DNA of 44,599 bases from a virus. Positions 1-44,599 of this stretch are shown in pieces; the first letter of the stretch is position 1, and every line of letters begins with the position of its first letter. The position numbers and the translations under genes are program-made. Location: IMG/VR virus record IMGVR_UViG_3300032722_000043, positions 1 to 44,599 of that record. One strand, given 5' to 3'. The notes under the pieces were generated by a model, which worked only from the letters and a program-made list of their open reading frames with translations, made no database searches and was not told where the DNA came from.

Positions 1-1
1 T

Positions 2-70
2 AGTCTTTATGATTATTTAGTTAAAGGAACTAAAGTTGCTGTTTTAGAATTATTAAGAAAGATAGTATAA
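2..70 (+). CDS. 3' end of an unidentified gene (partial)
   Basis: An open frame enters from the left edge and ends at TAA (68-70). The last 22 residues read SLYDYLVKGTKVAVLELLRK followed by IV. This is too little to assign a function. It converges on the Mom-like gene, and the stop codon lies in the loop of a perfect hairpin shared by the two genes. Confidence 0.55.
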   Translation, partial: SLYDYLVKGTKVAVLELLRKIV

Positions 71-81
71 CTATCTTTCTT
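55..81. terminator. Bidirectional hairpin terminator
   Basis: Perfect 11-bp inverted repeat AAGAAAGATAG / CTATCTTTCTT with a 5-nt loop. It sits exactly between two convergent genes and overlaps both ends. A run of T follows on the right arm, so it can act as an intrinsic terminator for the + strand and, in reverse, for the - strand. Confidence 0.7.
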
Positions 82-958
82 TTGGATAAGAATATAATTT
101 ATTTCTTTCCTCAAATATCTTTCTTAACATTTTAGTTTCTCTATTATCTTTACCTAAAACATAAGCATATTTATGTTTACTTGGCATATCAATTTTTTGA
201 GAACTTTTTTGCTTTTGTTTAGAATGTTCCCTTAATAATTTTTCTATATCATCAGGAATATTTTCCCAATTTATACCTGTTTTATGACTCCAATCTTTTT
301 CCCATTTGAAACCTAACTCAACAGCATATTTTCTATATGCTGTTTTTTGTCTAAAAAACCTATCCGATACTACTTTTCCTGTATATGGGTTTATATAACG
401 AGTAGTTGTTCCTGATTTTTGACCTAAATAATAAAAATTTGTTGCTTGATAGACTGTACCGAGCTCACGGGCTGTAGGGTCCGAGTAGCAAGTAAAGAGC
501 CTATATTTCGTAGTTTGGACCATATGTTTTATACTCCACATAATAAAAGCACTCGCAAGATTTTTTGGTGTAAATCCTGAACAGGCTCCCCTGCTAAGTA
601 ATCTCTCAATATCTTTTGTATTTTCTCCTAATAATTTAGAAAAAGCGTTAGGCATACTAAAAATTAATACACCAGATAAAAAGTTATTAGATTTTAATCT
701 ACAGGTATAATAATTTGTGGAATATTGTGTTAGATTACCTAAGTATTCATTTTTAACAATAAAATCAAAACATTCTTTTTTAGTTTTAGAATCCACCATA
801 TCAACAGATTCAAAATAAAAATCATTAACCCTTAATAATTTAGATTCCTCTAATGTCATATTAAGTTCTTTTAAATCATTTTCTAAATTATCTAACCTCA
901 TTTGATATTGATAACAATGTGGTTCTTTATAATTTTTTAATCTTTCTATTAAATCCAT
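71..958 (-). CDS. Mom-like DNA modification protein (GNAT fold)
   Basis: The 295-aa product resembles the phage Mu Mom family, GNAT-fold enzymes that convert adenines in phage DNA to a bulky acylated form and so block host restriction. The signature is in the middle: an RGA..GFTPKNLASAFI segment at about 122-138, then TCYSDPTARELGTVYQATNF at about 155-174, which matches the Mom pattern SYADP..G..G.VYQA.NW.Y.G. The C-terminal third is basic and could bind DNA. It lies 2 nt downstream of the small ORF at 961-1152, so the two are probably co-transcribed. The Mom-family assignment is fairly firm; the chemistry of the modification in this phage is inferred. Confidence 0.75.
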   Translation of the reverse strand: MDLIERLKNYKEPHCYQYQMRLDNLENDLKELNMTLEESKLLRVNDFYFESVDMVDSKTKKECFDFIVKNEYLGNLTQYSTNYYTCRLKSNNFLSGVLIFSMPNAFSKLLGENTKDIERLLSRGACSGFTPKNLASAFIMWSIKHMVQTTKYRLFTCYSDPTARELGTVYQATNFYYLGQKSGTTTRYINPYTGKVVSDRFFRQKTAYRKYAVELGFKWEKDWSHKTGINWENIPDDIEKLLREHSKQKQKSSQKIDMPSKHKYAYVLGKDNRETKMLRKIFEERNKLYSYPKER

Positions 959-960
959 AA

Positions 961-1152
961 TTAATTTTCTTTTTTATCTATTAATTCTTTATTATCATTA
1001 ATAAATGATATAATTAAACTTTCTATTAATTTTGACTTATTAATCATTTTTATATTCACTATTTTTAAGAAATCTTCGTAGATTAAATCATCTATCGAAA
1101 ATGATTGAGTTGTTCTTTTTTTCATATTTTTCATATTTTTCATAAAAATCAT
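961..1152 (-). CDS. Small ribbon-helix-helix-like protein
   Basis: A 63-aa protein. After a basic head containing several possible start codons (M1, M4, M7, M10), the body RTTQSFSIDDLIYEDFLKIV then two helices ending in KSKLIESLIISFINDNKEL resembles a ribbon-helix-helix domain: one beta strand followed by two helices. Such proteins are usually small DNA-binding repressors. Its place directly upstream of the Mom-like gene suggests a role in controlling modification, as Mu Mom is itself tightly controlled, but that is inference. The first ATG is taken as the start; any of the four closely spaced ATGs could serve. Confidence 0.5.
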   Translation of the reverse strand: MIFMKNMKNMKKRTTQSFSIDDLIYEDFLKIVNIKMINKSKLIESLIISFINDNKELIDKKEN

Positions 1153-1215
1153 AAATTTATTAAAAGGTATATAAATTTATATAATATATAGTATATATAA
1201 AAAATATAAAAAGTT

Positions 1216-2310
1216 ATGATAGATAAAACAAAAAAATTTATAGAGGAGGCTAAATTAAAACATGGAGAAAAATATTTATATGATAAAGTAAATTACATAA
1301 AAACTTCATCTAAAGTTATTATAACTTGCTTAATACATGGTGATTTTATACAAAGTCCTAATACACACTTATCAGGAAGTGGTTGTAGAAAATGTTATAG
1401 TGATAAATATAAAACAAATAATGAAGAATTTATTAAAGAAATTATTGATATACATAAAAATAATAAAAATTTAACTTTTGATAAAGTTAAATATGAAAAT
1501 GCTAGAACTAATGTTATTATAACATGTTTAATACATGGTGATTATGAGACTAAACCTTCTAATATTAGAAATGGATGTATATGTAGAAAATGTTTTTATA
1601 CTAAAAAAATAAATAATCAAGAAGATTATTTAAATAAATGTAGAGAAAAACACAATAATTATTATGATTACTCTAAATCTTTTTATAAATCAACGCACGA
1701 AAAAATGATCATAATATGTCCTGCTCACGGTGAATTCGAACAAGAAGCTGTAAGTCATTTAACAGGTTCTGGATGTTCAGAATGTCATTTTGATAAAATC
1801 ACAAAAACAACTGAAAAATTTATAGAAGAAGCAAATTTAATACACAATAATTTATATGATTATTCAAAAACTAAATATATTAATAATGCTAAAAAAATTA
1901 TTATAATTTGTAAAGAACATGGAGAATTTAAACAAACCCCTAATAAACATCTAAATAGTAGAGGTTGTCCAAATTGTTATAAATCAAAAGGATCTATTAA
2001 AATAAAAAATATTTTAGATATAAATAATATTGAATATATTGAAGAAATGAAATTTGATGATTGTCGAAATAAAAATTCTTTACCATTTGATTTTTATTTA
2101 CCAAAATTAAATACTTGTATAGAGTTTGATGGTCTTCAACATTTCGAATCTATTAATTTTTGGGGTGGCGAAAAAAGACTAAATTATACAAAAAATAATG
2201 ATGAAATAAAAAATAAATATTGTGAGAATAATAATATTAAATTATTAAGAATACCTTATTATGAAATTGATAAAATAGCAGATATATTACTTAATATTTT
2301 TAATATATAA
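1216..2310 (+). CDS. Homing endonuclease: four Cys/His repeats plus Vsr-like nuclease
   Basis: A 364-aa protein with four tandem units of about 60 residues (residues 8-62, 70-125, 135-190, 195-250), each built as HNxxYDYSxxxYxNxxxKIIIIC..HGEF.Q.P..HL.G.GC..C. These look like zinc-binding DNA-recognition modules. The C-terminal part has a PD-(D/E)XK fold of the Vsr/EDxHD type: IEYIEEMKF, then PFDFYLPKLNTCIEFDGLQH, then NDEIKNKYC and KLLRIPYYE. It is a paralogue of the gene at 41779-42750. It has its own leader (AAAAAGTT just before ATG) and sits between a - strand operon and the capsid-targeted cluster, apparently free-standing rather than in an intron. Confidence 0.72.
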   Translation: MIDKTKKFIEEAKLKHGEKYLYDKVNYIKTSSKVIITCLIHGDFIQSPNTHLSGSGCRKCYSDKYKTNNEEFIKEIIDIHKNNKNLTFDKVKYENARTNVIITCLIHGDYETKPSNIRNGCICRKCFYTKKINNQEDYLNKCREKHNNYYDYSKSFYKSTHEKMIIICPAHGEFEQEAVSHLTGSGCSECHFDKITKTTEKFIEEANLIHNNLYDYSKTKYINNAKKIIIICKEHGEFKQTPNKHLNSRGCPNCYKSKGSIKIKNILDINNIEYIEEMKFDDCRNKNSLPFDFYLPKLNTCIEFDGLQHFESINFWGGEKRLNYTKNNDEIKNKYCENNNIKLLRIPYYEIDKIADILLNIFNI

Positions 2311-2327
2311 TTAAAAATTAATAGTAA

Positions 2328-2645
2328 ATGAAAATATTAAAATTTAATTCATTTATAAATGAAAAAATCCTATTAAAGGATGCTAATGAAGTTCTTAATC
2401 TTATTAAGAAGAATATTTCAAATAAAGCTGAATTAATTGGAGGATTTGGTAAAGGAAAACTTGAATCAGAACATGATATAGATATTCTAATACCTGATAA
2501 AAAATTTAATAAAAAATTGAAAGATAAAATTTTTAATTTATTAAATGCCAAATCAGTCGAAGATACTGATTGGGGAGGTTGGTACTTTTCTACTGATTGG
2601 GGAGATGTAGATATTTTTTATACAACAAAAGATTTTGATTACTAG
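2328..2645 (+). CDS. Nucleotidyltransferase-like protein with capsid-targeting-like N-terminus
   Basis: A 105-aa protein. Residues 36-55 (LIGGFGKGKLESEHDIDILI) match the nucleotidyltransferase signature G-G/S-x-x-x-G-x-x-x-x-S-D-I-D, and GDVDIFY near residue 96 supplies the third acidic residue. It is as short as MntA-type minimal nucleotidyltransferases. The N-terminus MKILKFNSFINEK resembles T4 capsid-targeting peptides (MKTYQEFIAE in T4 internal proteins), with FINE as a possible prohead-protease site. This suggests a protein packaged in the head and injected with the DNA. The substrate is unknown: AMP/UMP transfer to a protein or nucleic acid would fit the fold. It is followed by a convergent gene 22 nt away. 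Confidence 0.6.
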   Translation: MKILKFNSFINEKILLKDANEVLNLIKKNISNKAELIGGFGKGKLESEHDIDILIPDKKFNKKLKDKIFNLLNAKSVEDTDWGGWYFSTDWGDVDIFYTTKDFDY

Positions 2646-2667
2646 TAAAATTTCTTGTATCATGTTT

Positions 2668-3276
2668 TTAATCCATTATTTCTATTAATACTTCAGTTTT
2701 ACCTAACTCTTTTATAGCACAAAATCTATGATTAAAATCTAATAAATAATATTCTTTATTTTCATCAAAATAATCAAATATTAAAATTAGAAATTCTAAT
2801 AATTCATTTTCTTCATCACTAAGGTCATCAAAAGGAAAAACATCATCTATTTTTTTAGCATATTTATTAATTCTGTTGTATTCAGGACATTCTTCTTCAT
2901 CAATAATAGTATAAAACCCATCACTATAAAATTTATCATATAATTTATATCCATGTAATAAGTCCCAAGTTTCATCAAAATTTTTCATATCATCAAGCCA
3001 ATCTAACATATCTTTTAAATTACTTGCTATATTAACTTCTTCGACTGGAAAAGTTTCAATTATACCATCATTTTCTAAGTATTTTACATATCTATCTATT
3101 TGATCTTGATAAAATGTATTTTCAGTAGTATGCTCGATTTTATCTACATTTATCTCAAGTGTATTCTTTTCATTTCCTAATTTATATAAAACACCATCAC
3201 ACCTTCTAAATTTACCCTCAGAGTTTCTATCTATTTTAGTTATGGTATAACTTTCATATTTTTTCAAATGTTTCAT
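2668..3276 (-). CDS. Capsid-targeting-like protein with ParB-like C-terminal motif
   Basis: I place the start at 3276 (MKHLKKYESYTITK), not at an upstream in-frame ATG, because the peptide matches the capsid-targeting-like starts of neighbours and the extension would overlap the divergent gene. The 202-aa product is acidic. The C-terminus YYLLDFNHRFCAIKELGKTE resembles the ParB/sulfiredoxin motif (LLDGxHRxxAxxELG), with the usual DG replaced by DF. A nuclease, ATPase or kinase activity is therefore possible but unproven. Start codons of this gene and the divergent gene at 3293 are only 16 bp apart, inside a 22-bp perfect palindrome. Confidence 0.55.
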   Translation of the reverse strand: MKHLKKYESYTITKIDRNSEGKFRRCDGVLYKLGNEKNTLEINVDKIEHTTENTFYQDQIDRYVKYLENDGIIETFPVEEVNIASNLKDMLDWLDDMKNFDETWDLLHGYKLYDKFYSDGFYTIIDEEECPEYNRINKYAKKIDDVFPFDDLSDEENELLEFLILIFDYFDENKEYYLLDFNHRFCAIKELGKTEVLIEIMD

Positions 3277-3295
3277 ATTAATATATATTAATATG
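3274..3295. promoter_or_regulatory. 22-bp perfect palindrome holding two divergent start codons
   Basis: The arm CATATTAATAT is followed directly by its reverse complement, so that each outer ATG is the start codon of one divergent gene. It contains two face-to-face TTAATATAT elements like the putative late promoter. Both genes would have leaders of very few bases, or the promoters lie inside the opposing coding region. Confidence 0.5.
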
Positions 3296-3763
3296 AAGTA
3301 CTTAAAAAGTCGTGAAGAATTATTAAAACATAAAGAATATCTTTCTTGGAAAAGAAAAAATGTTTCTATTAGAGGAATTGCTAAATTTGGGGAATTTAAT
3401 AAAGGAGGAGCTTCTATGGGAGAAGGTTTATATACAGCTTGTTTATCTAACAAGGAAATGGCGAGAAAATATGGTAAAGTATATTTTGTAGTTAATGCTA
3501 AACCAAAAAAACCTCTAAAATTTAGAAATACTTGGTATTGGGAAATATTCTTACAAAACCTAATTCTAAAAATAGTAGGAGAGTATGATTTAAAAACCTT
3601 TTATAACAAAACTACAATTAAAAATGAAATACAAAAATTAGGTTATGATGGTATCGAAATAGTTGGACGTGAATATGTTATATATGATCCAAAAGATGTC
3701 TTATATTTTGATAATGAAAAAGAGTTAGAAGAATACTTTAATCAAATAAATCTTCATGAGTAA
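3293..3763 (+). CDS. ADP-ribosyltransferase-like protein
   Basis: A 156-aa protein whose core looks like the ADP-ribosyltransferase fold: GGASMGEGLYTACLSNKEMA (about 38-57), then a YGKVYFVVNAKPKKPLKF strand, and a C-terminal KLGYDGIEIVGREYVIYDPK that matches the YDGI...EYVVFDP ending common in phage-encoded ART domains. T4 packages the ADP-ribosyltransferase Alt in its head to modify host RNA polymerase on entry. The start MKYLKSREELLKH is a weak match to the capsid-targeting pattern of neighbours, so packaging is possible. The catalytic Glu cannot be fixed by eye; GREY near the end is one candidate. The 3' end overlaps the convergent gene at 3738 by 26 nt. Confidence 0.6.
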   Translation: MKYLKSREELLKHKEYLSWKRKNVSIRGIAKFGEFNKGGASMGEGLYTACLSNKEMARKYGKVYFVVNAKPKKPLKFRNTWYWEIFLQNLILKIVGEYDLKTFYNKTTIKNEIQKLGYDGIEIVGREYVIYDPKDVLYFDNEKELEEYFNQINLHE

Positions 3764-5612
3764 TATAATTTATTAATTGTTCTATACTTATATCTCCTCT
3801 ATATTGTTTATGTGTTTTATTAAAATGAATACTAACATTAACTAACAAACTCTGTTCATCAAAATCATTAATACCTATACTTAGATTTTTATTATGATAA
3901 GTCATATTTGGATTAAAATATTTTTTAATAATATTATTATACATATTTAATTCATCTTTTCTTTCTTTTACTTCTTCAGGTGTTAAAAGATCTACTTCAA
4001 TTTTATCATAGATTTCTTCAAAGAAAGCATCTACTGGAGTTGATATAGTATGTTTTTTATAACTTACATCTTCGGTATTATATGAAACATATATATAAGC
4101 ATCATGAGAAGCCCATATTTGGTAGTGTCTCATATATTCTTCAATAAAAGTTGAAGTGTTAGATATCTCATCTATTTCTTCAGTTAAAATATATTTTAAT
4201 AAATAAGGAATAGGTATAGTTATATTATATTTATTAGATTTTCTAAAACTTTTAGTAGAGTTATATTCAAAATCAATATATTTTGTTATTTTATTAATTT
4301 CTTCCTTACATTCTTGCTCATACTCATCGACTGAGTTATCTGAAATAATTTCTTTAATACCTTCAATTATTTTTTCATCTTTTCTAAATTGGTCATAATA
4401 CCTATCTTTAAATTTTTCAAATGAGATTTTTCCTATTATTTTGGATATAGTATCAAAATATTCTTTAAATATTTTTTCACAAAGATCATCAAAAAAGTTC
4501 TCATCATCACTCATTTCATGAACACTACTATAAACATTATCACTAGCATTATATTCTTGATTTCTTAATGTTTCTAATTCGTCTTTAACACCTTCCATAT
4601 CGTCAGATAATTCAGATATAAATACAATTTTATTTTCATCTAAATCATCTATTTCACCATATAAAAATGTATCCTCATCATCCTCATTAGTTTTATAACA
4701 ACTTAAAACTTCATCTTCATCTTTAGATAAAATAGCAGCTGCTAATTTATTTTCATACCCATATATTTTAATAATTAATTCTGATATATCTTTATTGTTT
4801 AATAAAATAATTTTTTCAAATTGCTTTTCAAAATCTCCTTCTAAACCAAATAAACTAGGAAAATAAAATTTTTTTATTTCCTCATTTGTTTTTATAAATG
4901 TCTCTTTATCTATTTCGTAATCATACTTATTTTTAAATTGTTTAGATCCAAAATGAAATTGATATTTATCTGAATTATCTTCTTTGTTTATTATAATATA
5001 TAAAGGACCTTGATTATTATGAGTTTTAAAATGATTTGATCTTTCTTTATACTCAGGATTTGTAGAATATTGACCCCAAGCAGTACACCATTGAGTTCCT
5101 GCTCCTAATATACATGCTCCTTTTTCTGATATTGGTTTAAATATATACCATTTATCCCCATTTAATAATATAAAATAGTCTATATCTTTTTCTAAATTAT
5201 CTAAAAGTATTTTAATATCTACATTATCTTTTGATAACATAAATCTTTTAGCTGTATTAAAAAGAGTGTTCATACTATCAATCTCATTATAGTTCACTTT
5301 AACAGCATTTCTATATTTATAGAAAAGTTCTATATATTCTTTGGCTTTAGGTAAATCTTCGTTTATTAGTCTTTGCTTTTCTTCCGCACTTTCAATATTA
5401 TTATAAATATTAAGCATAGATATACCATACTTACCTAAATTTGTTAAATTATATTTTCCTGTTTCGGGATTTTTTAAAAATTTTGTGTAAGGATCACACT
5501 TTATTAACTCTACGAAAATTTTATTAGGTATATCTTTATATTGTTCTTTAATTTGTTTAACGGATATAGCCTCAAATAAAAAATAGTCATTATATTTTTT
5601 AATATGCTTCAT
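3738..5612 (-). CDS. Large capsid-targeting-like protein of unknown function
   Basis: A 624-aa acidic protein. Its start MKHIKKYNDYFLFEA fits the capsid-targeting-like pattern, with FEA a possible processing point. Residues about 165-235 hold a conserved-looking core: GACILGAGTQWCTAWGQY, then HNNQGPLYIIIN, then KYQFHFGSKQF. I recall similar WCTA...GPLYIII...KYQFHF cores in other large phage proteins, but cannot name a family or function with confidence. The C-terminal 350 residues are helical and rich in Asp/Glu with no recognised domain. If packaged, it would be one of the largest internal proteins here. A short AT-rich leader (5613-5638) lies upstream. Confidence 0.6.
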   Translation of the reverse strand: MKHIKKYNDYFLFEAISVKQIKEQYKDIPNKIFVELIKCDPYTKFLKNPETGKYNLTNLGKYGISMLNIYNNIESAEEKQRLINEDLPKAKEYIELFYKYRNAVKVNYNEIDSMNTLFNTAKRFMLSKDNVDIKILLDNLEKDIDYFILLNGDKWYIFKPISEKGACILGAGTQWCTAWGQYSTNPEYKERSNHFKTHNNQGPLYIIINKEDNSDKYQFHFGSKQFKNKYDYEIDKETFIKTNEEIKKFYFPSLFGLEGDFEKQFEKIILLNNKDISELIIKIYGYENKLAAAILSKDEDEVLSCYKTNEDDEDTFLYGEIDDLDENKIVFISELSDDMEGVKDELETLRNQEYNASDNVYSSVHEMSDDENFFDDLCEKIFKEYFDTISKIIGKISFEKFKDRYYDQFRKDEKIIEGIKEIISDNSVDEYEQECKEEINKITKYIDFEYNSTKSFRKSNKYNITIPIPYLLKYILTEEIDEISNTSTFIEEYMRHYQIWASHDAYIYVSYNTEDVSYKKHTISTPVDAFFEEIYDKIEVDLLTPEEVKERKDELNMYNNIIKKYFNPNMTYHNKNLSIGINDFDEQSLLVNVSIHFNKTHKQYRGDISIEQLINYITHEDLFD

Positions 5613-5638
5613 AATAAAGTATATATAAAATATAATGA

Positions 5639-5950
5639 CTATAAATTGTTTAAAATATAATCTAATTTTGTATCTCTTAGCTCATTATCCCTACAAAAAT
5701 AATTTTTATGTATAGAATGTTTAAAAGTTTTCCCATCTCTTATTCTTCTTACCCAAACATTATTATTTGAATCTATACGAATAATTTGGAATTTTTCACC
5801 AATCTCTCCTATATCAGGATAATTACCTTTAATTTTTTTTCTATAAAGAAAAATATTATCCCCATTTTTTAGTTGGGTCTTTTCTTCCGTTCTTCTTATT
5901 CGTGTTATTAACAGCTTATTATTATCTGTAATAAATGTTTTATTTTGCAT
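5639..5950 (-). CDS. Hypothetical protein, last gene of the BFN operon
   Basis: A 103-aa protein. It alternates short beta-strand-like segments (LLITRIRRTEEKTQLKNGDN, FQIIRIDSNNNVWVRRI) with charged turns, suggesting a small all-beta barrel. No family is recognised. Its start overlaps the end of the preceding gene (5940-6131) by 11 nt, so it is probably translationally coupled and belongs to the three-gene operon transcribed from the promoter at about 6726-6756. Confidence 0.5.
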   Translation of the reverse strand: MQNKTFITDNNKLLITRIRRTEEKTQLKNGDNIFLYRKKIKGNYPDIGEIGEKFQIIRIDSNNNVWVRRIRDGKTFKHSIHKNYFCRDNELRDTKLDYILNNL

Positions 5951-6131
5951 TTCTTAATATAACTACTTTACCTTCTACCGAATAGATTTTCCAATTACCT
6001 TCCGGTAATGGAAATTTAATAAAATCCCAATTAACGCTATCATTTGTATCTGCTATAAAATAGTTATCTGTTGTTATAGCAGTATTCATAAAGTTTTTTG
6101 GGATTACTATTCTAATAAATTCTTTATCCAT
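5940..6131 (-). CDS. Small hypothetical protein
   Basis: A 63-aa protein overlapping both neighbours (8 nt with the nuclease gene upstream and 11 nt with the gene downstream). The sequence is beta-rich, ending in NWKIYSVEGKVVILRNAK. No motif is recognised. The tight overlap is the main support that it is a real gene. Confidence 0.45.
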   Translation of the reverse strand: MDKEFIRIVIPKNFMNTAITTDNYFIADTNDSVNWDFIKFPLPEGNWKIYSVEGKVVILRNAK

Positions 6132-6708
6132 TATCTAATTGATTTAATCTATCTCTTATTTGAGAAGCAATTTCATATTCTTCATTTTCAAGAGCATTAT
6201 TTAACATCTTCTGTAAATTTTCTTTTGTATTTAAAGACTTCGGATTAAATTCCGCTTTTTGATTAGTATCCATTTGTTCTTCATTAATAGTACCATCATC
6301 ATTCATTTCTATACCAGCAATACCTAATACACTTTCATTTGTATATATAGGGCATGCATGTCCTATAGAAAGGGCTACGGCATCACCAATTGTAGAAGGA
6401 ATTCTAATTTCCTCATCAAGTGAATTTAAGATAACTAAATCAGTATAAAATTTACCTTCTAAAATAGAATATATTTCTACGCATTTTAGTCTAGCACTAA
6501 GTGCTTCAAGAATTGGTTTTATCAAATCTTGAGTTATTTTAACTTTTGATTTAGATTCCATTTTAACTGCAATACTTTGCGCTTCATTTTGATTGATAGT
6601 TATAGGTAATTTTCTTAATCCTTTATATTCATTAAGGACTAATATAAAATAACCATCATTTGTTTGAGTATATGCCAAACTTAATACTTTTAGTTTTATT
6701 TTTTTCAT
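6124..6708 (-). CDS. Bifunctional-nuclease (BFN/DUF151) domain protein
   Basis: A 194-aa protein. Residues 1-115 match the BFN (DUF151) domain: KKIKLKVLSLAYTQTNDGYF with LVLNEYKGLRKLPITINQNE, a downstream DLIKPILEALSARL helix and ATIGDAVALS-like IPSTIGDAVALSIGHACPIY. The C-terminus ENLQKMLNNALENEEYEIAS continuing QIRDRLNQL is a UvrB/UvrC-type coiled-coil motif, the usual partner of BFN in Bacteroidetes proteins. BFN proteins have been reported with RNase/DNase activity. It is the first gene of an operon driven by a clear Bacteroidetes-type promoter, which suggests early transcription by host RNA polymerase. Confidence 0.7.
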   Translation of the reverse strand: MKKIKLKVLSLAYTQTNDGYFILVLNEYKGLRKLPITINQNEAQSIAVKMESKSKVKITQDLIKPILEALSARLKCVEIYSILEGKFYTDLVILNSLDEEIRIPSTIGDAVALSIGHACPIYTNESVLGIAGIEMNDDGTINEEQMDTNQKAEFNPKSLNTKENLQKMLNNALENEEYEIASQIRDRLNQLDNG

Positions 6709-6725
6709 AATTTTTATTTATAACA

Positions 6726-6756
6726 CAAATATAATAATTTTTTTCAAAGTTTCAAA
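6726..6756 (-). promoter_or_regulatory. Bacteroidetes-type sigma-70 promoter for the BFN operon
   Basis: On the - strand, TTTG (6756-6753) is followed by a 19-nt spacer and TATATTTG (6733-6726). This matches the Bacteroidetes consensus TTTG-N19-21-TAnnTTTG exactly. It lies 18 nt upstream of the ATG at 6708. Host-type promoters suggest expression before any phage late factor is made. Confidence 0.65.
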
Positions 6757-6763
6757 AAAATTT

Positions 6764-7750
6764 TTAAAACCCACTTCCAAATATATCAATAACAACACCT
6801 AATCTTTTCGTAATCTCAGGCATATTTAACGGTTCAATTATTGAATTGATTGGGGATAATAACGCTTTATTAAATTGCTCCCCAAGATCAATTTTTGGAG
6901 CAAATTCAATCGGAAACTGATCTCTTAAATAAGCAAATATTGGCTGTTCCGCATTATCAGTATAATAATACTTAATCTTACTACCGCTTTTTATAAACTC
7001 ATATTTTGATTGTAAATCTTTATGCTTAAATAATAAGAAATTATGATAAGCAGCTGCTTTAACAGCAAAGTGAGCACCTGTTACAAACTCTAATTTTTTC
7101 TTATCGTCTATAACTTTTTCATCATAATTAGTACAAGAAGATTGTAAAGCTATATCATCAATTCTATCAGGAACACATAAATCAAATTCTTTTCTTAAAC
7201 CTTTAACTAATTTAAGTAATTCTTTAATATTAAATGTATCAGGATTTTTAAATAAATACTTAACAATTTCTACAATCTTTTCTCTTGCAAATAAAGGTGT
7301 AGATGATCTAACCAACTCAACTCCTTTTGGATAAATATAATTAAATCTATCATAAGGAATACCATCTTCATATACAATATGTTGTATATATTTCTTCTTT
7401 GCCATACTAATTATAGATTCAGAAATTCTTTCTAATTCAAAATCATGCTTATTTTCAACACCATACTTTTTACCATAATCATCTAAAGCATCAATAAAAT
7501 ATTGAGCAATTCTGTTCTTATCTAAGTCCATGATAAAATCTAATCCACTTGAATACATATGTTGCCATTCACAATGATCCATTGCAGGTTGGAATGAAGC
7601 AAAAAGCGAATTATGAACTAATATATCATTACCAATAAATGTATGTGTATCATCATCAACTTCTACATCATAAACATATTCTTCATCAAATAATCCTATT
7701 TCTTCACAACTTTCAATATCGTCAAATTCATATTTTAATTTTTCACTCAT
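6764..7750 (-). CDS. Split intein C-part fused to the C-terminal part of family B DNA polymerase
   Basis: Residues 1-47 are the C-terminal splicing domain of a split intein (block F YVYDVEVDDDTHTFIGNDIL, ending VHN). The polymerase resumes at Ser48: SLFASFQPAMDHCEW. Joined to the N-terminal piece this rebuilds motif C, YCDTD|SLFASF. Downstream, MAKKKYIQHIVYEDG (about 115-129) is the KKKY region of family B polymerases, and the rest is thumb. The C-terminus VVIDIFGSGF may be the sliding-clamp-binding tail. The polymerase replicates phage DNA with the clamp encoded at 28690-29475. This reading frame starts with its own ATG overlapping the end of the endonuclease gene by 8 nt, so the C-piece is made separately and must be joined by protein trans-splicing. 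Confidence 0.85.
   Translation of the reverse strand: MSEKLKYEFDDIESCEEIGLFDEEYVYDVEVDDDTHTFIGNDILVHNSLFASFQPAMDHCEWQHMYSSGLDFIMDLDKNRIAQYFIDALDDYGKKYGVENKHDFELERISESIISMAKKKYIQHIVYEDGIPYDRFNYIYPKGVELVRSSTPLFAREKIVEIVKYLFKNPDTFNIKELLKLVKGLRKEFDLCVPDRIDDIALQSSCTNYDEKVIDDKKKLEFVTGAHFAVKAAAYHNFLLFKHKDLQSKYEFIKSGSKIKYYYTDNAEQPIFAYLRDQFPIEFAPKIDLGEQFNKALLSPINSIIEPLNMPEITKRLGVVIDIFGSGF
7610..7750 (-). mobile_element. DNA polymerase split intein, C-terminal half
   Basis: 47 residues, from MSEKLKYEFDD to VHN. The ending HN plus Ser at +1 is the standard C-terminal splice junction. Length and start with a fresh Met are like other natural split-intein C-parts. Confidence 0.8.
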
Positions 7751-8846
7751 ATATTTCTTTTATTATTTTATCTATTGTTTTTTCTAAACCAAACTCATTA
7801 AATTCTGATTCCCAAATAGTTATTAGTTTATTTAACTTTGTATCTAAAAAATCTTTTTTAATTTTGTCTTTTTCCCAAATATTTTCTGCTGTTATATTTT
7901 TATCAAAAAAGAAATTATTATAATCACCTTTATATTTTAAAGGATTAGCATGATAATAATCACCATTGAATTCGATGCCTATATTTAGTTCTTTAATATA
8001 AAAATCTAAAAAATAATATTTATTACTACTATTTGAATAAAACCACCTTTCTTTTTCAGCATAAAAATATGTATATTTTTTATTCAATTTTTTTATTAAA
8101 TTATCAAATAATAATTTTGATATAGGTGAATAATAAGTTATAATTCTATTTATAACAAAATTATTATATTTTTTACTACCCTCATCAATTCCATATTTAT
8201 TAATAAAATAATCTAATGTAGTTGAATATCTTTGTTTGTCACAATAATCATTCCATTTTGAAATTCCTACTTCCTCACCATGTTTTTTTATTAAATTATT
8301 AATAGTTACTGCTCTTGATTTATTAAATAAATCATATGTATTTTTATCCCATTCATATTTTTTATTTTTATATTCAAAAGAATTAGAATATGCTTGTTTT
8401 TCTTTATAATTTTCAAATTTTTTTATACCTTCAATCTTACCATATTTATTTACTAGATTTTCTAAAGTAACTGCCTTTTCTTTATGTACTTTTTTCATAA
8501 TATTTTCAGGTATATCAAAAGCATAACAAGTCATACTATTAATAGTATTAAAAATTCTACTTTTATTTTTTGTTTCATATAATGGAATTTCGTTTATTAA
8601 ACAATCTTCACAACAAGTTAAATAATAGTCAATATTATCAACTTTTTTTGATGAAATACATGATTTATTATGAAGAATAATTTCTTTATTTTTTGTTACC
8701 CTAAATGTAGAATCATAATAATATATTACATCATCACAAATTCTACATTTAGGGTAGTTTGGAAAATATTTCTCAAATATTTCTCTATAAAAATTTTTAG
8801 TTTTTGTTTTATTAAATTTTTCAATAAATTCTTTATTTAGTTCCAT
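7743..8846 (-). CDS. EDxHD/Vsr-like homing endonuclease between the polymerase intein halves
   Basis: A 367-aa free-standing protein encoded between the two intein halves. The N-terminal part holds paired cysteines (CRICDD..., CCEDC) and repeats of the form KYGxxxGxxKxxxYxxKQ (about residues 138-235), probably DNA-contact modules. The C-terminal nuclease reads YFLDFYIKELNIGIEFNGDY, then YHANP, WEKDKIKKDFL and LITIWESEF, a Vsr-fold PD-(D/E)XK core with the E-D-x-H-D order. This is the endonuclease family reported with fractured split-intein genes. It has its own promoter-like TTTAATATATA (8869-8880) and overlaps the intein C-part start by 8 nt. Its likely target is uninterrupted polymerase DNA at the motif C codons. 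Confidence 0.78.
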   Translation of the reverse strand: MELNKEFIEKFNKTKTKNFYREIFEKYFPNYPKCRICDDVIYYYDSTFRVTKNKEIILHNKSCISSKKVDNIDYYLTCCEDCLINEIPLYETKNKSRIFNTINSMTCYAFDIPENIMKKVHKEKAVTLENLVNKYGKIEGIKKFENYKEKQAYSNSFEYKNKKYEWDKNTYDLFNKSRAVTINNLIKKHGEEVGISKWNDYCDKQRYSTTLDYFINKYGIDEGSKKYNNFVINRIITYYSPISKLLFDNLIKKLNKKYTYFYAEKERWFYSNSSNKYYFLDFYIKELNIGIEFNGDYYHANPLKYKGDYNNFFFDKNITAENIWEKDKIKKDFLDTKLNKLITIWESEFNEFGLEKTIDKIIKEIYE

Positions 8847-8868
8847 CTTATATAAGTTTATTTATCAC

Positions 8869-8880
8869 TATATATTAAAT
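8869..8880 (-). promoter_or_regulatory. Late-promoter-like ATTTAATATATA upstream of the polymerase-intein endonuclease
   Basis: Reads ATTTAATATATA on the - strand, ending 22 nt before the endonuclease ATG. It matches the element upstream of many structural genes in this window. Confidence 0.4.
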
Positions 8881-8887
8881 CTATATA

Positions 8888-9244
8888 TCAATTTTTAACT
8901 ATTAATATTTTATCCGTTTTTAAGATTTCACTAGGTTTTACTTCAATTTTTTTACCATTTCTAAAAACAATCATAGAATGATCATTTGTAACAATTATTT
9001 CTTTACCACTTTTAGTTTTTAACTTCCATTTTGGTTTAGATACTTTATGTCTAATTATTCTAACAACTTTTGAATATTCTAACCCTTTATCATCAATATA
9101 ATTTAGAATTTTTTCATTTGTTAAAACAGATTCATGACCTTTTATAGTTTCACCACCTGTTCCATTTATCAAATTCCGATTATACCAATTTTCTATTGTT
9201 ATTTTTTCACCTTCTATATCAAGAAGTGTTGATGCATGACAAGA
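8888..9244 (-). mobile_element. DNA polymerase split intein, N-terminal half
   Basis: 118 residues beginning SCHASTLLDIEGE. I take Ser as intein residue 1 because that puts Thr at position 6, as in block A (CxxxxTL), and because the exteins then join as YCDTD|SLFASF without an extra residue. Block B is VTNDHSMIVFRNG with its conserved His. The frame stops at ILIVKN, before any endonuclease domain, so this is a split intein and not a contiguous one. Confidence 0.8.
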
Positions 9245-9466
9245 ATCCGTATCACAATAAATACTTACTGGATAAGATTTATCTATTTGTTTTACATTTT
9301 TAAGATTTAATTTTTCATGTAATTCAGTATCTAAATGCCACATATTATACCAATAATCGTCATTGGCTTTTTCCATTAATTGGATTACTTCTCTACCATG
9401 AGCGGTAATTGAGCCAGCTACGTTATTGTTGAATAGCACAAAATAAGCAGTTGCTAATGCCCCGTA
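8888..9466 (-). CDS. DNA polymerase palm segment (after bypass) fused to split intein N-part
   Basis: The open frame downstream of the 42-nt interruption. It begins with the landing TAC codon and reads YGALATAYFVLFNNNVAG, the continuation of family B motif B, through SITAHGREVIQLMEKANDDY and to PVSIYCDTD, motif C with two catalytic aspartates. From the next Ser it is intein (118 residues, stop at 8888). An internal GTG at 9439 could start translation, but that would delete the end of motif B, so continuous translation from 9631 by bypassing is the better explanation. No ATG lies between the upstream stop (9491) and motif C that would give a working polymerase. Confidence 0.75.
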   Translation of the reverse strand, partial: YGALATAYFVLFNNNVAGSITAHGREVIQLMEKANDDYWYNMWHLDTELHEKLNLKNVKQIDKSYPVSIYCDTDSCHASTLLDIEGEKITIENWYNRNLINGTGGETIKGHESVLTNEKILNYIDDKGLEYSKVVRIIRHKVSKPKWKLKTKSGKEIIVTNDHSMIVFRNGKKIEVKPSEILKTDKILIVKN

Positions 9467-9505
9467 AGAACCTCTTTTCCCCCAGTAGATTTACACCCAC
9501 TGGGG
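9464..9505 (-). other. Putative 42-nt translational bypass element inside polymerase motif B
   Basis: On the - strand, the motif B codons GGT GCT TAC (9514-9506) are followed by 42 nt ending in TCT TAC (9469-9464), after which the polymerase resumes in frame (GGG GCA TTA). The gap contains an in-frame TAA (9493-9491). An 8-bp GC-rich hairpin CCCCCAGT / ACTGGGGG starts at the last base of the take-off TAC, and the purine tract AAGAGG lies 4 nt before the landing TAC. Take-off and landing contexts GGTGCTTAC and GGTTCTTAC differ at one base in nine. Matching codons, a hairpin just after take-off, a stop in the gap and an SD-like landing signal are all features of the T4 gene 60 bypass. Skipping it restores KLVLNGAY|GALATAYF. 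Confidence 0.65.
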
Positions 9506-9631
9506 GTAAGCACCGTTAAGAACCAGCTTCAAAGCTAATTGAAGGGCGTTATAATACTCCACTTCTTTTTTTACTTCAAAAGCTTTAGCTCTTAACGAAT
9601 CTAATTTTTTAATTTTTTCGTCTTTAGTCAT
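9491..9631 (-). CDS. DNA polymerase C-terminal fragment, first segment up to motif B
   Basis: A 46-codon frame from ATG 9631 to TAA 9491. Residues MTKDEKIKKLDSLRAKAFEV and EYYNALQLALKLVLNGAY are the fingers helix leading into family B motif B (KxxxNxxYG), with K35 and N39. After Tyr42 only four codons (PQWV) precede the stop. It begins abruptly in the fingers: the exonuclease and N-terminal domains (normally 500 or more residues) are not upstream, where an HNH endonuclease gene lies instead. The polymerase is therefore split, and the N-part must be outside this window. To be useful this segment must be joined to the 8888-9466 frame by bypass. Confidence 0.72.
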   Translation of the reverse strand: MTKDEKIKKLDSLRAKAFEVKKEVEYYNALQLALKLVLNGAYPQWV

Positions 9632-9686
9632 AAAACTTATATTATTTTTTAATATACAATTTTATATTAAAATAATAAAAAAGTTT

Positions 9687-10577
9687 ATGATTAAAGAAAA
9701 TACCATATCAGTAAATATAACTAGTGTAAATAGAAATCATTATATAAAATTAGGATATAGTGTTAATATATTTGAAAAATTAGATATAAATGTATATGAC
9801 TTACCATTAAGTTCCCACGTAAAAATAACAGCAATATGTAAAATATGCAGTAGTGAAAATTATATTCAATATGGAAAATATATAAAAAATAAAAATAATC
9901 ATGGTTTTTATTCTTGTAAAAAATGTTCTAGACAAAAAGCCGTGATAACATCTCAAAAAATTTATGGAGTTAATAATTGGATGGAATTAAAAGAAGCAAA
10001 GGAAATAATGGCAAAAAAATTTACAAATAAATATGGAGTAAAAACAAATTTATTATTAGAATCTAATAAAGAATTAAGGAAAAATATAATGGAGGAAAAA
10101 TATGGTACTTCTAATTTTTGGGAACTAAGAAATAATATAAATAATGAATTTGTAAATAGTGGTAGTATAAAATTTATAAACCTAAATATTACTTCCTCTA
10201 AAAATGATATAAAAAACCCTAAATTAAGATACTCAGATGAAGAAATCAAAAAATTTTATGATCAATATTTGATAGAGTTTTCTAATTATAGAAAAGAAGT
10301 AAGAAAATTAACTAAAAGAGTTAAAAATAAATTATATGAAAAATGGGATGGTTATGATTTTTATGATAGAGAATATATAAAAGATTATTTAAATTTAAAT
10401 TATGATAATAAAAAATATCCAACTATAGATCATAAAATATCTATTTATGAAGGGTTCTACAAAAAAATTAAACCAGAGGAGATAAGTTGTATAAATAATT
10501 TGTGTATAACAAAACGTTCCTTAAATTCTTCGAAAAGAAATAAAAATTTCGAAGAATTTAAGGAACGAATTAACTAA
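9687..10577 (+). CDS. HNH homing endonuclease at the polymerase break
   Basis: A 296-aa protein. The N-terminal part has a four-Cys element (CKICSSENY and SCKKC) and KYG-type repeats (KIYGVNNWMELKEAK, NKYGVKTNLL, EKYGTSNFWELRN). The C-terminal nuclease has an HNH pattern: WDGYDFYDREYIKDY, then YPTIDHKISIYEGF, then NNLCITKRSLNSSKRNK. The same C-terminal domain occurs at 33586-34749. It is divergent from the polymerase fragment, with 55 nt between starts, and lies where the N-terminal half of polymerase should be. It may have helped to create that split, as free-standing endonucleases are known beside split polymerase genes in T4-like phages. The end of the gene encodes a perfect 21-bp inverted repeat. 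Confidence 0.72.
   Translation: MIKENTISVNITSVNRNHYIKLGYSVNIFEKLDINVYDLPLSSHVKITAICKICSSENYIQYGKYIKNKNNHGFYSCKKCSRQKAVITSQKIYGVNNWMELKEAKEIMAKKFTNKYGVKTNLLLESNKELRKNIMEEKYGTSNFWELRNNINNEFVNSGSIKFINLNITSSKNDIKNPKLRYSDEEIKKFYDQYLIEFSNYRKEVRKLTKRVKNKLYEKWDGYDFYDREYIKDYLNLNYDNKKYPTIDHKISIYEGFYKKIKPEEISCINNLCITKRSLNSSKRNKNFEEFKERIN
10515..10567. terminator. Perfect 21-bp inverted repeat embedded in the endonuclease 3' end
   Basis: The arms 10515-10535 and 10547-10567 are perfectly complementary over 21 bp, with an 11-nt loop. Both arms are coding (last residues of the HNH protein). The repeat lies just before two convergent genes overlap, so it is probably a bidirectional terminator placed inside the coding sequence. 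It is the longest perfect stem I found in the window. Confidence 0.55.
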
Positions 10578-11124
10578 TAATATCTTTAAAGATGTATTTA
10601 CAACGTTCATCTATATTAATATCTGATAAATCAGTATGATCTATATTTTCTAATATTAAATAATCTCTTATTACATTATCTAATCTTGCTATTTCGTCTT
10701 TATTTTGGAATCGTATTCCATCTTCAACATTATCTAAAATAGGTGGGATATAATAAATTTTATACCATTGATTTATATTTTTAAGAATTTCTTTTTGTAA
10801 ATGATTTATAGCAGCAACATCTTTATTAGATAATTTTTTAGGGTATAGGGATCTAAAATAGAAGTAGTTTAATATAGAGGAAGAATCACATATAATGTAA
10901 TCTTTAGAACCCATATACATTTTTTCTCTATTTAGTTGTTTATAGAAAATAACCATTTGGTCTATTGGGGTATTTGGTATTCCCCATTCTGCTATATAAT
11001 CGGTGGCTGCTTCGGTAACAAATATAGAATTAAGTCCTTTCTTTTTAAGTTGGTAGTGAATAGATGCGGCTAAAGTTGATTTACCTGAACTGGGAGCACC
11101 TACTATAGAAATTAATTTACTCAT
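10570..11124 (-). CDS. P-loop kinase/ATPase (AAA_28, NadR-like)
   Basis: A 184-aa protein with a clear Walker A motif GAPSSGKSTLAA at residues 8-19. The following LNSIFVTEAATDYIAEWG and YIICDSS (a Walker B-like strand, about 76-82) resemble the AAA_28/NadR-type kinase-like ATPases that bind small molecules or nucleosides. The substrate is not evident. It overlaps the convergent endonuclease gene by 8 nt. No obvious Bacteroidetes promoter lies upstream; the leader 11125-11150 is AT-rich. Confidence 0.6.
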   Translation of the reverse strand: MSKLISIVGAPSSGKSTLAASIHYQLKKKGLNSIFVTEAATDYIAEWGIPNTPIDQMVIFYKQLNREKMYMGSKDYIICDSSSILNYFYFRSLYPKKLSNKDVAAINHLQKEILKNINQWYKIYYIPPILDNVEDGIRFQNKDEIARLDNVIRDYLILENIDHTDLSDINIDERCKYIFKDIIS

Positions 11125-11189
11125 TATTTTTTTATTTTATTAATATTATATTTCAATCAAATAAAAAGTTTATGTAAGAAAGGTTTATT

Positions 11190-11201
11190 ATTAATATATA
11201 A
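11190..11201 (+). promoter_or_regulatory. Late-promoter-like element at the head of the baseplate operon
   Basis: ATTAATATATAA ends 22 nt before the first gene of the baseplate operon (11224). It is the same TTAATATATA core seen upstream of structural genes at 16851, 22451, 32313 and 35330. Confidence 0.45.
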
Positions 11202-11223
11202 TATATTAAAATAATTTAATTAG

Positions 11224-11613
11224 ATGCAGTTTTTTGTAGTATATGTTAAACAGATAAAAAAATTCCAAAAATACGTTAAAGTAAATAAAATAAGGAATAA
11301 ATATATCATAGATATTAAAAAAATATCAGAGGAAGAAGGATTAGATTATGATTCGGAAAGGACGTATCTTAAAATACTGGTATTTAATAAAATACAACAA
11401 GCGATAGAAAAGAATAAAGATATTTATTATATTCCTGATTTTGATCATGATTTTTCTATTGAGAAACTTTTGAATATTAAAAAAATTCTAAATGAGAATG
11501 ACTTTAATATTCTTATTTTTTATAATGAATTTAGAAAAGATAATGATTTATTACAGGATGCTTTAGGAAATTTAACTAAATTTTCTAATTCACAAATAAT
11601 CAGAGATTATTAA
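11224..11613 (+). CDS. Hypothetical protein, first gene of the baseplate operon
   Basis: A 129-aa protein, charged, with alternating helices and strands (KDIYYIPDFDHDFSIEKLLN, FNILIFYNEF). The YYIPDFD and NILIFYNEF strands are reminiscent of a P-loop kinase-like Rossmann fold, but no Walker A motif is present, so no function is claimed. It is 19 nt upstream of the large baseplate gene and shares its promoter. Confidence 0.5.
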   Translation: MQFFVVYVKQIKKFQKYVKVNKIRNKYIIDIKKISEEEGLDYDSERTYLKILVFNKIQQAIEKNKDIYYIPDFDHDFSIEKLLNIKKILNENDFNILIFYNEFRKDNDLLQDALGNLTKFSNSQIIRDY

Positions 11614-11632
11614 AAAATAAAACACACTAAAA

Positions 11633-13576
11633 ATGGCAAATCCTACTAATACACCAGCTCCTGTATCAGCTCCTACTCCAAATACAGATGTAGAATTTAA
11701 TTCACCTGATCAAAGAAAATTTAAATTGGATCAAAATGGTAACAAGGTTGATATAAATGATATAAAAGCAAATACAAAAAGTGGGGATAGGTCATCTCCA
11801 TTAATAGGTGGGTCTCCTTTAGGAGGATTTGTATATGATAATACTAATCAAGGATATTCGATTCAGCAAGGTGATAAAATTGATGATTTAGATAGTGTTA
11901 AATCTTTATTTAATAATACTAATTTAAGACCATTTAAATCTATAAATGATAATAGTTTTGATTCTAATGTTTATAAAAATAAAATTATTGATTCATATAA
12001 TGATTCAACTTATGATATAAGTACTTTAGATTTAATAGATTGGTCTAAAAAAAGTGGTAACGCTTCTATTGAATTAAATGAAATGGATTTTATATTTCTT
12101 AAAAATTTAGGAGTTTATACAAATAATAGATTAATTATTGCTAGAAGATTTCCATTTGGCATTTATGATGATTTAACAAACACTGCTTCAAAAAATACTA
12201 AACCTATTTCTAAATTAATATCATGGGTTAAAGATGGTGAAGATTTTATTAGTATTGATTTTTCAGAAAAATGGGTAGAATCAGAGGCTAGTTTTGTTGA
12301 AATATTAAACGGAATTGGTAAAGACATGACCACTAATATAAGTAAAATGGATAATCCTACTGATTGGGGTAGTGCTGCGGCAGCAGGTGGTGGTATTGTA
12401 CCTTTAGCTGGTTTTACTGAAGTTTTCCAATATAATGTTTTAAACAAATTGGCTGGTACACAAATGTCTACTGTTGATTTTACTACATTACCACAAGGTA
12501 ATCCTAATTTAATTAGAGAATCAAAAAGAAGAAGTGTTGCAAGCTCTGGAAAAGAGCCATTTAGTGGATTAAAAGGAGCATTTGGAGTAACTATGAAAAT
12601 AGAATATGAACAAAAATATGTATATGGTATAGATCCTGCATTTGCTTATTACTCTATAATAGCAAATGCTCTTAGTTTTGGTACTTCTGTATCATCATTC
12701 AATTTTACAGGAGCTTTAAGTAAGGAATTAAAAAAATTTGTTGATGATATAAGTTCAGGAGATTCTAATAGATTAATTGGTGCTCTTGTTGATTTTGTTG
12801 CTGCTATTGTTGGTGCGTTACAAGATATGGCTAGTCAGTTAGTGAATGCGGTAAAAAGTATAGTTAAAGGTGATGTTAGTCTTACTCAAGTTGGATCGCA
12901 AATATTAAAAACAATAGCAAAAGGTATAGGTTCTATAATTAATAAATACAAAGTTAGAATTATAGGTGTAATTAATTCATTAACAGGCACACCATCTGGA
13001 CCTTGGCATATAACTATTGGAAATCCAAAACATCCCATTTTTTCATCTGGAGATATGATTGTAGACAATGTTACAATGACATTAGGTAATGTATTAGCTT
13101 TTAATGATTTACCATCAAGTATAGCATTAGAAGTTAAATTTTCTAGTGCTAGAAATTTAGGATCTCAAGAGATATTTCAAAAATTAAATTGTGGTAAAGA
13201 AAGAACTTATGTTGTAGCACCAGGATATGAAAATGGGATTGATTTTCTAACTAATAATAACACTAAAATCTCAGATGCAGTTGATAAAAAAATAGATGAA
13301 ATGGTAAAAAATAATGCGGCTCGTGAGAAAAAAGATGCTAATAAGGCTAACACAACTAAAGAAAATTATCAACCTATTATAGATAGTATAATAAAAGAAG
13401 CAAAAGATAAAAAATTAAAATATGATGGTACTATAACAGCAGTAGATGAAGCGAATGCTGTAAAACAATGGCTTGATGGTTATAATAAGACATCACAATT
13501 AAATGATAAAATTGGTTGGACTGCATCAGGAACTACAACTCCTGTTAGTGTAAAAGCTAGTGACCTTTTCAGTTAA
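11633..13576 (+). CDS. Baseplate/tail-tube-associated structural protein
   Basis: A 647-aa protein with a Pro/Thr-rich, disordered N-terminus (MANPTNTPAPVSAPTPNT), then a folded region containing FIFLKNLGVYTNNRLIIARR and FPFGIYDDLTN, which fits a tube-initiator or wedge-type protein. A stretch near 380-410 (LIGALVDFVAAIVGALQDMA) is strongly hydrophobic, unusual for a soluble baseplate protein and perhaps buried in a multimer. The C-terminus is charged and helical. Position ahead of the LysM-like, hub and spike genes suggests a gp48/gp54-type role, but that is context-based. Confidence 0.55.
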   Translation: MANPTNTPAPVSAPTPNTDVEFNSPDQRKFKLDQNGNKVDINDIKANTKSGDRSSPLIGGSPLGGFVYDNTNQGYSIQQGDKIDDLDSVKSLFNNTNLRPFKSINDNSFDSNVYKNKIIDSYNDSTYDISTLDLIDWSKKSGNASIELNEMDFIFLKNLGVYTNNRLIIARRFPFGIYDDLTNTASKNTKPISKLISWVKDGEDFISIDFSEKWVESEASFVEILNGIGKDMTTNISKMDNPTDWGSAAAAGGGIVPLAGFTEVFQYNVLNKLAGTQMSTVDFTTLPQGNPNLIRESKRRSVASSGKEPFSGLKGAFGVTMKIEYEQKYVYGIDPAFAYYSIIANALSFGTSVSSFNFTGALSKELKKFVDDISSGDSNRLIGALVDFVAAIVGALQDMASQLVNAVKSIVKGDVSLTQVGSQILKTIAKGIGSIINKYKVRIIGVINSLTGTPSGPWHITIGNPKHPIFSSGDMIVDNVTMTLGNVLAFNDLPSSIALEVKFSSARNLGSQEIFQKLNCGKERTYVVAPGYENGIDFLTNNNTKISDAVDKKIDEMVKNNAAREKKDANKANTTKENYQPIIDSIIKEAKDKKLKYDGTITAVDEANAVKQWLDGYNKTSQLNDKIGWTASGTTTPVSVKASDLFS

Positions 13577-13592
13577 AAAATAAAAATAAAAA

Positions 13593-14057
13593 ATGGATAT
13601 TAAAGATTTAGATTTATTACAAAGAGATCCTAATCAAGATAATTTATATGACCTAACACAAAATAATCTTAAATTTGACCCTAGTATTCAAGGTACTTAT
13701 TTTGTTTTATCAGATGAAGAAGAAATGAGATTAGATTTAGTTAGTTATGCTATATATAATAATGTTGATAATGTTGATTATTTATTAACATTGAATGATA
13801 TTGATAATCCATTAAATATAATGAGTGGGGATTATATTAAATGGATAAGTCCAACTCAATTAAATTCAATAGAAATAAATGTATCTAAAGTAGATACAGT
13901 TAGTTTAGGTTTAATAAATACAAATAAGAAAACTCAAATTGACCCAGCAAGACAAGTTTATGTATCAAATGGGTATTCATTTCCACCTACATTTAATGAA
14001 GCGGGAGGACCTCCAGCAGCAATTAGTGGAAATACAATAATATTAGGAAATAATTAA
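13593..14057 (+). CDS. gp53-like baseplate wedge protein with LysM-like fold
   Basis: A 154-aa protein. Residues 30-95 (FVLSDEEEMRLDLVSYAIYN, VDYLLTLNDIDNPLNIMSGD YI) follow the pattern of gp53/LysM domains: a helix, then L..LN.I.NPL.I..GD.I. T4 gp53 links wedges in the baseplate. The C-terminus is Gly/Pro-rich (FNEAGGPPAAISGN). It lies 16 nt after the previous gene and 4 nt before the hub gene in the same operon. Confidence 0.55.
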   Translation: MDIKDLDLLQRDPNQDNLYDLTQNNLKFDPSIQGTYFVLSDEEEMRLDLVSYAIYNNVDNVDYLLTLNDIDNPLNIMSGDYIKWISPTQLNSIEINVSKVDTVSLGLINTNKKTQIDPARQVYVSNGYSFPPTFNEAGGPPAAISGNTIILGNN

Positions 14058-14061
14058 AAAT

Positions 14062-16833
14062 ATGAGTATGTTATATGTTATAAATGTAAATTGTTATGTT
14101 TTAAAAGGTTCTAAAAAATTATATCCTGATTATAAATTAGGAGATAATGATTTAGGAGAATCTATAATAGATTATTTATCTGAATTTTGGCCATCAAAAG
14201 GTTATAAATTTATAGATACAACATCTAAAGAAATAACTCATGTTAATGACATGATATCATACGATTTAGTTATAAATTTAGATTTATTTAATCAAGAAAA
14301 TTTAGATTTACAAGTTTTTACACAAAAAATACAAACAGGTATACATAATATTTATAGTAAATGTAATGCATTAGTTAATATAAGTAGTAAAGAAGATTCT
14401 ATTGTTAATAATTTTGACCCTAAACTTAATGGTGGAGGTTATCTTATGAATTTTTTCCTTAAAGATATACCTACACCAACTCTACCAACTCCTAGTTTTA
14501 AAGTAAATTATGACCCTAATCAGTTTCCAACTGATATAAAAATTGTTGATCAATCAAAGAATAGTGTAAAATATCAATATGATTTTGGTGATGGAGAAAA
14601 ATCTATACTTAAAGAGCCTAATAAAACATACACAACTGAAGGAACATATAATATAGTACTAACTACTGTATCAAGTGATAATTTATCAGCGACATATTCA
14701 CAAACAGTTACTATTAAAAAACCAATAGATCCTGTTGTTGAATCAAAAAAACAAGATACAACTCCTGATAATCCTGATACTAAACCTCAAAATCAGGTAG
14801 ATAAGACAGCAAATGTAAATGAGACTAAACCTGATGAACAAGCAACAAATATAAAAATACAAACTCCAAATAATCCAGATTATCAAAGTGAGTTTATAAG
14901 AGGTTCAGGTTTTTCTCCTGTTATTTATTATAATTCGTTATTAATTGATAATTCAACAATTGATTATTTTTCATTATATAATGATGGTTTTATTCCTTGT
15001 ATAAAACTTAATTTTAAAGACTCTAGTGGTACAATTAAAAGTAAAGGATTTCCATTAGATGATACAAAAATTAAAATATTTATTAGTTCTCGTTCTAATA
15101 ATTTAAAATCTATAATATTAGATTTTAAAATTACAAATTTTAATAATGATGATGATATAATGATGATAGATGGTATATTACAATCATCTAAATTATATAC
15201 TAAAAATTATAAAAATTACGCAAATTCTACATCTTATACTGCTCTTAAACAAATATGTACTGATATAGGTATTGGATTTAATAGTAATATAACTGATTCA
15301 AATGATAGAATGAATTGGCTTCAAAATGGTAAAAAGTTTTTAGATTTTATCGAATCAATTGTAGAAAGATCTTATATATCTGATAAAACTTTTTTATCAG
15401 GATATATTGATTACTATCAATGTTTTAACTATATTGATATAGAAAAGGAAATGGATAGAGATATAACTGATCAACATGGAATTAATACAACTGGATTAGA
15501 AAGTGCTAATGGTTCTAATTCTAAAACAGATATTCAACCTTTAATTTTAACAAATGATGAATCAATGTTACAATCAAATAATTATTTTTCTAAATTTAAG
15601 GTAATAAATAGGTCTGCTGAAATAAGTGCTGAAACAGGATATATTCAAAATACTGCGTTTTATGATAGAAATAAAAAACAATTAGTTAGTTTTAAAATAG
15701 ATTCTATAACTAAAAATGAAAATGATAGAATAATTTTAAAAGGAGATCCTAATGATCCTAATTCATCAGAAACTGTTAATAATAATCAAAATTATCATTA
15801 TTTAGGTAAATTAGATACATCAAATGTACATAATAATTATTTTTATACAAAAATAAATAATTGGAAAAATATAACTGATTTAGGTAAAATTGAGATTGAG
15901 ATTGAAATGGGTAATCCTAACTTTAATCTTTATCAATTTCAAAAAGTTAGTCTTATATTAAGTAATAAATCTCCTATGGGTGGAGATGATAGTATGATTA
16001 ATAGTAGATTAACTGGTGAATGGTTATTAATTGATATAGAATATGTACTCTCTCAAAATAAATTTTCACAAATTTTTCGTTTAGTAAAAAGAGAGTTAGA
16101 ATTATCTAAAGAAGAATTAGATGCAGAGAAAAATAATACAAATACTAATTATAAAAAAGAATTATCCGAAAATACTCAAAATCCAGAACCAAATCAACAA
16201 ACTACAGGAACACCTGCTTTAGTTGATTATTCAAATCCAACAAAAGTTCCAGCAGTACCTACTAATTATAATACAAGTTTACCAAAGAAAACTGATAAAT
16301 TATCAAGCATATTTAAAACTTATACTTATCAATCTTTATATCCTATTATACAGCAATTAGGAATACCAAAAGGTATTGGGATACTAATGCTAGCACATGC
16401 TTTACACGAAGGATGGGGAGGTATTGAACAAGGAGATCCACAAATGGCAGCAGCTGATGCGAAACATAGAACTAGAAGAACTAATAACCCAGGAGCATTA
16501 AGATATAGTACTATTTACGCACAATTTAATCCAGTATCGGATACTCCAAAAAATGGATATTGTAAATTTCCTAATGTTATTGAAGGGGTTAAAGCTCTTT
16601 ATTTTTTAATAACTAGGATTAAAAATGGACAAAACCAAAATTTCCCATTAGCAGGAAATAGCCCGCTATGGAATGGTGATCCTAAAACAGGATATATGGA
16701 TATTTATGCCCCAATTTCTGATGGTAATAATCCTCATGATTATGCTATGGGTATATTATCAGACTTTAATACTTTTGGTATATCTGGTTTAACTACTGAT
16801 ACTACGATAAATCAACTATTTAACATTAAATGA
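14062..16833 (+). CDS. Baseplate hub with PKD-like domain and peptidoglycan-hydrolase domain
   Basis: A 923-aa multidomain protein. Residues about 150-220 form a PKD-like beta sandwich (YDFGDGEKSILKEPNKTYTT then EGTYNIVLTTVSSDN). About 275-690 looks like the gp27/gpD hub fold (GFSPVIYYNSLLIDNSTIDY, DTKIKIFISSRSNNLKSIIL). A Pro/Thr/Asn linker follows. The C-terminal 160 residues resemble the lysozyme/glucosaminidase superfamily: GIGILMLAHALHEGWGG with a likely catalytic Glu, NNPGALRYST, and GYCKFPNVIEGVKALYFLI. The hub would open the cell wall on infection. T4 carries its lysozyme on gp5 instead, so the domain has moved to the hub. Confidence 0.7.
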   Translation: MSMLYVINVNCYVLKGSKKLYPDYKLGDNDLGESIIDYLSEFWPSKGYKFIDTTSKEITHVNDMISYDLVINLDLFNQENLDLQVFTQKIQTGIHNIYSKCNALVNISSKEDSIVNNFDPKLNGGGYLMNFFLKDIPTPTLPTPSFKVNYDPNQFPTDIKIVDQSKNSVKYQYDFGDGEKSILKEPNKTYTTEGTYNIVLTTVSSDNLSATYSQTVTIKKPIDPVVESKKQDTTPDNPDTKPQNQVDKTANVNETKPDEQATNIKIQTPNNPDYQSEFIRGSGFSPVIYYNSLLIDNSTIDYFSLYNDGFIPCIKLNFKDSSGTIKSKGFPLDDTKIKIFISSRSNNLKSIILDFKITNFNNDDDIMMIDGILQSSKLYTKNYKNYANSTSYTALKQICTDIGIGFNSNITDSNDRMNWLQNGKKFLDFIESIVERSYISDKTFLSGYIDYYQCFNYIDIEKEMDRDITDQHGINTTGLESANGSNSKTDIQPLILTNDESMLQSNNYFSKFKVINRSAEISAETGYIQNTAFYDRNKKQLVSFKIDSITKNENDRIILKGDPNDPNSSETVNNNQNYHYLGKLDTSNVHNNYFYTKINNWKNITDLGKIEIEIEMGNPNFNLYQFQKVSLILSNKSPMGGDDSMINSRLTGEWLLIDIEYVLSQNKFSQIFRLVKRELELSKEELDAEKNNTNTNYKKELSENTQNPEPNQQTTGTPALVDYSNPTKVPAVPTNYNTSLPKKTDKLSSIFKTYTYQSLYPIIQQLGIPKGIGILMLAHALHEGWGGIEQGDPQMAAADAKHRTRRTNNPGALRYSTIYAQFNPVSDTPKNGYCKFPNVIEGVKALYFLITRIKNGQNQNFPLAGNSPLWNGDPKTGYMDIYAPISDGNNPHDYAMGILSDFNTFGISGLTTDTTINQLFNIK

Positions 16834-16849
16834 TAAGTAATGTTTCTTA

Positions 16850-16861
16850 TTTAATATATAA
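16850..16861 (+). promoter_or_regulatory. Late-promoter-like TTTAATATATAA
   Basis: TTTAATATATAA followed by TAAAAAAGTTTT, 18 nt upstream of the ATG at 16880. The element plus an AAAAAGTTT leader recurs before several genes here. Confidence 0.45.
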
Positions 16862-16879
16862 TAAAAAAGTTTTATCAGC

Positions 16880-19189
16880 ATGGCAGAAAACATCACTTCC
16901 CCAATTTCAGTACCTAGTAGTGGAGGTATGGATATACCACCTGCTTCAGCACAAACATTAAATCCTCAAGTACCTCAAGATCTAAATCCTAAAATTAATC
17001 CAGTTATAGCTGAAGCAGATAAACCAAATACAGGCGTTCCTGTATTACAAGAAAAATTTAAAAGAACTGGTTTATTTTATGGGGATACAAATAGCCCAAT
17101 TTTTGTAGTTAATAGATGGCAAAATTATTTTGATGATGGAAATTCTTCTAATATAGGTGGGTTATATGATGCAGATTTTAGTAATTCTGATAATAGTGGT
17201 TTCATGGCTCCTGAAGGTTTTTATCAAACTAATTTAATGTCAACTGAAACAGGTTTTGAACAAGAAAGAGGTTGGATTAATGAGCCATTTCAAAATTATG
17301 CTTTTAAAGGATCAAATGGTAATTTAAGATTATACCCTGGACATGAAGGTTCTTTACAAAATCCTTACTCTTATACTAATGCTACAGATTTAGATGTAAA
17401 TATAAGCAATAACTATTTAGAATTTCCGGATGAACATTTAATAAATAAATTAGCTCCTCAATATACTTTTACTAGAGGCTTCTCAATAGACAATGATAAT
17501 AAGGATAGAAGATTAACGAATATAAATTTTGCTCAATATCAAACAACTATTAATAATCAAGATCCTGTTGTGTTTGGTTATCAATTATCAATAATCTCAG
17601 AAACCTCACCTCTTTTTAATGGTGCTATACCTGATTTTTTATATAAATATTCAACAATGACAGATTTAAAAACAAGGTTAGTAACATACTATCAATTTTT
17701 TTATAGTTTCTTTTCTTTATTTGAATTAGAATTGGTTAGAGATGAATTAAGAGATTCAAGAGTAGATTATAATAGTAATTTTCCTGATATGGATAATTGG
17801 TATAGTAAGGTTACTAATGACGGAATCTATACACCAGAAGATTTATTTGATTTTACCAATAGTAGACAAGGAAATAATTTTAATAAAACTCCATATTATT
17901 TAAAAAAAATATCTGGTTTAAATAATTTAATAGAAAAGAATGGGTTTGATGGTAAAGATAATTTTATTGATTATGGAACAGATATTATTACTTTAACTCT
18001 AAATGAAGATACTAATTTATCATCAGGAGCTTTAATAATGTTATATAAAACTTTAAGTTGGTCTAAAAGAGGTGGTAAAAAAATGATACCTGATAATTTA
18101 TTAAGATTTGATTTAGAGATAACAGTTAGCGAAACTAGACATTATAACAGAGTTGTAGGAGGTGAAGTTATGGCAGATATTCCTAATAAATATACTTATT
18201 TTTTATATGAGTGTCAATTTGTTTTTGATAAAATGTCACATGGAGATTCTATTGATATGTCCGCAATTAAATCATTAGATGAAGGAGTAGATATTTCTTT
18301 TACATATAAGTATTCCAATGTTAAAATGAGTACATATAATGCTACAAATATCGAATTAGGAGATAGTAATATCCCTAATTCTTTACAATTTACTGAAAAA
18401 TCAATTGACAATGGTAAATTAAATATTTATGGTGGAGTATTTCCAATCGGAGCTTCTGGAAATCCTTCAATGATTTCTAGTGTATCAACTCCTCATACTT
18501 ATGGAAAAAGAAATATATCAGGTAAAATAGGTGATTTTGGTAATACTCTTGATGGTGTTTCTCAACCTTTAAATAATCCAAAAGGTAAATTACCATCAGA
18601 AATGGATATTGCTAATTTTGATTTAAATAGATTTCGTTCAACTGTATCTGCAACTATAATTCAGCCTAATATAACAGATAAAATGAAAGATGATATTAAA
18701 CAATTATATGAAAGTTCAAGAATAAATATGATTAGTAATTTTAATTCTACAATAAAAGCAGGAGATTCAAAAGATAGTAACCAAAAAGTAAATTCAAATG
18801 TATATAGTTCAGTTTATAATGAAACTGATGTTTATAATATAAATCCATTTGGACAATATGTAGCGAATAGTACAATAGATAACGTTATTGTAAAAGGAAC
18901 ATATGGTCAAGATGTTAGGGTTTTAGCAAACACTAATACCGGAAATTCTATATATGCTGAAAATGTATTTTTATTACCTGATGTAGTTCCTATTATAGAT
19001 TTTGGATTTAGTTCTCCTTTTTTAAGTGGATCTGCTTTTATTAATTTAGGAGATGATAATGTTTATTATGATAAATTCGGACTTAGTTTAAATGGTGGAT
19101 TTTCTATTGGGGGATTATCACTAGGGGGTAATTTATCATTAAATCCTGGTGGATTATCATTAGGTGGTAATTTAGGACTTAATCTATAA
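16880..19189 (+). CDS. Large baseplate/tail structural protein with Gly-rich C-terminal repeats
   Basis: A 769-aa protein with a disordered Pro/Ser N-terminus, then a long folded body (GWINEPFQNYAFKGSNG, LKTRLVTYYQFFYSFFSLFE, LINKLAPQYTFTRGFS). The last 40 residues are a repeat of LSLGGNLSLNPGGLSLGG type, which would form a small beta-helix or turn-rich tail. I do not recognise a T4 counterpart. Its place between hub and spike genes and its own late-type promoter make it a virion protein, most likely of the baseplate or tube. Confidence 0.55.
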   Translation: MAENITSPISVPSSGGMDIPPASAQTLNPQVPQDLNPKINPVIAEADKPNTGVPVLQEKFKRTGLFYGDTNSPIFVVNRWQNYFDDGNSSNIGGLYDADFSNSDNSGFMAPEGFYQTNLMSTETGFEQERGWINEPFQNYAFKGSNGNLRLYPGHEGSLQNPYSYTNATDLDVNISNNYLEFPDEHLINKLAPQYTFTRGFSIDNDNKDRRLTNINFAQYQTTINNQDPVVFGYQLSIISETSPLFNGAIPDFLYKYSTMTDLKTRLVTYYQFFYSFFSLFELELVRDELRDSRVDYNSNFPDMDNWYSKVTNDGIYTPEDLFDFTNSRQGNNFNKTPYYLKKISGLNNLIEKNGFDGKDNFIDYGTDIITLTLNEDTNLSSGALIMLYKTLSWSKRGGKKMIPDNLLRFDLEITVSETRHYNRVVGGEVMADIPNKYTYFLYECQFVFDKMSHGDSIDMSAIKSLDEGVDISFTYKYSNVKMSTYNATNIELGDSNIPNSLQFTEKSIDNGKLNIYGGVFPIGASGNPSMISSVSTPHTYGKRNISGKIGDFGNTLDGVSQPLNNPKGKLPSEMDIANFDLNRFRSTVSATIIQPNITDKMKDDIKQLYESSRINMISNFNSTIKAGDSKDSNQKVNSNVYSSVYNETDVYNINPFGQYVANSTIDNVIVKGTYGQDVRVLANTNTGNSIYAENVFLLPDVVPIIDFGFSSPFLSGSAFINLGDDNVYYDKFGLSLNGGFSIGGLSLGGNLSLNPGGLSLGGNLGLNL

Positions 19190-19228
19190 TTATTATATAA
19201 GGAAAAAGTTTTATATAATATATAATTT

Positions 19229-20650
19229 ATGATAAGAGAAGAATTAAAAGATAAAATATTTGTCGGTGTTGTTGAAGAAAATAATGATCCCGATAGAATT
19301 GGTAGAGTTAAAGCTAGAGTAATAAAAGTTTATGATGGTGTAACTAAAGAAAATATACCTTGGGCAAGTCCTTTCAAAGATCTTAATGGTAATGAATATA
19401 ATGTACCTGATATAGGTAAAATTGTTTCGGTTGTGTTTCAAGATGGAGATGATAAATTACCTGAGTATATTTATGCAGAACATTATAATATAAATTTAGA
19501 AAATAAATTAAAAGCCCTTAGTGCAGAAGATTACACTAGTTTTAAATCTATATTCTTAGATCATTCTACGCAAATTTATAGAAACAACAGTGAAGGTTTA
19601 AAAATAGACCATGAATATACTAATATTAATTTAGATCAATATGGAAATATTGCTCTAAATCTAAGAGACCCTTCTTCAATTATAACATTAGGTTCTAATG
19701 ATGCCGATGAGAATGCCCTTTTAGCTACAACTTGGATGAATTGGTTTGATACTTTTGTTGAAAATCTTCTAGGTTCTAATGGAGGTCCTTACTTAGGAAA
19801 TCTAGGAGCACCTGTCACACCAAATCCAAGTTTTATAGATTGTTTACAGCAATATCAAGATTTAAGAGAAAATTTCTTATCTAAACATGTAAAAATATCT
19901 AAAAACTCTAATATAGCTTCCCAAAAAAGACCTTATGTAAAACAATTTGGAGATAATTATACTACAAACGTAGGGGAAGTATTAACAACTACACAAGCAG
20001 CTCCATATACCCCAACTTCTGATTATACATCAACCACAGGTTCTGAAAATCCTGCAAATTTAATTACTAAAGATAATTTAGGTTCAGAATCTCCTTCTAT
20101 AGTTTCATCTAAAAAAGTAGATATAGATCCTAAAACAGTATCTATTTTATGGAATTGTAATTTATTTAATCAAGGGGATCCTACCTGGGCTAATTATGGA
20201 GATGGTACATATACTATAAGGCAAGCAGGTTGTGCTTTATCTACATTTGCGATGTATGCCTCTGCTTTCGGTAAAAATGCAAGTCCATTAGATTTTTTCA
20301 ATGCTAATGGTAGAAAAATAATTGTATCTTGGAATCAAATTCAAAGTAAATATGGTTTCCCATTACCAACACCTAATTATAATTGTAACCAAAATAAATT
20401 AGATTTTTTATTAGGAAATGCCCCTATACTTTGGGAAAGTAAAAATCATGGGGGGAATCCACAATATGTACATGGGCATCAGCATTGGATGTTAATAGTT
20501 GGAAAAAATTTAGATGGTACATATATAGTACATGATCCAAATGGGGGAAAACAAAGACTAAATGTTCCCGCTAATGATATACTAAATCAATGCGGAAGAT
20601 TAAGTGGTTTAAATTCTAGATCTAATGCTTTATTTATTAAACATACATAA
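19229..20650 (+). CDS. gp5-like spike: OB fold plus C39-like cysteine peptidase
   Basis: A 473-aa protein. Residues 9-85 match the gp5/gpV OB fold (IFVGVVEENNDPDRIGRVKA RV, then IPWASPF, IGKIVSVVFQDGD). A linker rich in Thr/Ser/Pro follows. Residues about 300-473 resemble the C39-like papain superfamily: NQGDPTWANYGDGTYTIRQ then AGCALSTFAM (oxyanion Gln and catalytic Cys), HGHQHWMLIVGKN (catalytic His) and YIVHDPNGGK (Asp). It would cleave peptide cross-links in peptidoglycan as the spike enters the envelope. T4 gp5 instead carries lysozyme. The gene ends the operon at a strong terminator. Confidence 0.75.
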   Translation: MIREELKDKIFVGVVEENNDPDRIGRVKARVIKVYDGVTKENIPWASPFKDLNGNEYNVPDIGKIVSVVFQDGDDKLPEYIYAEHYNINLENKLKALSAEDYTSFKSIFLDHSTQIYRNNSEGLKIDHEYTNINLDQYGNIALNLRDPSSIITLGSNDADENALLATTWMNWFDTFVENLLGSNGGPYLGNLGAPVTPNPSFIDCLQQYQDLRENFLSKHVKISKNSNIASQKRPYVKQFGDNYTTNVGEVLTTTQAAPYTPTSDYTSTTGSENPANLITKDNLGSESPSIVSSKKVDIDPKTVSILWNCNLFNQGDPTWANYGDGTYTIRQAGCALSTFAMYASAFGKNASPLDFFNANGRKIIVSWNQIQSKYGFPLPTPNYNCNQNKLDFLLGNAPILWESKNHGGNPQYVHGHQHWMLIVGKNLDGTYIVHDPNGGKQRLNVPANDILNQCGRLSGLNSRSNALFIKHT

Positions 20651-20674
20651 AAAATCCCCTAAAGGGGATTTTTT
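20649..20674. terminator. Strong bidirectional terminator
   Basis: AAAAAATCCCC / GGGGATTTTTT with a 4-nt loop TAAA: a GC core flanked by A and T runs, effective in both directions. It lies between the spike gene and the convergent uvsW gene. Confidence 0.85.
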
Positions 20675-22400
20675 ATAAGTTAATTTTAACTATCTTATAA
20701 GGATATTTACGCTTTTTATAAAAACCTTCTCGCTCTAAAAAATGCTTATATAATATATTACTCATAGAGGAATCAAATATATCAACTAAATCAAATATAT
20801 TAGCTACGGATTTTTCAGAATGTTTTCTTAAAGCCCTACCTATTGCTTGTATAACTATTTGTTCAGATTTAAAAGAATCAGCAAATATAACATTGGTTAT
20901 TGCATTAACAGACCATCCTACAGCTAATGTTCCATAACTACCCACAAGAACTTTTACATTATCTTTTGTAACTTCCATTTGTTTTTTAATTTCTTCCCTA
21001 CTCTTATTATTTATTTCTCCATCAATATAATAAAAATCTTTACCACTAATAGTTTTTATTTTATCTAAAATCTTATGACCATATTCTATAGTATGGAATA
21101 AGATTAACGTATTTGCTTCACACTTTTCTACTATTTTATAAATAAAATTCAATCTCTTTTCTGAATTTTGTATCCATTGCTTTTCAAAATTAAAAACATC
21201 TTTACCAATACCTGATCTTTTTGCTATATTTAACGAAGTATTAAAATTTTTATCATCATGATTTAATAAAAGTACTTTAATACTCATCGGAGTTATATTA
21301 CCTCTTTTAACTAATGTATCCGCATCAATCTGTGTTACTTTTGGACCTAATACTGATTGAATAGTTAATATTTCCAATGTATCATCAGATGGGAATGTAC
21401 CGGATACCCCAAATCTAATATGAGCAGCTCCAAATGTTTTTTTCAAAATTGCTTTAACGGTAGTTGATTTTGAACCATGAGCTTCATCACAAGCTACCAT
21501 ATAAAATTGTTGAAAGAAAGATTTAGGCCATTTTTCTAATGATTGATAACAACCAATATAAATATTAGGACTTTCTACTCCTGAAAATTTTCTAGGTTTA
21601 TCACTCATTATTTCTTCTATTCTTAAAGGTTTATCTAATTTATTTTTGATAATTCTTTTAATAGAAACTCCATCTATTTTATGTTTATCTGTTAATTTGA
21701 TTACATCAATTTCTCCTTTTTTATCAATAGTAATTTTATCATTAGGATTTTTCATAATAACATCACCATTTTCTAATTCTATTTCATAAGTATAATCAAA
21801 TGAATTTTGTATATTATTTTGTCCATAATAATATGAAATAATATCATCATAAAATTGTGTTACTAATGTTATAGAAGGAACTATAATCAAAAATTTAGCA
21901 TCAGGATTTACATTTTTAAGTATATAAAATATAACTAAAGCAATAACTAAAGATTTACCACCCGATGTAGCTACTTCCGCCATGCAATATCTATTTTTAA
22001 GAATCTTAAAAGCGGTATCTACTTGATAATCATGGGGTCTAAAATCTATCCATTGACCTTCTTTATTTCTTACTTGATGATTTTGAAAAAAATCATCACA
22101 AAAATCGACTAAATCATCTATATTTATATCTCTATCTAAAGGAAATTCTTCTTTATTTTCTATTTCAAATTTAACTCCTATTTCTTTACAAGCCTTTAAA
22201 CATTCTTTCCATAGTCCCATATTAACCTTACCATCATCAAAATATGATTCTTTTCCATTCCATACTCCGGCTTTAAAAGCACCCATAAATCTATATCCTT
22301 TCACATATCTTTCTAGCCAAATTTTTATTTGATGATATTCGGTTCTTGTTGAATCACTTACTATCAATTTTTCAGTGTTTTTATCATATCTAAACTTCAT
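20673..22400 (-). CDS. uvsW: UvsW-like SF2 helicase
   Basis: A 575-aa helicase (T4 UvsW is 503 aa) of the type that remodels branched DNA and controls origin R-loops. The N-terminal domain (1-110) has the UvsW pattern YHQIKIWLERYVKGYRFMG and WNGKESYFDDG. Walker A is EVATSGGKSLVIA (142-154), DEAH box at 305-308, SGT at 333-335 and motif VI QAIGRALRKH at 518-527. Compared with T4 there are about 65 extra residues at 201-266 between motif Ia and the DEAH box. UvsW with UvsY acts in recombination-dependent replication; a UvsY-like gene is at 24877-25362. Confidence 0.9.
   Translation of the reverse strand: MKFRYDKNTEKLIVSDSTRTEYHQIKIWLERYVKGYRFMGAFKAGVWNGKESYFDDGKVNMGLWKECLKACKEIGVKFEIENKEEFPLDRDINIDDLVDFCDDFFQNHQVRNKEGQWIDFRPHDYQVDTAFKILKNRYCMAEVATSGGKSLVIALVIFYILKNVNPDAKFLIIVPSITLVTQFYDDIISYYYGQNNIQNSFDYTYEIELENGDVIMKNPNDKITIDKKGEIDVIKLTDKHKIDGVSIKRIIKNKLDKPLRIEEIMSDKPRKFSGVESPNIYIGCYQSLEKWPKSFFQQFYMVACDEAHGSKSTTVKAILKKTFGAAHIRFGVSGTFPSDDTLEILTIQSVLGPKVTQIDADTLVKRGNITPMSIKVLLLNHDDKNFNTSLNIAKRSGIGKDVFNFEKQWIQNSEKRLNFIYKIVEKCEANTLILFHTIEYGHKILDKIKTISGKDFYYIDGEINNKSREEIKKQMEVTKDNVKVLVGSYGTLAVGWSVNAITNVIFADSFKSEQIVIQAIGRALRKHSEKSVANIFDLVDIFDSSMSNILYKHFLEREGFYKKRKYPYKIVKINL
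21603..21800 (-). other. Hint-like inserted segment within uvsW
   Basis: Codes for residues 201-266. The order YEIELENGDVI - KITIDKKGE - DVIKLTDKHKI resembles the block B region of Hint/intein domains (Y.V.L.NG..I......T..H......V..L..GD.I). It lacks the conserved TxxH, splice-junction Cys/Ser and terminal HN, so it cannot splice. It may be a remnant of an intein or simply a beta-rich insertion. Confidence 0.3.
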
Positions 22401-22449
22401 TAAAGTATTTATTTTTCCATTATATATTATTATAATTAAATGTTTAGAA

Positions 22450-22460
22450 TTTAATATATA
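22450..22460 (+). promoter_or_regulatory. Late-promoter-like TTTAATATATA
   Basis: The element precedes the ATG at 22467 by 6 nt, unusually close. It fits the TTTAATATATA core found before other genes, giving a very short leader. Confidence 0.35.
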
Positions 22461-22466
22461 TAAAAT

Positions 22467-23351
22467 ATGAACTTATTTAATATAAACATAAAACCTGTTG
22501 AATACATTTTATACCAAAAAATCAATGAAGATGCCGAATATATACCTCGTTTTCAATTGAAAAACAATAATGGTATAGAAGGGATTGAAGTTAATAAACC
22601 TATTAAACCAACTCAAGAATTAATAGAAAAAGCCATAAAGTATGGTATGATATTCTTAGTAACTTATAAAGGAAAAAATGACTTTGCTCCAAAAGGACAT
22701 GAACGTGTTATTTATCCAATGGTTATAGGAAAATCAAGTGTAGGTAATATATTAATAAGAGGCTATCACTTAAAAGGTTGGTCTATATCTAACAATAGAC
22801 ATGTTGAAAAAATATGGAGAATGTTTAGATTAGACAGAGTTCTTTCAATTACATTCACAGGTTCGTTTTATAGACTTCCTCCAAGTGGATATAATATGAA
22901 TGATAGAGGAATGAAGGGTGGTATAATTGCTAAAGCAGATTTTAATGAAATCAGAAGAAATCAACAAAGTTTGGTTAAATCAGAAGAAATACAAAATAAA
23001 GAAAAGATTGTATTAGATGATCAAAAAAATGCTTTTGTATCAGTAAAAGTTAAATCAACAGGAACTAAATTAAATATGGATGAACCATTAGAATGTCCTT
23101 ATTTAAATAATGTTAAGGATATAGCAAATGTTAGAATATCTTTCTTAAAAAGTGTTTATGGTAATACTTATTTTGTTATATTAGGAGCTATGGGAAGACC
23201 TGGAAATACCGCAAAACTAATTGATGAAAAAGGTAAAAACTTAGGTGTTTTTAAAGTTTTAACATCAATCTCAGGGGATGATCTAAGAAAAATAAAAGGG
23301 GTTAAAGGTAATAAAATGTTTGATGTTTATATTTTTGATAAGAAGATATAA
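22467..23351 (+). CDS. WYL-domain-like protein
   Basis: A 294-aa protein. Residues about 65-140 (MIFLVTYKGKNDFAPKGHER then VIYPMVIGKSSVGNILIRGY HLKGWS and EKIWRMFRLDRVLSITFTGS) resemble a WYL domain: a small Sm-like beta barrel that senses ligands or nucleic acids. The middle is charged and flexible and the last 90 residues form another beta-rich unit. No T4 counterpart is known to me. It is divergent from uvsW, with late-type promoter sequence between. Confidence 0.5.
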   Translation: MNLFNINIKPVEYILYQKINEDAEYIPRFQLKNNNGIEGIEVNKPIKPTQELIEKAIKYGMIFLVTYKGKNDFAPKGHERVIYPMVIGKSSVGNILIRGYHLKGWSISNNRHVEKIWRMFRLDRVLSITFTGSFYRLPPSGYNMNDRGMKGGIIAKADFNEIRRNQQSLVKSEEIQNKEKIVLDDQKNAFVSVKVKSTGTKLNMDEPLECPYLNNVKDIANVRISFLKSVYGNTYFVILGAMGRPGNTAKLIDEKGKNLGVFKVLTSISGDDLRKIKGVKGNKMFDVYIFDKKI

Positions 23352-23411
23352 ATTGATAAGTAAAAAATTTGAATTCATGCAAGATCATGATATATATAAT
23401 ATACTATAATT

Positions 23412-23975
23412 ATGAGATATTTAAGACTTTTTGAAGACTTTCAATCAAATAAATTTTTTAATGTATAATCTAACTTAGATTATAAAGAATATTTAGACGC
23501 AGTTACTTTATGTGCAGAAGAATTACACAAATCTTTACCACAAGTCCCATATAACTATATTTATAAAGACATTAGAGATAAAGGAAATCCTAAATTATCA
23601 TTAATAGCTTTAGATGATACCAATTATCCATTAGGTTCTGCTATATGTTATGAAAGTGAAATAACAAAAGATATTGAAAAATTTAAACAAAATGATCCTA
23701 GTTTTAGAACCGAATATTACCAAGATATAAATCAATTTGATAATTTAAAAGGAATTGAATTAGAAGCTATATCTGTTAAACCAGAATTTAGAAATAATAA
23801 AATAGCATCTAAATTATTAGATGCTATTAATAATAGTTATGATTATATATTTTTAAAACAAGATAGAAATTTAAAAGAAAATATAGATTATACTAAAAAA
23901 GGTTATGACCTTATATACACAATGTTTTTGCGTAATGAAAAAAGTTTATGTGATGTATATGCAAAAAAATTATAA
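23412..23975 (+). pseudogene. GNAT-like acetyltransferase interrupted by an in-frame stop
   Basis: The frame starts MRYLRLFEDFQSNKFFNV, meets TAA at 23466-23468 (codon 19), and then stays open for 169 codons to TAA at 23973-23975. The body has the GNAT motif A pattern LEAISVKPEFRNNKIASKLL (about 126-145). The first 12 residues fit the capsid-targeting-like pattern seen in neighbours, so the upstream piece belongs to this gene. The stop lies in a perfect 9-bp hairpin (23464-23484). It may be a decayed gene, or the stop may be read through or skipped in translation. No ATG soon after the stop could restart it well. Confidence 0.6.
23464..23484 (+). other. 9-bp perfect hairpin around an in-frame stop
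   Basis: TATAATCTA / TAGATTATA with loop ACT. The TAA stop of the GNAT frame is inside the 5' arm. Hairpins just after stops can promote recoding. In so AT-rich a region a 9-bp perfect AT stem could also arise by chance. Confidence 0.35.
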
Positions 23976-24806
23976 TTCATCTATAATAATACCATGAGTA
24001 TCATACCACCATTCTTTAGGCATATCTTTATGCTTATCTTTTAAGCGATTATATCTTTCTACTATTTTAGTTTGTCTTTTAATTTCAGCATCATAAAACT
24101 CATGGTCTATATGAATGTTTAATTTGAAAGCTTCCCTAAGAAGCTTTCGTAATACATATCCACCTTTTGTATTTGATGGAATAAATCCACTATCAATAAT
24201 TTTTAATATAGATTCTCTTAAAGTAGTTTCTTTATCAATTATTTTATTATTTACGAATATCTCAATCCTCTCTAAACCGAAACCTGCGTCTATTGATGTT
24301 CCTAAAGGATTAACTATATTCCCTATTTCTACATCATTAATAAAAAACTCAGTACAATAACCGCCTATTTCACCATCTGACCAAATACAATCTTCACTAA
24401 TTCTAGTTTGTAGATTCCATTTAGAATAAAAATTTTTCCATTCATCATATTTATCTTCATGAATTGTGATATAATCAATTTTTAAGTTTAAATGATTTAT
24501 CAAAAAATCACACCAAAAATCAATAGCTTCTTGAATAGACATTTGACGAAAACTAAATAACCCAATCATATTAAAATATAATAAATGGGAACTATCTCCA
24601 ATTTCTTCAAAATCATTCATTCTAATACAACTTTGTATATTAGATTCGGTTCCTGTATAATCTAAATCTTTAAATTTATCTTTAAATTTTTGCATTCCAG
24701 CAGGACAAAAAATAGTGGTATCATCATATGAATTAACTTTATCAATCAATTCAAAATTAATTCCTTTTGATAGGCAATATTCTTTATATTTTTCTTTTAC
24801 ATTCAT
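23970..24806 (-). CDS. Alanyl-tRNA synthetase-like catalytic domain protein
   Basis: A 278-aa protein that aligns along its length with the class II catalytic core of AlaRS (about 860 aa when complete): FCPAGMQKFKDKF (33-45; AlaRS FANAGM..F), SCIRMNDFEEIG (59-70), YFNMIGLFSFRQ (77-88; AlaRS FFEMLGNFSFG), IDAGFGLERIE (172-182, motif 3), GYVLRKLLREA (216-226; AlaRS GYVLRRIIRRA) and WYDTHGIIIDEL at the end (AlaRS LYDTYGFPxDL). The editing and C-Ala domains are absent, and the tRNA-recognition domain is very short. By eye the motif 2 Arg (AlaRS ARHHTFF) is Ser here (SSHLLYF). It may charge something other than tRNA-Ala, or only adenylate alanine. A host-type promoter lies upstream. Confidence 0.75.
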   Translation of the reverse strand: MNVKEKYKEYCLSKGINFELIDKVNSYDDTTIFCPAGMQKFKDKFKDLDYTGTESNIQSCIRMNDFEEIGDSSHLLYFNMIGLFSFRQMSIQEAIDFWCDFLINHLNLKIDYITIHEDKYDEWKNFYSKWNLQTRISEDCIWSDGEIGGYCTEFFINDVEIGNIVNPLGTSIDAGFGLERIEIFVNNKIIDKETTLRESILKIIDSGFIPSNTKGGYVLRKLLREAFKLNIHIDHEFYDAEIKRQTKIVERYNRLKDKHKDMPKEWWYDTHGIIIDEL

Positions 24807-24821
24807 ATTTTTATATTTTTA

Positions 24822-24852
24822 CAAATATAAATAAAAAAATTGTAATAACAAA
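24822..24852 (-). promoter_or_regulatory. Bacteroidetes-type promoter for the AlaRS-like gene
   Basis: TTTG (24852-24849), a 19-nt spacer and TATATTTG (24829-24822) on the - strand, 16 nt from the ATG. Same layout and spacing as the promoter at 6726-6756. Confidence 0.65.
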
Positions 24853-24876
24853 ATTTAAATATAAATATATAATGTT

Positions 24877-25362
24877 ATGAATTTATATACTCAAGAAGAA
24901 TTAGATAGAATTAAAAAATGCTCTGAGAAGAACCAAGCAATGGAAGACTTCTTTCAAACAAGAATGAATGAATGGAACGGAAAAATTAATCCTTTATTTG
25001 ACGTTCTTAAAGAAAAATTAACAAGTCCTGATTGCATTATGGAAAATCAAGCACTAGCTCTTTCATATAAACAAATAATTATGGAACAAATATCTCTTTT
25101 CTTATCTAAGAGGTCAAAAGAAGATACTCACCTTAAAAGATTAAAACAAGATAAGTTTGTATTATATGCTGTTGCTTCTCCATTAAAGACTAATACAGGT
25201 GAAAAAATAATGTTAATTGAAGGTCATATAGCAGAAAATCAAAGAACATTAGAACTAATTGAGAATCATATAGAGTTTCTTAGGTCTTGTTCAAAGAATT
25301 TAGATTCTTTTAGTTATGCAATCAAAAATATTATTGATTTAATGAATTATTTAGGTCGTTAA
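24877..25362 (+). CDS. UvsY-like recombination mediator (probable)
   Basis: A 161-aa, largely helical protein. T4 UvsY is 137 aa and loads UvsX on SSB-coated DNA. The C-terminal helix IEFLRSCSKNLDSFSYAIKN followed by IIDLMNYLGR parallels the UvsY C-terminus (...LDFCSGALDAIKSRGFAIKH IQDM). The middle KQIIMEQISLFLSKRSKEDT HLKRLK has the right charge and helix length. The context near uvsW and the sliding clamp supports the call, but similarity is low and I rate it only probable. Its 3' end overlaps the convergent glycosyltransferase gene by 4 nt. Confidence 0.5.
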   Translation: MNLYTQEELDRIKKCSEKNQAMEDFFQTRMNEWNGKINPLFDVLKEKLTSPDCIMENQALALSYKQIIMEQISLFLSKRSKEDTHLKRLKQDKFVLYAVASPLKTNTGEKIMLIEGHIAENQRTLELIENHIEFLRSCSKNLDSFSYAIKNIIDLMNYLGR

Positions 25363-26315
25363 TTCGTAATCTTTTTTAGTATTTTTTCCATAGGATCTTC
25401 CCATTCAAACTTATACTTAGGTTTATTATGAATAAAACTATCTAATTCTGATAAATCATATTTAACCATAACTCCTAACTCTTTCAGAGATTCTGCATTA
25501 CATAATTGTTCATATTGTCCTAATATAGGAATACACATTAATTTCTTTTTCATAAACATTGCTTCTGAAGGAGTTTCAAATCCCGCAGAAGTTATGATTC
25601 CTCTACAATTTATAAAAGATTTTGTAAAATCTTTTATTGAATTTGGTTTGATAATACAATTTTTGTATATCTTAGTTGTATTAATTTCTTTTGAAAAAAT
25701 CTCAAAAACTGCATTATGTTTAGATAAAATAGGCAATAACATATTTAATGAATAAGATGGTAAATAAACTGTATATACACCACCTTTTACTGGTTTAGAA
25801 TACATAATCTCATCCCTTATGATAGGATATAAGATATTATTATCATATTTTTTAAAATGAAGTCCTATTTCATTACTTACTGGAGCCATATTTTTAAGAA
25901 TAAACTCACCAAAATAACTTTTATTTTTTGGACGTGGAGATTTATCAGATGTAAATGAATATTGATGAGATATTCCTAAACAATCTATATTTTGTTTTTT
26001 ACAAGCCCATGCTGTAATTGGTTCAAAATCAGTAATAATTTTATCATATTTAGATATGTCTAATTTTATATCTTTTAAGAATTGAAAAGGTTTTAAATCT
26101 TTAAATGTTTTTATATAATCAATAGAGCCATATTGATTATATTTAAGTGAAAATCCATGAAATTTATATTTGAAAGGTATGTTTAATGAGTGATTATTAC
26201 CTGAGATAAGAATATCTATATCTTTATAACCTAATTTGTTTAGGTTTGAGATAATATTTAATGATTTAGTGATGTGTCCATTTCCTGTTCCATTTATACC
26301 ATATAGAATTTTCAT
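25359..26315 (-). CDS. GT-B glycosyltransferase (MJ1255/MurG-like)
   Basis: A 318-aa protein. It opens MKILYGINGTGNGHITKSLN, the glycine-rich N-terminal loop of MurG-like and MJ1255-like GT-B enzymes, and has a donor-site region ITSAGFETPSEAMFMKKKLM then CIPILGQYEQLCNAESL near 245-280 (usual form: SxGG..T..EA...G.P....P...EQ..NA). It would transfer a sugar from a nucleotide donor. In Bacteroidetes a gene of this family often sits next to an LpxH-like hydrolase, and here such a gene follows at 27576-28322, separated by an endonuclease. A role in modifying host envelope lipids, or glycosylating phage DNA, is inference. Confidence 0.65.
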   Translation of the reverse strand: MKILYGINGTGNGHITKSLNIISNLNKLGYKDIDILISGNNHSLNIPFKYKFHGFSLKYNQYGSIDYIKTFKDLKPFQFLKDIKLDISKYDKIITDFEPITAWACKKQNIDCLGISHQYSFTSDKSPRPKNKSYFGEFILKNMAPVSNEIGLHFKKYDNNILYPIIRDEIMYSKPVKGGVYTVYLPSYSLNMLLPILSKHNAVFEIFSKEINTTKIYKNCIIKPNSIKDFTKSFINCRGIITSAGFETPSEAMFMKKKLMCIPILGQYEQLCNAESLKELGVMVKYDLSELDSFIHNKPKYKFEWEDPMEKILKKITN

Positions 26316-26329
26316 GATGTTTATTATTT

Positions 26330-26569
26330 TTAAGTATTTAAAATATTATCTAATAAATTGTTTCTAAGTTCTGAAAGTCTAATAAAATGATTAAATAATA
26401 CATTTGATGAAATCATCATAGAGTTTAAATAATTTTTTTTATTAGAGTAAATATAAAATAATTCTGTATATAATGGATGTTGTATAACTTCAATAATATC
26501 ATTTACTTCTAAAAGTTTAGAAATTATACTTGAATAAGGAGTATTTTTGTAGTAAACCCATTTCTCCAT
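26330..26569 (-). CDS. Small hypothetical protein
   Basis: A 79-aa protein, mostly helical (YSSIISKLLEVNDIIEVIQH, FNHFIRLSELRNNLLDN). No family recognised. It is 14 nt upstream of the glycosyltransferase gene and probably in one operon with it, from a TTTAATATATA element at 26590-26601. Confidence 0.45.
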   Translation of the reverse strand: MEKWVYYKNTPYSSIISKLLEVNDIIEVIQHPLYTELFYIYSNKKNYLNSMMISSNVLFNHFIRLSELRNNLLDNILNT

Positions 26570-26589
26570 AAATTATTTACTATTTTATT

Positions 26590-26601
26590 TATATATTAAA
26601 T
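26590..26601 (-). promoter_or_regulatory. Late-promoter-like ATTTAATATATA
   Basis: On the - strand, ATTTAATATATA about 20 nt upstream of the ATG at 26569. It could drive the small ORF and the glycosyltransferase. Confidence 0.4.
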
Positions 26602-26683
26602 AAAATAAATTATTAAAATGTTAAATATTATTATAATACAGGAGATAGATATATTTTATATATAATAAAAAGTATTATAAGTT

Positions 26684-27571
26684 ATGAGTTTAAAAGAAAA
26701 AGTAGAGTTTTATTTAAAAAATAGTAAAAATAAAAAATTATATGCATCAATTACAAAAGAACCATTTTGGATAGAATTAAAAAATGAAATTAATAAATTA
26801 AAACTCAATGAAGAATGGAGTAAAAATAGAAAAATATGGCATTTTTTAAATGAAACTACAGAAATACCAAAATGTAGTATTTGTAATAGTAATGAAGGTA
26901 AATGGCAATATTATAAAAATAATTACGGATGTTGTTCTTTATCTTGTGCCGGAAAACAAAGTATGAAAACAATTTCAAAATCAATAGGAGTTGAAAATCA
27001 ATTTCAATTAGAATCTGTAAAAAATAAAAGTAAAAAAACACTAATAGAAAAATATGGAGTTGATAATATCAGTAAGTTAGAAACTATCAAAGAACAAAAA
27101 AGAAATACTATGTTAAAAAATTATGGAAGAACTAATAATTTTGGTAATAATTACGAAGTAATGTCTAGTAATTTAATGAGAATATATGGTGTAGAGTACT
27201 CAGCCCATATTCCAAATGTTGCTGAAAAAACACAAAGTAATAGATATAAGAAAAAACATTTATTAATAACCCCAAGTGGAAAAGAAATATATTTACAAGG
27301 TTTTGAAGTTAAAGGATTTAATTTATTAATAAACGAAGGGTTTGATGAAAATGAAATTTTATATAAAAAATCCGATATGCCTAAAATAATGTATTATTTT
27401 GATGGTATCTTACGAAGATACTATCCTGATTTTTTTATTAAAAATAAAAAAATCATAATTGAAATAAAAAGTAAATATACTTATGAAGTAGAAAAAGATA
27501 AAAATGACGCAAAATTTCTAGCAACAAAAGTACTTGGTTATGAACATCGTTTATTAATTTTAAGTAAATAA
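26684..27571 (+). CDS. Homing endonuclease: KYG repeats plus PD-(D/E)XK nuclease
   Basis: A 295-aa protein. CSICNSNEGKWQ and CCSLSC at about 65-90 form a zinc-finger-like element; then repeats IGVENQFQLESVKNKSKKTL, KYGVDNISKLETIKEQKRNT and YGRTNNFG follow. The C-terminal YYPDFFIKNKKIIIEIKSKY is a classical D...ExK nuclease core. It interrupts what would otherwise be a glycosyltransferase/LpxH-like pair, on the opposite strand to both, so it looks like a recent insertion. It has an AAAAAGTATTATAAGTT leader before ATG. Confidence 0.65.
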   Translation: MSLKEKVEFYLKNSKNKKLYASITKEPFWIELKNEINKLKLNEEWSKNRKIWHFLNETTEIPKCSICNSNEGKWQYYKNNYGCCSLSCAGKQSMKTISKSIGVENQFQLESVKNKSKKTLIEKYGVDNISKLETIKEQKRNTMLKNYGRTNNFGNNYEVMSSNLMRIYGVEYSAHIPNVAEKTQSNRYKKKHLLITPSGKEIYLQGFEVKGFNLLINEGFDENEILYKKSDMPKIMYYFDGILRRYYPDFFIKNKKIIIEIKSKYTYEVEKDKNDAKFLATKVLGYEHRLLILSK

Positions 27572-27575
27572 TAAT

Positions 27576-28322
27576 TTATTTACAATAAATTAATTCTAAA
27601 TTTCCTTCCAAATCTTCTATAATATAAGAACACGTCTCTACCCAGTCACCGCAGTTATAATATTTTCCTTTATCTAAAGAAGGACTATGTATATGTCCCA
27701 TCATTAATGAATCACATTTTTCATTTTTAAGCTTTTCCTGAGAAATTTTTTTGTACTCGGATAAGAAGCTTAAAATACTTTTTACATGAATTTTTAAGTA
27801 TGCTGATAAACTCCAATACTCTAATCCAAAAATTTTTCGGAGAAAATTATAAATTTTATTTATTTTTATAGAAAACTCATAAGCAGTATCACCCAACCAA
27901 TATAAAAAAGGATGAACCCTTATGAACCCATCAAAACAATCACCATGTGTAATGTATATTTTTTCATTACTAATTGTTTTATAAATATAATCATCACATA
28001 TAATTATATTTCCTAGTTTAATTGATTTAACTTCTTCTAATGTTGAATTTTCAATCAAAGTTCTTAAATAATGATCATGATTTCCTAATATATAAACAAC
28101 ATTAATACCTTTTCTATCATAACGAAGAACTTTTTGTATTACAGTTGAATGATGTTGATTCCAATAATACTTTCTTTTTAAGAAAGTTAAATCTATAAAA
28201 TCACCTATTATAAATAAATTTTCAAATTCATATTTTTTAAATACTTCTAATAATTTCTCAGGCTGAGAATTAGGATTTCCTAAATGTATATCACTAATAA
28301 AAAGAGATTTAATCTTTATCAT
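27576..28322 (-). CDS. LpxH-like metallophosphoesterase
   Basis: I set the start at 28322 (MIKIKSLFISDIHLG); the longer frame adds a hydrophobic stretch that only reads through the AT-rich intergenic region. The 248-aa product has all calcineurin-type metal motifs: SDIHLG (8-13), IGDFID (about 36-41), GNHDH (about 75-79), THGD and a final GHIHSP. This is the signature of UDP-2,3-diacylglucosamine diphosphatase (LpxH/LpxH2), which makes a lipid A precursor. Together with the neighbouring glycosyltransferase it suggests that the phage changes host envelope lipids. A broader phosphoesterase role cannot be excluded. Confidence 0.7.
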   Translation of the reverse strand: MIKIKSLFISDIHLGNPNSQPEKLLEVFKKYEFENLFIIGDFIDLTFLKRKYYWNQHHSTVIQKVLRYDRKGINVVYILGNHDHYLRTLIENSTLEEVKSIKLGNIIICDDYIYKTISNEKIYITHGDCFDGFIRVHPFLYWLGDTAYEFSIKINKIYNFLRKIFGLEYWSLSAYLKIHVKSILSFLSEYKKISQEKLKNEKCDSLMMGHIHSPSLDKGKYYNCGDWVETCSYIIEDLEGNLELIYCK

Positions 28323-28383
28323 GACATTATATATTAATTTATAAAACAAATATAATATTTTTTTATATAATAAAAAAATAAAA

Positions 28384-28677
28384 ATGAAGTTTGAAATAAT
28401 AGGAAACCTTTCTAAATTAGAAATATTAATGGGGTTAAAATATTCTTTAATTAATCCAAAAATTAATACAGAAATAGTTAGCATGTCAAAACTATTAAAT
28501 AGTGAAACTATTTATATAGAGTATAAAGCACCTAAAACTAGAAGAATAGGCAAACTAATCCCCCAATCATTTATTAGAGAATTTAAAATACAGGTTATAT
28601 TAGATAATATAACTGATATAGACAACGAAATTAAAATAACAACCGAATTACTAAAGAAAAAACTTAATAATTATTAA
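28384..28677 (+). CDS. Hypothetical protein upstream of the sliding clamp
   Basis: A 97-aa basic protein (many Lys/Ile). Segments KFEIIGNLSKLEILMGLKYS and IPQSFIREFKIQVILDNITD suggest an alpha/beta fold. No motif recognised. It lies 12 nt upstream of the clamp gene in one operon, divergent from the LpxH-like gene, and may therefore act with the replisome; this is inference from position. Confidence 0.5.
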   Translation: MKFEIIGNLSKLEILMGLKYSLINPKINTEIVSMSKLLNSETIYIEYKAPKTRRIGKLIPQSFIREFKIQVILDNITDIDNEIKITTELLKKKLNNY

Positions 28678-28689
28678 AATTATAATAAT

Positions 28690-29475
28690 ATGGCTAAAAT
28701 ATCACTAAAAATAAAAAAAGACAATTTTACAGATTTTATACAAAAACTTAACGAACTATCAAATATTGATGATGTTCTAAAATTAAAAATAACATCAGAA
28801 AAAATATTTATGTATTCTGTAGTATCAACTACGAATGATAATACAGGCTCAATTTTAGCTATGAAGTATTTTAACTTAGATACATCAGAATATATTGATG
28901 GAGTTGATGATAAAGAATATCATTTCATTTTAGTATCTACTAATAAATTTATTAAGAACTTAAAAATAATGAATTTAGAATATGATGTTAAAATGGATTT
29001 AAATTTTAGAGAAATTGAAAATGAAGTTTGTCAAGTCAGATCTTGTCAATTTATAAATAATAAGTTGAAATTATCATATGTAGGTGGAGAAGATTCTAAA
29101 ATTAAAGATATTTCTTATGAAGCTATTGAAAGTAGATTTAATCCAACTAAAGCAAAATCTAGATTTAATGTATCTATAGAAGATTTGATTTCAATTAAGA
29201 AATTAAGTTCTATAAATTCGGAAGAAAAAATATTTAATATTAATATTAAAGATGGAATTGTTACTTTATATGAAACAGGTAAATGGGAAATTGAAGTAGA
29301 TAATGTTAATTCTAAAAATAGTCAGTTATTCTTTACTAAGAAATACCTAAGTAATATAAATATGGAAACTGATGGAGTAGAATTTTTATTATTTGAAACT
29401 TTTATTGTAATAAAAGATGATATATCTTCTTTATTATGTGCGTTTGAACAAACTTTCGATGACGATGATGAATAA
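28690..29475 (+). CDS. DNA polymerase sliding clamp (gp45-like)
   Basis: A 261-aa protein (T4 gp45 is 228 aa). The pattern of long beta strands (SEKIFMYSVVSTTNDNTGSI, EYHFILVSTNKFIKNLKIMN, WEIEVDNVN, NINMETDGVEFLLFETFIVI) and the acidic C-terminus EQTFDDDDE fit a trimeric ring clamp. It tethers the polymerase at 6764-9631. In T4 the clamp also activates late promoters through gp33/gp55, which fits the late-type promoters seen here. Strong terminator directly downstream. Confidence 0.7.
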   Translation: MAKISLKIKKDNFTDFIQKLNELSNIDDVLKLKITSEKIFMYSVVSTTNDNTGSILAMKYFNLDTSEYIDGVDDKEYHFILVSTNKFIKNLKIMNLEYDVKMDLNFREIENEVCQVRSCQFINNKLKLSYVGGEDSKIKDISYEAIESRFNPTKAKSRFNVSIEDLISIKKLSSINSEEKIFNINIKDGIVTLYETGKWEIEVDNVNSKNSQLFFTKKYLSNINMETDGVEFLLFETFIVIKDDISSLLCAFEQTFDDDDE

Positions 29476-29507
29476 AAAAAACCCGAACTTAGTTCGGGTT
29501 TTTTTTA
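29474..29507. terminator. Strong bidirectional terminator after the sliding clamp
   Basis: AAAAAAACCCGAA / TTCGGGTTTTTTT with a 5-nt loop CTTAG: GC core with A run on one side and T run on the other. It separates the clamp gene from the convergent gene at 29505. Confidence 0.85.
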
Positions 29508-30200
29508 TTTACTTAATAATTTAATTAAATCTTCTGTTATTCTTGATATCATTTTTTTACCTTCCAATTCTATTGTAGGGATATTTTTTACCATTGAAAA
29601 CTTATCATTTCCATCAACTACTATATTTTTAATCTTTTCTAATACTTGAGGATTACTAGAATACTTTTCAGAATAATACTTCTTTAAACCAGTAATAAAC
29701 TTATTAAGATCTACACCTTGTTTATGATTATATTTAACCATTTGTAGTTCGTTATCTTGACGTTCTACCATTAGATACCAAATAGAACTTTTTGATATTT
29801 TTATAGATTCTAAAAAGTTAAAACCATTAGCTGCTTTTACTCCTTTTGGTAGTTTAGCTACTTTTCCAATAAACTCTACTTTTTTATTTTCTTTTACGTT
29901 TTCTGTATCTGTCTCAATATCCATTTCTTCATCACCTAAAACATCTTCTTCTATATCTAAAGAGCTATCTTCGGGTATAGTTAAATCAACTTCTTCACCA
30001 TGTTTAGGTTTAAGATATTTAGTATTTGCTCTAACTGGTTTTTTTGTACTTTCGATAGGTAAATTAGGGTTCATAGGTAATTTATCTTCACCTAATTGCA
30101 TTTTAGAAACTGAATCTTTCTCTTCAGAAATCTTTCCTGATTTATTAAGTTCCGAGAATTTCTTAAAACTTGCTATTTTACTCTTATTTGGTTTGTCCAT
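29505..30200 (-). CDS. Acidic/basic two-part virion-like protein
   Basis: I choose the start at 30200 (MDKPNKSKIASFKKFSELNK); the upstream in-frame ATG at 30224 adds only eight residues from an AT-rich leader. The 231-aa product has a low-complexity acidic centre (LDIEEDVLGDEEMDIETDTE) and a folded C-terminal half with KAANGFNFLESIKISKSSIW. ASFKKFSELN near the N-terminus resembles the capsid-targeting-like starts seen elsewhere here. It may be a head core or scaffold-associated protein; no direct T4 match is recognised. Confidence 0.5.
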   Translation of the reverse strand: MDKPNKSKIASFKKFSELNKSGKISEEKDSVSKMQLGEDKLPMNPNLPIESTKKPVRANTKYLKPKHGEEVDLTIPEDSSLDIEEDVLGDEEMDIETDTENVKENKKVEFIGKVAKLPKGVKAANGFNFLESIKISKSSIWYLMVERQDNELQMVKYNHKQGVDLNKFITGLKKYYSEKYSSNPQVLEKIKNIVVDGNDKFSMVKNIPTIELEGKKMISRITEDLIKLLSK

Positions 30201-30260
30201 ATTATAATTTATTTTAATATACAATATATATTATTTTTATATATTTAGTTTTTGTTTATT

Positions 30261-30515
30261 TTAATTAGTATGTTTATAATAATATTTATCAACTACAAAA
30301 TGATTCCAATTTTTAATTATATTGTGTTGATCAAATAGTAAACTAACTAATTTATTACAAGCATTTAGAAAATAATTCATTAAATTATTGTTATACAAAT
30401 AAGATGATAATGACTTATTTAATATTTCATTCTCATAATCAACATATCCTACAAAATCATCATTTAGATGCTTCATATTAAACAATTCTGGTATTTCTTT
30501 ATCTTCTAATAACAT
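30261..30515 (-). CDS. Small hypothetical protein
   Basis: An 84-aa protein with helical content (LNKSLSSYLYNNNLMNYFLN, NKLVSLLFDQHN). It is 16 nt downstream of the gp6-like gene on the same strand, so it is probably co-transcribed with it. No function is suggested by the sequence. Confidence 0.45.
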   Translation of the reverse strand: MLLEDKEIPELFNMKHLNDDFVGYVDYENEILNKSLSSYLYNNNLMNYFLNACNKLVSLLFDQHNIIKNWNHFVVDKYYYKHTN

Positions 30516-30531
30516 AATCTATATATTTATT

Positions 30532-32241
30532 TTAATTTCTTTGAACTGTTCCTATATTAACAATATTAACAGTTTTTAACACATTACTATTTATATCATC
30601 TGAATAATAATTATTATTCCTATCGTACCAACCACCTCTTATAACAGGAACTTCATTTGGTTCAAATAATATATCACCTAATGAATTATCTAGACCTAAT
30701 GTTGTGTTAGGATTATATGTTAAAGAAGGTCTACTTATATTTAATAATGTAGGATCAGCATATTGATTTCTTCTATTTTGGTCAGCAGTCATAGCAGCAC
30801 TATGATAGTCTTCATTTTTCTTACTAACAAATGAGATATTAACTGAATTAATATCATTAATAGCAGATAATATAGAAATTATACTACTAACAGGTATTCT
30901 ACCATTAATAGCATCAGTTGAACTTAAACTTAAAAAGTATGTAGATAAAGCATCAATTATTTCAGAATTAACATTATCCATTACTGCATCACTATAAGTA
31001 ATAACAAATACATTAATAACATATAATGATAAAACTGGGGTATCAATAACTAATTTTTGAGATAAAAGAATATTACCGCCTGATTGTAGATATTTTATTA
31101 TTTTACTTTTTTCATAATTATCTAACATAAATGCAGATAAACTTATATTAAAATAACTACTATTAGAATTTTTAAATAAATTAATATTGGGAACAGCAAT
31201 TATATAAACTACACCATTTTTTAGATAAGCATTAACATGAGAAAAAACTCCTAATTTTTTTACTTGATAAGCAAATTGTTGAACTGTCCCAACTACAAAA
31301 TTATTAGAACTAACTGGTACAATACTTTTTGTAAATAATATATCTTCTGCATTTGCACCAAAATTTATATCTGTATAAATATCTACATTAAAATATTGCG
31401 TTAAATCAATACTATTACCTAAACCATCAGTAGCACTATCAACAAAAATCCAATCATTTGGAGTTCTTCTAAATATATTACCATTTTGTCCATCACTTGC
31501 TATATAATACACTTCAATTGTAGATGAAAGAGGAGGAATACCCCCAAAATCACTATTACCAAAAAGAATATCAATCCCACCATCAATCCCTGATCTAAGA
31601 ACACAAGAATTTTCATTAGGTAATAAATCGGTTATTGCAGTTTTAGTTTCCCATATAGTTCCATTAACTAATACTTCATAATTAAAATTCTCTACTTCTT
31701 GATTACCTCTTAATGTTATAGTAAAAGATTGACTAATTGTACCATCTCCAGTAAAAGTTGTTTTAACCCATCTACCTTGAACTAATTGTATATAAATAGT
31801 ACTTGAATTATTTATATTATATAATTGTTTATCTACTCCTAAATTTACTGAGTAATATAAACCATTAGTTTTATTTTTTAAAGTTTGTTTATTGTATAAA
31901 GTTATTTTACCTCCAGATATATCATTTTGAATAACTGTTGTAGAATTTAATGATAATTTTAATGTTCCTGTAGCACTTATAGCTCTTGTTGGTAAATGTC
32001 CAGCTAATATAGCAGAATTTTTTATCATTCTTTCATTTATAGAAGTTTTGTCTAAAAGACTAACATTTTTTATTACATTTTTTAAGTATAAAACAGAAAG
32101 TTGAAATAAATTTTCAATTACTGATAATATTTGTCCATAAGGAGAAGCTGTAGTAAATAAAACACCTGCTTTATTATATGTGCTTTGTAAATATGCTTCA
32201 ATTTCTGCTTTAACTTTACTAAAAGTAATTTCACTAAACAT
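30532..32241 (-). CDS. Baseplate wedge protein (gp6/baseplate J-like)
   Basis: A 569-aa protein (T4 gp6 is 660 aa). The N-terminus TFSKVKAEIEAYLQSTYNKA and SPYGQILSVIENLFQLSVLY then INERMIKNSAILAGHLPTRA is the typical opening of gp6/gpJ wedge proteins. A central beta region includes GIDGGIDILFGNSDFGGIPP, and the C-terminal VSSIISILSAINDINSVNIS matches the baseplate J ending. It forms the inner ring around the hub encoded at 14-20 kb. A late-type element is at about 32250-32275. Confidence 0.72.
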   Translation of the reverse strand: MFSEITFSKVKAEIEAYLQSTYNKAGVLFTTASPYGQILSVIENLFQLSVLYLKNVIKNVSLLDKTSINERMIKNSAILAGHLPTRAISATGTLKLSLNSTTVIQNDISGGKITLYNKQTLKNKTNGLYYSVNLGVDKQLYNINNSSTIYIQLVQGRWVKTTFTGDGTISQSFTITLRGNQEVENFNYEVLVNGTIWETKTAITDLLPNENSCVLRSGIDGGIDILFGNSDFGGIPPLSSTIEVYYIASDGQNGNIFRRTPNDWIFVDSATDGLGNSIDLTQYFNVDIYTDINFGANAEDILFTKSIVPVSSNNFVVGTVQQFAYQVKKLGVFSHVNAYLKNGVVYIIAVPNINLFKNSNSSYFNISLSAFMLDNYEKSKIIKYLQSGGNILLSQKLVIDTPVLSLYVINVFVITYSDAVMDNVNSEIIDALSTYFLSLSSTDAINGRIPVSSIISILSAINDINSVNISFVSKKNEDYHSAAMTADQNRRNQYADPTLLNISRPSLTYNPNTTLGLDNSLGDILFEPNEVPVIRGGWYDRNNNYYSDDINSNVLKTVNIVNIGTVQRN

Positions 32242-32310
32242 TTGATAATTATATATTTTTATTATATATAAAAATAATATATTTACATATATACCATTTT
32301 TAGAATCCTA

Positions 32311-32324
32311 TTTTTAATATATAA
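32311..32324 (+). promoter_or_regulatory. Late-promoter-like TTTTTAATATATAA
   Basis: TTTTTAATATATAA ends 19 nt before the ATG at 32344, on the + strand. Clear example of the recurring element. Confidence 0.45.
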
Positions 32325-32343
32325 ACTAAATTATTATTAAAAA

Positions 32344-40082: not shown

Positions 40083-40592
40083 ACCTGGTGCTATCCCAAC
40101 TTTTGTAGCATGAGCTCCCCAAGATTCTAAATCAGAAACTCCTTCGGGAGTTGATACATTACCTGCTATAATAAAAGATCCTGGTAAATTAGCTTTGATA
40201 TATTTTATCATATCTTTCATTTTAACAGAATGTCCATGAGCAATATCAATCGTAATAAAATCAGGATAAGTATCGTTATCTACAAATTTATCTACTAATT
40301 GATAAGCATCTTCATTTACTCCCATAGAAATAGATGATATTAGCAATTTAGATTTCATCATTTTATGAAATTCAAACATATCGTTATCAAATCGGTGCAT
40401 TATATAAAAATAACCTGCTTCTGCTAATTTTATACATAAGTCTTCGTTAATAACTGATTCCATATTTGATGGAACTATTGGCATCTTAAATGTAAAATTA
40501 CCTAATTTTAAGCTTGTATCACATTCAGAACGGCTATCTACAATACATTTTTTTGGGACTAGGTTAATGTCCTTGTAATCAAATTTTTTCAT
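39777..40592 (-). CDS. guaC: N-terminal GMP reductase fused to split intein N-part
   Basis: Start chosen at 40592 (MKKFDYKDINLVPKKCIVDS), which matches the family start better than the ATG two codons upstream. Residues 1-170 are GMP reductase: SRSECDTSLKLGNFTFKMPI, VPSNMESVINEDLCIKLAEA, YFYIMHRF, ITIDIAHGHS and FIIAGNVSTPEGVSDLESWG, ending HATKVGIAPG. From Cys171 the sequence is intein N-part (101 residues, CFTADAEVMTKNGLKSLSEI to HLLVKL). The intein is very similar in order to the metagenomic IMPDH-1 split intein (CFVPGTLV...CTKNHEFYVI; here CTKSHEFYVI). The enzyme could recycle host GMP to IMP for adenine nucleotides, useful for an AT-rich genome. Confidence 0.87.
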   Translation of the reverse strand: MKKFDYKDINLVPKKCIVDSRSECDTSLKLGNFTFKMPIVPSNMESVINEDLCIKLAEAGYFYIMHRFDNDMFEFHKMMKSKLLISSISMGVNEDAYQLVDKFVDNDTYPDFITIDIAHGHSVKMKDMIKYIKANLPGSFIIAGNVSTPEGVSDLESWGAHATKVGIAPGCFTADAEVMTKNGLKSLSEISLDDYVLTHKNRYKRVLNKHSKTTEFDLLSINGLAPCTKSHEFYVILKSDKDFVNEQNLNDYGFFIEAEKLNKEIHLLVKL

Positions 40593-40604
40593 ATACATAA
40601 TTTA

Positions 40605-40910
40605 TTAATAAAAAGAATATTTGCCATTATCTACTATACAATAGATATTACACGGAGTTAAATAGATCCCATTTTCTTCTTCTCTAACAGAACATCTTAA
40701 AAATCCATCTATTTGATTATTATTTATAACTCTAACAGTCATATTATTTAATCCTTTTAGGATTATTGAGTTAGAATCTTCATTAGGAAAGAAAAATTCA
40801 TCTTTATTTTTTAAAATTTTACCATTTCCTTCTTCACCAAAATAAGTATTATTTATTATTTCTCTAAGTTTAGTTTCGTCAGTAAATTCAATTTTAATTT
40901 CGTATTTCAT
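40605..40910 (-). CDS. Hypothetical protein between dnaJ and guaC
   Basis: A 101-aa beta-rich protein (MKYEIKIEFTDETKLREIIN, NSIILKGLNNMTVRVINNNQ, CNIYCIVDNGKYSFY). No family recognised. Its start touches the dnaJ stop (1-nt overlap) and guaC follows 12 nt later, so the three form one operon. Confidence 0.5.
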   Translation of the reverse strand: MKYEIKIEFTDETKLREIINNTYFGEEGNGKILKNKDEFFFPNEDSNSIILKGLNNMTVRVINNNQIDGFLRCSVREEENGIYLTPCNIYCIVDNGKYSFY

Positions 40911-41782
40911 TATATATTTTTTAATTGTTCAAAAATCGCTTTCTTTTCAGGAGTTAAAGTTTTTGGAATTTCTATTGAGAAAATAACAACAATACTTCCT
41001 CTACCTCTTACATTTCCACCCATATCTATGATAGGAATTCCTTTTCCATTAAATATTTGTTTACTACCAACTTCTGTTCCTGCGGGCACATTTACTTTTA
41101 TTTTACCAGTTGGTGCATTTATATCAAAATTAGTACCTAATACAAAATCAGTAATACTTAATTTTCTTTCATATACTAAATCAGAATTAATTCTTGAAAA
41201 CTCAGTATACTGTTCTTCTTCAATTATTACATGAAGATCACCTGGTTGTCCGTCTAATATTTCATTACCTTTACCAGGCATGTTCAATGTCATACCCGTT
41301 CCAACACCTGCTGGAAAATTAATTTCAACAGTATCTTCTGCTGTTATAACAGTGTTATTTTTAACAATATTTCTTGGGTATTTAATGGTTCTATTACAAC
41401 CATTAATAATTTCATTAATACTTAATGTAAGTTTAATTCTTAAATCACTACCTTTTCTAATTCTTTGTTGGTTAAAGAAATGTGAAAATATATCTTCTAC
41501 ATTAAAACCACCACCAAATGGACTACCATTTCCAAATGGATTACCTCCACCAAAAGGATTATCTCCTATATTGTTATCATATTTAAACTTTTTATCATTA
41601 TCTGATAAAACTTCATAAGCCTCAGTTATTTCTTTAAACTTTGCTTCATCTCCCCCTTTATCCGGGTGGTGAGTCATAGCCAATTTTCTAAAATTAACTT
41701 TAATTTTTTTATTAAGCTCATCTGAACTTAATTTTTTATCTTCTTCTGATAAATTTAATAATTTGTAGTAATCTTTTTTCAT
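40910..41782 (-). CDS. DnaJ-type co-chaperone (class II, no zinc finger)
   Basis: A 290-aa protein. J domain at 1-70 with MTHHPDKGGDEAKFKEITEA carrying the HPD tripeptide that stimulates Hsp70. A G/F region follows (NPFGGGNPFGNGSPFGGGFN), then two C-terminal beta domains (RIKLTLSINEIINGCNRTIK, INFPAGVGTGMTLNMPGKGN, LGTNFDINAPTGKIKVNVPA). The CxxCxGxG zinc centre is absent, so this is DnaJB/CbpA-like. It would work with the host DnaK, perhaps in replication or virion assembly. It overlaps the upstream endonuclease gene by 4 nt. Confidence 0.85.
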   Translation of the reverse strand: MKKDYYKLLNLSEEDKKLSSDELNKKIKVNFRKLAMTHHPDKGGDEAKFKEITEAYEVLSDNDKKFKYDNNIGDNPFGGGNPFGNGSPFGGGFNVEDIFSHFFNQQRIRKGSDLRIKLTLSINEIINGCNRTIKYPRNIVKNNTVITAEDTVEINFPAGVGTGMTLNMPGKGNEILDGQPGDLHVIIEEEQYTEFSRINSDLVYERKLSITDFVLGTNFDINAPTGKIKVNVPAGTEVGSKQIFNGKGIPIIDMGGNVRGRGSIVVIFSIEIPKTLTPEKKAIFEQLKNI

Positions 41783-42750
41783 ATTTTATTTATTTTATTT
41801 AATAAATCTTGTTCTGTAGAAATAATTTCATCTAAATAATTTTGATAAGTAAATTTACTATTATTAGTAAAATATATAATTTTTATATTATTTTTTTTAC
41901 ATAAATCATATTTTATTTTATCTCTTTCTTTTATTTTTTCAAATACTTTTATTATATGTTCTTCTCCTTTATTTCCAAAATCAATAGGTATAAAATGTTG
42001 GTCTTCTTGACATTCAATAGCTATTGAATGATCTGGTAAATAAAAATCTAAAGATTGTAATTTTAACCAATCTGATTTATATTCCCTTATATAAGAAATA
42101 TCTAATTTTTTTAGAATATTTTCAATAAAAATCTCTAATTTACTTTCTTTACATAGAGGACATCCTTGTCCTGATAAATGTTTAAAAGGTTTTTGTAAAA
42201 AAACCCCATGTTTTTCACAAACTATTTTTATTTTTATTTCAGTATTTACATAATCTACAAAGTCATAGTTATATTTATCTCCATGTTTTTCATAACATTC
42301 AATTAAAAATTGTTCTTGTGTTTTTGTATTTTTTATCTTAGCCTTATTTATACCACATTTAGGACAACCAACTCCTTTAATATGCTGAAATGGTCTTATT
42401 TCAAAAGAACCATGTTCTAAACAATTAATTTTAATCTTTGTTTTATTATTAATATAGATAACATCTTTATAATCATAAAAATCATTATGTATTTTTCTAA
42501 CTTTACTTAGAAATTCATTAGGATTTGTTCTTAACTTTTTATTTAAAATTAATTTAGAACACTCTTTACAACCATCTCCTATTAAATGATTACAAGCTTT
42601 TTGCCAAAAATCACCATGAAGTTTACAAGTAATGCAAACTTTAGTATGTGCATTTATATATAATAATTTATCATATAAATATTTATCCCCATGTCTTTCA
42701 ATAGCTCTTTCTATAAAAATTTCATTATTTAATTTTTTATTATTTTTCAT
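41779..42750 (-). CDS. Homing endonuclease: three Cys/His repeats plus Vsr-like nuclease
   Basis: A 323-aa paralogue of the 1216-2310 protein. Three repeats (about residues 8-62, 72-128, 135-195) follow the pattern HGDKYLYDKxxYINxxxKVCI TCKLHGDFWQ...HLxGxGCxxC. The nuclease end reads LQSLDFYLPDHSIAIECQED, QHF, then KERDKIKYDLCKKNNIKIIY. It sits at the head of the dnaJ-guaC operon, overlapping dnaJ by 4 nt, so it may be co-transcribed with and coupled to dnaJ. A TTAATATATAA element is at 42754-42764. Confidence 0.72.
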   Translation of the reverse strand: MKNNKKLNNEIFIERAIERHGDKYLYDKLLYINAHTKVCITCKLHGDFWQKACNHLIGDGCKECSKLILNKKLRTNPNEFLSKVRKIHNDFYDYKDVIYINNKTKIKINCLEHGSFEIRPFQHIKGVGCPKCGINKAKIKNTKTQEQFLIECYEKHGDKYNYDFVDYVNTEIKIKIVCEKHGVFLQKPFKHLSGQGCPLCKESKLEIFIENILKKLDISYIREYKSDWLKLQSLDFYLPDHSIAIECQEDQHFIPIDFGNKGEEHIIKVFEKIKERDKIKYDLCKKNNIKIIYFTNNSKFTYQNYLDEIISTEQDLLNKINKI

Positions 42751-42753
42751 TAC

Positions 42754-42765
42754 TTATATATTAAG
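42754..42765 (-). promoter_or_regulatory. Late-promoter-like CTTAATATATAA
   Basis: On the - strand, 4 nt from the endonuclease ATG at 42750; may drive the endonuclease-dnaJ-guaC operon. Confidence 0.35.
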
Positions 42766-42809
42766 TATCTAGGTTTCTAGGTTTCTGTATACTTTTTTTG
42801 TTTAAAATA

Positions 42810-42820
42810 CTTAATATATA
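42810..42820 (+). promoter_or_regulatory. Late-promoter-like CTTAATATATA
   Basis: CTTAATATATA ending 30 nt upstream of the ATG at 42851, followed by a second reversed copy (TATATTAATA, 42831-42840) and an AAAGTTTTATT leader. Confidence 0.4.
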
Positions 42821-42850
42821 TATATAATTATATATTAATAAAGTTTTATT

Positions 42851-43201
42851 ATGGACTATATAGTGATTAATGAATTTGGTGATAGGGAGATTATTTTTTC
42901 AAATAAATTATTGGAATATAAGTTATTATGGAAAGGTCATAAATTATCCATAGCTAATGACCAATCCACATTAAAATCTTTAATAAAAATGTTTGAAGCA
43001 AGAAATCCAAAAAAAGAGTATTCTTTGGATTACAAAAAATGGATTCAAACATTTTCAATGAAAGAAATCTCGTATAGAGATAATTGTTGGAATGATATAA
43101 GTAGCTATGGATTAGATAAAACATATAAGGATATATTAGAAATAATGAATACCAAATTTGGTTATTTTAATAAATTATTTATATACGAAAAAACAAAATA
43201 A
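42851..43201 (+). CDS. Hypothetical protein
   Basis: A 116-aa protein. MDYIVINEFGDREIIFSNKL then LWKGHKLSIANDQSTLKSLI and a Trp-rich helix DNCWNDISSYGLDKTYKDIL. No family recognised. It is 2 nt upstream of the next gene and likely co-transcribed with it. Confidence 0.5.
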   Translation: MDYIVINEFGDREIIFSNKLLEYKLLWKGHKLSIANDQSTLKSLIKMFEARNPKKEYSLDYKKWIQTFSMKEISYRDNCWNDISSYGLDKTYKDILEIMNTKFGYFNKLFIYEKTK

Positions 43202-43203
43202 AT

Positions 43204-43584
43204 ATGAAACATTTACAAACATTTAATGAAAGAAACCTAATAAATAAGATGTTATTTAAAGATGAAAGTATAATACTTAAAGTTATTAACTCTTTAAAAA
43301 CAAAGTGTCCTCCAAAAAATATCAAGGTAGTAAATAATCCTATTAAACCTGTTAAGAAATTTCAAATAGATCAAAAATTACAAAAATTCAAAACTATAAA
43401 ATTTTTCACAACTACTCCAACAAAAGAAGATTTTCAAATTACTGATGTAAAAATAGTTCTTTATTGTCAAGATTATTTATTAAGAACTAATTTGCTTATA
43501 GCAGTATTTGTTGATAACAAAGAATTAGAATGTAGTGAAAAATCTAAAGAAGAATTATATAATATTGTTAAAAGTTATATTTAA
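43204..43584 (+). CDS. Capsid-targeting-like small protein
   Basis: A 126-aa basic protein starting MKHLQTFNERNLINKMLF, which fits the MKHLxxFNE pattern of possible capsid-targeted proteins. The rest (KTKCPPKNIKVVNNPIKPVK, IKFFTTTPTKEDFQITDVKI, VLYCQDYLLRTNLLIAVFVD) is alpha/beta with no recognised motif. Its 3' end overlaps the convergent gene by 4 nt. Confidence 0.5.
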   Translation: MKHLQTFNERNLINKMLFKDESIILKVINSLKTKCPPKNIKVVNNPIKPVKKFQIDQKLQKFKTIKFFTTTPTKEDFQITDVKIVLYCQDYLLRTNLLIAVFVDNKELECSEKSKEELYNIVKSYI

Positions 43585-44069
43585 TAGTTATTAAAGTTTA
43601 ATAACTTCTTAACATTATTTGAATAATAAAATTCATAATTAATGTTTTTTAATGTTAATTTAAGTAATTCTAATTTTTCTATTTTTAGAGATAAATCATT
43701 TAGATAAACATCTAAATCTTTAAGAGCCATTTTCCAATTTATTTCACAATTCCAATGTGAAGGAAATTTATCTCTAAAATTAGAGATAGCTAATTCAACT
43801 GATTTCTTTTTTACTAAAATTTCATCACCATCTTTCATTGATTTAATACTCAAAAAATGAATGAAGTAATCATTAAATCTATGAATTAGATTATCAGTTT
43901 CCATTACTTTTAATAAACCAATAACTATTCCATTTCTTTCACTTAATTCGAATTCTTTATCTTCTGCTAAAATCTTTTCTGATTCTTTTTCAGAACCAAC
44001 TACATAATATACATATGTATCCCATAAACCTCTTTTAACTATATCTGATGGTTTAACCATTATTTTCAT
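43581..44069 (-). CDS. Hypothetical protein
   Basis: A 162-aa protein. An N-terminal alpha/beta part (DTYVYYVVGSEKESEKILAE, NGIVIGLLKVMETDNLIHRF) and a long C-terminal helix (LNDLSLKIEKLELLKLTLKN) with coiled-coil character. No family recognised. It follows the zinc-ribbon gene on the same strand after 45 nt. Confidence 0.5.
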   Translation of the reverse strand: MKIMVKPSDIVKRGLWDTYVYYVVGSEKESEKILAEDKEFELSERNGIVIGLLKVMETDNLIHRFNDYFIHFLSIKSMKDGDEILVKKKSVELAISNFRDKFPSHWNCEINWKMALKDLDVYLNDLSLKIEKLELLKLTLKNINYEFYYSNNVKKLLNFNNY

Positions 44070-44114
44070 ATAAATATATTTCTTTTTTTAATATAGAATA
44101 ATTATAGAAAAAGT

Positions 44115-44474
44115 TTACTTAAACTTAAAAGTATAATTAAATGGATCTCCTTGTCCACCTCCTGTCCTATAAGTTAGGACGTTATCACACTCAGGACAAT
44201 ATTCTACTTCCCAAGTTCTATCTGGTCTTTCTGAGGAAAACTCTTGTAAACAAGAATCACAACACCAAATAACATTTGTTAAATAAAGACTAATATCCCA
44301 TCTATAATTATGTCTAAATTTTGAAAAAATCTCAGGTGTCATTAAATTACTTTCTAATAATTTAACTATTCTATGATTTTCATAAATCATTTTGGTATAG
44401 TAAGGAATATCAGAAACTTTCTTTTCTAAGATAAAAGTAGTATATAATTCTATACGTTCCTTAAATCTTTCCAT
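44115..44474 (-). CDS. Zinc-ribbon protein
   Basis: A 119-aa protein with a CxxC...CxxC zinc ribbon: CCDSCLQEFSSERPDRTWEV then EYCPECDNVLTYRTGGGQGD. The N-terminal 70 residues are helical (MERFKERIELYTTFILEKKV). Zinc ribbons of this type often bind nucleic acid or other proteins; nothing more specific can be said. Its ATG overlaps the upstream stop (TAATG), so it is coupled to the partial gene at the right edge. Confidence 0.55.
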   Translation of the reverse strand: MERFKERIELYTTFILEKKVSDIPYYTKMIYENHRIVKLLESNLMTPEIFSKFRHNYRWDISLYLTNVIWCCDSCLQEFSSERPDRTWEVEYCPECDNVLTYRTGGGQGDPFNYTFKFK

Positions 44475-44599
44475 TATTTCTTTTTTGGTTTAAGAATCAT
44501 TAACCATTTATTACCTTCCATTTTTGGAAGAGTTTCAGGAAGTCCATATTCACTTAATGTTTCAGCAAATTTTAACATTACCAATTCACCAGCAGCAGG
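44474..44599 (-). CDS. C-terminal end of an unidentified gene (partial)
   Basis: An open - strand frame enters from the right edge. The last 41 residues include ELVMLKFAETLSEYGLPETL and end in a basic tail LKPKKK. Stop TAA overlaps the ATG of the zinc-ribbon gene. Too short to assign. Confidence 0.5.
   Translation of the reverse strand, partial: PAAGELVMLKFAETLSEYGLPETLPKMEGNKWLMILKPKKK

Follow-up and report, generated by a model that had tools for sequence, protein, structure and literature searches.

We consider the 42 nt that interrupt motif B of a phage family B DNA polymerase (PolB) gene to be a probable mobile programmed-bypass element of the T4 gene 60/mobA kind; no protein, ribosome profile or transcript data are available. 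The window, that is, the whole stretch of DNA that was analysed, is the 44,599-nt virus record IMGVR_UViG_3300032722_000043, an AT-rich sequence resembling huge-phage genomes. Its closest named relatives are uncultured phage genomes of 462-735 kb, and the Lak phages and Tenacibaculum phage PTm1 are more distant. Long-gap programmed bypassing has rested on T4 gene 60 and yeast mitochondria, and its generality has been an open question.

The gene for the C-terminal part of PolB starts at 9631 on the minus strand; after 40 codons, within motif B, 42 nt break into it, and it then resumes in the same frame towards motif C, the site where a split intein begins. The first 40 codons (ORF1, 9512..9631, minus strand, MTKDEK...KLVLNG) are conserved in relatives and end at the take-off codon, and ORF2 (8888..9469, minus strand; PF00136, PF14890) contains the remainder of motif B (SYGALATAYF), motif C (YCDTDS) and the N-half of the split intein. 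The bypassed gap, landing codon included, occupies 9470..9511 on the minus strand and is missing from 23 insert-free loci. It contains a 12-bp hairpin (9479..9506; CCCCCAGUGGGU-GUAA-AUCUACUGGGGG, arms 9506-9495 with 9490-9479 and a GUAA loop), with no other strong GC hairpin in the 44.6-kb window, and an in-frame TAA stop, read directly from the sequence, lies in the hairpin loop at 9491..9493 as the seventh codon of the gap. Upstream of the gap, a second helix of 13 bp is formed between a 5′ arm, TCGTTAAGAGCTA (9586..9598), and a 3′ arm, TGGTTCTTAACGG (9513..9525), that ends in the take-off codon; 0/100 codon shuffles gave a helix as good, and its arms covary across elements. The identical 42-nt insert occurs in two more IMG/VR contigs (L008 and L009) and a diverged version occurs in L010; therefore, it is not an assembly error.

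An initial annotation, made from the sequence alone, had already proposed T4 gene 60-like bypassing at this position. That proposal is supported and remains the best-supported reading, without biochemical demonstration, and the interruption of motif B on the minus strand, its sequence, its 42-nt length, the common frame and the internal TAA all held. The exact codons and the Shine-Dalgarno aid were wrong. TAC had been given as both take-off and landing codon; L010 has AAC at the proposed take-off and retains GGT on both sides. The corrected pair is GGT (Gly40, 9514-9512, assigned from the L010/L294 comparison) to GGT (9472-9470, assigned by comparison of the relatives' gaps), with decoding predicted to resume at TCT (9469-9467). 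The predicted junction NGAYG failed as well, and GGT to GGT yields NGSYG, the sequence of the relatives. The hairpin, described as 8 bp beginning at the take-off codon, has a 12-bp stem that starts 5 nt downstream of GGT, and the AAGAGG tract offered as an SD-like landing aid overlaps the landing codon, and other elements do not conserve it. The upstream helix (9598-9586 with 9525-9513) and an HNH gene 55 nt upstream had been missed.

Scanning IMG/VR with the polymerase fragment recovered about 50 distinct loci of one clade, in which gaps were placed with a frame-aware split-alignment script. The initial annotation had suggested a check for relatives without the insert, and 23 PolB loci proved to be uninterrupted. 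The distinct interrupted loci number five at site A, 12 at site B, two at site C, two at site D (including the window), one at site D′ and eight at site E; two further site B elements lie beyond these 30 loci, and overall there are 31 distinct gap sequences of 36-48 nt, most of which are not multiples of three. The six sites fall within about 10 codons of motif B (ALQLA/L/KLV/LNG/S/Y/GAF, where slashes mark the sites). The joined frame is without a stop in 30/30 interrupted loci, and the motif B core has a dN/dS of 0.089 in loci with gaps and of 0.086 in those lacking them, values that are rough because synonymous changes are near saturation. The coding sequence flanking the gap is under strong purifying selection. 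The interruption and its pattern of conservation are thus shown by sequence, and one criterion for programmed bypassing, the interruption of an ORF whose joined product is needed, is met. Bacterial and archaeal genomes yielded no relative of the PolB fragment, and a pattern scan of these genomes gave six matches, none with a coding interruption.

A check for an intact second polymerase, also suggested in the initial annotation, found none, and each contig carries one split PolB. Where both parts were seen, they are two distant genes, with or without a gap (20 contigs of 68-508 kb, one PolB each). In these contigs (G001-G020, behind L063, L044 and others), the N part bears motif A, the C part bears motifs B and C, and the two lie far apart, for example approximately 114 kb in G017. 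On the minus strand of the window, 9112-6764 contains the PolB motif C split intein, whose halves flank a free-standing ORF, as they do in PTm1. This ORF (7743..8846, minus strand) is a putative endonuclease, PTm1 having a VSR endonuclease at the same place, and it is followed by the intein C-half and the PolB C-terminal part (6764..7750, minus strand, identified by its open reading frame and domain matches). Because the motif B gap and the motif C split intein occur in one short gene region, the region carries two kinds of mobile insert. Elsewhere on the same strand, an ORF that looked out of the ordinary for a phage, at 6124-6708, carries a bifunctional nuclease domain (PF02577) together with a UVR motif (PF02151), and an ORF at 71-958 matches the Mom DNA-modification family (PF25680), so the phage may possibly modify its own DNA.

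Every PolB gap holds a hairpin of 9-16 bp, usually with a CCCCC/GGGGG base and a loop of 3-6 nt, that begins 5-6 nt past the take-off codon and leaves 4-10 nt before the landing codon; the predicted fold extends further in a few gaps. The pattern CCCCCN(10-22)GGGGG was present in 15/16 interrupted contigs searched and in 0/4 uninterrupted ones, the sole exception being the D′ contig, which has a CCCC/GGGG stem instead. Additional CCCCC/GGGGG hairpins in two phage contigs were rejected as elements and are intergenic terminators. The covariation of the hairpin is shown by sequence, since arms fit their own partner (26.9) better than that of another element (17.6; 0/20000 permutations).

Codon matching is likewise shown by sequence. 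The landing codon is synonymous with the take-off codon in 23/23 distinct elements at sites A-D′, five of the six sites, mostly as NNT to NNA or NNT, and the take-off codon ends in T in 21/22 loci, whereas uninterrupted relatives have a T-ending codon for these residues in 38/100 cases (p=4e-7). At site E (L233, L236, L266, L270, L272, L273, L275 and L279), matching is 0/8: the take-off codon is TAT or TAC, and the landing codon is AAC, TAA, GAC, AGC or CAA. Perfect Tyr re-pairing at site E was rejected, as the landing codons differ in all eight elements; in our reading of the codons, most of them keep two of three pairs with tRNA-Tyr, and minimal pairing reportedly can suffice (title of Herr 2004, cited in PMC3014915). 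One site E element, in L275, has a 16-bp hairpin starting directly after TAT, and no 5′ helix was found there. A stop directly 3′ of the take-off codon, absent from the window, where the first stop is the seventh codon of the gap, was sought in the other elements as well; their first stop is mostly at codon 1 or 2, one is at codon 11, and one element has none in that frame. The 3′ spacers of the PolB elements show no conservation of an SD-like sequence 5′ of the landing codon, a sequence with a modest effect in T4.

A helix in the upstream coding sequence, with its 3′ arm ending within 4 nt of the end of the take-off codon, was found in 21/22 loci at sites A-D′, and in the same 21/22 loci it exceeded all 100 codon shuffles; no comparable 5′ helix was found in the uninterrupted PolB relatives. 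Its 5′ arm is fixed in one part of ORF1, and its 3′ arm shifts with the gap site, so that the pairing is kept by different sequences. This second covariation is also shown by sequence, the arms scoring 27.2 with their own partner, 22.9 within a site and 15.0 between sites (0/20000 permutations). At site E, the same helix occurs in several elements at a position further upstream.

An HNH-like homing endonuclease ORF (9687..10577, plus strand; PHROG homing endonuclease, DHK...NLCITKRxxNSxK motif) lies 55 nt upstream of ORF1 in divergent orientation. Homologues occupy the same divergent position, a few tens of nucleotides upstream, in 17/28 interrupted PolB loci and 0/23 uninterrupted ones (p=1.9e-6; the L245 match is weaker and opposite in orientation to the others), and this linkage is shown by sequence. 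The pattern of mobility is shown in the same manner. The site labels are scattered over the PolB tree, requiring 24 changes where shuffled labels require 25.8. From about 100 nt past the gap onwards, L265 (site A) shares 98-100% identity with L266 (site E), yet the two differ in element, ORF1 and upstream DNA, which we infer to be the mark expected of homing with co-conversion. Copies of the window HNH family away from PolB have no such hairpin, apart from terminator-like or unrelated ones; in L232, the sister contig of the window, a second, different DUF7487/HNH family copy occurs elsewhere, and its adjoining hairpin is only terminator-like.

When the pattern derived from the PolB elements was run on IMG/VR, most matches beyond PolB and terminases were intergenic or unrelated and were set aside. 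In the terminase large subunit of a different phage group, Walker A is interrupted in 11 loci (L312/L320, L324, L326, L333, L353, L375, L379, L388, L390, L392 and L395) and uninterrupted in more than 50 relatives. The gaps of 40 or 42 nt lie at YGGAA/GGGKS, or at YGG/AAGGGKS in L390, with codons GCT to GCT/GCA or GGA to GGA; ORF1 has 28 codons in ten loci and lacks an ATG in L390. The take-off codon is GCT in 10/11 of these loci and in 13/55 uninterrupted relatives. A second terminase type, found in six contigs (L402, L406, L410, L429, L442 and L443), has one identical element at GGTSAG/KTFG, with a gap of 37 nt, codons GGG to GGA and an ORF1 of 32 codons from an upstream ATG. At each of the three terminase positions, the landing codon encodes the same amino acid as the take-off codon. 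Directly upstream of the terminase elements are HNH_3 or NUMOD4-HNH genes of a family that differs from the PolB HNH: in the first group, an HNH gene is upstream in 5/10 interrupted loci compared with 1/53 (p=2e-4), and a NUMOD4-HNH gene directly precedes the second type. One uninterrupted terminase, L378, has a 23-aa HNH endonuclease match upstream, possibly a decayed remnant after element loss. Not all terminase elements have a strong 5′ helix; in some it is weak or missing. The search for an element in a cultured phage gave none: the terminases of Flavobacterium phage 11b, Cellulophaga phi10:1 and the Fpv phages are uninterrupted. We regard the terminase elements as an independent replication of the PolB anatomy in two other phage groups.

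According to the mechanism that we propose, ribosomes would translate the 40 codons of ORF1 and halt with Gly40 (GGU) in the P site because the strong hairpin begins 5 nt downstream. The ribosome would then leave the mRNA and slide over the 42 nt as the long 5′ helix closes behind it, and peptidyl-tRNA-Gly would re-pair with GGU at 9472-9470, with decoding resuming at UCU to give ...KLVLNGSYGALATAYF.... Re-pairing at a synonymous codon after a slide of approximately 40 nt would account for the codon rules, and we infer that no stop is required at the codon next to take-off; mRNA structure in the A site is known from T4 as well (PMC11194080). The jump and how efficient it is, what each helix does, and the joined protein are all inferred; for T4, a published proposal is that the 5′ stem-loop pushes the ribosome forward (PMC5009743, PMC11194080). 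Each element interrupts its gene within roughly the first 28-42 codons (46 in T4), a position that may reflect a nascent chain still in the exit tunnel or a need for proximity to the upstream endonuclease. The nascent peptide is essential in T4 gene 60 bypass, and any dependence on it here would rest on analogy alone. For all three settings, the closest cultured relatives are phages of Bacteroidota, which suggests, and does not show, a possible host factor. The adjacent HNH protein would act as the homing endonuclease, carrying into uninterrupted alleles a cassette made up of its own gene, ORF1 with the 5′ helix, and the hairpin gap. This cassette would target conserved motifs, and the interrupted target should protect its carrier, as proposed for T4 mobA/gene 60; the endonuclease target is inferred, with no enzyme assay.

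The main rival is RNA-level excision, in which the hairpin is cut from the mRNA and the ends are ligated, either as a mini-intron processed by a nuclease and an RNA ligase or by an unknown ribozyme. Exact removal would restore the frame whatever the site, strong hairpins are obvious targets for nucleases, and the site E boundaries require no codon pairing, so excision is least excluded there. However, splicing does not predict the synonymous edge codons (23/23 at PolB sites A-D′ and all terminase elements), the NNT take-off bias, edges in codon phase everywhere or stops just after take-off. Moreover, no element matched any intron or ribozyme in Rfam, and with gaps of 36-48 nt the criterion of a self-splicing-intron core is not met. 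We therefore consider this explanation unlikely. Two separate proteins, with ORF1 stopping and the remainder produced from an internal start as a further split of the polymerase, are much less plausible still. These phages already encode PolB in two distant genes, and the window has an in-frame GTG at 9439. However, this reading would cut motif B in two, the first ATG/GTG/TTG is at least 29 codons downstream in most of the 30 loci, and purifying selection (dN/dS about 0.10) acts on the conserved residues that lie after the resume point and before the usual first candidate start. A pseudogene, or a sequencing or assembly error, is suggested by the stop codon that breaks a conserved motif; it too is hard to sustain, given the same insert in several contigs, about 30 variants, flanks under strong selection and no second PolB found. 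Stop-codon readthrough, adding 14 residues within motif B, fits only in that the window's own gap is in frame and is practically ruled out, because the relatives' gaps vary in site and length and most are not multiples of three, which would leave the remainder out of frame, so that readthrough cannot be a general answer; the initial annotation had already held it to be probably fatal to the enzyme.

Bypassing remains our preferred reading; against it stand the site E mismatch, the late stop in the window, the lack of a conserved SD aid, and the weak or missing 5′ helix in some terminases. A bolder reading is that widespread cassettes of endonuclease and hairpin bypass move among conserved motifs of unrelated genes in Bacteroidota-type phages, and that site E elements either land at codons not matching the peptidyl-tRNA, with landing set by RNA structure, or are removed as RNA; taken jointly, we rate these claims as somewhat less likely than not. 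The kind of bypassing is known from T4; what appears to be new is the element family, with its variations and its extension to two other gene families: no description was found in the literature searched, from which most subscription papers and all preprints were outside the scope. The approximately 31 PolB elements and the three terminase settings, for which close relatives without an interruption serve as natural controls, separate the conserved features (hairpin position, 5′ helix, NNT take-off, NNA/NNT landing and a short ORF1) from those that are not conserved (SD aid, adjacent stop and perfect codon match). They point to the T4 mobA/gene 60 cassette as one case of a widespread strategy of mobile elements, which may invade the most conserved motifs without an intron or intein. 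If site E is removed as RNA, it would represent a new kind of mini-intron.

Among known systems, PTm1 (AP019524) has the same split PolB C-fragment, the motif C split intein and the free-standing endonuclease between its halves, but its motif B lacks a bypass gap. T4 gene 60 with mobA (PMC5009743, PMC3014915, PMC11194080) shares a gap of tens of nucleotides near the gene start, matched take-off and landing codons, a take-off hairpin, a 5′ stem-loop, an HNH gene upstream and an otherwise inactivating insert. As with PolB, the interrupted gene is itself one part of a split protein, and ORF1 has 46 codons in T4 and about 33-42 in PolB. In the T4 control (NC_000866), a GGA codon is followed by TAG and an 8-bp UUCG hairpin. 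Unlike T4, the elements described here occupy PolB motif B and TerL Walker A, their gaps are 36-48 nt rather than 50, and their hairpins start 5-6 nt after the take-off codon, whereas the T4 hairpin includes it. They also lack a conserved SD-like landing aid, their landing codons are often synonymous rather than identical (NNT to NNA), and they comprise many insertions at several sites, one class having non-matching landing codons. The putative terminase bypass of Streptomyces phage Hau3 (PMC5009743) likewise concerns a terminase gene, but its gap is much shorter and tied to a UUA codon, and no hairpin/HNH cassette is described in PMC5009743. The Magnusiomyces mitochondrial byp elements (PMC5009743) are alike in being many short frame-interrupting inserts that are thought to be mobile, some with imperfect take-off/landing matches. 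However, byps occur in many genes per genome, seem independent of mRNA context and have no endonuclease beside each, whereas the phage elements occur once per contig examined and have strong conserved helices.
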